A stretch of 64,000 bases of DNA from Anaerolineae bacterium (GTDB taxonomy: Bacteria; Chloroflexota; Anaerolineae; 4572-78; J111): assembly GCA_023151115.1 (NCBI GenBank), contig JAKLJP010000011.1:1-64000 (forward strand), given 5' to 3'. Below, in pieces: positions 1 through 64,000 of the stretch. A program made the position numbers and the translations under genes. A model generated the notes under the pieces. The model was not told the origin of the DNA. It saw only the letters and a list, made by a program, of their open reading frames with translations, and ran no database searches. Each line of letters starts with the position of its first letter. Position 1 is the stretch's first letter.

Positions 1-642
1 GGTCCCTTGGACTATCTGGCGCAAGCACGCACCCGAAACGGTATCGCCGGCGTAATGAAACGCGGCCACGTGGATCCGATGCTGGCAGCCCTTGAGCGTG
101 ACCAGGGCCACCTGATGGCCTTTGCGCACCTGATTGGCCATATAGCCAAACACCGTATCGGGCGGATAGGTCCAACTGTAGTCACTCACCGGTCGCCCGG
201 TCAGGTCGCCACACAAGGTCAGGTACTCTTGATGGCACAGCAGCTCGTGCACCGCTTGGTGCAGATAAGGTCGCTGGATCGCTTCCAATTCAGCTTGGAC
301 CCGCTTGACGACCTCATCAGACAGGTCGTACAAAAACCGACTGACGGTAGTGTAGTGCCCAAACTCAAGCTCCCAAGCATCGGCGACGGCCTGGTCTTTG
401 ACTAACGGGTGTGAACCCAAGTTCAAGTCGCGTAAGTATTCGTAGCCAGTTAAAGAGGCTAACCCGAACTCAAGCACTAGATCGCCGCCAGGAATAGCAT
501 CTTGATGCCGGTCTACTTGTACGGCGGCCCGCAGCCGCTGGCTCAATTGCAGATGGCGGGCAAAGCGCCCCCACGGAATTAACATCGCGTGTTGCGTCCG
601 TTGGCAAACCAGTTCTGGCTCATATTCATCTGTTAAGGGCAT
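1..642 (-). CDS. DDE-type transposase, C-terminus outside the window (partial)
   Basis: The reverse strand is open from ATG at 642 to the window edge (214 codons). An SD-like AGGAGA lies just upstream. The protein has features seen in IS4-superfamily-like transposases: an N-terminal region with FARHLQLSQRL, then CGDLTGRPVSDYS, which I take to hold the first catalytic Asp, and a following GHQVALVTLKG strand. The remaining catalytic residues would lie beyond base 1, so activity cannot be judged. The IS family is not assigned and I could not identify a terminal inverted repeat in the 643-760 region. The neighbouring repeat-flanked gene pair suggests a region open to insertion. Transposase is moderately secure; the family is not. 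Confidence 0.6.
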   Translation of the reverse strand, partial: MPLTDEYEPELVCQRTQHAMLIPWGRFARHLQLSQRLRAAVQVDRHQDAIPGGDLVLEFGLASLTGYEYLRDLNLGSHPLVKDQAVADAWELEFGHYTTVSRFLYDLSDEVVKRVQAELEAIQRPYLHQAVHELLCHQEYLTLCGDLTGRPVSDYSWTYPPDTVFGYMANQVRKGHQVALVTLKGCQHRIHVAAFHYAGDTVSGACLRQIVQGT

Positions 643-949
643 TCCGATTTCTCCTAAGTCGTCGTGACTGGACTGAATTATGAAGAAATCGGTGCATTTG
701 AAAAGTTGTTAATTTCTGACTTTTTTCACGATCTTGCGCCTGAGTGCGCAACTGCTACGTTAAGTCCAGCAATTACCGTTACGGATTCAAATCCGTAACA
801 GTCTGTAAACGTCGGTTCAGTGGACGGGAAGCCTCTCCTGGCGCAGATTTTTACCTCGGATGGTAAATCTCCTAAAGTTGTGCTAAAATTTCGTCAGAGT
901 TCAGTTAAATCAGATAATGTAATTTTAGACGGTACACATTACTGAAGTT
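643..949. other. Gene-free stretch between transposase and DUF4258 gene
   Basis: No credible gene. It holds a small hairpin near 734-751 (TTGCGC...GCGCAA) and the first copy of a ~50-bp repeat (761-809), annotated separately. A GATAAT hexamer near 912-917 could be a -10 box for the gene at 950, but no good -35 is seen. Confidence 0.5.
761..809. repeat. Direct repeat copy A with internal hairpin
   Basis: A 17-base block (TAAGTCCAGCAATTACC) is followed by a hairpin with 9-base arms (GTTACGGAT / ATCCGTAAC, 778-799) and a CTGTAAA tail. A near copy in the same orientation is at 1474-1523, so the two flank the gene pair at 950-1455. A related hairpin without the leading block is at 45126-45145. 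Confidence 0.8.
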
Positions 950-1213
950 ATGAAACCGATCCGTTTCTCTCAGCATGCTCTTGATCAAATGCGGCTGCGG
1001 GGCGCAACGCAAGAGGAAGTGAGGGAAACGGTCGAAACCAATTCGTGGCAACCGGCGAAAAGAGGCAAATATCAGGCCCGTAAAACTTTCGCTTTTGGCC
1101 GTCCTTCGCCGGTCAACCAGCAAGTTTATCCTTTCAAAACGATCCAGGTTATTTTTGCCGATGAATTGAATGAAATTGTAGTTGTCACTGTGCTGGTCTA
1201 CTATGGACAGTAG
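950..1213 (+). CDS. DUF4258 domain protein (putative toxin-like partner)
   Basis: This 87-residue protein starts FSQHALDQMRLRG and has the compact fold pattern of DUF4258. Members are often encoded next to small antitoxin-like proteins, though most are uncharacterised. The conserved H-x-x-x-QMxxRG opening and the basic middle (PAKRGKYQARKTF) are visible. The next gene (DUF2283) follows after 8 bases with its own SD, so the two form a bicistron. Flanking direct repeats suggest the pair may have moved as a unit. A toxin role is inferred from family context only. Confidence 0.75.
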   Translation: MKPIRFSQHALDQMRLRGATQEEVRETVETNSWQPAKRGKYQARKTFAFGRPSPVNQQVYPFKTIQVIFADELNEIVVVTVLVYYGQ

Positions 1214-1221
1214 GAGATTTT

Positions 1222-1455
1222 ATGAAAATTTACTATGACGCCGAAGTGGATGCACTTTACATTGAATTTCATCCCTTGGCCGACGGAACGGCGGAAGCTC
1301 GTCCTTTGAATGATGAAGTCATCGCCAATTACGGCCCGGATGGTCGCCTGGCCGGTTTGGAAATTTTAGAGGCCAGCCAGGTATTGGACCAAAAAGAAGG
1401 TCGCCTGGTTTTTGAGATTACGCCGGCTTTGGTTGGATCAGCATCCGTTTCTTAA
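1222..1455 (+). CDS. DUF2283 domain protein
   Basis: This 77-residue protein opens MKIYYDAEVDALYIEF, the hallmark of DUF2283, and continues with VIANYGPDGRLAGLEILEAS. SD AGGAG (1211-1215) lies just before the ATG. It is encoded 8 bases after the DUF4258 gene. DUF4258/DUF2283 pairs recur in Chloroflexota and cyanobacteria and resemble toxin-antitoxin modules, with this protein in the antitoxin position. That role is inference, because no DNA-binding motif is evident in this short protein. Confidence 0.8.
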   Translation: MKIYYDAEVDALYIEFHPLADGTAEARPLNDEVIANYGPDGRLAGLEILEASQVLDQKEGRLVFEITPALVGSASVS

Positions 1456-1473
1456 CCCCCTCTCTGGTGGATT

Positions 1474-1523
1474 TAAGTCCAGCAATTACCTGTTATGGAT
1501 TCAAATCCGTAACAATCAGTAAA
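1474..1523. repeat. Direct repeat copy B with internal hairpin
   Basis: It repeats the 17-base block of copy A exactly, then a hairpin with one changed base and one extra base, then a CAGTAAA tail. It begins 19 bases after the DUF2283 stop. Confidence 0.8.
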
Positions 1524-1605
1524 AAATTCTTTTGACAGGCTCAAATTAAAAAGTGAGGGGCTGAACCTAAAAATTTACCAGATCAAGGGGGCAGGCAGTC
1601 GGGAT

Positions 1606-1692
1606 GGAACACAGAGAACACGGAGGGTTTCACAGAGAAACACAGAGAAACTCTGTGAACCTCTGTGCCTTCTCTGATTGGCTCTGTGTCAA
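1606..1692. repeat. CACAGAGA-type imperfect inverted repeat, copy 1
   Basis: The left half is built from CACAGAGA words and the right half from CTCTGTG words, so the element folds on itself. Similar elements lie at 14219-14314 and 26649-26757. The rest of 1524-1712 shows no gene; the short reading frame across it is repeat sequence. Confidence 0.8.
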
Positions 1693-1712
1693 TTGCAGCG
1701 GGTCTGGCAAGA

Positions 1713-2465
1713 TTAATCCAGCCGAACCCCAAACCAATCGGCCAGCGCCGTCTGAACCTCTACTTCATCCACCAGCGCTCGTTCCTCCCGCCGACCATTC
1801 GACGTGATAATCAAGCGTTGATCGCTTAAACTGACCCGGCCGGCCGGGGTGGCGATAGAGCAGATGCGCTGCCGGGTAAAGTGCGATTCCGGCGCGGTTT
1901 GCTGGATGCGGCACATTTCGGCGAAATCGGTCAATTGGCGCGGTTGGAGGGTAAATTGGTACTGCGGCTGCCAGCCAAGTTCCCCAGAAAGTTCCCACAA
2001 GACCCACTCAGTTCCTTCAGTGGTCAGCCGGTAAGCGCCCAGCGATTGAACCTGCTCGCCCGGTTCATCCAGCCGCAGTGGGGCGCGGAAGCAGTCGCCG
2101 AAGCCGACATCGGCCAGCCAGCGTTCTTCAAGCTGCACCAGCAGGGTCAGGTGGTCAAACTCCGGGCCAAAGCTTCCATTGCCGTTCGCCACGCGGGCCG
2201 AGAGCAGGGTCACCTCAAATCTTAATTGGCGCAGCAGCCAGGCAAACAGCCCGTTGAGTTCATAACAAAAGCCGCCGCGCCGCTGCTCGACAATTTTGTG
2301 GTAAAAAGCGGCTTCGTCGGGGACAATGGGCCGGCCCAGGTGGATGTCCAAGTTTTCAAAGGGGACGGCCAGCAGGTGAGCCTGATGCAGCGCCCGCAGC
2401 GTCTCGGCGGTCGGGTCGAGCGGGCCGGTGTAGTTGATACGTTGGAGATAAGCTTCTACTTTCAT
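1713..2465 (-). CDS. Arylamine N-acetyltransferase
   Basis: The 250-residue protein matches the NAT family in length and motifs. The catalytic triad is visible: Cys67 in RGGFCYE, His105 in FDHLTLLV and Asp119 in ADVGFGD. NATs are cytoplasmic enzymes that move an acetyl group from acetyl-CoA to an arylamine, arylhydroxylamine or hydrazine through an acetyl-cysteine intermediate. Some bacterial homologues instead act as amide synthases in secondary metabolism. No biosynthetic cluster surrounds this gene, so a housekeeping or detoxifying acetyltransferase is the simpler reading. Start ATG at 2465 gives the usual N-terminus (VEAYLQRINY). Confidence 0.93.
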   Translation of the reverse strand: MKVEAYLQRINYTGPLDPTAETLRALHQAHLLAVPFENLDIHLGRPIVPDEAAFYHKIVEQRRGGFCYELNGLFAWLLRQLRFEVTLLSARVANGNGSFGPEFDHLTLLVQLEERWLADVGFGDCFRAPLRLDEPGEQVQSLGAYRLTTEGTEWVLWELSGELGWQPQYQFTLQPRQLTDFAEMCRIQQTAPESHFTRQRICSIATPAGRVSLSDQRLIITSNGRREERALVDEVEVQTALADWFGVRLD

Positions 2466-2585
2466 CGGCTGGTTTCAATCACGAATATGACGAATGGGCG
2501 AATGGCACGAATTTTAGATAAATTATACCAAACCATTGGTGACATTTGTCTTTTCATGCCATTCGTGATAAGAATTTGAATCCGA

Positions 2586-3407
2586 TTATGATGAAAGACC
2601 TTCGCTGATGGCCCGCAAATAGCGCGCCTTCGAGCGGGCAACCGCTCCTTTCGCGTCGGCCGTAACAACCCGGTCAAACCAGATGCCGTAAATCCGGTCA
2701 TAGGCAAACGGCTCGACGGCCTGAACAATCCGCTCGACCGCCGGGGCCGGCAAGGGGATGAAATTAGGATAGCTGTACATAAAGGTCACGTAGCGGGTGT
2801 CGGGAACTACAAAAATCGTGTCGCCGCTGAGCAGAACGCCGCGTCCTTCCGCGCCATCGGCCCAGTGGAGGATGGCGCTGCCGGGGAAGTGACCGCCGCC
2901 GTTGATCAGGGTCAAGCCCCGGCCCAGAGAATAGGTGGGGCTGTCCCAGTAGACGATGACCGGGTCGGGCCGCATGACCCATTTCCGGTTGGCCGCGTGC
3001 AGGTAAATCGGAACGCCGCCAAAAGCGTGGCTCCATTCGACCATGCCGGAGTAAAAGTGGGGGTGGGAGATGGCGATGGCCGACAGACCACCCAACGCCT
3101 CGATCTGGTCAATGGTAGCCTGGTCAATCAGCGAGATACAATCCCACAAAACGTTGCCCTCGGGCCGCTGCACAAGCAGGGCGCGCTGGCCGATGGCAAA
3201 GGTCGGCTCCGTGCCAATCCCAATCAGGTTTGGCTCCTGGGGTTTGAAGCTGTTGGTATGGTCGGCGCGCAGTTCGGCCAGGGTGGTCCAGGTCTGCCCT
3301 TTGGCATTGACATACTGGCGCTCGTCTTCACAAATGAGGCAGTGCTCCGGCGGTTCAGCCGTGGCCGAAAATTGGACTCCACAGGTGGTGCAAATGTAAT
3401 GGGGCAT
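2586..3407 (-). CDS. Rubredoxin-like zinc ribbon fused to a metallo-beta-lactamase-fold hydrolase
   Basis: The N-terminus carries CTTCG...CLIC, a small metal-binding knuckle. An MBL-fold core follows, with ISHPHFYSG in the place of the HxHxDH motif, then GGGHFPGS and SGDTIF. The normal Asp-His end of the first motif is replaced by Tyr-Ser, so the metal site may hold one metal or be altered. ATG at 3407 is preferred over the in-frame ATG at 3425 because the purine-rich SD GGAG lies between them, 9 bases before 3407. Function is probably a hydrolase or thiol-ester-type enzyme; the substrate cannot be read from sequence. The gene is about 120 bases upstream of the NAT gene on the same strand. 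Confidence 0.8.
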   Translation of the reverse strand: MPHYICTTCGVQFSATAEPPEHCLICEDERQYVNAKGQTWTTLAELRADHTNSFKPQEPNLIGIGTEPTFAIGQRALLVQRPEGNVLWDCISLIDQATIDQIEALGGLSAIAISHPHFYSGMVEWSHAFGGVPIYLHAANRKWVMRPDPVIVYWDSPTYSLGRGLTLINGGGHFPGSAILHWADGAEGRGVLLSGDTIFVVPDTRYVTFMYSYPNFIPLPAPAVERIVQAVEPFAYDRIYGIWFDRVVTADAKGAVARSKARYLRAISEGLSS

Positions 3408-3427
3408 TGGTTTGATCTCCTTCAAAA

Positions 3428-3525
3428 ATAGTAGACAGTAGACAGCGCCCTTCGGCGTACCCGAAGGGGTATAGACAGGGAAATCTTACAACACTGCGAC
3501 CTTGCTACCCTGCTACCTTGATTAT
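3428..3525. repeat. Low-complexity word repeat with small hairpin
   Basis: TAGACAG words (3431-3479) surround an 8-bp hairpin (CCCTTCGG 3448-3455 / CCGAAGGG 3461-3468). CCTTGCTAC-type words follow at 3500-3521. It is one member of the word-repeat family seen throughout the window. Confidence 0.65.
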
Positions 3526-3613
3526 ACCCAAGCCCAGGGTTGGTTACATCCACCATAAGTTGGATAAGCTGAGGCAAAAAGGACAGCTCACCGCTGTTCT
3601 TTCGTACAGGAAG

Positions 3614-4480
3614 TTAGCGGAGGCCCTCGATGACCGCGCTCATGTTTTGCTCGCCCCAACCTTTCGCCAGGGCCAGCCGGTAAAGCTGAGCCGCCACCGC
3701 CGAGAGCGGCATGGCCTGGCCCACGTCGGCGGCCATTTGAAGGGCGTAAAGGGCGTCTTTGTGCATCCACTGCACCGAGAAGTTGACCGGCTCGTGCGCG
3801 CTGTTGACCATGCGGGTGGCGTGGTTTTGCACCAGGGGACTGCCGACCGCGCCGCTGGTCAAACCCTGTACCACTAGTTCCAGGTCCAACCCGGCTTTTT
3901 CGGCCAGCAGTAGACCCTCGGCCAGAGCGACGGCCTGGGCCGCAGCCATGAGATTGACCACCATTTTGTAAGCTGTGCCGGCCCCCGGCGGGCCAAAGTG
4001 AATGATCTCCCGGCTGTAAGCTTCCAGCACCGGGCGAGCTTCGGCCAATGTAGCCTCGTCCGCCCCGACCAGCAGGGTCAGTGTGCCGTTCTCCGCGCCG
4101 GGCCGCCCCCCGGTAACAGGGCAATCAATAAAGCGCAGCCCGGCGGCAGTGACCGCCTGGTGCAGTTCCTTGACCCAGCCCAACGAGACGGTGGTGCTTT
4201 CAATCGCAATCGCGCCCGGTTTGGGCTGACCGGTCAGAACGCCTTCTGCGCCCAGCCAAACCTCTTTCGAGGCAGGGTCATCGCCGACAATCGAGATAAT
4301 TACGTCGGCGTCTGCGGCAGCTTCACCGGGCGTCGCCGCGCTCGTGGCCCCGGCTTCCAGCAAGGGCCGAATTTTGGCGGCAGTCCGGTTATAAACTGTG
4401 ACCTTGTAGCCGGCCTTCAACAGGCAGTGAGCCATCCCCGCGCCCATAATGCCTGTGCCGATAAAAGCAATTTTAGTCAT
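3614..4480 (-). CDS. NAD(P)-dependent 3-hydroxyisobutyrate dehydrogenase-family oxidoreductase
   Basis: The 288-residue protein opens with the Rossmann motif IAFIGTGIMGAGMA. It has the family substrate loop PVTGGRPGAENGTLTL (about residues 121-136) and the catalytic Lys172 in GAGTAYKMVVN. Family members oxidise short 3-hydroxy acids such as 3-hydroxyisobutyrate, tartronate semialdehyde or tetronates, or reduce glyoxylate/succinic semialdehyde. The neighbours (MBL protein and purE) do not reveal the substrate. ATG at 4480 is chosen because GGGAG lies 8 bases before it; the longer ATG at 4495 would sit on the wrong side of that SD. Confidence 0.88.
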   Translation of the reverse strand: MTKIAFIGTGIMGAGMAHCLLKAGYKVTVYNRTAAKIRPLLEAGATSAATPGEAAADADVIISIVGDDPASKEVWLGAEGVLTGQPKPGAIAIESTTVSLGWVKELHQAVTAAGLRFIDCPVTGGRPGAENGTLTLLVGADEATLAEARPVLEAYSREIIHFGPPGAGTAYKMVVNLMAAAQAVALAEGLLLAEKAGLDLELVVQGLTSGAVGSPLVQNHATRMVNSAHEPVNFSVQWMHKDALYALQMAADVGQAMPLSAVAAQLYRLALAKGWGEQNMSAVIEGLR

Positions 4481-4531
4481 GGTTATTCTCCCCAAGTCCC
4501 TATTCAGGTTTCGTTACTACTCAGGCTTATG

Positions 4532-4641
4532 TCATCCTTCGACAAGCTCAGGACAGGTTTCGAGACCGAAGGTCGAGAAATCCCCAAGGTACATCACGTA
4601 AAAGGAAGGCATCGGGGATTTCTCCCTGCGGTCGAAATGAC
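4532..4641. repeat. Intergenic inverted repeat
   Basis: An 11-bp perfect stem (GAGAAATCCCC 4575-4585 / GGGGATTTCTC 4614-4624) sits inside outer TTCGAC/GTCGAA pairs. It fills the gap between purE and the dehydrogenase gene and may end or process the purE transcript. Confidence 0.7.
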
Positions 4642-4665
4642 ATGGCTGAGCAATTACCAAATTTC

Positions 4666-5160
4666 TTAAATCTTGAGCGACTTGACTTCATTAGCCACCG
4701 TTTCGGCGTAAAGCTTTAACTTCTGGGCAATAGCTGGATATTTGATACCCAAAATTCTGGCTGCCATCAACCCGGCGTTTCTGGCATTGCCAATGGCCAT
4801 GGTGGCTACCGGCACCCCGGCCGGCATCTGGACAATCGAGAGCAGCGAGTCCAGCCCTTGCAGCGTTTTACTTTGCACCGGCACGCCGATTACCGGCAGG
4901 GTGGTCATCGCCGCGGTCATGCCCGGCAAGTGAGCCGCCCCGCCTGCTCCGGCGATAATCACCTCCAGGCCGCGCTCCGCCGCGCTCGAAGCGTACTCGA
5001 CCATCAAATCCGGGGTGCGGTGAGCCGACACTACCCGCAGTTCATAGGAAATTTCAAACTGCTCCAATATCTCAGCCGCGCCGCGCATGGTCTCCAAATC
5101 GGAAATGCTGCCCATAATAATGCCCACCAGCGGGCTGGAGTCGCTCGGTTTTGTTTCCAT
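4666..5160 (-). CDS. purE: N5-carboxyaminoimidazole ribonucleotide mutase
   Basis: This class I PurE (164 residues) has the phosphate- and ribose-binding motifs [16 protein letters not shown] and [12 protein letters not shown], and the C-terminal [14 protein letters not shown] helix. It converts N5-CAIR to CAIR in de novo purine synthesis. PurK, which makes N5-CAIR, is encoded about 27 kb away at 31917-33059, so the common purEK pair is split here. The start at 5160 is set by the strong SD AGGAGGT 6-8 bases upstream; an in-frame ATG at 5193 lies before that SD. Confidence 0.96.
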
Positions 5161-5349
5161 TTTTACCTCCTGATAGGTGATGATTCTAGGCAAAAACCCT
5201 CACGTATCACGTTTCACGCATCACACCGATCAAATTTATTTGGACGATCTAAATCTTGAACGCGCCTAATACTAAAGTCACTGCGAAATTTAGCCAAAAT
5301 CCAGGTTATTTTTTAGCCAGGCCAACTTATGCTAATATTATGCCCACCT

Positions 5350-5407
5350 AAAGGATGAAGGCAGAAGGATGAGGGCGGAAATTTTCATCCTTCATCCTTC
5401 ATCCTTA
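5350..5407. repeat. Word-based inverted repeat (GGATGAAGG type)
   Basis: The left arm (5350-5378) repeats AAGGATGAGGG-like words and the right arm (5386-5407) repeats CATCCTT. The element ends 18 bases before the start of the next gene. The same word family occurs at 30535-30600. Confidence 0.85.
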
Positions 5408-5425
5408 TATATAGGTTGCCGATTT

Positions 5426-6508
5426 ATGGATATGTTGCTCAGGGTTTTGGTTTTTGCGGCGGGCCTGGTTTTGGTGGTGTATGTTTCGCTCTCGGCCATC
5501 CGCACCTTTGTGTTGCCTCGCGCCTCACCAGAATTTTTAAGCCGGCTCCTTTTTATGACGATCCGTTTCTTCTTTGATCTGCAGGCCAAAAAAGCCAGAT
5601 CGTATGAGGAGCGTGACCAGATCATGGCGCTTTACGCGCCGCTCAGCCTGATTTTGTTGTTACCGCTGTGGCTCGCCTTGATTTTAATCGGCTATATGGG
5701 CATGTTTTGGGCTATTGGCGTACAGCCCTGGAGCGCGGCCTTTTTAGCCAGCGGCTCGGCCCTCTTTACCCTGGGCTTTGTGCCCGCCACCGATTTAGCC
5801 ACCGGTTTTCTGGAATTTTCCGAGGCCACGATTGGCCTGATTTTGATTGCCGTCTTAATTGCTTATCTGCCGACGATGTATTCGGCCTTCTCCCGGCGCG
5901 AGGCAGCCGTAGCTTTGCTGGAGGTGCGCGCCGGGACGCCTCCTTCGGCGGTGGAGATGATTCTCCGCTTTCAGCGCATTCACGGGCTGAACCGCCTGAC
6001 CCAACAGTGGATCGCCTGGGAGAATTGGTTTGTCGAACTGGATGAAAGCCATACCTCGCTGGCGGCGCTGGTCTTCTTTCGCTCGCCCCAGCCCCAGCAC
6101 TCATGGATCACCGCCGCCGGGACGGTGCTCGATGCGGCGGCGCTGGTCGACTCGACTGTAGATGTGCCGCGAGAAGCGGAGGCGCAGTTGTGCCTGCGGG
6201 CCGGCTACATTGCCCTACGCCGGATTGCCGATTTTTTTGACATCCCTTACAATCCCAACCCCCAACCCGATGACCCCATCAGCATCAGCCGCGATGAGTT
6301 TGACGCCGTTTATGATCGGCTGGCCGAGCAAGGCGTTCCGCTCAAACCCGACCGTGACGAAGCCTGGCGCAACTTTGCCGGTTGGCGGGTCAATTATGAC
6401 GCTGTTCTGCTGTCCTTAGCCCGGCTGATTATGGCTCCTTACGCCCCCTGGTCGTCGGACCGGTCGCTGCCGTTTCGGCGGGGGCTGTTCAGGCGGCGGC
6501 GCAGGTGA
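5426..6508 (+). CDS. Membrane protein resembling a potassium-channel subunit with a cytoplasmic domain
   Basis: The 360-residue protein has hydrophobic segments at about 3-25, 68-97 and 128-150. Between the last two lies SGSALFTLGFVPATD, placed like a channel pore loop with TLGF where a K+ channel has TVGYG. The second and third segments plus the loop therefore look like a two-helix ion-channel unit, but the selectivity sequence is degenerate. The C-terminal ~200 residues are soluble, acidic and of unknown fold. ATG at 5426 is preferred; the in-frame ATG at 5369 lies inside the repeat at 5350-5407. Ion transport is an inference from the pore-like pattern. Confidence 0.6.
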   Translation: MDMLLRVLVFAAGLVLVVYVSLSAIRTFVLPRASPEFLSRLLFMTIRFFFDLQAKKARSYEERDQIMALYAPLSLILLLPLWLALILIGYMGMFWAIGVQPWSAAFLASGSALFTLGFVPATDLATGFLEFSEATIGLILIAVLIAYLPTMYSAFSRREAAVALLEVRAGTPPSAVEMILRFQRIHGLNRLTQQWIAWENWFVELDESHTSLAALVFFRSPQPQHSWITAAGTVLDAAALVDSTVDVPREAEAQLCLRAGYIALRRIADFFDIPYNPNPQPDDPISISRDEFDAVYDRLAEQGVPLKPDRDEAWRNFAGWRVNYDAVLLSLARLIMAPYAPWSSDRSLPFRRGLFRRRRR

Positions 6509-6537
6509 AAGTTGTTTGTTTGAGGGTGGTTATAGAG

Positions 6538-6543
6538 TATAAT
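6538..6543 (+). promoter_or_regulatory. TATAAT box 7 bases before the methylase start (leaderless gene)
   Basis: A perfect -10 hexamer lies so close to the ATG at 6551 that transcription would begin at or beside the start codon. No SD is present. The -35 is unclear (TTGTTT at 6512-6517 gives a 20-base spacer). Confidence 0.55.
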
Positions 6544-6550
6544 TCTGCTG

Positions 6551-7474
6551 ATGGCCTATACCTTGTTAGTTCCACCCATCAAATGTCAAGGGATTAAAAC
6601 AAAACTCGTTCCAGAGATCAAAAACCTGGTAAGTGACATAGATTTTGACCGCTGGATTGAACCTTTTTGTGGCTCCTGTGTAGTCGCCTTAAATATTCAG
6701 CCGAAAAAAGCATTGCTGGCAGATACAAATGTTCACATTATTCAATTTTACAAAGACATTCAAAGTCGTTCTATAACCCCCGGAGGAGTCAAGGAGTTTT
6801 TGACCGAACAGGGGCAGCAGCTTAGAACTAAGGGAGAAACTCACTATTATGAAATCCGGGAGCGATTTAACCTCTCGGCCAATTCTTACGATTTTTTATT
6901 CCTCAATCGCGCCTGTTTTAACGGGGTGATGCGCTTTAATCGTAAAGGCCATTTTAATGTCCCTTTCTGCCGCAAACCCGACCGTTTCTCACCGGCCTAT
7001 GTCACCAAAATTGTCAATCAGATCAGAACCATCGCTACGGTTATTCATGCCAGCGATTGGGTATTTGCAGCTATGGATTTTCAGAAAAGTTTGAGTCAGG
7101 TTAAATCAAATGATATGGTTTATGCCGACCCCCCCTATATGGGCCGGCATGTTGACTATTTCAACAGTTGGTCAGAGACACATGAAGATTTCTTAGTTAC
7201 CTCGTTACAAAACCTTTCCTGTAAATTTATCCTTTCGACCTGGCACAGCAACGAATTTCGCCGCAATCCTCTGATTGACAAAAACTGGAATAGCAATGGC
7301 TTTCACCTATTTACCAAAGAACATTTCTACCATGTTGGTTCACACGAAGACCTCCGCCATGCTATGCTCGAAGCTTTGATTACAAATTTTGCTTTAGAAG
7401 TCTCTCAACCGGCTCAACCAGAGTACGCCCAATTGAGACTCCTTGAGTTGCCATTTAACACGTACAAAGTTTGA
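6551..7474 (+). CDS. D12-class DNA adenine methyltransferase
   Basis: This Dam/D12-type enzyme transfers a methyl group from S-adenosylmethionine to adenine N6. Visible motifs are the N-terminal PPIKCQGIKTKLV, the SAM-binding EPFCGSCVV (37-45), FNGVMRFNRKGHFNVPF (123-139) and the catalytic DPPY (193-196). The first motif departs from the usual PxKWxGGK, with CQG for WxGG. No restriction endonuclease gene is next to it, so it is an orphan methylase or a remnant of a modification system. The gene is visibly more A+T-rich than its neighbours and appears leaderless, both consistent with recent acquisition. Recognition site unknown. Confidence 0.9.
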   Translation: MAYTLLVPPIKCQGIKTKLVPEIKNLVSDIDFDRWIEPFCGSCVVALNIQPKKALLADTNVHIIQFYKDIQSRSITPGGVKEFLTEQGQQLRTKGETHYYEIRERFNLSANSYDFLFLNRACFNGVMRFNRKGHFNVPFCRKPDRFSPAYVTKIVNQIRTIATVIHASDWVFAAMDFQKSLSQVKSNDMVYADPPYMGRHVDYFNSWSETHEDFLVTSLQNLSCKFILSTWHSNEFRRNPLIDKNWNSNGFHLFTKEHFYHVGSHEDLRHAMLEALITNFALEVSQPAQPEYAQLRLLELPFNTYKV

Positions 7475-7496
7475 CCCATAAGTTGATATGTAACTG

Positions 7497-8300
7497 ATGG
7501 CCCATTGGCAAACAGAAACCGAACATGAAAAATTAACCCGACTCCGCGCCGCCGTCGAACAGGCCAAAACGGAGCTGATCGAGAAAGAAGCTCAGCTTGC
7601 CGACCGGCTGGCCGAAGTCAACGCCTTTGAGTTTCAATTTGAGGCCAGGGTTGGCTACCTGTACGATAAACTGGAGGCGCTGGAAGCGGAAATCGAGCGC
7701 TATATGGAGCGCCTGCACCTGCTGCGCCAAAAGCAGCAGGGCCAGGATTACGCCTCGGTGGATTTTCAATATCGCCGCGCCTGGCAAGCGCCGCCCCCCG
7801 CCGCGCCCACTCCCCCGCCGCAGCCGCCCCCGCCTCCCGACGAGGCCGAAATTCGGCGGTTGTACCGCCACCTGGCCCGCAGCTTCCACCCCGACCTGGC
7901 CGCCGATGAGCTTGAGCGTGCCCGCCGCACCGAGCAAATGGCCGCCATCAACAACGCCTACGCCGCCCGCAGCCTGCCCGAACTGGTCGCTCTGTCTCAA
8001 ACGTTAAACATTGAACGTTCAACGTTCAACGTTTCGCTGGAGGCGTTGCAAGCCGAACTGGACCGCTGCCGGCGCCGGGTGCGGGAGATCGAACGGGAAT
8101 TGAGCCAACTGCCGCAGCGGCCCAGCGTGCAGTTGAGCCTGGAAGTTAAGCTGGCCCGCCGCCGGGGCCGCGATTTACTGGGCGAATTAGCCGCCGAAAC
8201 CGAGAAAAAAATTGCCCGCAAAACCATCGAGCGGGATATGCTCAAGGCCCAATTCGACCAACTGGGGCCGGAGCAGGGCTTTATTCCCCTAAAGAGATAA
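7497..8300 (+). CDS. Coiled-coil protein with a central J-domain-like HPD segment
   Basis: The 267-residue protein starts with a long coiled coil (about 5-80) and a Pro-rich hinge (AAPTPPPQPPPPP). A segment YRHLARSFHPDLA follows, carrying the His-Pro-Asp motif of J-domains, which stimulate Hsp70 ATPase. A second coiled coil follows. The J-like part is short and may be only a minimal domain. Residues TLNIERSTFNVS (about 168-179) are encoded by a palindromic word repeat (7999-8034) that looks like an in-frame insertion. The AraC-type gene starts 3 bases after the stop, so the two are co-transcribed. A chaperone-adaptor role is inferred. Confidence 0.6.
   Translation: MAHWQTETEHEKLTRLRAAVEQAKTELIEKEAQLADRLAEVNAFEFQFEARVGYLYDKLEALEAEIERYMERLHLLRQKQQGQDYASVDFQYRRAWQAPPPAAPTPPPQPPPPPDEAEIRRLYRHLARSFHPDLAADELERARRTEQMAAINNAYAARSLPELVALSQTLNIERSTFNVSLEALQAELDRCRRRVREIERELSQLPQRPSVQLSLEVKLARRRGRDLLGELAAETEKKIARKTIERDMLKAQFDQLGPEQGFIPLKR
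7999..8034. repeat. Word-based palindrome inside a coding sequence
   Basis: AACGTT/TTGAACG words form a self-complementary stretch beginning AAACGTT and ending AACGTTT. It encodes TLNIERSTFNV in frame in the J-domain-like protein. The same GTTGAACGTT-type words appear at 52402-52430. Confidence 0.8.
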
Positions 8301-8303
8301 CTC

Positions 8304-9038
8304 ATGAGCGAACTAAGACATATTTTGGCTGAACGCCGCAGCTATGGGGAGACTGCCTGCACCCATGCCCATGCCCACGCCCAGTTGATTCTGCCCCTGC
8401 AGGGCACAATTTCCATCAATACAGAGCAGCCTCACCAACTCGACGAGCAGGACCTGTTGTTTTTACCGCCCTACTGCCAACACACCTTTTACGGGCATAC
8501 CACCAATCAAGTGCTGGTTTTGGATATCCCCGGCCAGCTCTGCCTGGACAAAGCTATGCTCCCCTTGCGCCGAACCGTAGATGAACGCTGGCAGGCGCTC
8601 CGCTTCTTGTTGATGAGTGAGGTCAACGACAAACCGGCTGCTCACCGGGCTGTCACCGACCTGTTTCACTATGCCTACGGCCTTTTGAAGCAGGCAGTTA
8701 CGCCTCGCTCCATCCAATATTTGCACGACCACTTTCCTGAAAATATTCAACTGGCCGAACTGGCGGCGCTGGAAGGTTACAATCCCACCTATTACAGCGA
8801 GTGGTTCAAAAAGACGACCGGCTTAACCCCCAGCGCCTATCTCCAAAAACTCCGCCTCGACGAAGCTAAAAATTTGCTGGCCGAAACCGACCTGCCCATC
8901 TTGCACATCGCCCAACAGGTTGGCTACCAGCATCACGCCTCGCTCACCCGCCTGTTTCGGGAACAGGAAAATCTGACCCCGGTTGAATATCGCCAACAAA
9001 ACCGAAAATCGGTCAAAACCTGGCCGAAATTGGGTTAA
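8304..9038 (+). CDS. AraC-family transcriptional regulator with cupin sensor domain
   Basis: The N-terminal half is a cupin-like ligand-binding barrel with CTHAHAHAQLILPLQGTI and PYCQHTFYG. The C-terminal ~100 residues hold the two helix-turn-helix units of AraC/XylS proteins: LAELAALEGYNPTYYSEWFK and ILHIAQQVGYQHHASLTRLF. It should bind DNA as a ligand-responsive activator or repressor. The divergence of its own operon gives no target, but the EamA transporter gene downstream, on the same strand after a 350-base repeat-rich gap, is a candidate. It sits 3 bases after the preceding gene, indicating co-transcription. Confidence 0.9.
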   Translation: MSELRHILAERRSYGETACTHAHAHAQLILPLQGTISINTEQPHQLDEQDLLFLPPYCQHTFYGHTTNQVLVLDIPGQLCLDKAMLPLRRTVDERWQALRFLLMSEVNDKPAAHRAVTDLFHYAYGLLKQAVTPRSIQYLHDHFPENIQLAELAALEGYNPTYYSEWFKKTTGLTPSAYLQKLRLDEAKNLLAETDLPILHIAQQVGYQHHASLTRLFREQENLTPVEYRQQNRKSVKTWPKLG

Positions 9039-9388
9039 GCATTCCTATCAAATTTCCCTTAAAATTAACCTCAATTTATGACGGCAGCTTATGTTTTTCT
9101 GAGCATCAGTGGAAGCAGAGAATCCCCAATAATTGGCCTAAAGATAACTTCTCAGGGATTCTTCATTTCATTCAGAATGGCAGGTGAAATTGTTCGTAGT
9201 GACGACTTCAGTCGTCCCGGTTGCCAGCGACTGCCACTAGGAGGTCTTTGGCTCAAGTCGCTATTGCAAATAAGTTATTTTTACAGGTGCCGTCACGGGC
9301 CTGACAGCACACCACCAATGATGAAATGGAGTCCAAAAGCTATGCTTTTGGACTCCGGCAAAGCTATTTTCTAAGGAGTTTTATCCAG
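9039..9388. other. Repeat-rich gap before the transporter gene
   Basis: No credible gene. It contains GACGAC-TTCA-GTCGTC near 9201-9216, a GTGCCGTCA...TGACAGCAC stem near 9287-9310 and the strong hairpin at 9328-9356. The block from about 9290 to 9356 is related to 40985-41069, which also lies directly upstream of a gene. Confidence 0.6.
9328..9356. repeat. 13-bp perfect hairpin (GGAGTCCAAAAGC type)
   Basis: GGAGTCCAAAAGC (9328-9340) and GCTTTTGGACTCC (9344-9356) enclose a 3-base loop. A hairpin of identical architecture with paired base changes is at 63305-63337. It ends 32 bases before the EamA start. Confidence 0.9.
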
Positions 9389-10333
9389 ATGTCTATCCGA
9401 GGCGCTCTGTATCTATCTCTGGCCGCCTGCATTTGGGGCGGGATGTATGTGGTTAGCAAGTATGCGCTGGATTTTGTTCCGCCGCTGACCCTGCTTTTTC
9501 TGCGTTTTGTGATTGCAGCGGTGGTGCTGGGCTGGCTTAACTGGCGGCAAAAAAGTCCGTTACTGCCGGCTCAGGATCGGGGACTGTTGTTTCAAATCGG
9601 GGCGATTGGTTACTTTTTGTCTATCAGCGCCCAGTTTGTCGGAACCAAGTTATCGTCGGCGCACATGGGCGCGGTGATTACCACCCTCTCGCCGCTGTTC
9701 CTATCGCTGTTTGCGATTCTACTGTTGAAAGAAGCCATGTCTTTCAAACAAAAGGTGGCGATGGGGCTGGCCTGTGTCGGCGTGCTGATTGTCATGGGCC
9801 TGCCCGACGAAAGTCATGCCGGTCAGACCCAATGGCTGGGAAATCTGGCCCTGCTGCTGGCGGCTGTCTTTTGGGGCTATTATTCGGTGCTGGCCCGTAA
9901 GGCCTCGCGCCGCCACACCTCCCTGCAAATTACCACCTGGGGCATCTGGGTGGCGACGGCCCTGACCCTGCCCTTTACCCTGCTGGAACGCCAGCAGTGG
10001 TCGCCGGAGGTCATGCTGACCTGGCCGATTATCCTGAGCGTGCTTTATTTGGGGGTGGTCTCTACGGCGGTGGCGGCGTTTTGTTGGAATAAAGGTTTAA
10101 GTTTAATGTCGGCGCATCAGGTGGGGCTGTTCTTCTTTTTGCAGCCGGTCGTCGGCAGCTTGCTGGGCTGGCTGCTTTTGGGCGAGGCGTTAACTCTATC
10201 GTTCTTTTTTGGCAGCGTTTTGATTATCGCCGGGGTTTACCTGGTGTTGATGGCTGAGACGCCTGCGGCTGCTGAGGATAAACCCGCCGTTCAATCCTCA
10301 ACTCCTTGCCTGTCCACCAAAGCCCGGAACTGA
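9389..10333 (+). CDS. EamA-family (DMT superfamily) transporter
   Basis: The protein (314 residues) has about ten hydrophobic segments arranged as two EamA repeats, starting ALYLSLAACIWGGMYVVSKYALDF and ending FFFGSVLIIAGVYLVLM. Family members export metabolites, amino acids or sugars across the cytoplasmic membrane; substrate is not predictable. ATG at 9389 follows AAGGAG (9373-9378) at good spacing; the upstream in-frame ATG at 9326 lies in repeat DNA. Its 3' end overlaps the convergent RuBisCO-like gene by 43 bases. Confidence 0.92.
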   Translation: MSIRGALYLSLAACIWGGMYVVSKYALDFVPPLTLLFLRFVIAAVVLGWLNWRQKSPLLPAQDRGLLFQIGAIGYFLSISAQFVGTKLSSAHMGAVITTLSPLFLSLFAILLLKEAMSFKQKVAMGLACVGVLIVMGLPDESHAGQTQWLGNLALLLAAVFWGYYSVLARKASRRHTSLQITTWGIWVATALTLPFTLLERQQWSPEVMLTWPIILSVLYLGVVSTAVAAFCWNKGLSLMSAHQVGLFFFLQPVVGSLLGWLLLGEALTLSFFFGSVLIIAGVYLVLMAETPAAAEDKPAVQSSTPCLSTKARN

Positions 10334-11451
10334 CGGCAGCTTTCCAACAAATTCGGGCCGTGAGCATACAGTCCCCCGGCAATCAGCAAAATCACCTCAG
10401 GCCCATAGAACTGAACCATCTCTGGCAGGCGAGCCAGGGTCATGCCGCCGCCGGGGATAGGAAAAATCGGCTTGAGCCGGCCCAGCGGCTCGCTGGCCCC
10501 GGCGACAATTCCCCGGCAGTCGGCCGAAGTGAAGGAAAAGCGCCCCCCGTAATTAACAAAAATTGTGGCATCGGCTCCGGCCAAACGCGGTAACAAGCCA
10601 TAAGTTAGCCGGTGCGCCACACCCTGCTGCGGATGGGTCACATAACTGCCCCAATAAGCCGGATGACTGATGACCGGCAGGCCCAACCCGTCGTCCTCGG
10701 CCAGCAGGCGCAGGCTGTCCAGCCCGACCAGGCCGGGAATAATCATCAATCCGCCCGCGCCGGCCTCTTTAGCCAAATAAGCCCGCTCGACAATTTGCTG
10801 GGCCGGGGCGGTAATATTGGGCGCGTACAGGCAGCGATAGCCTGTTTTTTGGTTGGCCGCGTTGACCGCCTCGGCGCAGCGGCGAACCCGCTCGTGGAAG
10901 GGGTGAAAAGGCTGGTTGGCCAACCCATGATCGTCTTTGATCAAGTCAATTCCGCCCAGGGCAAATTGCCCCGCTAAATCGGCCAGATTTTTGGCCGGCA
11001 GACCCAGCGGCTTGAGCGCGGTGCAGAGCAGGGGCCGCCCGTAAGCCTGGAGCAGCGCCCGCAAACCAGACTGCCCAAAACGAGGCCCTTTGAAGGTTTG
11101 CAGCAAACGCTCCGGCAGCTCCAGGCGTTCCACCCGAATGTGGGGCTGCATGCTGGTGTTGCCAAACATAACATTCAATAGTTGGGGCAGCTCAAAGCCG
11201 GTTGTTTCGACCGCGTAGCTGATGGCCGCTTCAAAAATGTTTGCATCTGCCTGGTGCAGCCACTCCAACCGCCCGACAACCTCGGCCCGGATGTCGTCAT
11301 CCGGCAGCAGTTCTTCCGGCAGTTCAACCGTTTGCTCCAGGCAAATCCCTTTGATTTTGGCGCGCGCCTCGGCTTCGTCAGCCCCGGCCAGGCGATAAAT
11401 CACCGTAAATCGGTCGCCGGAAAGGGTGAGGGAGACAGGAGGGAAAATCAT
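10291..11451 (-). CDS. RuBisCO-like protein (form IV), last gene of a carbohydrate operon
   Basis: The 386-residue protein has the RuBisCO large-chain barrel signature. CTALKPLGLPAKN carries Lys147, which matches the first catalytic lysine. GGIDLIKDDHGL carries Lys172 (the carbamylated position), Asp173-Asp174 and His175, where true RuBisCO has Glu. SHPAYWG (His263) and a Gly-rich phosphate site PIPGGG (331-336) follow. Loop 6 has NYGGRF and lacks the catalytic Lys, so CO2 fixation on RuBP is not expected. RuBisCO-like proteins act as enolases, isomerases or decarboxylases/transcarboxylases on sugar-acid phosphates. Its place after an FGGY kinase and a sugar importer suggests a phosphorylated keto-sugar acid substrate. 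That last step is inference. Confidence 0.88.
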   Translation of the reverse strand: MIFPPVSLTLSGDRFTVIYRLAGADEAEARAKIKGICLEQTVELPEELLPDDDIRAEVVGRLEWLHQADANIFEAAISYAVETTGFELPQLLNVMFGNTSMQPHIRVERLELPERLLQTFKGPRFGQSGLRALLQAYGRPLLCTALKPLGLPAKNLADLAGQFALGGIDLIKDDHGLANQPFHPFHERVRRCAEAVNAANQKTGYRCLYAPNITAPAQQIVERAYLAKEAGAGGLMIIPGLVGLDSLRLLAEDDGLGLPVISHPAYWGSYVTHPQQGVAHRLTYGLLPRLAGADATIFVNYGGRFSFTSADCRGIVAGASEPLGRLKPIFPIPGGGMTLARLPEMVQFYGPEVILLIAGGLYAHGPNLLESCRQFRALVDRQGVED

Positions 11452-11473
11452 GAGCGCGAGTTATTTTTTCAAG

Positions 11474-11533
11474 GCGTGTTGCGTCTTGCGCGTTGTGTAC
11501 CCGATTAAATTACGGAACACGCAACACGCAAGA
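11474..11533. repeat. Word-based inverted repeat (GTGTTGCGT type)
   Basis: The left arm has GTGTTGCGTCTTGCG words and the right arm GGAACACGCAACACGCAAG. It fills the gap between the kinase stop and the RuBisCO-like start. The same words recur at 16900-16944. Confidence 0.85.
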
Positions 11534-11537
11534 TGTT

Positions 11538-13091
11538 TCACTTCTTCCGCGCCTCAACGTGGCGGGTCATGGCGTGGGTTAGTTCTTGCAAGGGTGGGTA
11601 AGTGTTGATGTACTGGTCCACATAAAATTGGTAGAGTTCATGGGTTTCGGGATTGGGTTCAATCCGGCTGCGCACCTGAACCATCGCCTCAGCCGCACTT
11701 GGCGCGTCGGGGTACAAGCCGGCGGCGACTGCGCCCAGAATAGCCGAGCCGAGGGCCGGGCCGTCGGGCACAGCGGTCAGGGTGATGGGCACGTTGCTGA
11801 CATCGGCGTGGATTTGCATCCACAGGGCGCTTTTGGTTGGCCCGCCGGCGGCCACCATCTCTTCGACTACATAACCATTTTGACGGAAGGTTCGCAGGAT
11901 GTGCTCGGTCCCGTAGGCAATCCCCTCGATAATAGCCCGGAACATGTGACCGTTGGTATGTTTAAGCGACAGCCCACGAATGATCCCTCGCGCTTCAGGA
12001 TCAACATAGGGGGTGCGATTGCCCTGCCAGTAATCCAGCACCAGCAAGCCTTCGGAACCGGGCGGAATGGGCGCGGCCAGTTCGTTAAGTACCGTGTAGA
12101 CATCCACGCCCCGCGCCGCCGCCTGAGCCGCTTCTTTGCCGCACAAATTTTCTTTGAACCATTTGACCACCGAGCCGGTGGAGACCTGCCCACCCTCGAC
12201 GGTGTACTGGCCCGGCAGCACGGCGTCGGTGTACGCGCCAAAAATACCTTTGGCATGCAGGGCTTGGGCGCTCTGGCCCAGCATCAGGTGCGACGAGCCG
12301 GTAATGAAAGCCATCTTGCCGGGCCGAAGCACGTTGAGGCCGACCATGGCCACAAAAGCGTCGGCCCCGCCCTCGGCCACGGGAATGCCGACGGGCAGGC
12401 CCAACTCCCCCGCCACCTCAGCCCGCAGCGTTCCGGCGACGACGCCCATATCCAGCACTTTGGGCGGGAACTTTGGAATCAGGTCGCCCAGGCCGATTTG
12501 TTCATAAAAACTCTCCGGCCAGCCGCCTTCGGCCCGGTCGTAGTACCAGCGAATACTGGTATTGTTGATGCTGCCGACCCATTCGCCGGTCAGGCGGTAG
12601 GTCAGCCAGTCAATAAACTCGCCGATGTGAACGGCCTGCCGGTACAGGTCTGGCTCATTTTCTTTGAGCCAGAGGGTTTTGCAGGGCAGCCACTCGGCGG
12701 AGACGTTGCCAAAGCCGTTGTATTTCAGGGCCGGGTGGCCGCTGGCAGCGATGCGGCGGGCCTGGTCGGCAGCGCGCACGTCCATCCAGATGATGGCCGG
12801 GCGCACCGGCTGAAAATTGGCATCCAGCGCCACGACGGTGCAACTGGTACAGTCTGCCCCCAGGCCGGCAATTTCTTCTTTGGCCACCCCGCTTTTGTCC
12901 AAAACCGCGCGCATGGCTGTAACCAGCGCCGCCCACCACTCGTCGGGTTTCTGTTCGGCCCAGCCGGGGTGGGGATGGTACAGCGGGTACTCCTGCGAAG
13001 CAAAGGCTACCGGCTGTCCGGCCCGATCAAAAATACCCACGCGCACGCTTTCCGTGCCAAAGTCAATGCCGATAACGTAAGGCCCTGGCAT
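11538..13091 (-). CDS. FGGY-family carbohydrate kinase
   Basis: The 517-residue protein has the ASKHA nucleotide-binding fold. VIGIDFGTESVRVGIFD is the phosphate-1 loop, followed by DCTSCTVVALD, GGADAFVAMVG, TGSSHLMLG and a C-terminal AAGGPTKSALWMQIHADV adenosine region. FGGY kinases phosphorylate pentuloses, polyols or related sugars with ATP; the sequence resembles ribulokinase-type members, but the exact sugar cannot be told. ATG at 13091 is preferred over 13100 because GAGGTGAT lies 7 bases upstream of it. It lies between the permeases and the RuBisCO-like gene in one operon, so it most likely acts on the imported compound or a derivative. Confidence 0.92.
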   Translation of the reverse strand: MPGPYVIGIDFGTESVRVGIFDRAGQPVAFASQEYPLYHPHPGWAEQKPDEWWAALVTAMRAVLDKSGVAKEEIAGLGADCTSCTVVALDANFQPVRPAIIWMDVRAADQARRIAASGHPALKYNGFGNVSAEWLPCKTLWLKENEPDLYRQAVHIGEFIDWLTYRLTGEWVGSINNTSIRWYYDRAEGGWPESFYEQIGLGDLIPKFPPKVLDMGVVAGTLRAEVAGELGLPVGIPVAEGGADAFVAMVGLNVLRPGKMAFITGSSHLMLGQSAQALHAKGIFGAYTDAVLPGQYTVEGGQVSTGSVVKWFKENLCGKEAAQAAARGVDVYTVLNELAAPIPPGSEGLLVLDYWQGNRTPYVDPEARGIIRGLSLKHTNGHMFRAIIEGIAYGTEHILRTFRQNGYVVEEMVAAGGPTKSALWMQIHADVSNVPITLTAVPDGPALGSAILGAVAAGLYPDAPSAAEAMVQVRSRIEPNPETHELYQFYVDQYINTYPPLQELTHAMTRHVEARKK

Positions 13092-13122
13092 ATAAATCAC
13101 CTCTGATTACCCAAGTAAGGGG

Positions 13123-14172
13123 TTAAGATTCATTCGACGGCTTTGAGCTTGCTTGCCGGCTGCGCCTTTTTTCGGCGTAGTAATTGAGCACCATCGCTCC
13201 CAGGAGCAGCCCGCCCCAGGCAAACTGGCGGAAGAAAATAGCGGCGCTGGAAGGGAACCACTCCAGCATCAACATGTTCAAGCCGGTGGAAAGGAACTGA
13301 ATACTGAGTATGGATAACACCAACCCTGAGACCGTGCCAAAACCGCCGGTATACCTGACGCCTCCCAGGATGGCAATCAAAACCGTCAGCAAAATGAAGG
13401 ACGCCCCAAAGTCCGGTTTGGCCGAATTGGTGCGGGCCAGAAAGATAATGCCGGCCAGACCGGCGATCAAACCGGCCAGCCAATAGGTCCGCAGCAAGAC
13501 GCTATCGCTGTTGATCCCGGAAAAAAGCGCCGCCGTCGGGTTTGTCCCCAACATAAAAACATTGAAACCAAATACGGTTCGATTCAGCAGGATGGCAAAG
13601 GCAATGACGACGAAAATAAAGACAATAATGGGAATCGGCAGCCCCAGGATCGAGCCATTGCCGATGAAGGCCAACTGGGTGGTGGTGATGGCCGGCCCGC
13701 CGGTGATAACAAAAGAAAGCCCGGTATAAATAGCGCCTGTGCCCAGCGTGGCCAGAATTGGGGTGATACCAATACGCGATACCAGAAGGCCGTTGATTAA
13801 CCCGCAGATTGACCCCACCAGCAGCGCCCCTAACACTGATACAAGGATAGCCGCCGCGAGGGGCATGCCGCTGCCTTCACCCGTCAACCCGGTCAGAATC
13901 ATCGCCGCGACGATAGCCGATAGATTGGCCGCGCCGACAATAGAAAGATCAATGCCCCCGGTCAACATAGTAATCAAAATAGCAAAGGCCAGAATGCCAA
14001 ACTCCGGCAATTGAACGGCCATTGATTGCATATTGAGCACGGTAAAGAATTTGCCCGGCAGCAATAAACTAAAAGCGACAAAGATAACCAGAGCGATGAT
14101 AAATAAGCGCAGCGTGTAAAAATCAAATGGAAGGCTTAAGGATGGTGATTTGCGTGAAACTGATGGGTTCAT
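13123..14172 (-). CDS. Sugar ABC transporter permease (RbsC type), second subunit
   Basis: The 349-residue integral membrane protein has 8-10 hydrophobic segments and the family core [22 protein letters not shown] plus [20 protein letters not shown]. This is the BPD_transp_2 family of the CUT2 (ribose-like) importers. Together with the other permease (14345-15343) it would form a heterodimeric channel driven by the ATPase at 15348-16844. It is 31 bases upstream of the kinase gene. The 172-base gap before it carries a CACAGAGA repeat. Confidence 0.93.
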
Positions 14173-14218
14173 GATGAATAGTTTATCCTAACTTGGACAA
14201 GCAAGCCAGAGTCAAAAA

Positions 14219-14314
14219 GGAACACAAAGTTACGCAGAGACTCCACAGAGATGCGCAGAGAAGTGCCTCTATGAAACTCTGTGACTTCTCCGTGTCCCTC
14301 TGTGTAACAATTTC
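14219..14314. repeat. CACAGAGA-type imperfect inverted repeat, copy 2
   Basis: GGAACACAAAG, CAGAGA and CCACAGAG words on the left pair with CTCTGTG, CTTCTC and CTCTGTGTAAC words on the right. It lies between the two permease genes of one operon and could change the relative level of downstream genes. Confidence 0.8.
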
Positions 14315-14344
14315 TTGATGCCAGCGCGGCCCAAAACAAAGGCG

Positions 14345-15343
14345 CTACACCTCGGCCAAACCCGCCGTGACCTTCCCGGCTCTACGTTCCTGGATAGCCG
14401 GGATACCCGTACCAATCAGGATGATGAGGCCGATGACCACCCGCTGCCAGACTGTAGGCACGCCGATGAGAATCAAACTGTTGTTGGCAATCACCACCAG
14501 GATGACGCCCAACAGCGTCCCGATGACTGTGCCCCGGCCGCCGGTCAGATAAGCGCCGCCCAGAACCACCGCCGCGATCACATTCAGTTCTGTGCCCACA
14601 ATATCCTGCGGATTAGCCTGCCGCGCCAGCGCCCCAAATGTCATCCCGGCAATGCCGGATACCAGGCCAACAAAGCTGTAGATAAAATATTGAATGTGGG
14701 TCACATTGAAGCCGGCCCGTTCGGCGGCTTCGGGGGCGCCGCCCAAGGCATAGATGCCGCGCCCCAGCATGGTATACCTGAGCAGCAGCCAGACGATCAC
14801 CACTACAACAATCCAGAGAAATACCGCTGGATGCAGGTTGGCCATCCCCCGTTCCTGGGGAATCTGGACCACCGCCGTCCGCGCAAAGTCGGTCAACGCC
14901 GGCGGAACGTCACGGATAATCTGGTTGCCAATGGCAAAAAGCAAAAAACCGTGAAACATACTCAACGTGCCCAGGGTGACAATGAGCGTTGGCAGCTTGA
15001 ACTGGGCAATAAAAAAGGCGTTGATCAAACCCAGGCCCAGCCCAATCAGCGCCGCAATGATAAAGGCCACCCAGATCGAAGCATCGGGGGCGTAATGGAG
15101 CATCAGCTTGACCGTAGAATAGAGCGCGAAAACGCCGATGGCGGTGAAGGAAACATCAATCCCGCCGGAGATGATCACAATGAGCACGCCCATGGCAAAG
15201 ATGCCGGTCACAATGCTGCTGCGCAGCAGGGTAAAGAGATTGCCTACGGTAAAAAAGGTTGGGTTATTCAGCCCGATGACCAGACAAAGAATCACCAATG
15301 TCACGGCTACCAAAAATTCGTTTCGACGCAGCAGACGTTTCAC
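14345..15343 (-). CDS. Sugar ABC transporter permease (RbsC type), first subunit
   Basis: This BPD_transp_2 permease (332 residues from the chosen start) carries [24 protein letters not shown] and [21 protein letters not shown], paralogous to the second permease. GTG at 15343 is preferred. It follows GAGG by 9 bases and sits just after the ATPase stop, giving [14 protein letters not shown] as N-terminus. The in-frame ATG at 15379 would overlap the ATPase gene by 32 bases. It belongs to the CUT2-type importer encoded here. Confidence 0.9.
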
Positions 15344-15347
15344 CTTG

Positions 15348-16844
15348 TTAATCCTCAATGAGTTTGGCCGAAAGTTCATTGGCGTGGGTATCTTTTGATC
15401 TCATTTCCTCGACGATGCGGCCGTGGCGCATGAGTAAAATTCGATTGCACGTTTGCAACAGCTCGGGAATGTCGTCAGAAATAACCAACAAGCCCATCCC
15501 TTCACCGGCTAACTCCTTCATTAAACTGTGCAGTTCACCCTTGGACCCTACATCCACCCCGACCGTCGGGCCATTCAAAATCATAACCTTTGGCTTACTG
15601 GCCAGCCACTTGGCCAGCACTACCCGCTGCTGATTGCCGCCGGATAATGTTTTGACCGGCAAGGCCGGGTTCGCGGTTTTGATCCGCAGCCCCTCCACCC
15701 ACTGGTTGACCTGGCCGTTAATTTTTTGGGGGTCGGTCAAGCCCAAGGCCCCGCGCAAATCGCCAATGGTGCGGACCACTATATTCCGGGCCACCGATTG
15801 GTCCAAAAACAGGCCCTCGGTCAGCCGGTCTTCGGGCACATAGCCAATCCCATGCGCGATGGCATCTCGATTGGAGCGAATGGCAACAGGTTTTTGGTCT
15901 ATATAAATGCGACCGGACTCAATCGGAAACATCCCGTAAAGCGCCAGGGCCAGTTCCGTGCGGCCAGAGCCTAAAAGGCCGGTTACGCCGACAATCTCCC
16001 CGGCGCGCAGTTCCAAACTGATGTCCTTCAGCAGCTTGCCGGCGTTCAAATTTTCGACCTTGAGCAAGGCTGGTTGGCTCAGGTCAGGCTCGAAATCGTA
16101 CACTTTTTCGGTGATGGTATGCCCGGTCATTTCAAAAATCAGGCGGGCGGTGTCATAGTCACTTCGCTCCCCCACGCTGACGATTTTGCCGTTGCGGATG
16201 ACCATCATACTCTCAGAAATCTCCAAAACTTCGTCCAGTTTATGACTCACAAAGAGAAAGGCAATATCTTGTCGTTCCTGCAACTTTCGGATCACCGCAA
16301 ACAGCACCCGGATTTCCCGTTCGGTCAGGGCGCTGGTCGGCTCATCCATAATAATCAGCCGCGCTCGCTGGCGCAAGGCTTTAGCAATGGCGATGAGCTG
16401 CTTATTTGCCACCGACACCTCGCCCACCGTCACCTCCAGCGGGATATTTACCTCGATTTGAGCCAACGCATTGGCCGCAATGTCGTGGACGTGCCGCCAG
16501 TTGACCAGGCGGCGTCCGTCGGCCAGCTCTCGATTCAGGGCAATGTTCTCGGCCACGGTAAGATTAGGAAAAAGGGAAAAATCCTGATAAATAACCTGGA
16601 TGCCCTCACGAATGGCCTCAATAGGGTGAAGACGCTCGAACTCCTTCCCGTTAATCACAATGGAGCCGCTGTCACGTTGATACACTCCGGCGATAATTTT
16701 GATTAGAGTTGATTTGCCACTTCCATTTTCCCCCACCAAACAATGAATCCGGCCCTGCTCGATGGTCAGGTCAACATTCCGCAGCGCGTGGACGCCGGCA
16801 AAAGATTTAGAAATTCCGGTCAGACGTAAAAATTCGTTAGCCAT
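15348..16844 (-). CDS. Sugar ABC transporter ATP-binding protein with two ATPase domains (RbsA type)
   Basis: The 498-residue protein has two tandem ABC domains, as in RbsA/MglA. Domain 1 has Walker [11 protein letters not shown], the signature region [15 protein letters not shown] and Walker [12 protein letters not shown]. Domain 2 has the typical degenerate Walker [17 protein letters not shown] and the signature [16 protein letters not shown], with [11 protein letters not shown] after it. In domain 2 the usual DEPT Walker B end reads NGPT, so catalytic Glu is absent there, and domain 2 is probably regulatory. It powers import through the two adjacent permeases. Confidence 0.95.
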
Positions 16845-16899
16845 GGGGATAAGGTTTTACCAATTATGTGCAATTAATCCAGCCCGACTTTTAAGGCAC

Positions 16900-16944
16900 G
16901 TGTTGCGTGTTGCGTAGTTCCTAAATGGAACACGCAACACGCAA
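16900..16944. repeat. Word-based inverted repeat (GTGTTGCGT type)
   Basis: GTGTTGCGTGTTGCGTAG (left) pairs with GGAACACGCAACACGCAA (right). It lies between the binding-protein gene and the ATPase gene, where a stem-loop often stabilises abundant binding-protein mRNA. Confidence 0.85.
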
Positions 16945-16964
16945 TTACTGGACAAGGTGTGTGC

Positions 16965-18116
16965 TTAGAAAGGATAATCCTTGGCGTTGGTCTCGTCAAC
17001 GTAAACGGCAGCATCACCGTAGAGGACTTTGCCCTCGCCGGTTAGCTTTTTATAACCGTCAATACCCAGGTCTGCGCCAACGCCCACTTCTTCGCCCTTG
17101 ATCTTCATCAAGGCTATCTGGTTGCAGGCCGCGCCGGCCACGGCCGGGTCCCAGAAGCCGATAGCATCAATGGCGCCGCTAAAGAGCAAGTCACCGGCAA
17201 TCGAGGGCAGGCTGGTGCCAACCACCGCGACCTCATCCTGCAGGCCGGCTTCCTCAACGGCCCGGCCAATCCCGGCCACGTCGGTTGAGGCGCTGCCCTG
17301 GAAGCCCTTGATATTAGGATAAGCAGCCAGGATTTCTTTAGCTTTCTGATAAGCTACTTCGGCATCATCAAAGCTTTCGTTCTTGTCGCCGACCATCTTC
17401 ATGTTGGGATAGGCCGCTTTCTGGCGCTCGATGCCGCCATCTACCCACTCGTTGTGGGTTTTGGAGCCGAGGCTGCCCACAAACACGGCATACTCACCCT
17501 CTTCGCCCATCTCGGCGGCCAGGCGATCCATCAAGCCGGCCCCAAAAGCCTTGTTATCGAAGGCTTCGATATCAAAATCCATATTGACCTGGTTTGAAGC
17601 CTCGTGGGTTACAACGACGATGCCAGCATCCATAGCCTTTTTCAGCACCGGATCAAGCTGGGTCGGGTCCATTGGGACAACGCACAGCGCGTCCACACCC
17701 TGGGCAATCAAATCCTCGATAATCGGAATTTGCTGGGCCGCATCGGCTTCGGCCGGACCGACCAGGGTGGCGTTGACGCCATTCTCTTTGCCCCATTTGA
17801 CCACGCCTTCTTCCATACGGTTGAACCAGTTGATCCCGGCAATTTTAACAACAGTTACGAAGTTGAGATCGCCTTCGGCGGCCGGCGCTTCGGCGGCCGG
17901 CTCTTCGGTCGCAGCCGGCGCTTCGGCGGTCGGTTCTTCGGTCGCAGCCGGCGCTTCGGCAGCAGGTTCTTCGGTGGCGGCAGGGGCTTCGGCCTTTGGC
18001 GCTTCGGTAGCTGGCGCTTCAGCTGGTTTTTCGGCGGGAGTCGCCGGTTGAGCGCCACACCCGGCGACCATAACTATGAGCAAAGTTATCAATAAAACTG
18101 ACAAATACTTCTTCAT
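16965..18116 (-). CDS. Sugar-binding lipoprotein of a CUT2-type ABC importer
   Basis: The 383-residue protein starts with a lipoprotein signal whose lipobox VAGC puts Cys20 at the mature N-terminus. A linker (about 25-80) made of near-identical [11 protein letters not shown] units follows. The rest is a Peripla_BP_4 fold with [12 protein letters not shown] and [22 protein letters not shown], resembling rhamnose and autoinducer-2 binding proteins. It should capture a sugar outside the membrane and deliver it to the permeases. The SD GAGGAG lies 9 bases before the ATG. It is the first transport gene after dhaL, with a 112-base gap that may hold a secondary promoter. Confidence 0.93.
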
Positions 18117-18228
18117 GATTTTTCTCCTCTTCTACTCTGAATTGTTTCTACATTGAACAGTAACGATAAAGTAACTTAACCCCACACTGATAGTCGGTTC
18201 ACCTCCTTTCATCGCCAGGGGTAGGGTA

Positions 18229-18858
18229 TTAAGAAATTACTGCCCGCAGCATTACCACCAACGCCTCGCAGCCGGGATCAACCTGGCCCTCGGTGCGCTC
18301 GCCGACCCAACTGGCCCGGCCCACTTTACTGCGCAGTGGGGTTACGCTGTCGCGACCCGTTTCGGCGGCAGCCAGGGCCTTAGCTCCGGCTTCGGCCAGG
18401 GGAGCACCCTGTTCGATGGCGGCAGCAAAAGCCTCGCAAGCCGGGTGCAACGCATCAATAATGGTTTTGTCGCCGGGCTTGGCCTTGCCGCGCTCCTGCA
18501 TGCCCAAATCGGCAGCCTTGAACATGGCAGCCAGATCCTGGCGGGAGATTTCGGTTTTGCCCATAACTTCTTTGCCCGCCCGCATCAGGGCTGTGGCCAG
18601 CAGTGTGCCCATAGTCGAAGGCGCGGCTTTGTTGGCCGCCATGCCGGCTGCGCCCAAAAACTTGCCGATGTCGGCGATGGAGTTAGCCTGGAGATAGGCC
18701 AACACCCCATCGGCGACTTTGGACAGGGTGATGCCGGTATCGCCGTCGCCCATGGCCTGATCGAGCGAGGTTAAATAGTCGCTTTGCGCTTTGAGGGCAT
18801 TAGCCGCTCCGGCCAGCGCGGCCACAATCGTTGCTCCTGTGATTAGTTCATCTGCCAT
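18229..18858 (-). CDS. dhaL: Dihydroxyacetone kinase family ADP/ATP-binding subunit (DhaL)
   Basis: The 209-residue all-helical protein has the Mg-nucleotide motif [14 protein letters not shown], then [30 protein letters not shown] and [12 protein letters not shown], all characteristic of DhaL. It supplies the nucleotide for phosphoryl transfer onto the substrate held by DhaK. No DhaM-type PTS protein is encoded in the window, so either ATP exchange or a distant DhaM is needed. ATG at 18858 gives the usual N-terminus ([10 protein letters not shown]); 18939 would overlap dhaK. Homologous DhaK/DhaL pairs also act on erythrulose-type sugars, so dihydroxyacetone is not certain to be the substrate. 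Confidence 0.93.
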
Positions 18859-18877
18859 AGACTGAAACCTTTTTGAA

Positions 18878-19876
<999 letters not shown>

Positions 19877-19927
19877 CAGATTTCTCCTTTTTAGGGTTAT
19901 AGGTGAAAATTATCCAATTCAATGCCC

Positions 19928-20794
19928 TCAAAACATCTTGGGCAGTAAAGCATCCCAGATCAGTTTTTCATTCTGGATAGCCACATCAATATTATTAAGG
20001 GCAACGGCCACATAGAGGGCATCGGCAATGCTCATCTGCGCCAGCCGGGAGGCAATGGCTTCAATCCGGGCTTCACGGGCCACGCTCAACAAAGTGACAT
20101 CGGCATATTGGGTGATAGGGGATTCGGCATTGCCGGTAATACAAATGGTGGCGGCGCCGGCGGCTTTGGCTTGCTTCAAGGTATAGACAGGGTCTTTGGA
20201 ACTGCCGGATTGGGAAATCCCCACCACCACGTCGCCTGGCCCCAACAGGGCCACTTCCATAAGCTGTAAATAAGAGTCGGTCTGGGGTTTACAATTGAGG
20301 CCCAAGCGCATCAGCATGTTATACATGCTATGCACGATGGGGGCTGAGGTGCCAACTCCTACAATCAAAATCTGCCTGGCGTTCTGTAGCAAGGTAATGG
20401 CCTGCACCAGAGCCTGCTCATCCAACACTTCCAGGGTGTCGTACAGGGCCTGAATATTTGAGATAAAGACTTTACGGGCAATGACTGCCGGGGGATCATT
20501 CTCGGTGATGTCGTCAAGAATCACCTGAGTAGGGCTAGTGAGGTCACGAGCGATGGATAGCTTGAGGTCAATATAGCCTTGGAAGCCGGCATTTCGACAA
20601 AATCGGAGCACTGTCGTATCACTCACCCCGCAGGCTTGGGCTACCTGGGCCATGGAAAGCGCCATAATCTTCTCCGGCTGCTGCATTACCCAATTGGCTA
20701 CGCGCGCTTCTGCCGCAGCCAGGGTAGGTAACTTTGACCGGATACGGGTGAGTGAATTGATCGAGGAACTTGATGAATCAACAGTAAAATGCAC
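19928..20794 (-). CDS. RpiR/MurR-family transcriptional regulator with SIS domain
   Basis: The N-terminal ~80 residues form the HTH_6 domain (LPTLAAAEARVANWV, MAQVAQACGVSDTTVLRFCR). The C-terminal SIS domain has ILIVGVGTSAPIVHSMYN and GDVVVGISQSGSSKD, which bind phosphosugars. Such proteins repress or activate sugar genes in response to a sugar phosphate. It is the first gene of the carbohydrate operon, so it most likely controls the operon and itself, sensing a product of the FGGY or Dha kinase. Palindromes in its promoter are candidate operators. Confidence 0.93.
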   Translation of the reverse strand: MHFTVDSSSSSINSLTRIRSKLPTLAAAEARVANWVMQQPEKIMALSMAQVAQACGVSDTTVLRFCRNAGFQGYIDLKLSIARDLTSPTQVILDDITENDPPAVIARKVFISNIQALYDTLEVLDEQALVQAITLLQNARQILIVGVGTSAPIVHSMYNMLMRLGLNCKPQTDSYLQLMEVALLGPGDVVVGISQSGSSKDPVYTLKQAKAAGAATICITGNAESPITQYADVTLLSVAREARIEAIASRLAQMSIADALYVAVALNNIDVAIQNEKLIWDALLPKMF

Positions 20795-20815
20795 GCATCA
20801 CATCCGTTGTGGTGG

Positions 20816-20884
20816 TACAACTTTGTTGTAAGTTATAATGTAATATTACCACGCCACTATAGTATAGATCCTTATCATTGTCAA
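20816..20884 (-). promoter_or_regulatory. Promoter and candidate operators of the sugar operon
   Basis: On the minus strand TTGACA (20884-20879) and TATAGT (20861-20856) are separated by 17 bases, a near-consensus sigma-70-type promoter. Downstream lie two palindromes, GTAATATTAC (20840-20849) and TACAAC-TTT-GTTGTA (20816-20830). They are well placed for binding by the RpiR-type repressor. Confidence 0.75.
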
Positions 20885-20910
20885 ATTGATGCGGTTCTTG
20901 GTTTTAAAAC

Positions 20911-20937
20911 AAAAAAGGGGACTCTTGATCAGTCCCC
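20911..20937 (-). terminator. Intrinsic terminator of the receiver gene
   Basis: Read on the minus strand, GGGGACT-GATCAAG-AGTCCCC is followed by TTTTTT. It lies 31 bases after the stop of the response regulator. Confidence 0.9.
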
Positions 20938-20967
20938 TTCGGCTAAACGTTTGGTTTAAGGGCGGTT

Positions 20968-21375
20968 TCAGGCCGACAGGCCCAAGACCGCCCGAATTTT
21001 TTGCAACATCTCCTCGGTGCGGCCTTTGACAAAATAATCGGCCGCGCCTTTGTCTATACAGGCTTTAGCCGTTTCTACTTCATCCCAGGCAGAGTTAACA
21101 ATGACCGGCAGATCGGGGTTGACCTTTTTGAGTCGTTCCAGCAGCTCCAGGCCGGCATATTTAGACTCCTTGCCCTCAAAATTGGGCATGTTCAAATCTA
21201 AAATAACCAGGTCAAACGGCTGGCCTTCGACCAGGGCATCCTGGATCAACTCGTAAGCGGTTACATTGCCGCCCGCCGTTTCAACCTCAAAGCCTTCTCG
21301 ATAGAGCGTTTTCTCTACGCTCCGCAGCAGGTTTTCTTCGTCGTCTACTACTAAAATTTTGGGTTCTGTATCCAT
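20968..21375 (-). CDS. Stand-alone response-regulator receiver protein
   Basis: This 135-residue protein is a single CheY-like receiver domain. ILVVDDEE gives the acidic pocket, LVILDLNMP the phosphorylated Asp, VIVNSAWDE the switch residue region and DYFVKGR the conserved Lys. No output domain is present, so it must act by protein contact or pass phosphate on. It is the last gene after two histidine kinases on the same strand and is likely their partner. ATG at 21375 starts directly before the receiver fold; the longer frame to 21438 runs into the palindromic repeat. Confidence 0.92.
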   Translation of the reverse strand: MDTEPKILVVDDEENLLRSVEKTLYREGFEVETAGGNVTAYELIQDALVEGQPFDLVILDLNMPNFEGKESKYAGLELLERLKKVNPDLPVIVNSAWDEVETAKACIDKGAADYFVKGRTEEMLQKIRAVLGLSA

Positions 21376-21411
21376 TGAGATCTGTCTCCGTCTCGATAAG
21401 GGCTTTAAGCA

Positions 21412-21586
21412 CCTATCCGAAAACCCGTAGGTTGGCATCCCTATGCCAACCGATGACGCATCCTATGCGTCATCTACAGAGGTTTTCGGATAGGCTTTAA
21501 GAAACTGTCTAAAAAGTGGCTGAAACAGGAATGCAAACCTTGGTTTGCCGGGCAAGGCTTGCCTTGCCCTCCAGCATTTCAGACAG
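21412..21586. repeat. Two cloverleaf-like palindromic units in tandem
   Basis: Unit 1: outer stem CCTATCCGAAAAC (21412-21424) / GTTTTCGGATAGG (21482-21494). It encloses hairpins GGTTGGCAT/ATGCCAACC (21430-21451) and GATGACGCAT/ATGCGTCATC (21452-21474). Unit 2: outer CTGTCTAAA (21505-21513) / TTTCAGACAG (21577-21586, one bulge). It encloses GCAAACC-TT-GGTTTGC (21533-21548) and GCAAGGC-TT-GCCTTGC (21552-21567). The last two hairpins recur, on the other strand, at 41028-41064. Confidence 0.9.
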
Positions 21587-21634
21587 CTCTAAGGAATTTT
21601 TCCCTCAGTTACCTGCATTCCTTCAGTTCCCTGA

Positions 21635-23440
21635 TTAACGTATCGCGTTGAGCGCCTTTTTAACTTCGCCCAACAGGGCCGCAGGGGTGTAGGGTTTGGG
21701 GAGCAAATTGTGCAGCCCCAACAGCATGCGCACTTTGGTCCGTTCGACTCGCGGGTTTGACGACACTGCCACTGTTTTGCGAATGGCCCCGGCGGCGTCA
21801 ATGGCTTGCAGCAGGGTCAGCGAGTCTCCTTCAGCCAGAATGTCGTCAATGAGAATCAGATCATACTGGTTGTAATTTTCGGCCCTATACTCTTTATCGG
21901 TAGTAGTCACTTTATAACCGTTAGACTTGAGCACCAGGTGAGCAAACTGCTGCCAGCTATCGTTGTCGTCAATCAGCAAAATTTTGCCTCGTCCCGGCTC
22001 AAGCTTGAGTTTTGTTTCCCGGCTTTTGTCCACCGGCAGGCTAACGGTAAAGGTCGAACCCTGCCCCTCACTACTCGCCGCGGTAATGTGACCGCCTATT
22101 TGCTCCAAAATCAAGCGGCAGGCCGGCAGTCCCAGCCCGGTGTGTCCTTTGATTCCTTTGGTGGTATGGAAAGTCACCCAAATCTTGTCCATATCGGCAG
22201 CCGGGATGCCCACCCCCTGGTCAATGACGTCAATCCGCACAAAATCGCTGCCGGCACTGGTATATCCTTTGAGCCAAACCTGGGGATTGGGCTGGCCCTC
22301 CATCGCCTCAAGGGCGTTTTTGATCAGGTTAGCAAATACCCGATGCAACTGGGCCGGGTCGGCCAGGACCAACGGCAAATTACCCGGCACATCAAGCTTG
22401 ATCGAGCCAGGGGGTAGATCAAACAAAGAAACCACATCTTTGAGCACATCATCTATCAGCGCCGGACGGGGCGCCTGCTCGCGGGCCGGGCCGATCAGGT
22501 CTTCTTTGATTTTCATGATCAAAGCGGCGGAGTCATTGATAATATCCAGGTCTTCCAGTGAAGATTCCAGGCTGAGACGTTTTTCTAATTTGTCCAGGCT
22601 CAAGGTATTGAGTTTTGCCGCCAGCTCGGCCAGATCAGGATTATTCTGGCGGATAACCGCCGCCTGATTGAACAGCATTTGGGCCAGGGGCCGGCTGCTG
22701 GCTGCCTCACTACCTTGCTGCAACAAATCAGCCACCGCGCAGACCAGCAGTTGCAAATCGTAACGCAGGCGGTCGGCTGAAGCGCCGATAGGTTCAGCCT
22801 TGTTGCCAATCCAGTGGATGGCATCGCCGGTGGCGGTGGCAATGGCTTCAAAGGTTTTGGCTCGCACCAGTTCAGCGTGGGTCTCTTCTAACTCGCGCCG
22901 CTGGTAAGCGTTGTCAATGGCAATGGCTAATTGGTTGGCCATGGCTTGCAACGACGATATGTCCTCATCCGAAAAGGCCGCGCCCTCGGTACTCTGCACT
23001 GTCACCGCCCCAATCACCCGGTCGCCGATGGCCAGCGGTAGGGCCATTTCTGAGCGGGTATCGGGCAAGACCGGGTTAGGATACCAGACCTTTTCTGTGT
23101 CCACATCCAGCGAGATGCGGGCCTGGTTGAGCGCGGTGCAGGCCCCAATCATCGAATTGCCGCCGACGGCCAGTTTGTGGTGATTTTCAATCATGATCCG
23201 GCCCGGTTGGCCCCGGCCGGCCCGCAGGACGGCAAACTCGCCCGCCCCGTCAATCAAAAAAATGCCGGCATAATAAAAACCGTAGGCATCGCAAATAATG
23301 TCAACAGTTTTGGGCAGTAATACATCAATATCCAGAATATGGGTGATGTTCTGGCTTACCTCGGCTGCTGCTGCCAGTAGATTGGCCCGGCGCAGCGCCT
23401 TTTCCAGGTTGATATTCATTTCAATTTGAGTTGGGTCCAT
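21635..23440 (-). CDS. GAF-domain hybrid histidine kinase with C-terminal receiver
   Basis: The 601-residue protein has a GAF domain (about 15-178), a kinase core and a receiver (485-601). The likely phospho-His is His209 in AIHWIGNKAEPI, a non-standard H-box. The ATPase domain has N375 in NLIKNALEAM, DQGVGIP and GHTGLGLPAC. The receiver has LLIDDND, acceptor Asp532/533 in LILIDDILAE and Lys582. No membrane segment is present, so it is cytoplasmic. It lies between a GAF-GAF kinase and a lone receiver, so the three genes can form a phosphorelay. ATG at 23440 is preferred; the frame further upstream is repeat DNA. Confidence 0.9.
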   Translation of the reverse strand: MDPTQIEMNINLEKALRRANLLAAAAEVSQNITHILDIDVLLPKTVDIICDAYGFYYAGIFLIDGAGEFAVLRAGRGQPGRIMIENHHKLAVGGNSMIGACTALNQARISLDVDTEKVWYPNPVLPDTRSEMALPLAIGDRVIGAVTVQSTEGAAFSDEDISSLQAMANQLAIAIDNAYQRRELEETHAELVRAKTFEAIATATGDAIHWIGNKAEPIGASADRLRYDLQLLVCAVADLLQQGSEAASSRPLAQMLFNQAAVIRQNNPDLAELAAKLNTLSLDKLEKRLSLESSLEDLDIINDSAALIMKIKEDLIGPAREQAPRPALIDDVLKDVVSLFDLPPGSIKLDVPGNLPLVLADPAQLHRVFANLIKNALEAMEGQPNPQVWLKGYTSAGSDFVRIDVIDQGVGIPAADMDKIWVTFHTTKGIKGHTGLGLPACRLILEQIGGHITAASSEGQGSTFTVSLPVDKSRETKLKLEPGRGKILLIDDNDSWQQFAHLVLKSNGYKVTTTDKEYRAENYNQYDLILIDDILAEGDSLTLLQAIDAAGAIRKTVAVSSNPRVERTKVRMLLGLHNLLPKPYTPAALLGEVKKALNAIR

Positions 23441-23495
23441 GAGGTTTTCCTTTGTGTGATGGGTAGGGTAATGATAATATAGCCGGAACTTACTA

Positions 23496-23548
23496 ATTGT
23501 GAATTGTGAATGGTGAATGGTTAACAATTAATAATTCACTATTCATAC
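23496..23548. repeat. Word-based inverted repeat (GTGAATTGTGAATGG type)
   Basis: AATTGTGAATTGTGAATGGTG words on the left are followed by ATAATTCACTATTCAT on the right. The element lies between the two histidine kinase genes. Confidence 0.75.
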
Positions 23549-23562
23549 CGCAAGGGTATCCT

Positions 23563-25584
23563 TTAGGACAATTCGCCATTAATCTTGCCGGGGCGATAAA
23601 TTGGGACGTGCAGGGTAAAGGTTGAGCCGACGCCCACCTGGCTGGTGACATCAATTTTGCCGCCCATGCGCTCCATACTCTGGAGACAGGCCGGCAGTCC
23701 TAACCCTGTCCCGCCTTTTTTGCCTTTGCTGGTGTGAAAGGTCAACCAGATTTTGGTCAATTCTGCTTCGGGAATGCCGCAGCCGACATCGGCAATGTCA
23801 ACCGTCACAAAATCATCATTTTCCCGGCGGATGGCGACAAAAATGTGCGGTGAAGGCTGGTTTTCCATGGCTTCCATGGCGTTTTTGACCAGGTTGATAA
23901 TGACTCGGCCCATCTGCACCGGGTCAATCCGCACGGTGGGAATATGGCCGTCAATGCTGTAGGAAACGACGCCCGGCGGCAGCGCAAAACTTTTGATGTT
24001 GTCTTTGACTACCTGGACAATATCGGCTTCTTCCCACTTTTGGCGGCGGGCCGGACCAATCAAATCTTCTTTGATTTGCAGGATAGTATTGGCGCTTTCT
24101 TCGATAATGGCCAGGTCTTCCAGCACCGAGTCCACGTCGAGCATACGCCGCAGTTTGTTGAGGGGTTTATTTTTGAGTTGTTCAACCCCGGCCGCCAAAT
24201 CCGGCTTGAGTTGAGCCAAATGCTGGCCGGCCTCAATAACCAGTTGGGCCAGCGGGTCGGCATTGAACGACTCGTCGGCGCGGGCCAGCAGTTGGCCGGC
24301 AATCAATAGAAACCGGCTAAAATCCTCGCGGGTGCGACTGACGCAGGCCGGAATGGGCGCGGCTTTGTTGCCAACCCAATGGATCGTTTCGCCGGTAGCC
24401 GTAGCGATGGTTTCAAACGTTTTGGTGCGGACCAACTCCTGGTTAGCCTTCTCCAGGTCTTGCAGCAGCCGGGCGTTGTTGATGGCCACCGCCAATTGGT
24501 CGGCCATCATTTGCAGGGCCGAAATATCTTCGGTTGAAAAAGCGGCCTCCTGCTCGCTTTGCACCGTCAGCGCGCCAATGGCCCGGCCTTTGATGATGAG
24601 CGGCAAAGCCATTTCGGAGCGGGTTTGCGGCAACACGGGATTGGAATACCACACTTTTTCACTGTCCACATCCAGCGAAATACGGGCTTCGTTGAAGCCC
24701 GTCGCCGCGCCAATCATCGAATTGCCGCCGACCTCTAATTTATGACCGCGCCTTATCAACTCCTGCCCGGCCTGGCCGTGGCCGGCCCGCAGCAGCGCCC
24801 AACGCTTGCCGTTTTCATCGGGTGTGTCGTCAACCAGAAAGATGCCGGCGTAATAAAAACCGTACTCTTTGCAGATAATGTCTACAGTGCTATTGAGCAG
24901 CTCATCCAGGTCCAGAATCGAGGTAATATTGCGGCTGACCACTGCCCCCGCTTGCAGTAGCGTCGCCCGGCGGGCCGCCTGCTGGAAGAGCTGCACATTT
25001 TGCTGGTGCAGCCGAGCATTGTTGATGGCCACCGCCAATTGGTCGGCCATGGCCTGGAGCGAGGAAACGTCCTCGGCGGAGAAAGCGGCCTCGGCTGTGC
25101 TCTGGACGGTCAGCGCGCCGATAACTGTGCCACCAATTGCCAGCGGCAGGGCCATCTCCGAGCGCGTGTCGGGCAAAAAGGGGTTGTTGAACCAGACTGC
25201 TTCCTTGCCCACATCGAGCGCAATCCGGGCCTCATTCAGAGCGGTGCAGGCCCCAATCATCGAGCGCCCGCCGACTTCGAGTTTGTGATGGTTCTCGATC
25301 ATGATCCGGCCGGCTTTGCCGCGCCCGGCTTTGAGGACGGCCCACCGTTTGCCGTCAGCCAGCGGTTCGATCAAAAAGATGCCGGCATAATAAAAGCCGT
25401 ACTCATCGCAAATAATATCTACGGTGCGAGTTAGCAGCGTGTTGAGATCAAAAATCGAGGAAATGGTGCGGCTAACCTGCGCCGCCGCATTGAGCAGGGT
25501 GGCTCGCCGCCTGGCTCCACGCAATAGTTCACCAGGGTCATCTTCTTCTGCCAGCGATGCGTCCAACACCCGGTCTGTTTCCAT
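23563..25584 (-). CDS. GAF-GAF histidine kinase
   Basis: The 673-residue cytoplasmic protein has two GAF domains (about 30-195 and 205-372) that are close copies of each other and of the GAF in the neighbouring hybrid kinase. The kinase core has His402 in TIHWVGNKAAPI, then N-box NLVKNAMEAM, DVGCGIPEAE and GGTGLGLPAC. About 120 residues separate the His from the second DHp-like helix (VLEDLAIIEESANTIL), more than in usual kinases. No receiver is attached, so it may feed the downstream hybrid kinase or the lone receiver. Signal sensed by the GAF domains is unknown. Confidence 0.9.
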   Translation of the reverse strand: METDRVLDASLAEEDDPGELLRGARRRATLLNAAAQVSRTISSIFDLNTLLTRTVDIICDEYGFYYAGIFLIEPLADGKRWAVLKAGRGKAGRIMIENHHKLEVGGRSMIGACTALNEARIALDVGKEAVWFNNPFLPDTRSEMALPLAIGGTVIGALTVQSTAEAAFSAEDVSSLQAMADQLAVAINNARLHQQNVQLFQQAARRATLLQAGAVVSRNITSILDLDELLNSTVDIICKEYGFYYAGIFLVDDTPDENGKRWALLRAGHGQAGQELIRRGHKLEVGGNSMIGAATGFNEARISLDVDSEKVWYSNPVLPQTRSEMALPLIIKGRAIGALTVQSEQEAAFSTEDISALQMMADQLAVAINNARLLQDLEKANQELVRTKTFETIATATGETIHWVGNKAAPIPACVSRTREDFSRFLLIAGQLLARADESFNADPLAQLVIEAGQHLAQLKPDLAAGVEQLKNKPLNKLRRMLDVDSVLEDLAIIEESANTILQIKEDLIGPARRQKWEEADIVQVVKDNIKSFALPPGVVSYSIDGHIPTVRIDPVQMGRVIINLVKNAMEAMENQPSPHIFVAIRRENDDFVTVDIADVGCGIPEAELTKIWLTFHTSKGKKGGTGLGLPACLQSMERMGGKIDVTSQVGVGSTFTLHVPIYRPGKINGELS

Positions 25585-25705
25585 AACCTAGCCTTTACCA
25601 CAATTTTCCCACGGGGTGAATAGCCAGGTATCTCCTGGTAGTCAGTATATGGCCTGGGCATTATACTAAAAATTCTGGTGAGAGGAAAAATGGAAGGCAG
25701 GAAGG

Positions 25706-25734
25706 TTGGAGGATGGAAGAGGCAGGGTTATAAT
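25706..25734 (+). promoter_or_regulatory. Promoter giving a leaderless transcript
   Basis: TTGGAG (25706-25711), a 17-base spacer and TATAAT (25729-25734) lie only 10 bases before the ATG at 25745. No SD is present, so the mRNA probably begins at the start codon. Confidence 0.6.
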
Positions 25735-25744
25735 TGGGGATGCT

Positions 25745-26323
25745 ATGTTAGACCATACCCACGATGACAACTACACTGAAAAAATAGAAAAACTGGTGAC
25801 GATGACCGTGGCTGCGGCCAAGGGCCTTGTCCCGATAGGCCAGGTGGCGCTGCCGCTGGCCCAGATTGCCAACAGCGGCCTGACCCCGCCGGAGATACGC
25901 GACTTTACCCGCGCCCTTTCCCGCATCTTGCAAGGCGAGCGTGACCCACTCAAGTTAGCCGAAGCGCTAACGCCCGAACTGGCCGAAATTGTCTGGGACA
26001 CCCTGGATCAGATTGACGCCCCTCTGCCCGAAACCGACGAGACTGAACCCGTCGGTCTGACCTTTGAGGAATTGATTGAAAAAGTGGCCGAAGCCTGCTC
26101 CGGCGAGGTGATCCTTTGGCAGCAGCTTTGGAGTCTGACCGAACAACTGGCCGCCGACGAAAATCTGCCGCCTGAAATTTGGGCGTTGGGTTCTGTTTTG
26201 CGTAAAATTTTGGCTGGCGAGCGCCAAAAGTTTATCCTCGACGATTTGACCCCAGAACATCGCGGCGCGGTGGAGCAGTTGCTGGATTGGTTGATTGCCC
26301 GGGCCGTTACCCCTGGAAGATAG
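25745..26323 (+). CDS. Uncharacterised helical protein with a duplicated module
   Basis: I do not recognise this 192-residue acidic protein. It contains two copies of a helical unit: LTPPEIRDFTRALSRILQGE...LTPELAEIV and LPPEIWALGSVLRKILAGE...LTPEHRGAV. Both share PPEI, ILxGER and LTPE. There is no signal peptide or membrane segment. It is divergent from the GAF kinase genes and appears to be expressed from a leaderless promoter. The TAG stop lies inside a word repeat (26315-26392). A protein-protein adaptor role is possible but unsupported. Confidence 0.7.
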   Translation: MLDHTHDDNYTEKIEKLVTMTVAAAKGLVPIGQVALPLAQIANSGLTPPEIRDFTRALSRILQGERDPLKLAEALTPELAEIVWDTLDQIDAPLPETDETEPVGLTFEELIEKVAEACSGEVILWQQLWSLTEQLAADENLPPEIWALGSVLRKILAGERQKFILDDLTPEHRGAVEQLLDWLIARAVTPGR

Positions 26324-26392
26324 AGGATAGCAGATGGAGGATAGAGGATGGAAAATAATCTATCTTCCATCCTCTATCTACTATCTTCTTCC
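26315..26392. repeat. Word-based inverted repeat (GGATAGAGGATGGAAGATAG type)
   Basis: GGAAGATAGAGGATAG and GGAGGATAGAGGATGG on the left pair with CTATCTTCCATCCTCTATC on the right. The stop codon of the preceding gene (26321-26323) is part of the left arm. The same words occur at 63249-63300. Confidence 0.85.
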
Positions 26393-26430
26393 CCTATTCC
26401 CTCCTCCCTTCTTTGGGACTTTTGCCTCGG

Positions 26431-26608
26431 TTGTAATTACCTCATAATCTGATACAATTTTAACAAAATCGAGCAGCGCCGCCGGTGAGGCGGCCACCCA
26501 TTAAAAATTCTGGCCTGCATCCCGGTCGTTTCGCTGCTTTGAACGCGCTCAAACGTCCCCTGTCTTTGCGCCTTGTCAAAAGGCCAGAATCAGGGGACTT
26601 TTTATTTT
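26431..26608 (+). promoter_or_regulatory. Promoter and attenuator-like structured leader
   Basis: TTGTAA (26431-26436), a 16-base spacer and TACAAT (26453-26458) form the promoter. The leader has stem AGCAGCG/CGCTGCT (26471-26477 / 26531-26538) around hairpin GCCGCC-GGTGA-GGCGGC. It then has a terminator-like stem GTCCCCTG (26555-26562) / CAGGGGAC (26591-26598) followed by TTTTTATTTT just before the SD. ATTCTGGCC (26507-26515) can pair instead with GGCCAGAAT (26582-26590) inside that terminator, a layout expected of an antiterminator. No known riboswitch consensus was recognised. Confidence 0.6.
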
Positions 26609-26620
26609 CAGGAGCTGGCT

Positions 26621-28468
26621 ATGAAATCCGTAAACCGGACGTTGTACAAAAAAGGAACACGGAGTTTCACTGAGATTTCACAGAGATACCCAGAGAAGCA
26701 CCATAATTTCTTTGCGTGCCTCTGTGCTCTCTCTGCGTTTCTCTGTGTAACAATTTTTTGTTTGCGCAAAAATCTGACTCGTAAATCCCTAAAGCTTATC
26801 CTCACTCTCAGCTTTAGTCTTATCGTCCTACTTTTGCCCTTGAATGTTCTGGCTACCAATATTTTAACCAATAGCGGTCTCAACGATCCTTATGTCGCTA
26901 TTTCTGGTCGTACCTGGAACAGCCAGAACGAATTGATTGCCAGCGGTTGGCATCCTTTCTATATTGCCGCCGGAACTCACGATGCCGCTAATGATGCTAA
27001 AAAACTGCACTGGATGAGTTCGGTCCAGTTTGCGCTATCGTTTGGGGGCATTGACTATCACATCGAAGGCAACCGCGCCCAAAATATGTGGTCCTCCTAC
27101 AAATTTGACGCTGGTATTTATCAGCAAATCAGCGGCCTTACGCCCGGACAGGGGTATGGTTTTGATATTCCCATCGTAACATACTGGCGCGGCCCCGGCT
27201 ACCCTGACAGCGACGACAAAATGGTCAAACAGGTGGGTATTGACCCCACCGGCGGGACCGACCCGACCAGCCCCACTATCATTTGGAGCGCCACCAACGC
27301 TAACGACAAAGCCTGGGTTTACATGGATGTAGCCGCCACCGCTCAGGCTAGCACTATTACTGTGTTTGCCAGAGTACAGGCCCCGGAAAACGACTCTGTT
27401 AATCATACCGACCTGGATATGGTTTATTTTGACGCAGCCCACGTTGCGCCTGTGCCTACCACCACCCTTACTGCTAACCCCAGCGGTACAACAGTCAATT
27501 TAAGCTGGTCGGGCAGCGGTGTCGCGCCGTCGTGGTCACTAAAGGGGTACGAAGTCCAATACCGGGATACGACAGGCAGCAGTTGGACCACGCTGCAAGG
27601 CAAAAGCAACACCAACACCAGCGGCTCTTTTTCCGGGCAAGTGGGGCATACCTATGTGGTCCGGGCGCGCACCTGGCAAAAAATCAGCGAGAGTTACCAG
27701 AGCGATATTGATCTGCCCGGCGATTGGCGCGAGCAAACCGTTACCCTGGGCATTCTGGTCAGTGGGCGCGTTAGCGACAATCGGGGGAATGGTATCGGCG
27801 GCGTGGTTATCACCGAGAGTAGCAGTGGGGCCACGGCCACCAGCGGCAACAACGGCCTTTTTGCGCTGGGTGTGGCGGGCAGCGGGCAATATACCTTTAC
27901 CGCCAGCACCACCCTGGCCGGTTGGACGCCCCCGCCTCCCTTATCGGCTACCGTTCAGTTAAACCAGACAACACTGCTTTCTTTCACCATGCGCCCACCC
28001 GACGATGTAATCAACAACGGCGACTTTGAAATTGGGTCCAGCAATTGGACGGTCAGCGGAACCGCACCCGATACTATTACCTCTGGGCAGCGCAGCGGCA
28101 GCGCCAGCCTGCACTTAACCGGCACAGTCACGCTGTCGCAATCTGGCTCTGTTGCTAACAGTTACCAGCCAGTTTTGTCTTTCTGGTACAAAATGGCGGG
28201 CAGCGATGGCGACGATGTTTTCACCGCCGAACTGTTGGGTATGGACGGTCTGACCCCGGTGAACGGCTTCACCACCTCGACCAACGGCGGTTGGCAGCAA
28301 GCCTGGCTGCCGCTGAACTTGACCGAAGTCTATACCGGCCCGATTGGGGTACGCTTTAGCCTGGTTCAGGGCGGTTCGCCCCAGACATCTGTTTATCTGG
28401 ATGAAGTGAGTCTGGGGGGATCATGGGGCGGCCCCTTGCGAATCTATCTCCCGATCATCTTTGACTAA
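26621..28468 (+). CDS. Secreted multi-domain protein with carbohydrate-binding-like and CarboxypepD-reg-like domains
   Basis: The 615-residue protein has a hydrophobic export signal at about 52-77 (SLKLILTLSFSLIVLLLPLNVLA), not at the very N-terminus. Residues about 10-48 are encoded by a CACAGAGA repeat, apparently inserted between the start and the signal. The exported part has a jelly-roll-like first domain, an FN3-like domain (TTLTANPSGTTVNLSWSG), a carboxypeptidase-regulatory-like domain (VSGRVSDNRGNGIGGVVITES) and a C-terminal jelly roll beginning INNGDFEIGSSNWTVSG. It ends LRIYLPIIFD, a tail common in Chloroflexota secreted proteins. ATG at 26621 has SD AGGAG 6 bases upstream. Role: surface or extracellular glycan interaction (inferred). 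Confidence 0.75.
   Translation: MKSVNRTLYKKGTRSFTEISQRYPEKHHNFFACLCALSAFLCVTIFCLRKNLTRKSLKLILTLSFSLIVLLLPLNVLATNILTNSGLNDPYVAISGRTWNSQNELIASGWHPFYIAAGTHDAANDAKKLHWMSSVQFALSFGGIDYHIEGNRAQNMWSSYKFDAGIYQQISGLTPGQGYGFDIPIVTYWRGPGYPDSDDKMVKQVGIDPTGGTDPTSPTIIWSATNANDKAWVYMDVAATAQASTITVFARVQAPENDSVNHTDLDMVYFDAAHVAPVPTTTLTANPSGTTVNLSWSGSGVAPSWSLKGYEVQYRDTTGSSWTTLQGKSNTNTSGSFSGQVGHTYVVRARTWQKISESYQSDIDLPGDWREQTVTLGILVSGRVSDNRGNGIGGVVITESSSGATATSGNNGLFALGVAGSGQYTFTASTTLAGWTPPPPLSATVQLNQTTLLSFTMRPPDDVINNGDFEIGSSNWTVSGTAPDTITSGQRSGSASLHLTGTVTLSQSGSVANSYQPVLSFWYKMAGSDGDDVFTAELLGMDGLTPVNGFTTSTNGGWQQAWLPLNLTEVYTGPIGVRFSLVQGGSPQTSVYLDEVSLGGSWGGPLRIYLPIIFD
26649..26757. repeat. CACAGAGA-type imperfect inverted repeat, copy 3, inside a coding sequence
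   Basis: AAAGGAACACGGAG, CACAGAGA and CCCAGAGAAG words face CTCTGTGCTCTCTCTGCG and CTCTGTGTAAC words. It is read in frame near the N-terminus of the secreted protein. Confidence 0.8.
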
Positions 28469-28493
28469 ACTTCAAATTTTGGGCAAATCCCAC

Positions 28494-28604
28494 TTGACGA
28501 ATTATCGCCAATATGCTAAATTTGGCACAGTAGGAAGCAGCAAGTCCCAGGTTTGCTCAATCTCGCCCGCTCGTTCCCAAACTCACGCGAAGCGTGGGAA
28601 CGAG
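28494..28604 (+). promoter_or_regulatory. Promoter and hairpin leader of the cold-shock gene
   Basis: TTGACG (28494-28499), 17 bases, then TAAATT (28517-28522). The long 5' leader (about 180 bases) holds a strong hairpin CTCGTTCCCA...TGGGAACGAG (28570-28604). Long structured leaders are typical of cold-shock mRNAs, where they control translation with temperature. Confidence 0.6.
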
Positions 28605-28709
28605 TGGATGAGACGGATGAGGTTTAACATCGCTGAGAGATTTTTTGGCGAGTTTAGAACAGGGGGTTGTCCTGCCCTATGAAATTTGTAGGGAAGGAGG
28701 GAAGAATCA

Positions 28710-28919
28710 ATGAGCGAGCGCATCATCGGCACTGTCAAGTGGTTCAATACCACCAAAGGCTATGGCTTCATCACTCGCGAAGGTGGGCCGGATGTCTTTG
28801 TACACTATTCCGCAATTCAATCGGATGGTTTTCGTAACCTCGCCGAAGGCGACCGGGTTGAATTTTCGGTAGAACAAAGCTCTAAAGGTCCCCAGGCCAG
28901 CAATGTGATCAAAATCTAA
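28710..28919 (+). CDS. Cold-shock protein (CSD family)
   Basis: The 69-residue protein is a single cold-shock domain: [16 protein letters not shown] includes RNP1 (KGYGFIT), and DVFVHYSAI is RNP2. It binds single-stranded nucleic acid and acts as an RNA chaperone. It has a very strong SD (AAGGAGGGAAG) and its own promoter and terminator, so it is a monocistron, probably highly expressed. Confidence 0.97.
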
Positions 28920-28943
28920 CTAAATATACTGATTTTGCCCAAA

Positions 28944-28977
28944 AACCTCGCTCTGTTTGAGAGCGGGGTTTTTTTTT
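28944..28977 (+). terminator. Intrinsic terminator after the cold-shock gene
   Basis: AACCTCGCTCT-GTTTG-AGAGCGGGGTT followed by eight or more T residues. Confidence 0.93.
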
Positions 28978-29336
28978 AGACGCGATGCCCCGTGAGGCGA
29001 TGAGGCGAGGAAATTCTGCGCGTCCTCGTGTCCCTGCCTCATCGCCTCATTTTTATTATTGGTAGTCGCCTGTAGGCTCGTAATGGTTCCTTTGAGGGTA
29101 ACGTCTTTGCAATGATATGGGGATTATGCTAACATCCGGCTTCAATCAACCTGATGAGTCACCCAACCAACAACACGTATCTCCTTCGAAAACAGGAACC
29201 GAGGGAACTTATTAGATCTCCAGGAACTACCGGCCTGAGTTCCCTTGAGTTTCTACGAGTTCCCCCAAATTTTGTCATTGGCGGTGTACCACAGGTTCGT
29301 GACGACTCCTCCTAAAACAGAATTTGTCGAACTAAA
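28978..29336. other. Repeat-containing gap before the GT2 gene
   Basis: No credible gene. A 14-bp perfect inverted repeat made of GAGGCGA words is at 28993-29006 / 29036-29049, followed by TTTTTATT, so it may act as a second terminator. GGAACT-type words appear around 29209-29270, related to those at 36729-36780. No SD is evident before 29337. Confidence 0.6.
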
Positions 29337-30536
29337 ATGATTATCTTGTTCTTAGGCGCTCTTTTTTCTTCGGGGATTATCTTTGTACTTTTGCTGGGCC
29401 ATCTGCTTCAACTCCGCTTGATCAAACCTTATCGTCCAACCGGCCAATTTTCGGTCGCCGTGATTGTGCCCTGTAAGGGCGATGGCGATCCCGGTTTTGG
29501 CGAGAATTTACTCAGCATTATCTGCCAGGAGTACGCCGGACCGGCCCAATTTATCTTTTGTGTGGAAAGCAGTACCGATTCGGCCCTGCCGGTGTTGAAC
29601 CGGCTCAAACGGCAGTTTGCCCAGGTCGAGGTCTGCGTCGCCGGACTGGCGACGACATCGGGCCAGAAAAATTTGAATATTATCAAGGGGATGGAGCAGG
29701 CCGGTTGCGCGGATATTTTTCTGTTTGCCGACGCCGATATTCAGCCCCACCAGACTTGGCTGCAAGAGATGGTTGCGCCTTTTGCCGAGCCGCAGGTAGG
29801 AGCCGTGACCGGCTGCTTTCGCCGGGTGCCCGCGCAAGCAAATTTTCAACTGGGGAACTATCTGGCCGGTTTGTTTGGGGCGGGGATTGTAACCGGCATG
29901 ACCAGTGAGGTGATTGCCGGTTTGTGGGGTGGCAGCCTGGCGATTCGCCGCTCTGTGGTCGAGCAATTGGGGCTGCGCGAGCGCCTCGCCAGTGAAATTG
30001 TGGATGATATTGCCATTATGCACGCGCTGCATCAGACTCAAATGGTGCGGCGTTTTGTGCCCAGTTGTACCCTCAAAAGCTATTGTGATATGTCTGCCCC
30101 GGCCAGTATCGAATGGTTGGTTCGGCAGTTCCAATTTTCGCAGATTTATTTCAAAAAATTATACTTTTTCTACTATGTCTTTGGCCTGCCTTATGCCTGT
30201 TCAATCCTGGCCGCGCCGCTGGCCTTCACCTACGGGCTGGCCAGCGGCAGCGAGTTGATTATCGGCGCGACCGTCAGCTTTTGGCTGTCGGTGGCCTTGG
30301 TGGGCCTGCTTTTGTACCAGAGCATTCCGGTTAACCCGGCCAGCGTGTCGCCCCACGACAGCCGCTATCAATTAATCCCCTGGCTTGTGGTTACGCCTCT
30401 GGCGTTTGTGGCCGGCGCACTGGCCCTGCTCAAAACCCTGGTGCGGGTCAGGCGAGGCATCCTGACCATGCACTGGCGCAGCATCGAGTACAAAGTGGAT
30501 GTAAAAACGGGGAAGGTGTTGGAGATCATTCGATAA
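29337..30536 (+). CDS. Family 2 (GT21-like) membrane glycosyltransferase
   Basis: The 399-residue protein has an N-terminal membrane helix (1-25), a GT-A catalytic domain and three or so C-terminal helices (about 275-375). Motifs are VAVIVPCKGDGD, the metal-binding FADADIQP (Asp132, Asp134), GGSLAIRRS and IVDDIAIMH. The order resembles ceramide glucosyltransferase-like enzymes (GT21), but their QxxRW appears as RQFQFSQ. It would move a sugar from a nucleotide donor to a lipid on the inner face of the membrane. The convergent radical SAM gene is separated from it only by a word repeat. Confidence 0.88.
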   Translation: MIILFLGALFSSGIIFVLLLGHLLQLRLIKPYRPTGQFSVAVIVPCKGDGDPGFGENLLSIICQEYAGPAQFIFCVESSTDSALPVLNRLKRQFAQVEVCVAGLATTSGQKNLNIIKGMEQAGCADIFLFADADIQPHQTWLQEMVAPFAEPQVGAVTGCFRRVPAQANFQLGNYLAGLFGAGIVTGMTSEVIAGLWGGSLAIRRSVVEQLGLRERLASEIVDDIAIMHALHQTQMVRRFVPSCTLKSYCDMSAPASIEWLVRQFQFSQIYFKKLYFFYYVFGLPYACSILAAPLAFTYGLASGSELIIGATVSFWLSVALVGLLLYQSIPVNPASVSPHDSRYQLIPWLVVTPLAFVAGALALLKTLVRVRRGILTMHWRSIEYKVDVKTGKVLEIIR

Positions 30537-30600
30537 GGCAGAAGGATGAAGGCGGAAGGATGAAATTTTTGCTTCATCCCTCATCCCTCATCCTTCATCA
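30535..30600. repeat. Word-based inverted repeat filling a convergent gap
   Basis: AAGGCAGAAGGATGAAGGCGG words on the left face CATCCCTCATCCCTCATCC words on the right. It fills the whole gap between two convergent genes and supplies the TGA stop (30598-30600) of the minus-strand gene. Same word family as 5350-5407. Confidence 0.88.
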
Positions 30601-31821
30601 ATAGCCCATCAACCCGCAGCAGCGGGTGCAGACCGGCATGATGCCCTCGCTGCTGATCGAACTGCGGAATTTGCGGGCGGCGTCACTATGCCAAATCTTG
30701 GTGACGGAGTCGCTCTTGATGTTGCCGATAATATAGTCGTGGTAGTCGCGGCATAGGCTCACGTCGCCGTTGCTGTCCACTTCCATAGTCATGTAAATGC
30801 TGACGCACTGGTTGAAGCCAAAGGTGGCGCTGTGGTCCTCGTAGTAGCGCCGCACCTGGTCGCGGGTTTTAAGGCGGGGATACATCAAGGGCGGGCAGCG
30901 GCCAATCTGGTTTGATAAAGCGCGCATTTCTTCAAACTTGTCGAAGATAATGCCGTGATCAAAGTTTTTCCAGGTGCCCACCCAACCCCAATGGGTATGC
31001 GGCTCAAAGCCAAAACGGCTTTTGAAGTCGTCGCTGTGCTGCTGGGCCGACTGCTCATCAATCCACCAGGAGAGATAGAAAATGTGGGCGTCGGCGTACT
31101 GGCTGGTGAATTTGTAAATGTCGGCCAGGTAATCAATATTGTAGCGGGCAATCACCGAAATGGGCACAACAAAAGGAAAAACCGATTTGCGCCGCTTTTT
31201 CTCGGCGCTGATGGTTTCCAGGGCAGACCTGACGGCTTTAAAATTATCGGTTTTGGGTGACACGCCGGGCCGCTGTTCGTTATGAATCTCGGCGTCGGGG
31301 CCATCAATGCTGAGCCACACAATTTTGCAGGTGTCCATAATATCGTCAACCCGTTCGGCCACATTGGTGCCATTTGTCACCATGGTAATCGGCATTTTAC
31401 GGTCAGAGATATAGTGCAGCAGCTCCATCAGGCCAGGGTACATCATCGGCTCGCCGCCCCAAATGTACCACAGCGGCGACCAGCCCTGTTTCAGGATGTC
31501 GTCCACAAAGCTTTTGTACTTCTCGACCGGCACTTCCCGCTGCTTCAACTCTTTGAGCGATTGGCCCAACAGGTAGCCGTTATCGCCCCACTGGCCGCAG
31601 GTGTGGCAGCGCAGGTTGCACATATCGGTAATGCGCAGGCTCACCTGGCGCAGCTTGTCGGGCTGGCCGCTGCGCCCCCGGTCAGGCCGCCGCCAGTTGA
31701 AGGTTTCTTTAGCCAATTGCAGCCCGGCCCCCGAGGTAAAGGTTCTCCAATCGGACAGCATAATTTTGGCTAATTCTTTAAATATAAATTCGCCCGGAAC
31801 TCGGCTTCGCGCTTGCAGCAT
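30598..31821 (-). CDS. Radical SAM protein with SPASM-like C-terminus
   Basis: The 407-residue protein has the 4Fe-4S motif ITDMCNLRCHTCGQWG (Cys68, Cys72, Cys75), then IWGGEPMMYPG and MVTNGTN of the radical SAM barrel. The C-terminus has several Cys residues (NQCVSIYM, DVSLCRDY, PVCTRCCG), as in SPASM proteins that bind extra Fe-S clusters. Members modify peptides or small molecules through a 5'-deoxyadenosyl radical. No precursor peptide gene is evident nearby. ATG at 31821 follows AAAGGAAAT; the frame up to 31926 would overlap purK. Substrate unknown. Confidence 0.88.
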   Translation of the reverse strand: MLQARSRVPGEFIFKELAKIMLSDWRTFTSGAGLQLAKETFNWRRPDRGRSGQPDKLRQVSLRITDMCNLRCHTCGQWGDNGYLLGQSLKELKQREVPVEKYKSFVDDILKQGWSPLWYIWGGEPMMYPGLMELLHYISDRKMPITMVTNGTNVAERVDDIMDTCKIVWLSIDGPDAEIHNEQRPGVSPKTDNFKAVRSALETISAEKKRRKSVFPFVVPISVIARYNIDYLADIYKFTSQYADAHIFYLSWWIDEQSAQQHSDDFKSRFGFEPHTHWGWVGTWKNFDHGIIFDKFEEMRALSNQIGRCPPLMYPRLKTRDQVRRYYEDHSATFGFNQCVSIYMTMEVDSNGDVSLCRDYHDYIIGNIKSDSVTKIWHSDAARKFRSSISSEGIMPVCTRCCGLMGY

Positions 31822-31916
31822 GATATTTCCTTTCTGTATCATATCCTGAGAATTCTCAATTATTATCAATAGTTTTTGAAAAAAGACAAAAAGATAATCT
31901 AACCCGGAGAGATGTG

Positions 31917-33059
31917 ATGAATCCAATTCTGCCAGGCGGCGTCATCGGTATACTGGGCGGGGGCCAATTAGGGCGGATGTCCACTTTCAAGGCCAAGCAG
32001 TTAGGCTACAAAGTGGTTGTGCTCGACCCTACCCTCGGCTGTCCCTGCGGCCAGGTAGCCGACGAGCAAATTGTCGCCAACTTCGATGACGAGCCGGCCC
32101 TGCGGCAGTTGGCCGAAAAGTGTGAGGTGATTACCTACGAATTTGAAAACGTAGACAGCCGCGCCGTGGAACTGTTGGAGCAGCTGGGCCGGAAAGTTTT
32201 CCCCGACAGCCAGGCTCTCAAGATTAGCCAAAATCGCTGGGCCGAAAAAGAGTTTTTGCGCCGGAGTGGGGTAGGCGTAGCCGATTTTTTCAAAGTAGCC
32301 AGCCTTGCCGATTTGGAAACCGCGATGCAACAAATTGGCTTTCCCGGTTTACTGAAGACAGCTACCGGCGGCTACGATGGTAAAGGCCAGGTGGTTTTAT
32401 ACAACGAGGACGACGCCCGTCAAGCCTTTGCTACTCTGAACCACCCGGCTTTAATCTGGGAGAAAAAGGTCACATTTGTTAAAGAGTTGAGCGTTATCTG
32501 CGGCCGCAACCAGGCCGGCGAGATTGTCACTTACCCGGCGGTCGAAAACATTCACGTCGAGAATATTCTGGATATGTCGCTGGCTCCGGCGGAAGCGCCA
32601 GCCCATGTGCAGGCCGAGGCCCAGCGCATCGCCCGGACCATTGCCGAGAAACTGAAGCTGGTGGGCGTCTGCGGGGTCGAGCTGTTTTTGCTGCCGGATG
32701 AAACGATCCTGGTCAACGAAATTGCGCCGCGCCCCCATAATTCCGGCCATTACACCCTCGACGCCTGTTTCTGCTCTCAATTTGAGCAGCACATGCGGGC
32801 CGTTTGTGGCCTGCCGCTAGGGTCAACGGATTTGAAAGGCTATGCCGTGATGGTCAATATCTTGGGGACAGGGGAGGGGCATCACTTGGTCGGCCTGGAG
32901 CAGGTCTTGCAAAACAGTCAATTGGCGGTACACCTGTATGGTAAATCAAGCGCCGCTGCCAAGCGCAAGATGGGCCATGTAACCGCCCTCTCCCCCCACA
33001 GCCTGGCCGAGGCGCGGGATTGGGCGCTTGAAGCCAGAGCAAAATTGAAATGGGTTTGA
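31917..33059 (+). CDS. purK: 5-(carboxyamino)imidazole ribonucleotide synthase
   Basis: The 380-residue ATP-grasp protein begins GGVIGILGGGQLGRM and contains GLLKTATGGYDGKGQ, the ATP-binding loop, ENIHVENILDMSLAPA and EIAPRPHNSGHYTLDAC, all typical of PurK. It carboxylates AIR with bicarbonate and ATP to give N5-CAIR, the substrate of PurE. ATG at 31917 is preferred over GTG at 31914 because GGAG lies 7 bases upstream. It is divergent from the radical SAM gene and separated from purE by about 27 kb. Confidence 0.96.
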   Translation: MNPILPGGVIGILGGGQLGRMSTFKAKQLGYKVVVLDPTLGCPCGQVADEQIVANFDDEPALRQLAEKCEVITYEFENVDSRAVELLEQLGRKVFPDSQALKISQNRWAEKEFLRRSGVGVADFFKVASLADLETAMQQIGFPGLLKTATGGYDGKGQVVLYNEDDARQAFATLNHPALIWEKKVTFVKELSVICGRNQAGEIVTYPAVENIHVENILDMSLAPAEAPAHVQAEAQRIARTIAEKLKLVGVCGVELFLLPDETILVNEIAPRPHNSGHYTLDACFCSQFEQHMRAVCGLPLGSTDLKGYAVMVNILGTGEGHHLVGLEQVLQNSQLAVHLYGKSSAAAKRKMGHVTALSPHSLAEARDWALEARAKLKWV

Positions 33060-33213
33060 ATTTATGGTCAAGCCCTGCAAAAAGATTGTCAACTTTATTA
33101 AGAAATGATATAATGCAGATATAAAAGGTTTCACCTTTCAGCCTTGATTTTGCCACTCATTGACCCAACCCGTACCCGGTCTGCCGCAATAAAGCTGGAC
33201 CCATTTAGTAGAT

Positions 33214-33269
33214 TTGGAGATTATAACCTGAATCTCTAATCTCCAACTTCCCGGTGAATTGGGGAAGTT
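33214..33269. repeat. Two adjacent inverted repeats
   Basis: TTGGAGATTA (33214-33223) / TAATCTCCAA (33237-33246), then AACTTCCC (33245-33252) / GGGGAAGTT (33261-33269). They lie between purK and the BMP gene and may end the purK transcript. The rest of 33060-33331 shows no gene. Confidence 0.8.
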
Positions 33270-33331
33270 ATTTAATCCACGATCCTAAGTAGCAGTACCA
33301 ACCTTACACCAGCGAGACGAGGAAGTGCGCT

Positions 33332-34243
33332 ATGCCCCATAAAACAAAAGTTGGACTACAACTCAGCGTTGGCGGTTTGGGGGACCTGTCATTTAACGAC
33401 TCGGCCTATGCCGGCCTCCGCGAAGCTCAGCAACTGCACGGCATCGAGTTTCAGACGGCGACCTGGGAAAACCCCATGTTGAACGCAATCAATCTTGAAA
33501 ATTGGGCCAAAGAAGATTTTGACCTGATTATTGCCATTGGCTATGGCAATGCCGCTCCCCTCAGTGAGGTGGCCGCCCGCTATCCCAACCAACGCTTTGC
33601 CAGCATTGATGTGGCCGCCGAGGGCAGCAACGTCTGGTCGGCTACCTACCGTGAGTATGAAGGGGATTTTGTGGTAGGGGTGCTGGCTGCGCTGGTCACG
33701 CAAACCCATATGGTCGGATTTATGGGTGGTGGGGTGACGCCGGTGGTGCGGCGGATTGAGCTAGGCTTTGCCCAGGGCGTCAAAAATGTGGATTCATCCA
33801 TCAGCTTTATCTCTGATTATGTGGGAGAGTTTGATGACCCGCTCAAGGGTCGGCTGCTGGCCGAAACCCAATTTACGCTCGGCGCGGATGTGATTTATCA
33901 GGTGGCCGGCCGGTGCGGCTTGGGCGCTATCGAGGCCGCCAACGAATTTGGACGCTGGATCATCAGCACCGGCGGCGACCACAGCGACCTGGCCCCCAAC
34001 GCCGTGTTGACCAGCCGCATCAAAAACGTGGGCAAGCCCATCCTCGATGTCATCGAGAGCGTGGTGGCCGACCGTTTTGAGGGGGGGGTGATCAAAAGCT
34101 ACGGCTTTGCCGAAGGCGGCTTGATGATGGCTCCCATCCGGCCTAGCGTCTTTAAGGTAGTCACCCCTGCCATCCAGAATATTATGCAAGAAGTTCAGGC
34201 GCAGGTTATCAGCGGCAAAATCAAAGTTGAGTTGGAAGAGTAA
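33332..34243 (+). CDS. BMP-family substrate-binding protein lacking a signal peptide
   Basis: The 303-residue protein matches the basic-membrane-protein (Med/PnrA-like) fold of nucleoside-binding proteins: LQLSVGGLGDLSFNDSAYAGL, VGFMGGGVTPVVRRIELGFAQGV, DVIYQVAGRCGLGAIEAA and GGDHSDLAPNAVLTS. Usual members are exported lipoproteins that feed ABC importers. This one begins MPHKTKVGLQLS directly at the fold, with no export signal, and no transporter genes are adjacent. It is therefore probably cytoplasmic and may sense or buffer a nucleoside-like ligand. An intrinsic terminator follows at 34271-34300. Confidence 0.85.
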   Translation: MPHKTKVGLQLSVGGLGDLSFNDSAYAGLREAQQLHGIEFQTATWENPMLNAINLENWAKEDFDLIIAIGYGNAAPLSEVAARYPNQRFASIDVAAEGSNVWSATYREYEGDFVVGVLAALVTQTHMVGFMGGGVTPVVRRIELGFAQGVKNVDSSISFISDYVGEFDDPLKGRLLAETQFTLGADVIYQVAGRCGLGAIEAANEFGRWIISTGGDHSDLAPNAVLTSRIKNVGKPILDVIESVVADRFEGGVIKSYGFAEGGLMMAPIRPSVFKVVTPAIQNIMQEVQAQVISGKIKVELEE

Positions 34244-34270
34244 CTGCCAGCGCCTAACCGCCGATATTGG

Positions 34271-34300
34271 AAATCCCTCTTAACACGAAGAGGGATTTTT
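34271..34300. terminator. Terminator shared by convergent genes
   Basis: AAATCCCTCTT-AACACG-AAGAGGGATTT followed by TT on the plus strand. The A-tract before it gives a T-tract on the minus strand, so it can serve both flanking genes. Confidence 0.88.
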
Positions 34301-34931
34301 ATTTGGGGTCGTGGTAATCTTTTAACGCCTGTTGGATTTCGTGGGCCAAGTCCATTTTTTGGTTGGAGCTGCCCAGGCTCTCGTTGAGGAGAATGATCGG
34401 CCCGTGCTCGGTTTCGAGGGTCAGCAAAAGCGCCTGGTGGCTGCGCCCGCCGATGGGATGAGTCACTTTGGTCTGGCGGATGGCAGCATAGGCTACGGTT
34501 TCGGCTTGAGACTGGGCGTTGGACTGGTAGGAAAGTTCCCCGCGCTTTTGGTCCAGGCGGATGAGACAGGTCTGAGCCTCGGCTTCGCGTTCAGCCTGCA
34601 CGTGTTTTTGAGCTAAGCGGGTCACGGCCAGCGCCACGCCAGCCCAGGCCAGGGCGGGTAGCGCCAAAAATGCGCCAATAAAGAGTGCTTTGAGCAGCCA
34701 GCCCCGCTCGCTCAGGCCCAGCCCCACTGCTAGCCCCGTCAGAACTATGATTACCAGCAGCGCCCCCACCGGCCCCCAGGTGAGCCAGCCCAACCCCTGC
34801 ACCAATGGTTCGCCCCGAATGTTAAAAATTCGCTCGCTGGGCCGGGTTTCTTCCTGGATGGTCGTCGTAAGCTGGGCCGACTTGTTGACCAGCAGCCACC
34901 AGGGGCGGCGGTAGGGCGGCGGTTGGCTCAT
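34299..34931 (-). CDS. Uncharacterised membrane protein
   Basis: The 210-residue protein has two hydrophobic segments (about 52-72 and 80-104) in the first half, then a soluble domain with LETEHGPIILLNESLG that resembles a PH-like or bacterial surface-display-free membrane accessory fold. I do not recognise the family. ATG at 34931 overlaps the stop of the DUF3054 gene in an ATGA junction, so the two are translationally coupled and probably work together. Confidence 0.65.
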   Translation of the reverse strand: MSQPPPYRRPWWLLVNKSAQLTTTIQEETRPSERIFNIRGEPLVQGLGWLTWGPVGALLVIIVLTGLAVGLGLSERGWLLKALFIGAFLALPALAWAGVALAVTRLAQKHVQAEREAEAQTCLIRLDQKRGELSYQSNAQSQAETVAYAAIRQTKVTHPIGGRSHQALLLTLETEHGPIILLNESLGSSNQKMDLAHEIQQALKDYHDPK

Positions 34932-35368
34932 GCGGCCAGAGAACGGCGGCGGTTGACCCACCAGCTATACCCCAGCCGCCACACTAGCATGAACAGGCTG
35001 GCTGTAACCATCGTGATGAGCACAAAGGTGGGAATAATGCCGTCGGGAATGGAGCGGCCCAGGAACAGCGCCCGCAGCAATCCCGCCAGCGGCCCGCCGA
35101 TTAGCCAGACCAGTAAGATACGGGGCACAAACTTTGGCCAACTTTGGCTCACCTCGGCCCGAAACAGGCCGGCCAGGGGCGCAAGCGCAAACCAGCTAAT
35201 CACAAAAGGCGCGGCGGTGGTCAGCCCGGCGGCAATATCCAGACTCGATAAGGCGTGGCTGCTCCGGCCCACCCAGGTGAACAGCAGCAGCGTCACCAAA
35301 TCGCCGCCCATGAGTACAACCAGGCGCACAGGTAAATTATTTTGAGTTTCTATTTTGGGTGCATTCAT
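34928..35368 (-). CDS. DUF3054 family membrane protein
   Basis: The 146-residue protein has four hydrophobic segments, with LVVLMGGDLVTLLLFTWVGRSSH and the C-terminal LITMVTASLFMLVWRLGYSW that mark DUF3054. The family has no established function. It is encoded directly upstream of, and coupled to, the membrane protein at 34299-34931. Confidence 0.85.
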   Translation of the reverse strand: MNAPKIETQNNLPVRLVVLMGGDLVTLLLFTWVGRSSHALSSLDIAAGLTTAAPFVISWFALAPLAGLFRAEVSQSWPKFVPRILLVWLIGGPLAGLLRALFLGRSIPDGIIPTFVLITMVTASLFMLVWRLGYSWWVNRRRSLAA

Positions 35369-35546
35369 AAAAATGTTTCCTCAACCCAATAGTATAATCA
35401 ACTTGAGGTAATCAACAATTTTGCCCCTGGTTGGGTAAAGACAGAGTATGTCTTATCTCAGACAAATAGGCCCCAGATATAGTATTCCTCTTGACCAATA
35501 CCCCAAGATACGGTAACTTTCCGCTTCAATATTATGACAAGCTATA

Positions 35547-35575
35547 TTGACACCTTATGGAAAGTCAAGTAAAAT
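35547..35575 (+). promoter_or_regulatory. Sigma-70-type promoter of the surface-protein gene
   Basis: Perfect TTGACA (35547-35552), 17-base spacer and TAAAAT (35570-35575), about 110 bases before the ATG. The rest of the 35369-35688 gap holds a word repeat at 35606-35664. Confidence 0.75.
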
Positions 35576-35605
35576 AGAATATGTAAAGTTGGGTTAGAAG
35601 GAAGA

Positions 35606-35664
35606 AAGTAGACAGTAATCAGTAGACAGTAATCAGACTGATAAGTGATAACTGATTACTGATT
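35606..35664. repeat. Word-based inverted repeat (AGTAGACAGTAATCAG type)
   Basis: AGTAGACAGTAATCAG appears twice on the left and faces ACTGATTACTGATT on the right. It lies in the 5' leader of the next gene, 24 bases before its start. Related words occur at 54738-54770 and 56441-56520. Confidence 0.82.
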
Positions 35665-35688
35665 TCCTTTTCAAAGGAGGGACGCCCC

Positions 35689-36708
35689 ATGCGCAAGAGA
35701 AGTCAATACTGGCCTGGTCTTGTCTTTAACGTAATCGTTCTGGCCGGATTGTGCCTGGCATTGCTGACTGTGCCGGCGCTGGCGCAAGAAGCCGATGCGC
35801 CCAATTTGATTATCAACGGCGGCTTTGAGGAAGGCTTTCAGGGCGAAGTGGGGGTTGGCTATGGCTGGGGCGCGTTTAGCAACGGCAATGCCGCCATGGG
35901 CTGGAATGTCGACTCCTGGGGGCCGGTGGTTATTGCCGGCCAGTACAGCCAACTGATTGAAATTAAAAATGCCGCGGAGCGAGACCGCTATGCCGGCATT
36001 TATCAAACGGTCTCGGTCGTGCCGGGCCAGGAGTACAAACTGATCATCAAAGGGCTGATTCGTTCCGAAGAGGGCGATGTCAAGCTGTCGAATTACGGCT
36101 ACCGGCTGCAATACGGCGTGGATTACGAGGGCGGCACGGCCTGGGAATTGGTCAACGAGCAGAATTGGCAGGAAATCCAGTGGGATGAACAACCGTTGAA
36201 CGACCCGCTCAATGGAACCTATCGCTTTGACTCGTTTGAAACGACGCTGACCGCCAAAAGCGACAAACTGACTCTGTTCATCCGCGCCTGGAAGAAGTGG
36301 CTCAATAATGGCGTGGGCCTGTATGACCTGGATGAAATCAGCCTGGTCGGCCCCAAGCCGGAAGGTGTGCAAGCCGCCGCCGGGCAGGTCGCTGCGGTTG
36401 GCGATACCCAGCCGGAATTGGTTTCGCCGGAAACGCTGGTGCAGACTTCCGAACACGAGGCCGACCTGGCTCCCCAGGCCGCCGAACCCGAAGCAGCGCC
36501 GGAGCCTACCGCCACCTCCCAACCAGAACCCCAGGCTGTCCCCCAAGCTACCCCCGCCCCCCAACCGCCAGCCGGCCAGTTGCCCGTATCGGGCCAGGGG
36601 CAGGATGACTCTCTCATCAATCCGATTGAGATTTTGGGCGCAGTGTTAGTGTTGGTCCTTTTGACCGGCGCTGTTACCACCCTTCGCCGCCGCCGGGCAT
36701 TAGAGTAA
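35689..36708 (+). CDS. Secreted surface protein with LPVSG sorting-like tail
   Basis: The 339-residue protein has a signal peptide (about 1-33, ending VPALAQ), a jelly-roll carbohydrate-binding-like domain starting NLIINGGFEEGFQG and a Pro/Glu/Ala-rich stalk (about 255-305). The C-terminus has LPVSG, then a hydrophobic segment (ILGAVLVLVLLTGAVTTL) and a charged RRRR end. This is the architecture of sortase-anchored proteins, with Ser in the place of Thr. It should be displayed on the cell surface. SD AAAGGAGGG is strong. No sortase gene is in the window. Confidence 0.82.
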   Translation: MRKRSQYWPGLVFNVIVLAGLCLALLTVPALAQEADAPNLIINGGFEEGFQGEVGVGYGWGAFSNGNAAMGWNVDSWGPVVIAGQYSQLIEIKNAAERDRYAGIYQTVSVVPGQEYKLIIKGLIRSEEGDVKLSNYGYRLQYGVDYEGGTAWELVNEQNWQEIQWDEQPLNDPLNGTYRFDSFETTLTAKSDKLTLFIRAWKKWLNNGVGLYDLDEISLVGPKPEGVQAAAGQVAAVGDTQPELVSPETLVQTSEHEADLAPQAAEPEAAPEPTATSQPEPQAVPQATPAPQPPAGQLPVSGQGQDDSLINPIEILGAVLVLVLLTGAVTTLRRRRALE

Positions 36709-36728
36709 AATAAGGTGTTCAAGAATAA

Positions 36729-36780
36729 GTTCCCACCAGTTCCTTTAGTCCCAATGGAACTTATAGGAACTGGTGGGAAC
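36729..36780. repeat. 16-bp perfect inverted repeat (GTTCCCACCAGTTCC type)
   Basis: Arms at 36729-36744 and 36765-36780 are exact complements around a 20-base loop. It lies 20 bases after the LPVSG gene stop and may act as a transcript end. Confidence 0.9.
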
Positions 36781-36857
36781 TCGAAACGCGAAGTTATTTC
36801 TGGGCAAACCCTAAATATACTTTGGCCCGCCAGGAAGCTAACGGAGACACAGTTACC

Positions 36858-38162
36858 ATGAAAAAAACGATTGGGCTACTCATAACTTTGTTACTGGTTG
36901 CAGCGGTATTACCGTTGACTTCTCAGGCGGCCCCGCTGATGAAACTAAGCTGGCGGGCCGAGTATTATGATAACGACAGCCTCTTGGGTGCGCCCCGGCT
37001 TAGCATTTATGAAGCGGTGCTGAGCCACGATTGGGGCCACGGTTCCCCGGCGATAGAAATCCCCGCTGACAATTTCTCGGCCCGTTATACCAGCACTCGC
37101 CACATTGAAAAAGGAACCTATCTGTTTTTGCTAACCGCCGATGACGGAGCGCGGGTCTGGCTGGATGGCACGCTAATTCTGGATGCCTGGGATTTTGGTT
37201 ACAAACAGCGCAAGGTAAAAATTTATATTGATACCACCGGCGACCACGAACTGCAAATCGCCTATTTTGAAAAAACCGGCAAAGCCAAAATCAATTTTGA
37301 ATGGCTGCAATTGGGTGGCGAGGATGATATTGTCGGCGCGTGGCGGGGTGAATATTTCAATAACCGTGATTTGGCCGGAGATCCGGCGGTTGTGCGGCAG
37401 GATGGGGCCATCAACTTTGATTGGAACAGCGGCTCGCCCGACCCCAAAATTACCCGCGATAACTTCTCGGTGCGCTGGACTCGCTCGATTTACCTTAACA
37501 AAGATGCTGTCTACAAATTTAGAATTCAGCACGACGACGGCATGCGGGTATCGGTGGATGGCAAAATCTTTTACGACTCGTGGTATGACCAGAGCGTGAC
37601 CTATCAGGCGCGGGAAGTACCGCTTAAGGGCGGCTACCGCACCTTTGTGGTTGAATATTACGATCACGTCGGCAATGCCGTAGCCCAATTAAGCTTCGAC
37701 GGCGACCCGGACGGCTACGAGGATATCGAACCCGACCCCGGCGGCGCAGCGATCGTGGTGGATGATAAAAAGCCCCGTTTTCGCTGGGGCGGACCGCCTG
37801 GCAACCGCTACATTGGCCCCGGCGGCTATGGGGCCAGCTCGTGGACCTACAACACCACTCATGATCCGGTCAACTTTGGCAAATGGACTCCGCCTATTAC
37901 CATTGCCGGCAATTATGAAGTCTTTGCCTTTATTCCCGGCAGCAATGCCACCACCGGCGCAGCCCGCTACCAAATTTATCATTTTGGGCAGTGGGAAGAG
38001 CGGACCCTCAACCAGAGCCGTTATGCTAACGAGTGGGTCAGCCTGGGAACCTACTACTTCGAGGGCAAACAGGAGGAGTGCGTTTTTCTCTACGACAGCA
38101 CCGGCGAAGCAGCCAATTCGACCAAAATTGCCTTTGATGCGCTAAAGTTTGTGAAACGATAA
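36858..38162 (+). CDS. Secreted protein with two PA14-like domains and a golvesin-like C-terminal domain
   Basis: The 434-residue protein has a signal peptide (about 1-25, ending SQAAP) and two PA14-like domains. The first has WRAEYYDNDSLLG and LLTADDGARVWLDG; the second has WRGEYFNNRDLAG and RIQHDDGMRVSVDG. A C-terminal domain (about 305-434) with IVVDDKKPRFRW and IAFDALKFVKR resembles the golvesin/Xly CBM-like fold. PA14 domains bind carbohydrate. It would be extracellular and attach to glycans. ATG at 36858 is chosen for the signal peptide and the upstream GGAG. A terminator follows. Confidence 0.85.
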   Translation: MKKTIGLLITLLLVAAVLPLTSQAAPLMKLSWRAEYYDNDSLLGAPRLSIYEAVLSHDWGHGSPAIEIPADNFSARYTSTRHIEKGTYLFLLTADDGARVWLDGTLILDAWDFGYKQRKVKIYIDTTGDHELQIAYFEKTGKAKINFEWLQLGGEDDIVGAWRGEYFNNRDLAGDPAVVRQDGAINFDWNSGSPDPKITRDNFSVRWTRSIYLNKDAVYKFRIQHDDGMRVSVDGKIFYDSWYDQSVTYQAREVPLKGGYRTFVVEYYDHVGNAVAQLSFDGDPDGYEDIEPDPGGAAIVVDDKKPRFRWGGPPGNRYIGPGGYGASSWTYNTTHDPVNFGKWTPPITIAGNYEVFAFIPGSNATTGAARYQIYHFGQWEERTLNQSRYANEWVSLGTYYFEGKQEECVFLYDSTGEAANSTKIAFDALKFVKR

Positions 38163-38189
38163 CCGGTTTTTTAAAGAAAAGAATAGAAG

Positions 38190-38224
38190 CCCCCGAAGGT
38201 TACGAGACCTTTGGGGGTTTTTTT
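38190..38224 (+). terminator. Intrinsic terminator after the PA14 gene
   Basis: CCCCCGAAGGT-TACGAG-ACCTTTGGGGG (one mismatch) followed by seven T residues. Confidence 0.92.
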
Positions 38225-38275
38225 GTTAAAGCTCGAAAGGTGGGTGTTAGCCTGCGCTCCAATTGCCTCAGTTTC

Positions 38276-38629
38276 CTACAAGGCAAATACCATCCTTAAC
38301 GCTTCATCTATTTTTTTCATCTCTTCAGCAGTCAATTCTCCGCGAGTTCTGACTAACCGAAAGCGATGGTCTACTGGGCGTGTTTGGAGACAATCGGCAA
38401 TGGACTGTTTTGATAAACCATTTTTGCTGCCGGGCAAAAGCTCGACATTCGTTTTGATCCGGCTTTTCTTTTCATTCCAGGCTGTAATCGGCACAACTTG
38501 GATCACCGGGACTCGTTCATTATAAACATTGTTGGTGACAATGACACAGGGGCGCACTTTACCTGTTTCTGACCCTTGCGTTGGGTCGAGGTTGACATCA
38601 ATCACCATCCCTCGTTTCAAGGTCGTCAT
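38276..38629 (-). CDS. MazF/PemK-family toxin
   Basis: The 117-residue protein has the MazF SH3-like fold motifs: LKRGMVIDVNLDPTQGSETGKVRPCVIVTNN and VVPITAWNEK, with NGLSKQSIADCLQTRPVDH in the second half. MazF toxins are endoribonucleases that cut mRNA or rRNA when free of antitoxin. Its ATG overlaps the stop of the antitoxin gene (ATGA at 38626-38629), so antitoxin is made first and the two are coupled. Confidence 0.92.
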   Translation of the reverse strand: MTTLKRGMVIDVNLDPTQGSETGKVRPCVIVTNNVYNERVPVIQVVPITAWNEKKSRIKTNVELLPGSKNGLSKQSIADCLQTRPVDHRFRLVRTRGELTAEEMKKIDEALRMVFAL

Positions 38630-38859
38630 TCAGGCCATCCAGCGGTAGCTGCTTCGGTAAGCTCCTGCAATTCTGTCTCTTCTTCATAAACCTCAGCATA
38701 TAATTGGGCTGACTGTTTTAGCTTTTCCTGCTCAAAATCTTTTTTTAACTGAAGCAAAGCCGCTTGAACCATTGAACTCTTATCTTTGAAACCATACTGT
38801 TTATAGTGGTTTAAGAACTCGATAAGGGGAGGAGTGAGGCTAAATTTTGCTTGCTGCAT
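38626..38859 (-). CDS. Antitoxin of the MazF-type module
   Basis: This 77-residue protein has a short DNA-binding-like N-terminus (AKFSLTPPLIEFLNHYKQYGFKDKSSMVQAALLQLKKD), consistent with a ribbon-helix-helix, and an acidic C-terminal tail (EVYEEETELQELTEAA) suited to cover the toxin. It is encoded upstream of, and overlaps, the MazF-like gene. A palindrome at the promoter supports autoregulation by the complex. Confidence 0.82.
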   Translation of the reverse strand: MQQAKFSLTPPLIEFLNHYKQYGFKDKSSMVQAALLQLKKDFEQEKLKQSAQLYAEVYEEETELQELTEAATAGWPE

Positions 38860-38891
38860 TGTTCTACCCTAAAACTATCCCTAAAATTTGA

Positions 38892-38935
38892 CCCAATTTT
38901 GGGGTAAATTATAAGGACTTGGGCTGAAAAGTCAA
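38892..38935 (-). promoter_or_regulatory. Toxin-antitoxin promoter and candidate operator
   Basis: On the minus strand TTGACT (38935-38930), 16 bases and TATAAT (38913-38908). The palindrome CCCAAttTTGGG (38892-38903) lies at the expected transcription start, placed to let the toxin-antitoxin complex block transcription. Confidence 0.75.
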
Positions 38936-39023
38936 AGATTTTGCTTTATCGTTTCATTATAGTGATTGGCTCATCTATGTGGAGCATTACTGTTCCTGCG
39001 CTGTTTTTTGGTAGCCCAACCCC

Positions 39024-40040
39024 TTATCCATCATACTTAGCAATAAACTCCTCGGCCTTCTCCACCAACTCGCGGTTGCCGACGTAGAGCGGGGTGCGCT
39101 GGTGGAGTTGGGCCGGCTGGATGTCGCGGATGGGCTGGCGGCCGGTTGAGGCGTAGCCGCCGGCCTGCTCGATGATAAAACTCATGGGCTGGGCCTCAAA
39201 GAGCATACGCAGTTTGCCGTGGGGCGATTTGGTATCGGCGGGATAGTAAAAAACGCCGCCGCCGAGCAGGTTGCGATGGATGTCGGCAATCATGGAGCCG
39301 ATATAGCGCAACGACAGCGATTTGGTGTTGCCTTCTTCGCCGCGTAGCCAGCGAGTGTAGCGCTGCACCCCGTCGCTCCAGCGGCTCTGGTAGCCCTGGT
39401 TGGCGCTGTAAAATCTGGGTTCCGGCAGGCGGATGTTGGGGTGTGACAGCAAGAACTCGCCAATGCTGGGGTCAAGAGTGAAGCCATGGACACCGTTGCC
39501 GGTGCTGTAAACCATCATCGTGCTGGAGCCGTAGACAATATAGCCGGCAGCCACAATATCAGAACCTTTTTGCAGCACATCCTCCAGTGTGCCGGGGCCG
39601 TCAGACTCCGTTTTGCGCCGGAAAATGGAGAAAATCGTACCGACGCTGACATTGAAATCTATATTGCTCGAACCATCCAGCGGGTCGAACAGCAGCACAT
39701 ACTTGCCGCAGCTATATTTGGACGGAATGGGAATAATCTCTTTCTCTTCCTCCGACCCCATGACGCACAAGCGCCCGGTGTGGTCGTTCAATTGAAAGAT
39801 GGTCCGGTGGGCGTATTCATCCAGCAGTTGGACTTCTTCGCCTTGCACATTGACTTCACCCGTTGCGCCGATAATATCGGCCAGGCCGGCCCGCGTGGTA
39901 TGGCTGGAAATCAACTTGGCAGCTACGGCCATATCGTACAGGATCGCCGTCAGCGTGCCGGTGGCATCGGGAAAAGCGGCTTGCTCGTCAAGGATGTGCC
40001 GTTCAATCGTAACAATGCGTTTGTTCGTTCTTAGGGGCAT
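39024..40040 (-). CDS. fbp: Fructose-1,6-bisphosphatase, class 1
   Basis: The 338-residue protein has the metal-binding and phosphate motifs [11 protein letters not shown] (118-128), MGSEEEK and [16 protein letters not shown] at the end, with length typical of class 1 FBPase. It hydrolyses fructose-1,6-bisphosphate to fructose-6-phosphate in gluconeogenesis, with Mg2+. The gene stands alone on the minus strand, upstream of the toxin-antitoxin pair. Confidence 0.96.
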
Positions 40041-40254
40041 CTTTGTCCTCTTTCTACTGTAATGTTGGGGAGTAATAGTGCTTCAATTATACCTTTTTTA
40101 ACGCCCCTTCGCCAAGAATCATTAAACTTCTGACTGTTCACGCAGAACTCAGAGACCTCTCCATGTTCCGAATGTTTACTAAATATAGTAGGTTAGTCCC
40201 TCTGTATACCACATATCGTATGCCTTAAAATTGTCAATTTTCTCACAAAGCCAC

Positions 40255-40283
40255 TTGACCCTATGAGTCGAGTTTGATATAAT
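40255..40283 (+). promoter_or_regulatory. Sigma-70-type promoter of the HNH gene
   Basis: TTGACC (40255-40260), a 17-base spacer and perfect TATAAT (40278-40283). The start codon GTG at 40334 lies about 44 bases after the expected start of transcription. The rest of 40041-40254 shows no gene. Confidence 0.82.
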
Positions 40284-40333
40284 GTTAGCCAAATTTGGCC
40301 CCCTTATCGTTCATGAATTGGAGGCTGTTTATT

Positions 40334-40837
40334 GTGGGAGACGTCCTTGTTCTAAACGCAACCTACGAACCTCTCAGCGTTGTTTCGGTCAAACGGGCAG
40401 TGGTGTTGCTCTTAAAAGAAAAAGCGGAATTGATTGAGGCGGCGGAAGCCAAGCTGCGCTCCGAAAATTATAGTTTGCCTCGGCCCCTAGTTATTCGCCT
40501 GGTTTACTTTGTCAAAATCCCTCACCGGATTACGCTGCCGGTAACCCGGCGTGGGGTGCTGGCCCGCGACCATTACACCTGCCAGTACTGCGGCGCTATG
40601 CCCGCCCGCAAAGACCTGACCATGGACCACGTCTTGCCGCGCTCTCGCGGGGGCAAAACCACCTGGGAGAACGTGGTCACCGCCTGCGACAGGTGCAATG
40701 GCCGCAAAGGCAGCCGGACTCCCCTCGAAGCCAACATGAACCTGCTTAACGCCCCAAAACGCCCTCGCTACATCGCTATAGCTGCCCTGACCAGCCTGGA
40801 GGCCAGAGAAGCTTGGGGCAAATATATGTGGGAATAA
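40334..40837 (+). CDS. HNH endonuclease
   Basis: The 167-residue protein starts GDVLVLNATYEPL and contains the HNH motif framed by two Cys pairs: YTCQYCG (Cys83, Cys86), LTMDHVLPRSRGG (Asp98-His99), WENVVTACDRCN (Asn113, Cys118, Cys121). The four Cys likely hold a structural zinc. This small free-standing HNH group is widespread in bacteria and its cellular role is not settled. GTG at 40334 is preferred over ATG at 40313 because SD GGAGG (40320-40324) lies 9 bases before the GTG and after the ATG. Confidence 0.93.
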   Translation: MGDVLVLNATYEPLSVVSVKRAVVLLLKEKAELIEAAEAKLRSENYSLPRPLVIRLVYFVKIPHRITLPVTRRGVLARDHYTCQYCGAMPARKDLTMDHVLPRSRGGKTTWENVVTACDRCNGRKGSRTPLEANMNLLNAPKRPRYIAIAALTSLEAREAWGKYMWE

Positions 40838-40856
40838 TCCCCTTTGCGTTGATGCT

Positions 40857-40890
40857 AACGCCTCTGCCCACGCAAGCAGAGGCGTTTTTT
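40857..40890 (+). terminator. Intrinsic terminator after the HNH gene
   Basis: AACGCCTCTGC-CCACGCAA-GCAGAGGCGTT followed by TTTT. Confidence 0.93.
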
Positions 40891-40926
40891 ATGTATAGTC
40901 GAAAGAGGGTGAAAATGTCATTTTAT

Positions 40927-40962
40927 GACGGAAGACCGGAGATAAATGCCCGGTCTTCCGTC
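40927..40962. repeat. 13-bp perfect inverted repeat (GACGGAAGACCGG type)
   Basis: GACGGAAGACCGG (40927-40939) and CCGGTCTTCCGTC (40950-40962) with a 10-base loop. The same words build the element at 46920-46986. Confidence 0.9.
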
Positions 40963-41022
40963 CCAGGTCTGTTTTCATCGGAGTCGTCATGAGCCTGACG
41001 GCACACCACCGATGATGAAAAT

Positions 41023-41069
41023 GGAGTGCAAGGCTTGCCTTGCTGACAGCAAACCAAGGTTTGCACTCC
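41023..41069. repeat. Double hairpin with nested outer stem
   Basis: GCAAGGC-TT-GCCTTGC (41028-41043) and GCAAACC-AA-GGTTTGC (41049-41064) stand side by side. The flanks GGAGTGCAA / TTGCACTCC (41023-41031 / 41061-41069) can pair instead, giving one large hairpin. The same two hairpins occur in reverse orientation at 21533-21567. It ends 23 bases before the next start codon. Confidence 0.9.
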
Positions 41070-41092
41070 TATTTACGAAGGAGGATTGAACA

Positions 41093-42019
41093 GTGAGCGA
41101 ACGCAAAGATCGCATCCGTATTCAAATTGGCGACCAGGAGTTTAACGTGGTCGGCGGTACGTTTCAAGAGATGCTGAGCGCGGTGAAACAGATTAATGGC
41201 CGCCGCTTTGTCAGCGAATTGAAAGTGTGGCAGCTTCCCGGCCCGGCCGAGGAAGTCCAACGCCAGCTTGAGATCAGCGGCTACTCGCTGGAAGGCGGCG
41301 CACCTGTTGCCAGCGTCCCACCCGCTGCTTCCACGCCTGCCGGTGCGGCTGGCGACCGGATTCGGGTGCTGGTTGGCGGGCAGCGATTGGCGGTGGTCGG
41401 TGGTAATTTTCAGGACATGCTGGCTGTGGTCAAAGGGCTGCCCGGCCGCCGCTTTGACAGCGACACCAAGTTGTGGGAAATTTCGGGGGATCCGGGGGTC
41501 ATCAAAGGGATGATTGAGGCGGCGGGGTTTCAGCTTGAAGGCGCGGAGAAAATTCGGCTGGACCCTGTCCCGCCGATGGAAATGCCCAATTTTAGCGGCC
41601 ATACTACCCCATCCCCTTACCACGCTTCAGACTTTTTTGATGAGCCGGATGAAGCGCCGGAGCCGCCTCCCTGGTGGGATGATGAACTGGCCCCTCCTCC
41701 GGTAGCCAATGACTTTTTTAATGAGCCTATGTTTGAACAAGAGCCGCCCCCGGCCCGGCCCAAACCGGCTATGGCTGCGCCTGCCGCTGCTGTCGGGGCA
41801 GCCGGGCGGCGCGGCGGCGACCGCGTCCGTATTCGGCTGGGCGAGATGCCTTTGGTTGTCAGCGGGGGCGAGTTTCAAGCCATCCTGGCCCTCGTCAAAA
41901 GTATTCCGGGCCGGCGCTTTAACGGCGATGAGCGAGTCTGGGAAATCCCGGAAACGGTCGGGTTGGAGTCACTGGGCCAGCGAGTCGCGGCGGCAGGATT
42001 TGTTTTGGAGCAGGAATAA
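41093..42019 (+). CDS. Protein with three HARP-like repeats, function unknown
   Basis: The 308-residue protein has three ~62-residue repeats at about 5-66, 82-144 and 239-302. Each contains GGxFQxML, then GRRF...KxWEI and ends in GFxLEG. The PGRRFDSDTKLWEI pattern resembles the motif of HARP-type and related domains at the N-termini of some helicases, where it helps bind DNA. Repeats 2 and 3 are separated by an acidic, Pro-rich linker (about 160-225). No enzyme domain is attached. GTG start has a strong SD (AAGGAGG). DNA binding is inference from motif similarity. Confidence 0.7.
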   Translation: MSERKDRIRIQIGDQEFNVVGGTFQEMLSAVKQINGRRFVSELKVWQLPGPAEEVQRQLEISGYSLEGGAPVASVPPAASTPAGAAGDRIRVLVGGQRLAVVGGNFQDMLAVVKGLPGRRFDSDTKLWEISGDPGVIKGMIEAAGFQLEGAEKIRLDPVPPMEMPNFSGHTTPSPYHASDFFDEPDEAPEPPPWWDDELAPPPVANDFFNEPMFEQEPPPARPKPAMAAPAAAVGAAGRRGGDRVRIRLGEMPLVVSGGEFQAILALVKSIPGRRFNGDERVWEIPETVGLESLGQRVAAAGFVLEQE

Positions 42020-42021
42020 GG

Positions 42022-42063
42022 GGTTGAAGGTTAAATGTTCAAACGTTTAACCTTCAACCTTTA
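42022..42063. repeat. Word-based inverted repeat supplying the lipA stop
   Basis: GGTTGAAGGTTAAA (42022-42035) and TTTAACCTTCAACC (42046-42059) are perfect 14-bp complements. The continuing TTTAACG gives the TAA stop of lipA (42061-42063 on the plus strand). It fills the gap between two convergent genes. Confidence 0.9.
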
Positions 42064-42978
42064 ACGCACGGGGATGGCTAACGCCTGGGCCTGTCCTTCG
42101 GCGTGATAGCTGCTGCGCACCAGCGGCCCGCTCTCGACCCAGCGAAAGCCCAGCTCCATCCCAACCTGGTGGAATTCCTGAAATTCGCTGGGGTGGACAT
42201 AACGATAAACCGGCAAATGGAGCGGCGAAGGACGCAAATATTGGCCAATAGTCAAAATATCAACCTGATGTTCCCGCAAATCGCGCATTACCGCCAGCAC
42301 TTCCTCCTTAGTTTCTCCCAAACCAACCATAATGCCTGTTTTCGTGGTCGTGCCGGGGTCCAGAACTTTAGCGTTTGAGAGCACCTTGAGGGTTTGCTGG
42401 TAGTTGGCTTGCGGACGCACGGTGCGGTAAAGTCGGGGCACGGTTTCGGTGTTGTGGTTCAATATTTCGGGGCGGGCCGCCATCACCTCTTGCAGCGCCG
42501 CCAGGTTGCCCTTAAAATCAGGAATAAGCACTTCAATAGTGCAGTGGGGCAGCCGCCGGCGAATCTCGCGGATGGTGTTGGCAAAAATATGCGCCCCGCC
42601 GTTGGGCAGTTCATCCCGGTTGACCGAAGTGAGTACGCAGTGACTCAGGTTCATAGCCAGCACACTCTCGGCTACCCGGCGCGGTTCATCCTCGTCGAGC
42701 GCCGGGGGGCGGCCTGTTTTAATGTGACAAAAACCGCAGGAGCGGGTGCAGGTATCACCCATCAAGAGGAAGGTAGCGGTGCCTCGGTTCCAGCACTCGC
42801 CAATGTTGGGGCACATGGCTTCTTCGCACACAGTGTGCAGCCCCTGCTTGCGCATCAAATTTTTAAGATGGCTGTAATTACTTCCGGCCGGCAGCCTGAC
42901 TTTGAGCCACTCCGGTTTGCGTTTGGGGAGTTCATTTTGCAGCCCGATGCTATTGGGATCAATTAGATTTGTAATCAT
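42061..42978 (-). CDS. lipA: Lipoyl synthase
   Basis: The 305-residue radical SAM enzyme has both cluster motifs: the auxiliary cluster [12 protein letters not shown] (Cys51, Cys56, Cys62) and the SAM cluster CTRSCGFC (Cys77, Cys81, Cys84). The C-terminal SSYHAEGQ contains the conserved Ser ligand region. It inserts two sulfurs into octanoyl groups on lipoate-dependent proteins. lipB lies 42 bases upstream on the same strand, making the usual lipBA pair. Confidence 0.97.
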
Positions 42979-43020
42979 GAGCCTGTCGTTGTTGGTCAGC
43001 AGCAGATCCGGCGCGTCACT

Positions 43021-43776
43021 TCAGGCCGATACCTCTGCTGAACTTAAGCTTAAACTTGGAGGAATCGTCTCAGTTAGCACCGATTCCATTTCAAAAATTT
43101 CACAGAAGGATTGTATCACAGGCTCCAGGACAGAACCAATTTCAATGGGCTTGTTTAACGTCTCGCTTAGAGAAGTTACCCGGCAGCCTTGCAACCCACG
43201 CGGCACAATCAAACCGAAAAAGCTCAAATCAAGATTAATGTTGATAAAAAAGCCATGACTGGTCACCTGATTCTGGTCAACTTTAACCCCAATGGCAGCA
43301 ATTTGAGCCGTACTGCTGTCGGGGGGCAGCCATTCGGAACTGTGCGGGATAGTATTATCAGTACAGACCCACGCGCCTGGCAGTCCGCGCTGGCGAAAAG
43401 CCCGCACCTTAAAAGTAGCCAGGGTATGAATAATAACACTCTCCAACATTTTGAGATAGCGGTGATAATCTAGCCCCTGCTCTTTGAGATTAAGAATAGG
43501 ATAACAGACTAACTGGCCCGGACCGTGATAGGCTACTGACCCGCCTCGGTTCACCCGGTGATAGGCCACTTTGAGCCGGGCCAGTTCTTCCTGGTTAGCC
43601 AGGAGATAATCGCGATGCCCGTCATTGCCCACCGTATAGGTCTGAGGATGTTCCATTAACAGGAGGGTGTTAGGGATTTGCTGAGCTGCTCGCCGCGCCG
43701 CTAACTCTTTTTGCAAACTTAGCGCTGTCTCATATTCTACCCGACCAAACCATTGGGGGTGACAAATATTGACCAT
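43021..43776 (-). CDS. lipB: Octanoyltransferase
   Basis: The 251-residue protein has GGSVAYHGPGQLVCYPILNLK, IAAIGVKV (Lys165) and LQGCRVTSL with the acyl-carrying Cys198, the LipB active-site set. It moves octanoate from acyl carrier protein to lipoyl domains, before LipA acts. ATG at 43776 is set by the strong SD AAAGGAGG 6 bases upstream; ATG at 43803 lies before it. Confidence 0.95.
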   Translation of the reverse strand: MVNICHPQWFGRVEYETALSLQKELAARRAAQQIPNTLLLMEHPQTYTVGNDGHRDYLLANQEELARLKVAYHRVNRGGSVAYHGPGQLVCYPILNLKEQGLDYHRYLKMLESVIIHTLATFKVRAFRQRGLPGAWVCTDNTIPHSSEWLPPDSSTAQIAAIGVKVDQNQVTSHGFFININLDLSFFGLIVPRGLQGCRVTSLSETLNKPIEIGSVLEPVIQSFCEIFEMESVLTETIPPSLSLSSAEVSA

Positions 43777-44067
43777 GTCGGCCTCCTTTTTCAGAGTTAT
43801 CATCCTGACTGCTACACTTGGCTTTGACTAGAGCAGCATAAAACAGAGAAACGAGGCGGCAATAGGGGGTAACCCAGATGTTGGCCAGGCTAAATCTGAT
43901 TACACGGGGTAAATCAACCGATCATCGTATACTTGCTAAAAACATCCCCTTGGATGTGCATAGCGGAGTTATTGATTTTTTCGATATCAAAGGTCGCGGG
44001 CTGTGGCAGGAATTCAAAAGATCCCACTTAGAACCAACCCAAGCTTCATTTGAACCGAGAAATAGCC
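43777..44067. other. Gap without a recognised gene
   Basis: An open frame on the plus strand from 43878 has no SD and no recognisable protein character. I see no strong hairpin or promoter here. Confidence 0.5.
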
Positions 44068-44778
44068 TTAAGCGATTTCTAATTCCACCAGCGTCTCTTC
44101 TAACTGCCAGATTACCTCATCCACAAAAGGCAGAGGTCGCTCCAGCTTGTCGAGCGCTGTATCCAGAGCCGCCGCCAGGGACGGCTGGCCTTGCTGAGCC
44201 GCCCTGACCCGGGCCAGGCGCAGCCGGCGAATCGCTTCGTTGATGCGGGGTGTTTGATAGAGTTGGTCCAGCGCACTGATAACAAGCTGGCTCAACGCTT
44301 CTGGCAGCGGCTCGGTCACAGCCGGCTGAGGCCCAGAATAAGCTCGTTTGGCAACGGGCACACTCTCCGTCCAGTCCGGCCCGTAGCTGGCCTGCATCGT
44401 TTCAAAGTTGCCATTAAAATAGATGTAAATGTGCTGGTTCCATAATACGGCATTGACCGCATCGTAAACTTCGTCGGGGTCGGGGCTGTGGGCGATCAAC
44501 TTGCCATGCAGCGGCTCATACTCTTCATCTTCAGCCGGTGAAATGATAAAAGCCAGCCATTCATCGGGGAAGATGCGGGCAATCTCTTCAATCAACGGCA
44601 GGCGTTCCACCTCGGTCATAGTATTGTAAGGACAGCCGCAGTTGCAATCGCCGCCACATTGGCCCGGCGTTTTGCAGCCGGTGCGTTTGGTAAAAGGCTC
44701 AGTATACCAGTTTTCCGGTTCCTGAGTTCGGCCGGGTAAGGCCGGAGCCAAATCAAGCAGTTCAATTTTGGTCAACAA
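44068..44778 (-). CDS. Uncharacterised protein with N-terminal Cys cluster
   Basis: I do not recognise this 236-residue protein. Near the N-terminus is CKTPGQCGGDCNCGC (Cys35, 41, 45, 47, 49), spaced like a ligand set for zinc or an Fe-S cluster. The rest is soluble, mixed alpha/beta, with HIYIYFNGNFETMQASYGPDW in the middle and a helical, Leu-rich C-terminus. The start is a TTG at 44778 with AGGA 6-7 bases before it. It stands alone after lipB on the same strand. Function unknown. Confidence 0.7.
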   Translation of the reverse strand: MLTKIELLDLAPALPGRTQEPENWYTEPFTKRTGCKTPGQCGGDCNCGCPYNTMTEVERLPLIEEIARIFPDEWLAFIISPAEDEEYEPLHGKLIAHSPDPDEVYDAVNAVLWNQHIYIYFNGNFETMQASYGPDWTESVPVAKRAYSGPQPAVTEPLPEALSQLVISALDQLYQTPRINEAIRRLRLARVRAAQQGQPSLAAALDTALDKLERPLPFVDEVIWQLEETLVELEIA

Positions 44779-44961
44779 TGATTATTCCTAACAGTCGCAA
44801 AGAGTTGGTCCTATTATTTATTATAAATTTCACAGGTAGATTAATCAAGAAGCTGTCAGGAATTTTGACCGCCGGCGCCCACCTTTATTTACAGTTAGCT
44901 CGCCTGGTTTCTTGGAAAACAGCAGCAATGGTACAATAGTGCCCCGGTGCTGCTGACAAGT

Positions 44962-44999
44962 AGACCCGAATGGTTTGGTAAAGCTTACCATTCGGGTCT
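44962..44999. repeat. 13-bp perfect hairpin
   Basis: AGACCCGAATGGT / ACCATTCGGGTCT around a 12-base loop which itself contains GGTAA-AGC-TTACC pairing. No T-tract follows, so it is not a typical terminator. Confidence 0.85.
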
Positions 45000-45095
45000 G
45001 TTACGTAACAATTTTACCACAGATTAACCTAGTCGTACTCTACGATTACTCTACGACGTGTGAAAGCTGTTTACACATATTCATCTGTAACCCCT

Positions 45096-45145
45096 TTTGG
45101 CAGAGTTAACTCTGCCAAATACCCATTACGGATACATATCCGTAA
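45096..45145. repeat. Perfect 24-base palindrome next to a TTACGGATA hairpin
   Basis: TTTGGCAGAGTT is followed at once by its complement (45096-45119, no loop). Six bases later TTACGGATA-CA-TATCCGTAA (45126-45145) forms a second hairpin related to those at 778-799 and 1492-1513. The pair sits 76 bases before the aminotransferase start. Confidence 0.9.
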
Positions 45146-45221
45146 CGATCTCCAACAGCTTTACCTGCCTGAAAGTTGTCTGCTACCAGGCAGACCGCAA
45201 ATTTTGAAAGGATAACCCGGC

Positions 45222-46388
45222 ATGACGTATCTGGCGCAGCGTGTCCGCAACTTTGGCACGACGATTTTTTTTGAAATGACCAGCCTGGCCAACCAGCATG
45301 GGGCCATCAACCTGGGGCAGGGCTTCCCCGATTTTCCCGGCCCCGATTTTTTGAAAGAGGCAGCCATCCAGGCCATCCAGGCCGACATTAATCAGTATGC
45401 TCCCGGCAGCGGCCGGCTCTCCCTGCGCGAGGCTATTGCCGCCAAGATGGCCCGCCACTACAACCTGGTAGTCAACCCGGCCACCGACATCACCGTGACC
45501 AGCGGCGCAACCGAGGCCATTTTTGCCGCCATCATGGGCCTGGTCAACCCCGGCGACGAGGTGATTCTGTTTGAACCTTACTACGATTCCTACCTGCCCT
45601 CGGTTCAGATGGCCGGCGGTGTGCCCCGTTTTTACACCCTGCGCCCGCCCGACTGGGCTATTGTCCCCGAGGAATTGGCGGCCCTCTTCTCGCCCAAAAC
45701 TAAACTGATCTTGGTCAACACCCCGCACAACCCCACCGGCAAAGTCTACTCCGAGACCGAATTGCGCTTGATTGCCGAGTTGTGCCAGAAATATGATGTT
45801 ATCGCCATTGTTGATGAAGTGTACGAGCATATCATCTTCGACGGCCTCAAGCATGTCTCGCTGGCCGGACTGCCCGGCATGGCCGAGCGGACCATCACCA
45901 TTTCCAGCGCCGGCAAAACTTTCAGCATGACCGGCTGGAAAGTCGGCTGGGCGGTGGCCCCGGCCGAATTAAGCCAGGCGGTTTTTCGGGTGCATCAATT
46001 TGTGACCTACTCCGTGGCTGCGCCGCTGCAAGAGGGCGCCGTCACCGCTTTGCAAATCGCCGGCGATTATTACACCGAGCTGGCCGCCATGTACCAGGCC
46101 AACCGCGATTTCCTGGCCGACGCGCTGGCCGAAGCCGGCCTGGAGCCGATTATCCCTCAGGGAACTTATTTTATCATGGTAGATATCAGTCATCTCGGTT
46201 TTCCCGACGACGTGGCTTTCTGCCGCACCCTGACCACCGAAATTGGTGTGGCCGCCATCCCCCCCAGCGCCTTTTACTTCAACCCCGCCGACGGGGCCGG
46301 CCTGGCCCGTTTCGCTTTTTGCAAAACCCGGCCCACCCTCGAAGAAGCCGCCCGGCGGCTGCTAAAATTGAAAGAGGTGAAACGCTGA
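45222..46388 (+). CDS. PLP-dependent class I/II aminotransferase
   Basis: The 388-residue fold-type I enzyme has NLGQGFPDFPGPDFL at the N-terminus, VTSGATEAIFAA, NTPHNPTGKVY, VDEVYEHIIFDG and the PLP-binding Lys232 in SSAGKTFSMTGWKVGW. The sequence pattern matches the kynurenine/glutamine-aminotransferase and methionine-aminotransferase-like group (YbdL type). It transfers amino groups between amino acids and keto acids in the cytoplasm; the exact pair is not readable. It starts 76 bases after a cluster of palindromes. Confidence 0.93.
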   Translation: MTYLAQRVRNFGTTIFFEMTSLANQHGAINLGQGFPDFPGPDFLKEAAIQAIQADINQYAPGSGRLSLREAIAAKMARHYNLVVNPATDITVTSGATEAIFAAIMGLVNPGDEVILFEPYYDSYLPSVQMAGGVPRFYTLRPPDWAIVPEELAALFSPKTKLILVNTPHNPTGKVYSETELRLIAELCQKYDVIAIVDEVYEHIIFDGLKHVSLAGLPGMAERTITISSAGKTFSMTGWKVGWAVAPAELSQAVFRVHQFVTYSVAAPLQEGAVTALQIAGDYYTELAAMYQANRDFLADALAEAGLEPIIPQGTYFIMVDISHLGFPDDVAFCRTLTTEIGVAAIPPSAFYFNPADGAGLARFAFCKTRPTLEEAARRLLKLKEVKR

Positions 46389-46432
46389 CGGATAGCTTAA
46401 AACTGCCTCTTTTGCTATAATCCCCTTGTCGG

Positions 46433-46487
46433 ATATCACGTTTAACGTTTTTACGTTTCACGTACCACGCACCACGCCTCAAAAATC
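46433..46487. repeat. Word repeat (ACGTTT / ACCACGC words)
   Basis: TCACGTTTAACG, TTTACGTTTCACG and TACCACGCACCACG words lie in tandem. Similar words occur at 5198-5224, 51450-51500 and 57594-57653. It lies upstream of the OsmC gene. Confidence 0.6.
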
Positions 46488-46511
46488 CAAATACCTTCAA
46501 AGGAGAAACTC

Positions 46512-46913
46512 ATGGGCACTGTCAACGCCTCGGCTCGCTGGACGGGCGAGCAGTTGAACTTTATCGGCACAAGCTACAAGGGCCACCAAATTCCGATGGG
46601 CGGCGACAACATTTCGCCGACCCAACTGCTGCTGCTGGGGCTGGCCGGCTGCACCGGCATGGATGTGGTCAGCATTTTGCAAAAAAAACGGCTGGCTCTC
46701 CGCTCGGTGGAGGTCTTCATTGCCGCCCACCAGCCCGACGACTACCCCAAACCCTATCACACCATCGAGATCAAATATGTGGTTAAGGGCGACAATATTG
46801 ACGCGGCAGCCGTGCAGCGGGCGATTGAGCTTTCAAAAGAAAAATATTGTATCGTCAGCCAGACATTGCAGAATGAGGTCAAAATTCAAACCTCGTTTGA
46901 GATCGAGGCATAA
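46512..46913 (+). CDS. OsmC/Ohr-family protein
   Basis: The 133-residue protein has the OsmC pattern SPTQLLLLGLAGCTGMDVVSIL (Cys47) and the second Cys113 in EKYCIVS. The two Cys form the peroxidatic pair that reduces organic hydroperoxides in the family. SD AAAGGAGAA is strong. It is followed by an inverted repeat and then the aminopeptidase gene on the same strand. Confidence 0.93.
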   Translation: MGTVNASARWTGEQLNFIGTSYKGHQIPMGGDNISPTQLLLLGLAGCTGMDVVSILQKKRLALRSVEVFIAAHQPDDYPKPYHTIEIKYVVKGDNIDAAAVQRAIELSKEKYCIVSQTLQNEVKIQTSFEIEA

Positions 46914-46919
46914 TCGGCT

Positions 46920-46986
46920 GACCGGGGACGGAAGACCGGAGACCGGGATTTTGGATTTGCCGGTTTCCGGTCCCCTGTCCCCGGTC
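46920..46986. repeat. Word-based inverted repeat (GACCGGGGAC type)
   Basis: GACCGGGGAC (46920-46929) pairs with GTCCCCGGTC (46977-46986). Inner GGAAGACCGGAGACCGG words face CCGGTTTCCGGTCCCC. It lies between OsmC and the aminopeptidase and shares words with 40927-40962. Confidence 0.88.
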
Positions 46987-47003
46987 TATTTCAGGAGGTT
47001 TCA

Positions 47004-48527
47004 TTGAACGTCACCATCCAACAAGGCAGCATCCAGACTATTGCTGCTGATGCAATTATTGTCAATCTCTTTCAAGGGGTGACTGCACCCACGGGGGCGA
47101 CCGGAGCGGTGGACCAAGCCCTCGGCGGAGCTATTAGTGAATTGATTGCTGGAGGCGATCTACGTGGCAAGGCCGGCGAGACCGTGGTGCTCTACCCACG
47201 CGGGGCCATTCCCGCCCGACGGGTGATTGTGGTGGGCCTGGGCAAACCCGACAAGTTTGATTTGGAAGCGGTACGCGAAGCCGCCGGGTCTGCCATCAAA
47301 CAGGCTCAAAAAGTCGGCGCGGCTATGGTGGCGACGGTGGTTCACGGGGGCGACGCGGGGGGGCTGGACCTGGCCGAGGCTGCTCAGGCCGTGGTTGAAG
47401 GGAGCCTGCTGGCCCTCTACCGCTACGATGCGCCCCGCGCCAAAAAAGAGAACGACGATGAAACGCCGGTAGACTCGCTGACCCTGGTTGAGTTTGATGC
47501 GGCCAAAATCGGCGCGGTGGAGGCCGGAGCCAAAGCCGGCCAAATCATCGCTGACAGCGTGGCCCTGGCCCGGACGCTGGTCAACCAGCCCAGCAATATC
47601 GCCACCCCCACGGCGCTGGCCCAGGCGGCTCAGGCTATGTGCGCCGAGGCCGGCTTGATCTGCCGGGTGCTGGATGAGCCGGAGCTGCGGGCCGAGGGCA
47701 TGGGCGCACTGCTGGCCGTCACCCAGGGGTCGGACCAGCCGGCCAAATTTGTGGTCATGGAACACTGCCCGGAAAGCTGCCTGACCCAGCCGCCGGTGGT
47801 GCTGGTGGGCAAAGGCGTGGCCTTTGATACCGGCGGCTACTCGATCAAACCGGCAGACAGCATGCTGGGCATGAAAGCGGATATGGCCGGAGCCGCTGCG
47901 GTTATTGGGGCGCTGCGGGCCGCTGCTTTACTGCAACTACCTTTGCGAGTAATCGGGCTGACCCCGCTGGTCGAAAATATGATCAGCGCCACTGCCTACA
48001 AGCCCGCCGACGTTTTTACCGCCAAAAACGGCCTGACCATCGAAATTGCTAACACCGACGCCGAGGGCCGGCTTATTCTGGCCGACGCGCTGTGTTATGC
48101 TGGGGAACTCAAACCGGCGGTGGTGATTGACGTCGCCACACTGACCGGGGCCAAAGGGGTGGCTCTGGGGTCACGCACCAATGCCCTCTTTTGTGATGAC
48201 GACGCCTTGCGCGAGGCGCTGCTGGCCGCCAGTCAAAAAACCGGTGAACCGCTGTGGCGTATGCCGCTTGATCCTGCTTATGACCGGCAGATCAAAAGCC
48301 GGGTGGCCGACCTCAAAAATTCGGGGGGACGCAGCGGTGGGGCGATAACTGCCGCCCGTTTTTTGGCCCACTTTGCAGGCGATTGGCCCTGGGCGCATAT
48401 TGACATGGCCGGCAGCGCCGAATACAACGGCGGCCCGGAGGATACCCCGCGCAGCTACCTGGTCAAAGGGGCCACCGGCATTCCTCTGAGGACATTGGTT
48501 GAGTATTTGCGAAGTGTAGCCAAGTAG
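47004..48527 (+). CDS. pepA: Leucyl aminopeptidase (M17 family)
   Basis: The 507-residue protein has the M17 signature NTDAEGRLILADAL, the metal-binding VGKGVAFDTGGYSIKP and MLGMKADMAGAA, and a C-terminal SGGAITAARFLAHFAGDWPWAHIDMAG. It removes N-terminal residues, preferably Leu, using two metal ions, usually as a hexamer. The start is TTG at 47004, supported by the strong SD AGGAGG 7 bases upstream. It ends 15 bases before the next gene. Confidence 0.95.
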   Translation: MNVTIQQGSIQTIAADAIIVNLFQGVTAPTGATGAVDQALGGAISELIAGGDLRGKAGETVVLYPRGAIPARRVIVVGLGKPDKFDLEAVREAAGSAIKQAQKVGAAMVATVVHGGDAGGLDLAEAAQAVVEGSLLALYRYDAPRAKKENDDETPVDSLTLVEFDAAKIGAVEAGAKAGQIIADSVALARTLVNQPSNIATPTALAQAAQAMCAEAGLICRVLDEPELRAEGMGALLAVTQGSDQPAKFVVMEHCPESCLTQPPVVLVGKGVAFDTGGYSIKPADSMLGMKADMAGAAAVIGALRAAALLQLPLRVIGLTPLVENMISATAYKPADVFTAKNGLTIEIANTDAEGRLILADALCYAGELKPAVVIDVATLTGAKGVALGSRTNALFCDDDALREALLAASQKTGEPLWRMPLDPAYDRQIKSRVADLKNSGGRSGGAITAARFLAHFAGDWPWAHIDMAGSAEYNGGPEDTPRSYLVKGATGIPLRTLVEYLRSVAK

Positions 48528-48542
48528 ATTGAGGAGATTGCA

Positions 48543-48874
48543 ATGCAGTGGGAAGAAATTCGTAACCGTTATCCTCATCAGTGGCTTTTAGTTGAGGCCA
48601 TAAAAGCGCATTCCGAGGCAGACAAACGCATCCTTGAGCAAATTTCGGTAATTAGCACCTATCCTGACTCGGTAATGGCTATGCAAGGGTATACTCAACT
48701 TCATCATGAAGCTCCTGAACGTGAACTATACTTTGCACGGATACAAACTGCGTTTTTCTACACTGGCAAAAAGCTCAGTTTGTGCCTGCGGGCAGTATAT
48801 ATGTTCTACATACCGATCGTGAATCTCTTGATATTACCGAGCGGATGTGGCTAGGTGTGCGAGGAATCCGGTGA
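48543..48874 (+). pseudogene. Frameshifted small protein gene upstream of the retropepsin-like gene
   Basis: The first part reads MQWEEIRNRYPHQWLLVEAI...HHEAPERELY, a small conserved family known to precede retropepsin-like genes. Its expected ending, YVLHTDRESLDITERMW...GIR, is present but in another frame, ending at TGA 48872-48874. About 70 bases of unrelated sequence lie between RELY and YVLHT, and the open frame runs on to 48854 with no family character. An insertion with frameshift is the simplest reading. The TGA overlaps a GTG at 48871, which marks the old coupling to the next gene. Confidence 0.6.
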
Positions 48875-48889
48875 AAGTACGCTTAAAGG

Positions 48890-49246
48890 ATGGATTACCC
48901 TATTGTTGAGGTTTCCCTGACCTATCGAGGGCGACAAATCACCTTTGAGAATGTTCTGCTGGATACCGGCTCAGGCGGCGCCATCTTTTCTGCGGACAGA
49001 GTTTTAGCGATTGGTTTACACTTGGAACCCAATGACTTTATCCATCGGATTCGTGGAATAGGCGGGGCAGAGTTTGTGTTCACCAAGCCGCTTGACCGTT
49101 TAACTTTAGGACCACTTTCGGTCACTGATTTTGAAATTGGAGTGGGCGCGATGGACTATGGGGTGGATATGGATGGCATTGTGGGGATGGATTTTATGCT
49201 CCAAGTGGGAGCAAAAATTGATTTAGCTCAATTGGAGATATATTGA
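48890..49246 (+). CDS. Retropepsin-like aspartic protease domain protein
   Basis: The 118-residue protein has LLDTGSGGAIFS, the Asp-Thr-Gly active-site motif of retropepsins, and DGIVGMDFMLQVGAKIDL near the end. Members act as homodimers, each chain giving one Asp. The expected start is GTG at 48871, coupled to the previous gene by GTGA, with VKVRLKDGLP as N-terminus. That frame meets a stop after 12 codons, and the protease is open only from ATG 48890. So it may use the later ATG or may have lost its coupled start by a one-base change. Confidence 0.72.
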   Translation: MDYPIVEVSLTYRGRQITFENVLLDTGSGGAIFSADRVLAIGLHLEPNDFIHRIRGIGGAEFVFTKPLDRLTLGPLSVTDFEIGVGAMDYGVDMDGIVGMDFMLQVGAKIDLAQLEIY

Positions 49247-49298
49247 ATCAGCAATGGCCTGGAATTGGACTGGTAAATTGTCATGTCATTTCCGGGAA

Positions 49299-49646
49299 TT
49301 AAATTGTTTGGCTGCGCAGCCGACGGGCCAGGAACCAACTGAGGATGGAAATAAATAAGGTCATGAGCGCGGCCAGGATTAATAGATCGCGGGAGGGGTT
49401 GGGCGGGGTGTAGCCTTCGGCCCGGCGCAGATAGGCGGTGGTCAATAGCTCCCGCTTCAGTTCCGTTTCAAAGCTGCGAGCGGGAGAAACCGGCTGCAAG
49501 GTGGATTTGACCTGTTCGGCCACGCCGAGCAGGGAGGTTAACTCTGCGGCATCGCTCAAATCCAGCGCTTCATCGCTCTCCGCCGTGCCTCTGACCAAAC
49601 GATCGGCATGCGCCGCCAGAATTTCTTTGAGTAGTTTCTTATCCAT
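49299..49646 (-). CDS. Small single-pass membrane protein, probable sigma-factor partner
   Basis: The 115-residue protein has a soluble acidic N-terminus (MDKKLLKEILAAHADRLVRG, then SLLGVAEQVKSTLQ) and one C-terminal membrane helix (about 90-108) with a positive end (RRLRS). Proteins with this plan are often anti-sigma factors in Chloroflexota. A sigma-factor gene lies 1.1 kb upstream on the same strand, with one DegV gene between. SD GAAGGAA precedes ATG 49646. No zinc motif of ZAS anti-sigma factors is visible, so the role is inferred from context. Confidence 0.6.
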   Translation of the reverse strand: MDKKLLKEILAAHADRLVRGTAESDEALDLSDAAELTSLLGVAEQVKSTLQPVSPARSFETELKRELLTTAYLRRAEGYTPPNPSRDLLILAALMTLFISILSWFLARRLRSQTI

Positions 49647-49671
49647 AAAAATATTCCTTCTACAAGTCACA

Positions 49672-49729
49672 AAGTAGCAGGGTTGCAAAGTAGCAAATTA
49701 TTGCTACCCTGCTACTTGTTACCCTATTA
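49672..49729. repeat. Word-based inverted repeat supplying the degV stop
   Basis: AAGTAGCAGGGTTGCAA (49672-49688) pairs with TTGCTACCCTGCTACTT (49701-49717), one mismatch. The following TTACCCTATTACCC gives the TAA stop of the minus-strand DegV gene (49727-49729). Related words occur at 3500-3521 and 53345-53403. Confidence 0.88.
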
Positions 49730-50572
49730 CCCTTCCACCGGGTAGGTGGCAAACCCCACCGTGCCGGGTCCAAAATGAACAGCCAGCGACAGAGCCAGGT
49801 CAGCCATAAAAGTTTCCTGACAATTGAGCTGGCTACGGGCCAGGGCCAGGAGGGTAGCTGCTTCACGCGGAGCCTGAGCATGGGTTACTCCCAGGTGAAC
49901 CGGGGTCTGTCCCACCCGTTCTGCGGCCAGTTCAACCATGCGTGCAAAGCCTTTTTGCTGGCTGCGAGCGCGTTCAATCGGAATCAAAGCTCCTTCGTCT
50001 ACACTAATAATCGGCTTGACGTGTAGCAATGAGGCTAACAGTTCGCGCAGCCGGCCTACTCGTCCGCTCATGCGGGCATAATGCAAGTCCTTGAGCATAA
50101 TAAAGACATGAATTTCGGGCCGGCGCGCTTCCAACCGGGCGGCAATCTCGGCAGTGCTCAGCCCGGCCTCGGCCAGCAGCACCGCCTCCCGCACCATGAG
50201 GCCCAACCCTACGGAACTGGTTAAACTATCTATCACATAAACCTTAACCTGATCCTGCACCTGTCGAGCGGCCAGGATGGCGCTTTGCCAGGTGCCGCTC
50301 AATTTGCTGGTCAGGTGAATAGAGAGAATTTCGCTGCCATTGTCAGCCAGGCGTTGATAGACCTGGCTAAATTCACCCACTGCCGGCTGCGAGGTAGTGG
50401 GCAAAGCGCCTTCAGCCTTGATGCGCTGGTAAAAGGCGGCCGGGTCAATTGTTTGCCCTTCGTAAAAGGTTTCCAGGCCAAATTGAATATTAATCGGGAC
50501 GACGGTTAAACCATAGCGGCTAATCCAGCCCGGCGGTAAATCACAGGTCGAATCGGTAACGATTTTGATCAC
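49727..50572 (-). CDS. DegV family fatty-acid-binding protein (copy 1)
   Basis: The 281-residue protein starts IKIVTDSTCDLPPGW and has TTSQPAVGEF, LSIHLTSKLSGTWQSA and GRVGRLRELLASLLHVKPII, the DegV fold. Bacterial DegV/FakB-type proteins bind a fatty acid and present it to FakA for phosphorylation. No FakA gene is in the window. The TAA stop lies in a word repeat. It is paralogous to the DegV at 51530-52396, with clearly different sequence. Confidence 0.93.
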   Translation of the reverse strand: MIKIVTDSTCDLPPGWISRYGLTVVPINIQFGLETFYEGQTIDPAAFYQRIKAEGALPTTSQPAVGEFSQVYQRLADNGSEILSIHLTSKLSGTWQSAILAARQVQDQVKVYVIDSLTSSVGLGLMVREAVLLAEAGLSTAEIAARLEARRPEIHVFIMLKDLHYARMSGRVGRLRELLASLLHVKPIISVDEGALIPIERARSQQKGFARMVELAAERVGQTPVHLGVTHAQAPREAATLLALARSQLNCQETFMADLALSLAVHFGPGTVGFATYPVEG

Positions 50573-50669
50573 AGGTTAATCAGACAATTTAGGAATACCC
50601 AAAATCAATGGGCTTTGATCTTCAGCAACTTTATCTCGGAAGGTTGCGCTCTGCGTGCCTTTGGCAAGA

Positions 50670-50721
50670 TTGGAAGGCTGGTAAAAGCGATATCCAACCT
50701 TCCGTACTTCCAGCCTTCCAA
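50670..50721. repeat. Word-based inverted repeat (TTGGAAGGCTGG type)
   Basis: TTGGAAGGCTGG (50670-50681) and CCAGCCTTCCAA (50710-50721) are perfect complements. Inner and outer TTGG/CCAA words extend it. It lies between the sigma-factor stop and the DegV start. Confidence 0.88.
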
Positions 50722-50752
50722 CTTTTTACCAAATTTTGCCTGCCGTCAAAAC

Positions 50753-51379
50753 TCATTTTTCCCTCAGTTCCTCCAGTTCCTTCAATTCCAATGAGTTTCC
50801 GGGTAATGATGTTGACGCTTCGGCAGACGGATGTTCCTGCTCGGTTAGCAGCTCCTTGAGCGAAACCAGGGTGCGATGATAGAGCGACTTGATGGCCCCC
50901 TCGCTGCGACCCATCACCCGGCCAATCTCGGCGTTTGACATGCGCTCGACAAATTTGAGTACCAGCAACTCCTGGCGCTCGCGGGGCAGCCGTTGAATGG
51001 CGGCCAACAGCAGTTCGCTCTCGTTGGCCTTTTCGACAGCCTGCTGCGGGCTTTCCTGGTGGCCGCCGCTTAGGTCCACATCCTCCAGGCCGACCACCTG
51101 GCGGCGGCTGTGGTCTCTGCGCCAGTTAACCAGCAAATTATGGGCAATGCGATACAGCCAGGCGGCAAAGGGTGCTCCTTTATTGTTGTAATGGGGAATA
51201 TGATTGAGCGCCCGGTGAAACACTTTGGCCGTCAAATCTTCTGCATCGTGGTGATTGCCGAGGCGATAGTAAATGTAATTATAAATTTTGTCTACATACA
51301 ACTCATAAAGCCGGCCAAAGGCTTCTGGGTCGGTTTTGGCTTGCTCGATGAGTTGCGTTTCATCCATAGCTTCGAACAT
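50753..51379 (-). CDS. ECF-type sigma-70 family factor
   Basis: The 208-residue protein has region 2 (FGRLYELYVDKIYNYIYYRLGNHHDAEDLTAKVFHRAL, then AWLYRIAHNLLVNWRRD) and region 4 (LPRERQELLVLKFVERMSNAEIGRVMGRSEGAIKSLYHR). It should direct RNA polymerase to a stress or surface regulon. Downstream, after a DegV gene, a small membrane protein could be its partner. The C-terminal tail LELKELEELREK is encoded by AAGGAACTGGAGGAACTG words, like repeats elsewhere in the window, and looks like an appended repeat. The ATG at 51379 or that at 51367 could be used; neither has a strong SD. Confidence 0.92.
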   Translation of the reverse strand: MFEAMDETQLIEQAKTDPEAFGRLYELYVDKIYNYIYYRLGNHHDAEDLTAKVFHRALNHIPHYNNKGAPFAAWLYRIAHNLLVNWRRDHSRRQVVGLEDVDLSGGHQESPQQAVEKANESELLLAAIQRLPRERQELLVLKFVERMSNAEIGRVMGRSEGAIKSLYHRTLVSLKELLTEQEHPSAEASTSLPGNSLELKELEELREK

Positions 51380-51449
51380 TTAAACACGGCTCGTTGAAAA
51401 AAGTTATGTCCAGTGGTTCAGCAATGTATCGTTAAAGGGCATAGCTGGA

Positions 51450-51500
51450 ACGTGGTGCGTAGTGCGTGGTTCGTAATATTCCACGCACTACGCACCACGT
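51450..51500. repeat. 20-bp perfect inverted repeat (CGTGGTGCGTAGTG type)
   Basis: Arms at 51450-51469 and 51481-51500 are exact complements with an 11-base loop. It lies between DegV copy 2 and the sigma gene. The same GTGGTGCGT words make the in-gene element at 57594-57653. Confidence 0.92.
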
Positions 51501-51529
51501 CACACGTAGAAGAAATTATCTGGACATCA

Positions 51530-52396
51530 TTAGCCCGCTGAAGGCGGTTCCAGGCAAATGCCCACGCCCAGAGCGCCGGGTCCCAAGTGCGCGCCGATAA
51601 CCGGGCCAAGCTCGGAGGTGTAGAGGCGGGTGATATTAAAACGGCCTTTGAGCAGGGCGGCCATACTGTCCATTTCCGCTTCGGCGGCGATGTGCATCAC
51701 TCCGGCCTGAACAGGCTGGTGGGGGATGGTCAGTTTGCTTTCAAGTTCCACAAAGAGGCGTTCCAGAGCTCTTTTTTTGGTTCGCACCCGGTCGAGCGGT
51801 TGGAGCTTACCCTCCACCACGGCTAAAATCGGTTTGGTATTGAGCAGGGTTCCCAGAAAAGCCGCAGCCGAGCCAATACGCCCCCCACGCTTGAGATATT
51901 CCAGCGTGTCTACCACCAGGACAATATGGGTGTCGCGCCGCATCTGTTCCAGGCGAGACAAAATGGCGGGCAGAGGTTGACCTGCTGCTGCCATTTCCGC
52001 TGCGGTCAAGGCCATCAGCCCCAAACCCATCGCCGCCGATAAACTGTCGAAGATAGTAATGGCAGCTTCCGGCAATCCTTCGGCGGCGGTGACGGCGGCG
52101 CTGTAGGTGCCGCTTAAGCGGCTGCTGATGGTTAAAACTAAAATTTGAGCGGTGGGGTCTTGCTGCAAAATTTGCTGGTAAATTTGTTTGAACTCGCCGC
52201 TGGCCGGCTGTGAGGTGGTGGGAAAATCGGAGGTGGTGGCTAAACGGCGATAAAAATCGGCGTTGCTGAGGCCGCTGATTTCATCATAAGTTTCAGAGCC
52301 AAAGAGAACTTTAAGCGGCGCCACTGCAATTTGATGCCGCTGAAGCAGGTCCGGGGGAATGTAGCTGGTCGAGTCGGTAACAACCCTAATCATCAT
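51530..52396 (-). CDS. DegV family fatty-acid-binding protein (copy 2)
   Basis: The 288-residue protein has IRVVTDSTSYIPPDL, TTSQPASGEF, LTISSRLSGTYSAA and RGGRIGSAAAFLGTLLNTKPIL, the DegV fold of fatty-acid-binding FakB-type proteins. It is preceded by a winged-helix regulator gene that ends in the repeat just upstream, so the two are probably co-transcribed. Different residues from copy 1 in the lipid pocket region suggest a different acyl preference. Confidence 0.93.
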   Translation of the reverse strand: MMIRVVTDSTSYIPPDLLQRHQIAVAPLKVLFGSETYDEISGLSNADFYRRLATTSDFPTTSQPASGEFKQIYQQILQQDPTAQILVLTISSRLSGTYSAAVTAAEGLPEAAITIFDSLSAAMGLGLMALTAAEMAAAGQPLPAILSRLEQMRRDTHIVLVVDTLEYLKRGGRIGSAAAFLGTLLNTKPILAVVEGKLQPLDRVRTKKRALERLFVELESKLTIPHQPVQAGVMHIAAEAEMDSMAALLKGRFNITRLYTSELGPVIGAHLGPGALGVGICLEPPSAG

Positions 52397-52401
52397 TATG
52401 A

Positions 52402-52430
52402 AAGGTTGAACGTTGAATGTTCAACCTTCA
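52402..52430. repeat. Word-based inverted repeat supplying a stop codon
   Basis: AAGGTTGAAC (52402-52411) and GTTCAACCTT (52419-52428) around a 7-base loop. The TGA stop of the upstream regulator (52428-52430, minus strand) belongs to the element. Confidence 0.88.
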
Positions 52431-53153
52431 ACGGGAAATTTGGGTTTCGCGCCAATTGGGCGCGACAACATTCACCGCATCGTTGAGAAAGGCGGACAGT
52501 TTATTGATACTGTCTTCGCTCATTTCGGCCAACTGATTCTGAAAGCGTTGAGTATGGGTCATCAACTTATCGGCGACGCTGGTGTCTTCGGCTTCGTTAG
52601 TAAGAGAAAAGGCCAGGCTCAAGCCGGCCAAAGCGCCGAGGCCCACCTGTCCTTTAGCATTTAAACCGTTCAAAGCAGATAGGAGATTGTGGGTGCGCAG
52701 CCGTTCCAGGTTGAGCAGCAGCACCGAGATCATCTCGGCGCAGTAGTTGAGGGGCATTTTGGTATCGGGCAAATTAGAGAGGGCTTCGCGCAGGGCGTCG
52801 GCGGGGTTGGCCTGCCGGGCTTCCTCCAGGCGGCGCAAGATTCGTTCTTTGACTCGTGACCAGTCACTGCTGTAGCGCATTTCATCTCGAAGTTGGGTTA
52901 AAAATTGCGCGGCTTTATTTGTGGGGTAAAATACCACTTGCGAACGGCCTGGGCCGGCCTGGTCGCCGCTTAAAACGTAATCAGAAGCGGCCACCCCTTT
53001 TTCTTCCAAAACTTTAAGCATATCGTAAGCCGAAAATTTATTGACGCCCAATTTTTCGGCCAGAACTGAATAATGTACTGGCCCTTTTAGCTCGCGGTAT
53101 AGTTCAAATAAGCTGTCCAAAAAAGTTTGTTGGCGAGGAGTCAATTTCATCAA
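52428..53153 (-). CDS. Winged-helix regulator-like protein next to degV
   Basis: The 241-residue protein starts with a winged-helix-like domain: LTPRQQTFLDSLFELYRELKGPVHYSVLAEKLGVNKFSAYDMLKVLEEKG, resembling LexA-type DNA-binding N-termini but without the LexA protease residues. A helical second domain (about 90-241) follows, of unknown fold. It most likely regulates the DegV gene located 32 bases downstream. A lipid or acyl-chain signal would fit that partner but is not shown. The TGA stop is part of a word repeat. Confidence 0.75.
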   Translation of the reverse strand: MMKLTPRQQTFLDSLFELYRELKGPVHYSVLAEKLGVNKFSAYDMLKVLEEKGVAASDYVLSGDQAGPGRSQVVFYPTNKAAQFLTQLRDEMRYSSDWSRVKERILRRLEEARQANPADALREALSNLPDTKMPLNYCAEMISVLLLNLERLRTHNLLSALNGLNAKGQVGLGALAGLSLAFSLTNEAEDTSVADKLMTHTQRFQNQLAEMSEDSINKLSAFLNDAVNVVAPNWRETQISR

Positions 53154-53474
53154 ACGCCTCCGGGAAAATAGCCAAAAAAACCAAAAACCTGCCGAATTTT
53201 ACCTTTATCTGTCAGGCTTGTCAATTGTGGCGTATCGGTGAAGCAACTTAAGTGTTTTATCCTGATGGTATTTAATCATAATTGAGGAAGCTTAAACCTT
53301 CCTGAGATTTGTATAGCGTTCCAGAAAAGTTTTCGCTGTTAAATAGGTAGCAAAGTAGCATGTAGCAGGTCATAAGTTTGTGCTACCTTGCTACCTGCTA
53401 CCTTGATCGTTGAGGAAAATTTTTCTGAATACCCATATTTATACATCTTTATGAGAGAGGTAGATTAAAGTAGT
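53154..53474. other. Gap before the FabF gene with a word repeat
   Basis: No credible gene. A word repeat (AGGTAGCAAAGTAGCA left, TGCTACCTTGCTACCTGCTACC right) lies at 53345-53403. The SD-like GAGAGG at 53454-53459 precedes the FabF start region. Confidence 0.6.
53345..53403. repeat. Word-based inverted repeat (GTAGCA type)
   Basis: AGGTAGCA, GTAGCA and GTAGCAGG words face TGCTACC and GCTACCT words. It shares words with 49672-49729 and 3500-3521. Confidence 0.8.
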
Positions 53475-54737
53475 ATGTATACAAATGGAAACGGTAATCG
53501 GCGGCGGGTGGTCGTCACCGGGATGGGCGCGGTTAGCCCGCTGGGTAATACCTTAGCGGCCACGTGGGCAGCCATGATGCAGGGCGAGTGCGCCGTTGAC
53601 ACCATTACCAAGTTTGATACGGCCGGCTTCCCTTGCACGATGGCCGCGTTTGTGCGGGATTTTGATCCGACCCAATACATGGATAAACGCGACGCCCGGC
53701 GCATGGCCCCTTTTCTGCATTTTGCCGTCGCTGCGGCGCAAGAGGCTCTGGCTGACGCCGGCCTCGATTTGAACCAGGAGGACCCCACCCGGGTGGGGGT
53801 AGAGATTGGCAGCGCCATCGGTGGGGCGGATGTGGTGGAGGAAGAGCGGCTGACCCTGGAACGGGAAGGTGTTAAAAAGGTCAATCCTGCGGCCATTCCG
53901 GCCCTTTTAATCAATATGCCGGGTTGTTTTATTGCCATTCATCATAATATTCGCGGGCCGGTCAATGCCTCGGTGACAGCCTGCGCCACCGGCATTTCCG
54001 GCATTGGCGAGGGTATGCGCCGCATCGTCTGGGGTGATGCCGATACCATGCTGGTCGGTGGAACGGAAAGCGCCATCACCCCGCTGACGATTGGTGCTTT
54101 TGGCCGCTTGACCGCGCTTTCCAAACGCAACGATACCCCCAAGCGGGCCATTACCCCCTTCGACGCCAACCGCGACGGCACTATTGTGGGTGAAGGCGCG
54201 GGGGTGCTGGTGTTGGAGTCGCTGGAACATGCCCAGGCTCGTGGCGCGCACATTCTGGCCGAAGTCAAAGGCTACTCCCTCACCAGCGACGCTTTTCACA
54301 TTTCCTCGCCCCGCGAGGACGGCAGCAGTCAGGCACGGGCTATGCAGCAGGCGCTCAAAGATGGCGGCCTCGAACCGCACCAGGTCCATTACATCGGCGC
54401 GCACGGCACCGGCACGCCCATGAACGATGCCATTGAGACCATCGCCATCAAAACGGCCTTTGGCGAGTCGGCCTATGATCTTGCCATTAGCTCCATCAAG
54501 AGTATGACCGGTCATACCCTCGGGGCAGCCGGGGCGCTGTCGGCCATTGCCGCCATTAAGGCTATGCATGAAGGCTTTATTCCACCCACCATTAACCTGG
54601 AAACGCCTGACCCAGCTTGCGATTTGGATTATGTGCCCAACCAGCCGCGCCGGGCTGAGGTGAAGGTGGCGGTGGTCAATGGCTTTGGGTTTGGCGGGCA
54701 AAACGCCAGTATCGCTTTGCAGAAGTGGGAAGAGTGA
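53475..54737 (+). CDS. fabF: 3-oxoacyl-[acyl-carrier-protein] synthase II
   Basis: The 420-residue condensing enzyme has the catalytic Cys170 in ACATGISG, His in HGTGTPMND and His in SIKSMTGHTLGAAG, the C-H-H set of KAS II. It elongates acyl-ACP with malonyl-ACP in fatty-acid synthesis. It stands alone, with no acpP, fabD or fabG nearby, so it is a second copy or a dispersed gene. The TGA stop is followed directly by AGTAGACGG-type word repeats (54738-54770). Confidence 0.96.
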   Translation: MYTNGNGNRRRVVVTGMGAVSPLGNTLAATWAAMMQGECAVDTITKFDTAGFPCTMAAFVRDFDPTQYMDKRDARRMAPFLHFAVAAAQEALADAGLDLNQEDPTRVGVEIGSAIGGADVVEEERLTLEREGVKKVNPAAIPALLINMPGCFIAIHHNIRGPVNASVTACATGISGIGEGMRRIVWGDADTMLVGGTESAITPLTIGAFGRLTALSKRNDTPKRAITPFDANRDGTIVGEGAGVLVLESLEHAQARGAHILAEVKGYSLTSDAFHISSPREDGSSQARAMQQALKDGGLEPHQVHYIGAHGTGTPMNDAIETIAIKTAFGESAYDLAISSIKSMTGHTLGAAGALSAIAAIKAMHEGFIPPTINLETPDPACDLDYVPNQPRRAEVKVAVVNGFGFGGQNASIALQKWEE

Positions 54738-54825
54738 GGCAGTAGACGGTAGCCAGTAGACGGGGGATAGGAGTGAGGCAGAAAAGAGGTTCCATAATAG
54801 TTTTGGATGCCAGGAGTAAAGGCTC

Positions 54826-55386
54826 ATGTATCATGAATTGACTGTTGCGGATAAGGTTATTACCGGCGAGGAACTGCTCGAGCTGGGTGATATTGGTCCC
54901 TGTGAATTGATCGAAGGGAGAATTGTGCCGATGACGCCAACGGGCGATGAACATGGTAGTTATGAAGGTAATCTTTATTACGTACTGCGCTCATTTGTTG
55001 ATAGCCACAAATTGGGTAAAGTGCGGGTGGGTGAAGTAGGCATCTATATCCGTCGCAATCCTGACACCGTGCGCGGCGCGGATGTAATTTTTATCTCGAA
55101 CGAGCGTTATGCTCAGAAAAAATCCAGCGATTTTTTAGATGTCGCGCCAGATTTGGTCGTTGAAATTTTATCGCCCAATGATAAATGGACGGAAGTGACG
55201 CAGAAATTGCGAGAGTACTTCGCCATCGGCGTCCGTTTGGTCTGGGTAGCTGATCCGCAAGCGCGATGTGTCTATGCTTATCGCTCGCTGACCGAGGTGC
55301 GCGAGTTTACGGAAAATGATGAATTATTGGGAGATGAGGTGCTGCCGGGTTTTTCAGAGAAGGTAGCGCGATTATTTGAGGAGTGA
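54826..55386 (+). CDS. Uma2-family (PD-(D/E)xK) restriction-endonuclease-like protein
   Basis: The 186-residue protein has the Uma2 pattern ELIEGRIVPMTPTGDEHGSYEGNLYYVLR, RGADVIFIS and APDLVVEILSPND, with the Asp...Glu-x-Leu core of a PD-(D/E)xK nuclease. Uma2 proteins are abundant in cyanobacteria and Chloroflexota, usually as many copies, and their role is not established. It ends just before the M48 gene start (stop 55384-55386, ATG 55388), so the two are closely coupled. Confidence 0.93.
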   Translation: MYHELTVADKVITGEELLELGDIGPCELIEGRIVPMTPTGDEHGSYEGNLYYVLRSFVDSHKLGKVRVGEVGIYIRRNPDTVRGADVIFISNERYAQKKSSDFLDVAPDLVVEILSPNDKWTEVTQKLREYFAIGVRLVWVADPQARCVYAYRSLTEVREFTENDELLGDEVLPGFSEKVARLFEE

Positions 55387-55387
55387 T

Positions 55388-56446
55388 ATGGTGATGGTCG
55401 AAACCCAATTACGAGAGTTTCCGCACCTTAGCCCGGCGGCGTTTCAGCATCCGGCGGATGTGCAGGCGACAGCTAACCTGCAAAAAGTGCCGTTGCTGGC
55501 TCCGCTGATCAAACTGGTTTCCAGCTCCGTTTTTGAAAAGCAGATGCGGCTGATGAGCATTTCTAGCACCGTGCGGCTGGGGCCGAACCAGGCTCGCAGC
55601 GTTTACCAAAAGTTTGAGAAAGCGGCGGCTATTTTAGACCTGCCGGAATTACCTGAGTTGTATGTCAGCAGCCAGTATGTAATTAACGCCCTGGCCTTTG
55701 GGGTCAAAAAGTATCAAATCATTATGTTCGCCGGCCTGATTGACTTTCTGACCGAGGAAGAACTATTGGCCGTGATTGGGCACGAATTGGGCCACGTCAA
55801 ATGCCAGCACATGCTCTACAAAACGATGGCTTACATTCTGCGTTATTTTGGGGCGCAGGCGTTGTACAGTTTGCTGCCCGCCGGAACCGCGACCCTGGCG
55901 ACCATCCCGCTGCAACTGGCTATTTTGGAATGGGAGCGTAAAGCCGAATTGTCGTGCGACCGGGCCGCTTTGCTGGTGGTGCAAGACCCGGCGGTGGTCG
56001 CCAGCGCCCTGGCTAAACTGGCCGGCGGCTCCAAAAAGATTTTGCCCGAGCTGAATATGGACGAGGTGTTGCAGCAGGCCCAGGAGTATCATGAAGCCGG
56101 CGATGGTCTGGTGGAACAGCTTTTCAAAGTGAACATGCTGCTGCTGCAAACTCATCCGTTTCCCATTGTGCGAGCTAAAGAAATTATAGATTGGGCCGAC
56201 TCGGAGCAGTACCAGAACATTTTGGCCGGTAATTATATCCAGGAAGCCGCCTCACCGGCCCTGCTTCTGATCGAGCCGATGGCCAAAGTCTGCCCCCAGT
56301 GCAGCCAGTTGGTTAATGCGTCCGCTCCGCTCTGCCTGGCTTGTGGCAGCAGTTTGAAAGGCGCGCGGCGAGTCTGCGCCAAGTGCCATATCAAAGTGTT
56401 CTCTACTTGGGATACCTGTCCGGGTTGTGGCAGCCGGTTACAGTAG
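55388..56446 (+). CDS. M48-family zinc metalloprotease with C-terminal zinc ribbons
   Basis: The 352-residue protein has HELGH (His132, Glu133, His136) and a third ligand Glu187 in ERKAELSCDRAA, the M48 (HtpX/Ste24-like) site. Hydrophobic stretches around 109-121 and 143-180 are less clear membrane segments than in HtpX. The C-terminus has two zinc ribbons (CPQCSQL...CLACG and CAKCHIK...CPGCG). It probably degrades membrane or misfolded proteins. ATG at 55388 starts 1 base after the Uma2 stop. The TAG stop (56444-56446) is part of a word repeat. Confidence 0.9.
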   Translation: MVMVETQLREFPHLSPAAFQHPADVQATANLQKVPLLAPLIKLVSSSVFEKQMRLMSISSTVRLGPNQARSVYQKFEKAAAILDLPELPELYVSSQYVINALAFGVKKYQIIMFAGLIDFLTEEELLAVIGHELGHVKCQHMLYKTMAYILRYFGAQALYSLLPAGTATLATIPLQLAILEWERKAELSCDRAALLVVQDPAVVASALAKLAGGSKKILPELNMDEVLQQAQEYHEAGDGLVEQLFKVNMLLLQTHPFPIVRAKEIIDWADSEQYQNILAGNYIQEAASPALLLIEPMAKVCPQCSQLVNASAPLCLACGSSLKGARRVCAKCHIKVFSTWDTCPGCGSRLQ

Positions 56447-56520
56447 ACAGTGATCAGTAGTCAGTAGCCAGAAAATATTAGCTCTCTGCACTGTTTACTG
56501 ATAACTGGTTACTGATTACC
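56441..56520. repeat. Word-based inverted repeat supplying stops of two convergent genes
   Basis: CAGTAGACAGTGATCAGTAG and TCAGTAGCCAG words on the left face ACTGTTTACTGATAACTGG and TTACTGATTACC words on the right. The left end contains the TAG stop of the M48 gene and the right end encodes the final GNQ and TAA of the convergent GT39-like gene. Confidence 0.88.
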
Positions 56521-58287
56521 ATCCAATTCTTCACAACGCTTCAAGTTTTCCCCCTCCAATTCCCAACACGTCCGATCCTTAAACTGTTCGCGCAGTTTTC
56601 GGGTCATTTCTGGCCCTTCGTCGCTGGCGTAGACAACCGGTCCGTCCAGGGTGGGGCTGTTGGCCGCAAACGGCGCGGCGAAGTCGCTCCACCGTTCTAC
56701 ATTTTTGACAATCACCAGTGCCGGTTCCGGTAGTGCAGCCCGCTTCACCACTTTGAGTTGAGCGGCGGTGATGCCATATTTCCCCTTCTGCGCCGTCAAA
56801 AGTGGCGGCAAATTCCAGATGAGATTATAGGCAGTAAAGATGACAACTACGAAGATGGGCAGCCAGTGTAATGAACTTTTCCCTCCCCCCCGCGGCGGGA
56901 GGGTCAGGGAGAAGGGCGATTCCGGCCACCCCATCTGCTTTTGGGACAAACGCTGACCCTCCCCTAATCCCTCCCTTTGAGGGAGGGGAATATGAGCCAA
57001 CACATCCCCTGCAATCTGCACTCCCCGCACCGTCAACAACAAAAATGCCGGCAGGGCATCATAATAATAGCGGGGAAAACCGCCGTCGCTTCCGCCGAAA
57101 GCCCAATAGAAAATGTGAACAAAAATCAAGCTCAGAATTATGCCTAACAACAGCCAATCCCAGCGATTGGCTCGCCGGGCCAGAAAGGGGATAGGCAGAA
57201 ATAACAGATTGGTCCAGCCCGGCCAACCGAATAATCCCGTCGCCAAAGCAGTCAGTTTGAGCCGAGTGTTGATAAAAATGGCATCGGTTATCGTATAGCC
57301 ATAGGGTCCTATATCCGGGCCAAAGCCAAGCCGGTCATAAGGCCAGACGAGCAGGTAGGCGTTGAAAGTTGGATTGCCGGTGATGGCCCACCAATAGAGC
57401 GGTGATAAGGCGGCGATGGATAGTCCGCCCACAGCCAACCAGAACAGCGCCGGCCATTTGATTTCGCCACGCCAAATAAGGGTAAGCAAAAATATGCCAA
57501 TAGCCAGCCCCATTCCCACCCCGGCAAAAGGCCGGGTGATGAAGGCTGCGCCGAGGGCGGTTCCGGTGAGGATGCTATAAATCCATTGGCGTCGTGGTGC
57601 GTGGTGCGTGGTGCGTAGCTCATTTTCTTCACGCACCACGCACCACGCACCACATTTTGTAACCAAATAATATGTCCCTACCAACCCCACCGTTGACCAA
57701 AACAGCGAGGCCGTGTGCGAAAGCAGCGAACTGGATAAAAATAAAAAGCCCGGTGTGATCAGTCCAAGTCCGGCGGCCCATAGGCCAACGGCCCTCACCC
57801 CCAACCCCTCTCCCTCTGGGAGAGGGGAGTCGCCCCAGCGACGAGGTGAGGACTTTTTGTCATTGGTAGCATGCCATTGGTTCATGTACGCTCTTCTGCA
57901 AAAGCAATGCCCCAGCCAGGCAATCAACGCCAGAGTGATTGCTGCCAATGTGGCATTGACCAGCCAGGGTTCGCCCAGCCGGACGCCGAGACTCAGCAGG
58001 AACGGCCAGCCGGGCGGGTATTTGCCAAAGCGTTGTCCCTGGTAATCCACCACAAAAGGAGACCAGAAGGCTTGCCGCAGGGGAGGCGTCGGCGCGGCCA
58101 GGTGATTTTGGGCAAAAACTTTGGCCTGGAAAAGATAAGCGGCTTCATCTTCAGAGTGGGGAAGGTGCTCAAAGATGCGGTCGGAGAGAAGAGCAATGGT
58201 AAAAAAGGCAGTCAAACAAATAAGGATCAGACTGGCAGTGAAAACATGGCGGCGTAACGATTGAAGGGAAACTACAGTGTTAGGCAT
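56509..58287 (-). CDS. GT39-like (ArnT/PMT-type) membrane glycosyltransferase with three in-frame repeat insertions
   Basis: The 592-residue protein has about ten membrane segments and the GT-C features HLPHSEDEAAYLFQAKVFAQN (acidic catalytic loop) and FGKYPPGWPFLLSLG. It would transfer a sugar from a lipid carrier to an acceptor outside the membrane. Three hydrophilic stretches interrupt it: about 143-168 (SPRRWGDSPLPEGEGLGVRA), 211-234 (GAWCVVREENELRTTHHAPR) and 432-475 (LPQREGLGEGQRL, SPFSLTLPPRGGG). All are encoded by palindromic repeats found as intergenic elements elsewhere. The last three codons are also repeat DNA. The frame is intact, so the protein may still work. Confidence 0.75.
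   Translation of the reverse strand: MPNTVVSLQSLRRHVFTASLILICLTAFFTIALLSDRIFEHLPHSEDEAAYLFQAKVFAQNHLAAPTPPLRQAFWSPFVVDYQGQRFGKYPPGWPFLLSLGVRLGEPWLVNATLAAITLALIAWLGHCFCRRAYMNQWHATNDKKSSPRRWGDSPLPEGEGLGVRAVGLWAAGLGLITPGFLFLSSSLLSHTASLFWSTVGLVGTYYLVTKCGAWCVVREENELRTTHHAPRRQWIYSILTGTALGAAFITRPFAGVGMGLAIGIFLLTLIWRGEIKWPALFWLAVGGLSIAALSPLYWWAITGNPTFNAYLLVWPYDRLGFGPDIGPYGYTITDAIFINTRLKLTALATGLFGWPGWTNLLFLPIPFLARRANRWDWLLLGIILSLIFVHIFYWAFGGSDGGFPRYYYDALPAFLLLTVRGVQIAGDVLAHIPLPQREGLGEGQRLSQKQMGWPESPFSLTLPPRGGGKSSLHWLPIFVVVIFTAYNLIWNLPPLLTAQKGKYGITAAQLKVVKRAALPEPALVIVKNVERWSDFAAPFAANSPTLDGPVVYASDEGPEMTRKLREQFKDRTCWELEGENLKRCEELDGNQ
56881..56987. repeat. Nested palindrome inside the GT39-like gene (CCCTCCC type)
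   Basis: Outer arms GGGAGGGTCAG (56897-56907) / CTGACCCTCCC (56953-56963), with CCCTCCC-TTT-GAGGGAGGG (56969-56987) and a CCCTCCC/GGGAGGG pair at 56881-56903. It is translated in frame as residues about 432-475. Confidence 0.85.
57594..57653. repeat. 23-bp perfect inverted repeat inside the GT39-like gene
   Basis: GTGGTGC words from 57594 to 57616 are the exact complement of 57631-57653, with a 14-base loop. It is translated in frame as residues about 211-232. Confidence 0.95.
57793..57851. repeat. Nested palindrome inside the GT39-like gene (CCCCTCTCCC type)
   Basis: CCCCTCTCCC-TCT-GGGAGAGGGG (57805-57827) inside CCTCACC (57793-57799) / GGTGAGG (57845-57851). It encodes SSPRRWGDSPLPEGEGLGVRA. 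Confidence 0.9.
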
Positions 58288-58412
58288 GTCACTCTGAGCG
58301 AAGCGAAGAGCCGCAAAGATTTTATTATTTTCTTAGCGTTCTTGGCAGCTTACCGTGAGATTTTACGACCTGTCTGGTTCAACATCGTCTTGACCACTAC
58401 AAATAAATTCGA

Positions 58413-61400
58413 CTACGGCCCCGACTGCCCCGCTTCCAGCCATGCCTCAAATTTAGCAAAATCTTCCTGCGCCCCCTGTTGATCGCCCACTTGCAGCCGG
58501 GCGATACCGCGGCTGTTGTAATACAGGCCGTTGTCCGGCTCCATCTCGATGGCTTTGTCGCAGGCGTCGAGGACTGTCTCGGCCAGGCCGTGCCGGGTTC
58601 CGGCATCGCACAACGCCTGCCAGGACTTGGCGGATTCGAGCGAACCGGCCAACTCAATCGCTTCCTCAAATTTGGCCTGGGCCGTCTCGGTATCACCGTT
58701 TTTTGCGGCCTTGACCGCCGCCGCCAAGCTGTTTTCAAAGGTCGGCTGGGCCAGGCGTTGGGCTTCCGCCTGGGGATCAAGGATGAGGGTGGGGTCTAAA
58801 GTCACAGCTTGCTCCAAAGTGGCGCGGGCTGCTTCGACATCGCCAGTCTGAGCTTCTTCTCTGGCTTGCGCCAGCAGGCTTTGCACCGCCTCCTGATACG
58901 CTTGCTGCGCTTCCGTTTGCGGGTCTAGATCGAGGGTGGGATCAACGGTGAGCAAATGTTGCAATTGGGCGATGGCCTCGTCAACCTGACCTGCTCGGGC
59001 CAAGTCGCGGGCCGTTTCGATGAGGCTGGGGTGAACAGGCCGGTTGGGACAGGTGCGGTGGTAGGGCGTCCCGGCAGGCAAATAGGCGGCCCATTCCGCT
59101 GCGTTCAAGTTGCGAGTGACCCACCGGCATGAAGGCTGCATGAACCGGGTGTTTATTAAACGAATAGTCCCATCCTCTGCGGCTGAGGCCAATCGTTGTC
59201 CATCGGGGCTCCAGGCCAGGCCGTTGACCTCACTGCTATGCCCTTGAAGAATAGCAACCCTCTGCCCCGTACCCACATCCCAAACAATCACGGTTTGATC
59301 GGCCGCGGCTGAGGCCAGTTGCTTTCCATCTGGACTCCAGGCCAGGGTAATGACATAATCGGTATGGCCGTAGAGCGTATTTTTGAGCTGACCCGTCGCT
59401 GCATCCCAGAGGATAATGGTTTGATCTTCTGAAGCGGAGGCCAACTGCCGGCCATCCGGGCTCCAGACAACGCTGGAGACAATATTTTTATGGCCACTCA
59501 GGGTAGTGACCTGCTGGCCCGTTGCCACATCCCAGATAATCACTGTTTGATCGGTTGAGGCTGCGGCCAATTGCCGGCCATCTGGGCTCCAGGTGAGATC
59601 AAGGATCCAGCCGGTATGGTTGGCCAGGGTTTTCTGAGGCTGACCGGTTGCTGTATTCCAGATGATGATCTGATCCGAAGAAGCAGAGGCCAACTGCCGG
59701 CCATCCGGGCTCCAGGCGACATCAAGGATCCAGCCGGTGTCATCTTCGAGGGTTTTCTGGGGCCGGCCAGTCGCCACACGCCAAATAATAATCGTTTGAT
59801 CGGCCGAAGCTGAGGCCAATTGTTGACCATCTGGGCTCCAGGCGACGGCGAGCGGTGAGTCAGTGTGGCCGGAGAGGGTCTTTTGGGGTTGAGCGGTGGC
59901 TGCATCCCAGAGGATGAGCGTCTTATCGGTCGAGACTGAGGCCAATTGTTGCCCCTTTGGACTCCAGGCTACGTCGGTAACCGGGCCTGTGTGTCTACGC
60001 AGGGTCACTGCGATTGGCCCGCCGGTTACATCCCAGATAATAATGGTTTGGTCGGCCGAGGCTGAGGCCAACTGCTGACCATCGGGACTCCAGGCTATAC
60101 TGGTAACCCGACCAGAGTGACCGTGCAAGGTCGCCGCCGGCTGGTTGGTGGCGACATCCCAAATGATAACAGTTTGATCTTGTGAGGCTGAGGCCAACTG
60201 CTGACCATCGGGACTCCAGGCGACGTCAAAGACCCAACTGGTGTGACCGTGGAGCGTCTTTTGGGCTTGACCGGTTTGAACATTCCAGATGATAACAGTT
60301 TCATCTTCTGAAGCTGAGGCCAATTGCTGCCCATCGGGGCTCCAGGCCACTTTATAGACAATGCCTGTGTGGTCACGCAGGGTCATAGCCGCCTGACGCG
60401 CCGCTACATCCCAGATGATAACGGTTTGATCCTCCGCAGCGGAAGCCAACTGCCGCCCATCGGGGCTCCAGGCCACACCGACGACAAAGTTTGTATGACC
60501 ACGCAGTCTTGTCATCAACTTGCCGGTTGTTGCATCCCAGAGGATAACGGTTTGATCGGACGAGGCTGAGGCGAGTTGTTTACCGTCAGGGCTCCAGGCG
60601 ACACTGATAACCCCATCGGAGTGACCGCGCAGGGTAGCGGCCCGCTGACCGGTCGCCACATCCCAAATAATGATCGTCTGATCGAATGAAGCCGAGGCCA
60701 GTTGTTTGCCATCGGGGCTCCAGGCGACATAGTTGATCATATCAGTATGGCCCTCAAGTGTAAAAGCCGGTTGGCCAGTCGTTATGTTCCAAATGATAAT
60801 GGTTTGATCATCCGAGGCTGAGGCCAATTGTTTGCCGTCGGGGCTCCAGGCGACGCTTTTAACCCAGTCAGCGTGACCGTTGAGAGTGACTTTCATGGGA
60901 AAATAACGATAAGGAACCTGCCCCATCACCCGTTCGACTTCCAAGGTTTGGGTTAATCTTTGCGCTTCAAAGAGTAAAAGCAGCGCTTGCTCCGGCTTTT
61001 CAGCCAAAACAGCTTGGGCTTGGCTGGTCAACTGGCGGGCGTTGGCCAGGTTGGCCTGGCGCTGAGCTTCGGCGGCGTTGCTCTCGGCAATTACTTTCTC
61101 GGCCTGGGCAGTCGCTTGAGCCAGAGTTACCCGGTTAACCTGGACCCTGGCTTTAGACTCGGCCAGGAGCGCCCGATTGGCTTCGGCCTGGGCGGTGCTC
61201 TGGGCGTTCAACGCCCTGGCTGCTTCGGCCAGCGCGGTGGCCTGGGCCAGTTGGGCCTGAGCAGCGCCGGCCTGGGCCGTGGCGGCGGCAAGGGTGCGCT
61301 CCTCAGCCGCCCGGCCCTGAAAAATGGCAATGGCTATGGCCGCGCCAATAATGAGCAGGACTACGGCGGCAATCAACCCGTACCATTGCAGTTGCACCCG

Positions 61401-63149
61401 GCGGACGGCGATCTGGCTGCGGCGTAATAATTCTTTGGCGTCGTCATCCAGCCGCAAAAATTGGCGCTGGCTGTTGATGATGGCAAACTTTTCGGCGCTC
61501 AGCAGGGCTTGGGCGCCGTAGCGTTTATAAGCGGCCACTTCCTGATTAAGCAGCTCTTCGGCGGCGCGGCGGGCCTGCGTTTCAGGGTCGAGTCTTAATT
61601 CGACCAGCAAGTAATCGTGGGCCAGCTCGTAGGTTGGCTCGTCGGTTTGCTCGTCCTTTTCCACGTTCAAAAGACGGTTTTCAATTAAATGGCCAAGCAG
61701 CTTGTCCAGGCTTTTGACGCGTTTCAGATCATCAGCCAGAACAGCTTCCAACTCGCTTTTGGTTCGGCGGATGCGCCGCTGGTCGGCGGAGACCAGGGCC
61801 ATTAAAAGCAGGCGGGCGGCTTCACGCTCGGCTTTGGTGGCCGTGGCTCGGAGCACCCGATTCAGGTGATTGCGCAGGATGCCTTTAGCCCGTCCCTCGG
61901 CCTGGTACATCTGGAGGGTAATCACCGGCGGCAGGTTGGGCGCGGCTTCGCGCCGCTGGCAGAAGAAGGTGTACAGGGCCGAGCAGATCAGTTGGAGTTG
62001 GGCCGGTGAGACTTCATCACTGTCCGGGTCGCGCAGGTCGGTGAACAGCGCTTCCACCAGGGCCGGCTCAAAGCTGATCCCCTGCCGGCTGGCCGGAGTG
62101 GTAATCACGGTTTCCGTCTCAGCCCGATTAAAGCGATTGAGGCGAAAATCATTTTCAAAGGGGTTGCGCAGGGTAGGCCGGAAGTTGGCAATGGCCCCAA
62201 AAAATTCGGTTCGCAGCGAGAAGACCCAGCGCACGTTGAGGCTCTCATCGTCCAGACATTCGGCCAACTCCTCGACAAAGGCGGTACGGGTAGGTTCATC
62301 AGTCAAGGTAAAGATTTCTTCAAACTGGTCCAGAAAGAGGTAAAGCGCCGCTTGCTGGCCCAATACGCCGGTGACGCGGCGCAGAAAATCGCGCAGGCGG
62401 GCTTGGGCCAGTTCAGGCATATCGCTCAGGTCGGGCAAAAAAGCCTGTTTGATCACCAGGCCGGGCGGCTGGTTGTAGGGGCGCAGATGGACCGGCAGGT
62501 GTCCTTGCGCCAGCAGCCGGGGCGCAATCCCGGCTTGCAGGATAGAGCTTTTACCCGCGCCCGACTCGGCGTGGAGAATCAGTAAGCGACCGCGCTGAAG
62601 CCGGTTCAGCAGTTCGGTGATAGCCCCGTCGCGCCCGTAGAAGAGTTCGCTATCGCCCAGCCGGTAAGCTTCCAACCCTTTGTAGGGGTTGCCGGTAGCG
62701 GTGTCGCTTTCGTCGGCGGCAATTTCGTGAAGGCGCAGGGCATAATCACGGACGCCCTGGGCCAGCCGCCGGGCGGCCACTTCCTGGGCTTTTTCGGCTT
62801 CCTCGGCAGCAGTCAGGGCGCGGGCGGCGAGTTGGGTGATATTTTGGATCACCTGGTCGCCGGCCACATAGGTTTCGGCGGTAATGTTGACCACCTGGCC
62901 GTCGCGCAGGGCCAGCAGCAGCGGCTTCAGGGCTTCTTCTAATTCGGCTGCAGAGAGTTGACCGGCCAACGCTTGCTCAAGCAGGCTAATTGCATTGTAG
63001 TGATCCTGAATCTGGTTGAGCAGTTCCAGAGGGGCATTGCCGCCGTATTTGGCCTGACGTTCCTGGAGAATGGTGAGATTTTTGGTTAGCTCAACCAGTT
63101 GCTTGCGCCGGGCAGCAATATCTATCGTTGGCTCGGTTGTAACGGTCAT
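58413..63149 (-). CDS. STAND NTPase with 14 WD40 repeats and TPR-like tail
   Basis: The 1578-residue protein has an N-terminal helical effector-associated-like domain (about 10-65, LQERQAKYGGNAPLELLNQI) and a nSTAND1-type NTPase (about 150-600) with Walker A ESGAGKSS (Lys200) and Walker B LYLFLDQFEEI (about 269-279). A membrane helix (YGLIAAVVLLIIGAAIAIAI, about 640) and an Ala/Gln-rich coiled coil follow. Fourteen WD40 repeats (about 751-1336) would make two seven-bladed propellers, and TPR-like repeats end it. Such proteins are sensor-switch signalling hubs, and some act in anti-phage defence. ATG at 63149 is chosen for its SD AAGG. Its ligand and effector are unknown. Confidence 0.92.
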   Translation of the reverse strand: MTVTTEPTIDIAARRKQLVELTKNLTILQERQAKYGGNAPLELLNQIQDHYNAISLLEQALAGQLSAAELEEALKPLLLALRDGQVVNITAETYVAGDQVIQNITQLAARALTAAEEAEKAQEVAARRLAQGVRDYALRLHEIAADESDTATGNPYKGLEAYRLGDSELFYGRDGAITELLNRLQRGRLLILHAESGAGKSSILQAGIAPRLLAQGHLPVHLRPYNQPPGLVIKQAFLPDLSDMPELAQARLRDFLRRVTGVLGQQAALYLFLDQFEEIFTLTDEPTRTAFVEELAECLDDESLNVRWVFSLRTEFFGAIANFRPTLRNPFENDFRLNRFNRAETETVITTPASRQGISFEPALVEALFTDLRDPDSDEVSPAQLQLICSALYTFFCQRREAAPNLPPVITLQMYQAEGRAKGILRNHLNRVLRATATKAEREAARLLLMALVSADQRRIRRTKSELEAVLADDLKRVKSLDKLLGHLIENRLLNVEKDEQTDEPTYELAHDYLLVELRLDPETQARRAAEELLNQEVAAYKRYGAQALLSAEKFAIINSQRQFLRLDDDAKELLRRSQIAVRRVQLQWYGLIAAVVLLIIGAAIAIAIFQGRAAEERTLAAATAQAGAAQAQLAQATALAEAARALNAQSTAQAEANRALLAESKARVQVNRVTLAQATAQAEKVIAESNAAEAQRQANLANARQLTSQAQAVLAEKPEQALLLLFEAQRLTQTLEVERVMGQVPYRYFPMKVTLNGHADWVKSVAWSPDGKQLASASDDQTIIIWNITTGQPAFTLEGHTDMINYVAWSPDGKQLASASFDQTIIIWDVATGQRAATLRGHSDGVISVAWSPDGKQLASASSDQTVILWDATTGKLMTRLRGHTNFVVGVAWSPDGRQLASAAEDQTVIIWDVAARQAAMTLRDHTGIVYKVAWSPDGQQLASASEDETVIIWNVQTGQAQKTLHGHTSWVFDVAWSPDGQQLASASQDQTVIIWDVATNQPAATLHGHSGRVTSIAWSPDGQQLASASADQTIIIWDVTGGPIAVTLRRHTGPVTDVAWSPKGQQLASVSTDKTLILWDAATAQPQKTLSGHTDSPLAVAWSPDGQQLASASADQTIIIWRVATGRPQKTLEDDTGWILDVAWSPDGRQLASASSDQIIIWNTATGQPQKTLANHTGWILDLTWSPDGRQLAAASTDQTVIIWDVATGQQVTTLSGHKNIVSSVVWSPDGRQLASASEDQTIILWDAATGQLKNTLYGHTDYVITLAWSPDGKQLASAAADQTVIVWDVGTGQRVAILQGHSSEVNGLAWSPDGQRLASAAEDGTIRLINTRFMQPSCRWVTRNLNAAEWAAYLPAGTPYHRTCPNRPVHPSLIETARDLARAGQVDEAIAQLQHLLTVDPTLDLDPQTEAQQAYQEAVQSLLAQAREEAQTGDVEAARATLEQAVTLDPTLILDPQAEAQRLAQPTFENSLAAAVKAAKNGDTETAQAKFEEAIELAGSLESAKSWQALCDAGTRHGLAETVLDACDKAIEMEPDNGLYYNSRGIARLQVGDQQGAQEDFAKFEAWLEAGQSGP
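59140..60895. repeat. Tandem array of 14 WD40-coding units of about 126 bases
   Basis: Units share blocks encoding VAWSPDGxQLASAS and DQTxIIWD, with strong DNA similarity. Unit 10 is one codon short (SSDQIIIWN). The array can expand or shrink by recombination. Confidence 0.95.
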
Positions 63150-63248
63150 CGGCAACCTTCTTGAATTGGCCTGCGGGGGAAAATTAACATTTGACGCCAA
63201 TTGATTTTACCCCACGCTGCCGGGAGAGACAAGCGAGGGAAGTGGGAA

Positions 63249-63300
63249 GATGGAGGATAGAGGATGGAAGATAGAGGATTGAAGATGGAGGATAGAGGGA
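63249..63300. repeat. Word repeat (GATGGAGGATAGAG type)
   Basis: GGAAGATGGAGGATAGAGG and similar words lie in tandem without an opposite arm. Same words as 26315-26392. Confidence 0.75.
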
Positions 63301-63304
63301 AGAC

Positions 63305-63337
63305 TCGGAGCGCAAAAGCTAAGCTTTTGCGCTCCGA
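63305..63337. repeat. 15-bp perfect hairpin (GGAGCGCAAAAGC type)
   Basis: TCGGAGCGCAAAAGC (63305-63319) and GCTTTTGCGCTCCGA (63323-63337) with a 3-base loop. It is the paired-change variant of the hairpin at 9328-9356. It lies 20 bases after the stop of the Pro-rich protein gene. Confidence 0.92.
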
Positions 63338-63357
63338 AAAGTTATTTTCGAGGGAGG

Positions 63358-64000
63358 TTAAAACTTGCGTTTAAACTTGATAAAATACCACTGCCTGTTG
63401 TTTGCGTCGGTATTAAAAGGCACGTCCTCGGAGAGACGTCTGCCGTTGGGGTCTTCCAGGTGGAGCACCCAATTGGTAGTTTCCATGCCGCTGGGCGGCT
63501 CGAATTTAACGTTGCCGCTTTTGATGACCTCGCCGGGGGCGTTATAGCCTTCATAATGCCAGGTGGAGAGGGGGCTTTCGTAGGTCAAATTGTGATCCAA
63601 CCGGGCGCCGACCACTTTGATGTCGCCGACGGGGATTTCATTGGGATCAACGATAGCGACATATATCACCAAGATGGCATTGGTTGTCGGGCTGTTGAAA
63701 AATTCCGCTAGCATAAAGTCGTAGCCAGAGTCAACGGGGGCGGCCGCAGCGACAGGCGGAGGCGATTGGGCCGGTGGGTTGACCGGCGAACTGAACGTTG
63801 AGTCCACCACCGGCGCGGCCGGAGCCGGAGCGGGAGTTGAGACTGGAGCCGGATCCGGCGGATTGACCGGCGACGTGAACGTGGATGCCTCTACTGCCGG
63901 AGCAGGCGGCGGTGCTTCTACGGGGGGCGCTTCCACGATTGGCGCTTCGGCGGGCGGTAGGGTCGGCGGCGGCAGTGGAGTCGGCATCACCAAAGCAAGA
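63358..64000 (-). CDS. Pro-rich protein with C-terminal beta domain, N-terminus outside the window (partial)
   Basis: The frame is open to the window edge, so the true start is not seen. The visible 214 codons begin with a Pro/Ala/Val-rich stalk containing repeated STFTSPVNPP / STFSSPVNPP units. A ~120-residue domain (GYDFMLAEFFNSPTTNAILVIYVAI...) with strands and a C-terminal KFKRKF follows. The stalk suggests an extracellular or membrane-attached domain, with a signal or membrane anchor upstream. I do not recognise the C-terminal domain. Confidence 0.7.
   Translation of the reverse strand, partial: LALVMPTPLPPPTLPPAEAPIVEAPPVEAPPPAPAVEASTFTSPVNPPDPAPVSTPAPAPAAPVVDSTFSSPVNPPAQSPPPVAAAAPVDSGYDFMLAEFFNSPTTNAILVIYVAIVDPNEIPVGDIKVVGARLDHNLTYESPLSTWHYEGYNAPGEVIKSGNVKFEPPSGMETTNWVLHLEDPNGRRLSEDVPFNTDANNRQWYFIKFKRKF

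Follow-up and report, generated by a model that had tools for sequence, protein, structure and literature searches.

A glycosyltransferase gene with three in-frame palindromic inserts

The stretch of Anaerolineae DNA analysed here (64,000 nucleotides, hereafter the window) carries on its reverse strand, at 56509-58287, a gene for a membrane glycosyltransferase of the GT-C fold with three inserts. The frame is open over 592 aa with all three segments in frame, as a sequence-only reading of the window had proposed. The protein itself had no match in Pfam at E 0.1, and its relative P0099 matches PMT_2 and PMT. With an AF2 model of the 592-aa protein (pLDDT 81, pTM 0.84), the best Foldseek hits were GT-C enzymes, namely AglB, ArnT and Pmt4 (E 5e-7 to 8e-6, TM 0.40-0.45 of the query) and ALG9/ALG12. 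Its first loop bears an invariant acidic motif, E46 D47 E48, presumably the catalytic one of GT-C enzymes, and fold and motif together identify the product as a GT-C glycosyltransferase. The stop codon of the gene falls inside an ACTGATA-like, heptamer-type imperfect palindrome read from the sequence at 56448-56528, which overlaps the 3′ end of the gene; the sister genome is arranged alike, and 23-32 bp pieces of this palindrome are dispersed in the sister contig.

Alignment with insert-free homologues gave exactly three extra segments, the number expected from the sequence, at about residues 132-164, 212-229 and 439-468, the inserts of the window protein beginning after residues 131, 211 and 438. 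The three sites proposed earlier stand, but the extra stretch at site 1 is longer than had been read and extends to about residue 132 (57894). In the AF2 model the inserts are low-confidence coil between helices 108-142 and 162-176, 191-213 and 234-251, and 406-431 and 472-503. In GT-C enzymes the first loop, bearing the acidic motif, faces the periplasm; by this rule and the helix count, the loops of sites 1-3, and a minor fourth loop that holds inserts in some homologues, would lie on the cytoplasmic side.

Insert 1 is a GC-rich nested palindrome with a flank (57787-57894, reverse strand, about residues 132-167, reading ...SSPRRWGDSPLPEGEGLGVRA). Its palindromic core, at 57793-57851, has an outer stem CCTCACC/GGTGAGG (57793-57799/57845-57851) that encloses two hairpins at 57805-57827 and 57829-57842, with stems CCCCTCTCCC/GGGAGAGGGG and GTCGC/GCGAC. 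Insert 2 is a 60-bp hairpin (57594-57653, residues 212-232, reading CGAWCVVREENELRTTHHAPR), a perfect 23-bp inverted repeat (57594-57616/57631-57653) with arms (GTGGTGC)3GT and a loop of 14 nt. Insert 3 is a GC-rich composite palindrome (56881-56987, within residues 432-475, reading ...LPQREGLGEGQRLSQKQMGWPESPFSLTLPPRGG), composed of the stems CCCTCCC/GGGAGGG (56881-56887/56897-56903), GGGAGGGTCAG/CTGACCCTCCC (56897-56907/56953-56963) and CCCTCCCT/AGGGAGGG (56969-56976/56980-56987). The perfect stem and the nested stems had all been recognized from the sequence. Rfam at gathering thresholds gave no match anywhere in the window.

The best single stems at sites 1, 2 and 3 score 10, 23 and 11, and were matched by 2, 0 and 3 of 200 base shuffles; moreover, 35 codon-shuffled genes yield about 1.3 stems of at least 11. 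Sites 1 and 3 are therefore much weaker than site 2 as single stems, and are distinguished by their nesting, site 1 also by dispersed copies. The sister contig has copies of the core of insert 1 (1439902-1439961 and 1494260-1494325), one copy matching as far as window position 57857. For insert 3, a search of the contigs of two relatives at E 1e-3 gave nothing beyond its orthologue. The GC-rich core (55-58% of the query) also matches eight plasmid records, seven of them cyanobacterial; in one, from a Pseudanabaena plasmid (NZ_CP112877.1, 160347-160384), it lies under an annotated DNA methyltransferase. Insert 2 shares its GTGGTGC/GTAGTGC heptamer family with an intergenic hairpin of the window at 51450-51500, bearing out the earlier remark that the two elements use the same words. 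At this intergenic place (51380-51560) the sister has a heptamer sequence of GAGACCR type.

Distribution and replacement of the inserts among homologues

We found 502 homologues of the glycosyltransferase among 7998 scored candidates, and aligned 120 of them, from among the matches listed, with the window protein (10 of the 120 are shorter than 450 aa). A segment was counted as an insert if it was internal, 10 aa or longer, and lay outside the alignment columns occupied in half of the rows. By this measure 48 of the 121 aligned proteins have inserts: site 1 is filled in 18 of them, site 2 in 30 and site 3 in 24, and a single further loop (window residues 369-375) in 5. These are known mostly from proteins and need not all be palindromes. 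A quick tree was made from the 111 proteins that reach 450 aa, with columns near the insert sites excluded; on it, presence or absence at sites 1-3 needs at least 8, 17 and 9 changes, gain and loss being indistinguishable.

Database proteins P0001, P0002, P0004 and P0019, from different sources, read through the inserts at sites 2 and 3, as does the MAG contig JABTUK010000003.1. Given these read-throughs, a wrong frame or a misassembly, for which we found no supporting evidence, can be all but dismissed as the origin of the inserts.

A contig scan gave nine family loci and, with the window, DNA of ten loci for comparison. All filled sites are palindromic in the window, in the sister locus L001 (83% in the best segment) and in L002 (68%). 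The other seven loci have no stem above 7 at the three sites, with L003 site 3 (1/200) and L005 site 1 (9/200) marginal against shuffles. A distant carrier of the same segments in non-palindromic DNA, which would have spoken against palindromic insertion, was found nowhere among the loci compared, and these seven more distant loci all lack the segments. L002 is without insert 2, its protein being shorter at that place by 20 residues, which corresponds to one 60-bp hairpin. At site 1 L002 has an unrelated 17-bp palindrome, and the sister has a longer, two-hairpin form of the GC-rich element. Insert 3 is present in altered forms in L001 and L002. Different elements are thus seen in the same loops in a relative. 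Because site 2 differs from sites 1 and 3, and the site-1 palindrome of L002 is different again, we discarded a single mobile family as the source of all three inserts. They are best explained as a mixture of no fewer than two unrelated kinds: sites 1 and 3 hold composite hairpins rich in GC, and site 2 holds a hairpin built of tandem heptanucleotides. The account of which this is part we regard as likely on the whole.

Inserts 2 and 3 are common to the window and the sister genome, which are about 88-92% identical around the gene. The repeated insertion into one gene proposed from the sequence is thus upheld as to number, but not as three recent events, nor was any recent gain observed in the gene. 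In L001 the stem of insert 2 scores 15, against 23 in the window, and the changes are on single sides, so that L001 is not maintaining the stem. Over a wider sample, 26 of the 249 genomes of the class that were searched matched; among 35 genes (25 from this search plus the same 10 loci, with some repeats), stems of at least 13 occur only at sites 1-3 of the window, L001 (again as L194) and L002, and once at an N-terminus, that of L175. Outside the sites there are three more stems, each of 11: in L167 and L008 (the same peptide in both) and in L169.

In favour of the inserted peptides being functional and selected for, inserts 2 and 3 are retained in several relatives, and the insert-2 peptide is identical in P0001 and nearly so in P0019, with only 4 nucleotide differences from the sister over 23 codons. 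Yet pLDDT is low at the inserts, and pN/pS between the window and the sister is 0.85, 1.03 and 0.58 for inserts 1, 2 and 3, above the 0.31 of the core, values that come from small counts and, for insert 1, from a doubtful alignment. Moreover, unrelated peptides replace the inserts in other homologues, and 73 of the 121 aligned proteins have no insert of 10 aa at all, all of which makes selection for the peptides very improbable.

Palindromic hairpins within other genes

With genes called by a custom script, 332 hairpins divided into 241 between genes, 69 at the edges of genes and 22 that lie at least 30 codons inside a gene (21 genes in all). A Pfam scan covered 13 of the 21 proteins, three of them only in part, and similar hairpins proved to lie in the reading frames of unrelated genes. 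The 13 comprise three PMT/PMT_2-like enzymes (one just below the cut-off), a MalT-like ATPase, an aminotransferase, a MutS2, a type ISP restriction-methylase, an EamA protein, a nickel-insertion protein, a ROK protein, a DUF1786 protein and two without match. The aminotransferase has 40 residues, including the palindrome, where PDB 8bj4 has 5. In MutS2 (L143:7047-9527) a linker at about residues 295-325 is palindromic in its DNA, and this linker is very variable in the 60 of 120 aligned homologues that were viewed. In four of the proteins (nickel-insertion, ROK, EamA and DUF1786) the hairpin is close to the called N-terminus, which may be wrong, so that the hairpin could lie ahead of the true start. 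Insertion does not account for at least two of the 22 in-gene hairpins, those in c3 130562-133273 and in the sister's counterpart of window gene 7497-8300.

The sequence-only reading had suggested a search of the source genome for the same words in other coding sequences; in the sister genome they do occur in frame in other genes. Among five other open frames with words of insert 1 or 2 that were inspected, only one has insert 2: a beta-mannosidase-like GH2 enzyme (L157:7475-9952), in which a GTGGTGC hairpin is translated in frame, from residue 618, as CGAWCVVR...RTTHHA, resembling insert 2. The same enzyme has a second heptamer-like stretch at residues 251-299 (SPVISHQLSV...DHCSLTTDHCSL). In the four frames with words of insert 1, these lie within the first 98 residues and hence possibly upstream of the true start.

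Conserved genes were compared through orthologues of the two contigs, which form 127 reciprocal best pairs, 86 of them at 50% identity or more, with 15 insertions of at least 8 aa. Only 3 of the 15 beat the best of 60 shuffles in stem, and two of these three are in the glycosyltransferase gene, so palindromic inserts are rare in conserved genes.

Heptamer-armed hairpins in the relatives' genomes

The sister genome (G001) is collinear with the window at about 88-98% identity per block. Hairpins scoring at least 14 number 10 in the window, 288 in the sister contig (1.555 Mb) and 34 in that of the second relative (568 kb), compared to none in one Markov-2 shuffle of the 568-kb contig. Inverted repeats are reported as over-represented in most bacterial phyla (PMC4060949, in part of its text), and this abundance is therefore by itself ordinary. 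In sister-contig hairpins scoring at least 18, agreement along the arms is 0.62 at lag 7 and 0.60 at lag 14, against 0.24-0.32 at other lags up to 15. Tandem arrays in the sister number 231 at lag 7, 108 at lag 14, 85 at lag 8, 17 at lag 15, 13 at lag 6 and 10 at lag 12, with 0-6 at the other lags from 2 to 13 and none at any lag in the Markov control; the 568-kb contig has 13 at lag 7. The 88 period-7 hairpins of one contig fall into 39 unit classes. The GTGGTGC hairpin pattern has 44 matches in G001, some overlapping, and 1-2 matches in 6 of 300 other Chloroflexota genomes, some of which are plainly different palindromes. The AAGGATG pattern has 85 matches in G001; among 201 genomes, two others have 14 and 12, and another 13 have 1-6 each.

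Period 7 in the arms is also what would be expected if the palindromes had arisen in place, short hairpins being grown or perfected by slippage and template switching in seven-base steps. Three further observations agree with such an origin: a hairpin arm at window 5351-5406 differs from that of the sister by exactly one heptamer; an AACGTTC heptamer palindrome at 7999-8033 lies in a conserved gene (7497-8300) whose length is unchanged relative to a relative, that is, without insertion; and the GTGGTGC hairpin of the GH2 enzyme is not a clean insertion when compared with PDB 5n6u. On the other hand, the insert-free relative differs at site 2 by 20 residues, a whole hairpin; the 44 partly overlapping GTGGTGC matches in G001 are not expected from slippage alone; and the GC-rich element is dispersed in units of at least 60 bp. 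We accordingly consider origin in place unlikely.

An inverted copy lies within 120 bp of 78 of the 231 lag-7 arrays, and a direct copy of only 2. The heptamer hairpins might be written as head-to-head heptanucleotide arrays, of many different sequences, around AT-rich loops, rather than copied from fixed mobile elements, with array-writing strong in some Anaerolineae and weak in others and in-frame copies in loops becoming protein segments. We regard this combined reading as doubtful, if somewhat less so than origin in place. Loops share a 6-mer in 46 of 136 pairs within a heptamer class and in 283 of 3692 pairs between classes, and this partial sharing makes any argument from varied loops weak.

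Probable insertion followed by a survival filter

The sequence-only reading had suggested that repeated insertion reflects an active process generating new segments of protein. Open frames average 2.95 of six in intergenic hairpins, compared to 2.82 in a null that keeps the palindrome, and 1.71 compared to 2.35 in intergenic heptamer hairpins, whereas hairpins inside genes average 4.09 compared to 3.64. Intergenic copies are no more readable than expected, and the suggested process is therefore unsupported; nor do these counts give any sign that the elements are built stop-free. They are instead as predicted for a survival filter.

The explanation that we favour, and consider probable, is that small palindromes are dispersed by insertion and that, within genes, the copies which survive are those that keep the frame, contain no stop and sit in tolerant loops. 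Small, dispersed, non-autonomous palindromic elements would have entered the GT-C glycosyltransferase gene in an Anaerolineae lineage, moved by some enzyme or copying process, and would be translated because each kept the frame and had no stop on the coding strand. Insertion would be indiscriminate and then filtered by selection, inserts persisting where they fall in unstructured loops, which presumably face the cytoplasm and lie clear of the catalytic face; the inserted peptides themselves would do nothing useful. Target-site duplications, which a MITE would be expected to leave, were not consistently seen in nine clean indels, not all of them palindromes, in which overlaps were 4, 1 and 1 bp and, six times, 0 bp. 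No enzyme could be tied to the elements. The number of Y1 transposases (PF01797), the enzymes of REP/RAYT systems, is not supported as an explanation by G001 and G002, which have three matches each despite a roughly threefold difference in contig hairpin density.

Relation to known repeats

The inserts are of a kind already known from RPE and intragenic REPs, at least from the parts of the sources available. RPE are several families of small palindromic repeats found in frame in unrelated genes (PMC10969869, in part), and protein-coding palindromes of Wolbachia are on record through a title as cited. The likeness to Rickettsia elements noted in the sequence-only reading is borne out by the three palindromic in-frame insertions, which are absent from homologues and, for inserts 1 and 2, have dispersed copies in unrelated genes and intergenic places of the sister genome. 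The shared features are small palindromes, several families and in-frame positions in unrelated genes. The differences are the phylum, the size (60-107 bp here, about 150 bp for RPE in the same partial source, PMC10969869), a class with heptanucleotide-tandem arms, and no peptide common to the three inserts.

REPs tagged with GTAG or CGTC are described as stem-loops that occur in ORFs, where they add 20-30 aa, sometimes two per ORF and also outside Rickettsia, as in Opitutus terrae; it is argued there that intragenic copies occupy linkers or loops, and GTAG repeats are reported for Chloroflexi (all from parts of PMC3733652). REPs have also been counted in Anaerolinea thermolimosa (PMC12306157, in part). 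The GTAG tag is absent at all three inserts, and occurs at 25 of the 288 sister-contig hairpins compared to 12 in the control. Of the three inserts, insert 2 alone has a CGTC beside it, and this tag occurs at 11 of the 288 compared to 14 in the control; insert 2, with a stem of 23 and a loop of 14, is larger than CGTC REPs, with stems of 8-9 and loops of 4-5 as far as the source text goes, and is not one of them.

Heptanucleotide repeats are described as GGGAATC in Xanthomonas, GGGGA(T/C)T in Nostoc and TAACTGA in Beggiatoaceae (PMC4692102 and PMC4679880, in part). Like the heptamers here, they have a seven-base unit in many copies that are mostly intergenic with some in ORFs, and 70 and 75 pairs of convergent arrays in Xanthomonas form inverted repeats, so that heptamer-armed hairpins as such have already been described. 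According to the same partial texts, however, each of those organisms has one unit type, in contrast to the 39 unit classes here, some translated in frame. PARCELs likewise are palindromic DNA that codes for protein segments, many in ORFs with membrane-targeting sequences, but they are tandem 25-residue domains, unlike the single inserts here (PMC2996958, in part).

Among titles and abstracts of the open-licence literature we found no description of in-frame palindromes in Anaerolineae, nor of many heptamer classes in one genome. As far as that literature shows, three things are new: the occurrence in this lineage, the use of one set of loops by elements unrelated to each other, and the range of heptamer classes in the hairpin arms. 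Protein-coding palindromes, best known in Rickettsia and Wolbachia, are hereby extended to Chloroflexota, and a protein family with loops entered by unrelated repeats allows one to ask if inserts are merely tolerated or ever useful. The varied heptamer-armed hairpins of constant period are a separate puzzle on the origin and spread of short repeats.

Other features of the window

At 58413-63200 lies a gene for a 1595-aa protein with 126-bp repeats at about 59146-60854, which we take to be WD40-like. The window has at 54826-55386 a gene for a 186-aa product, presumably a Uma2-type protein; in the sister contig this place is occupied by a palindromic element rich in GC. At window position 44819 the sister has a 1027-bp insertion with inverted ends that resembles a whole insertion sequence. 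A repeat type resembling ACAGAG occurs at 14214-14263 and 26649-26756, the latter copy lying inside a called gene and being extra relative to the sister.
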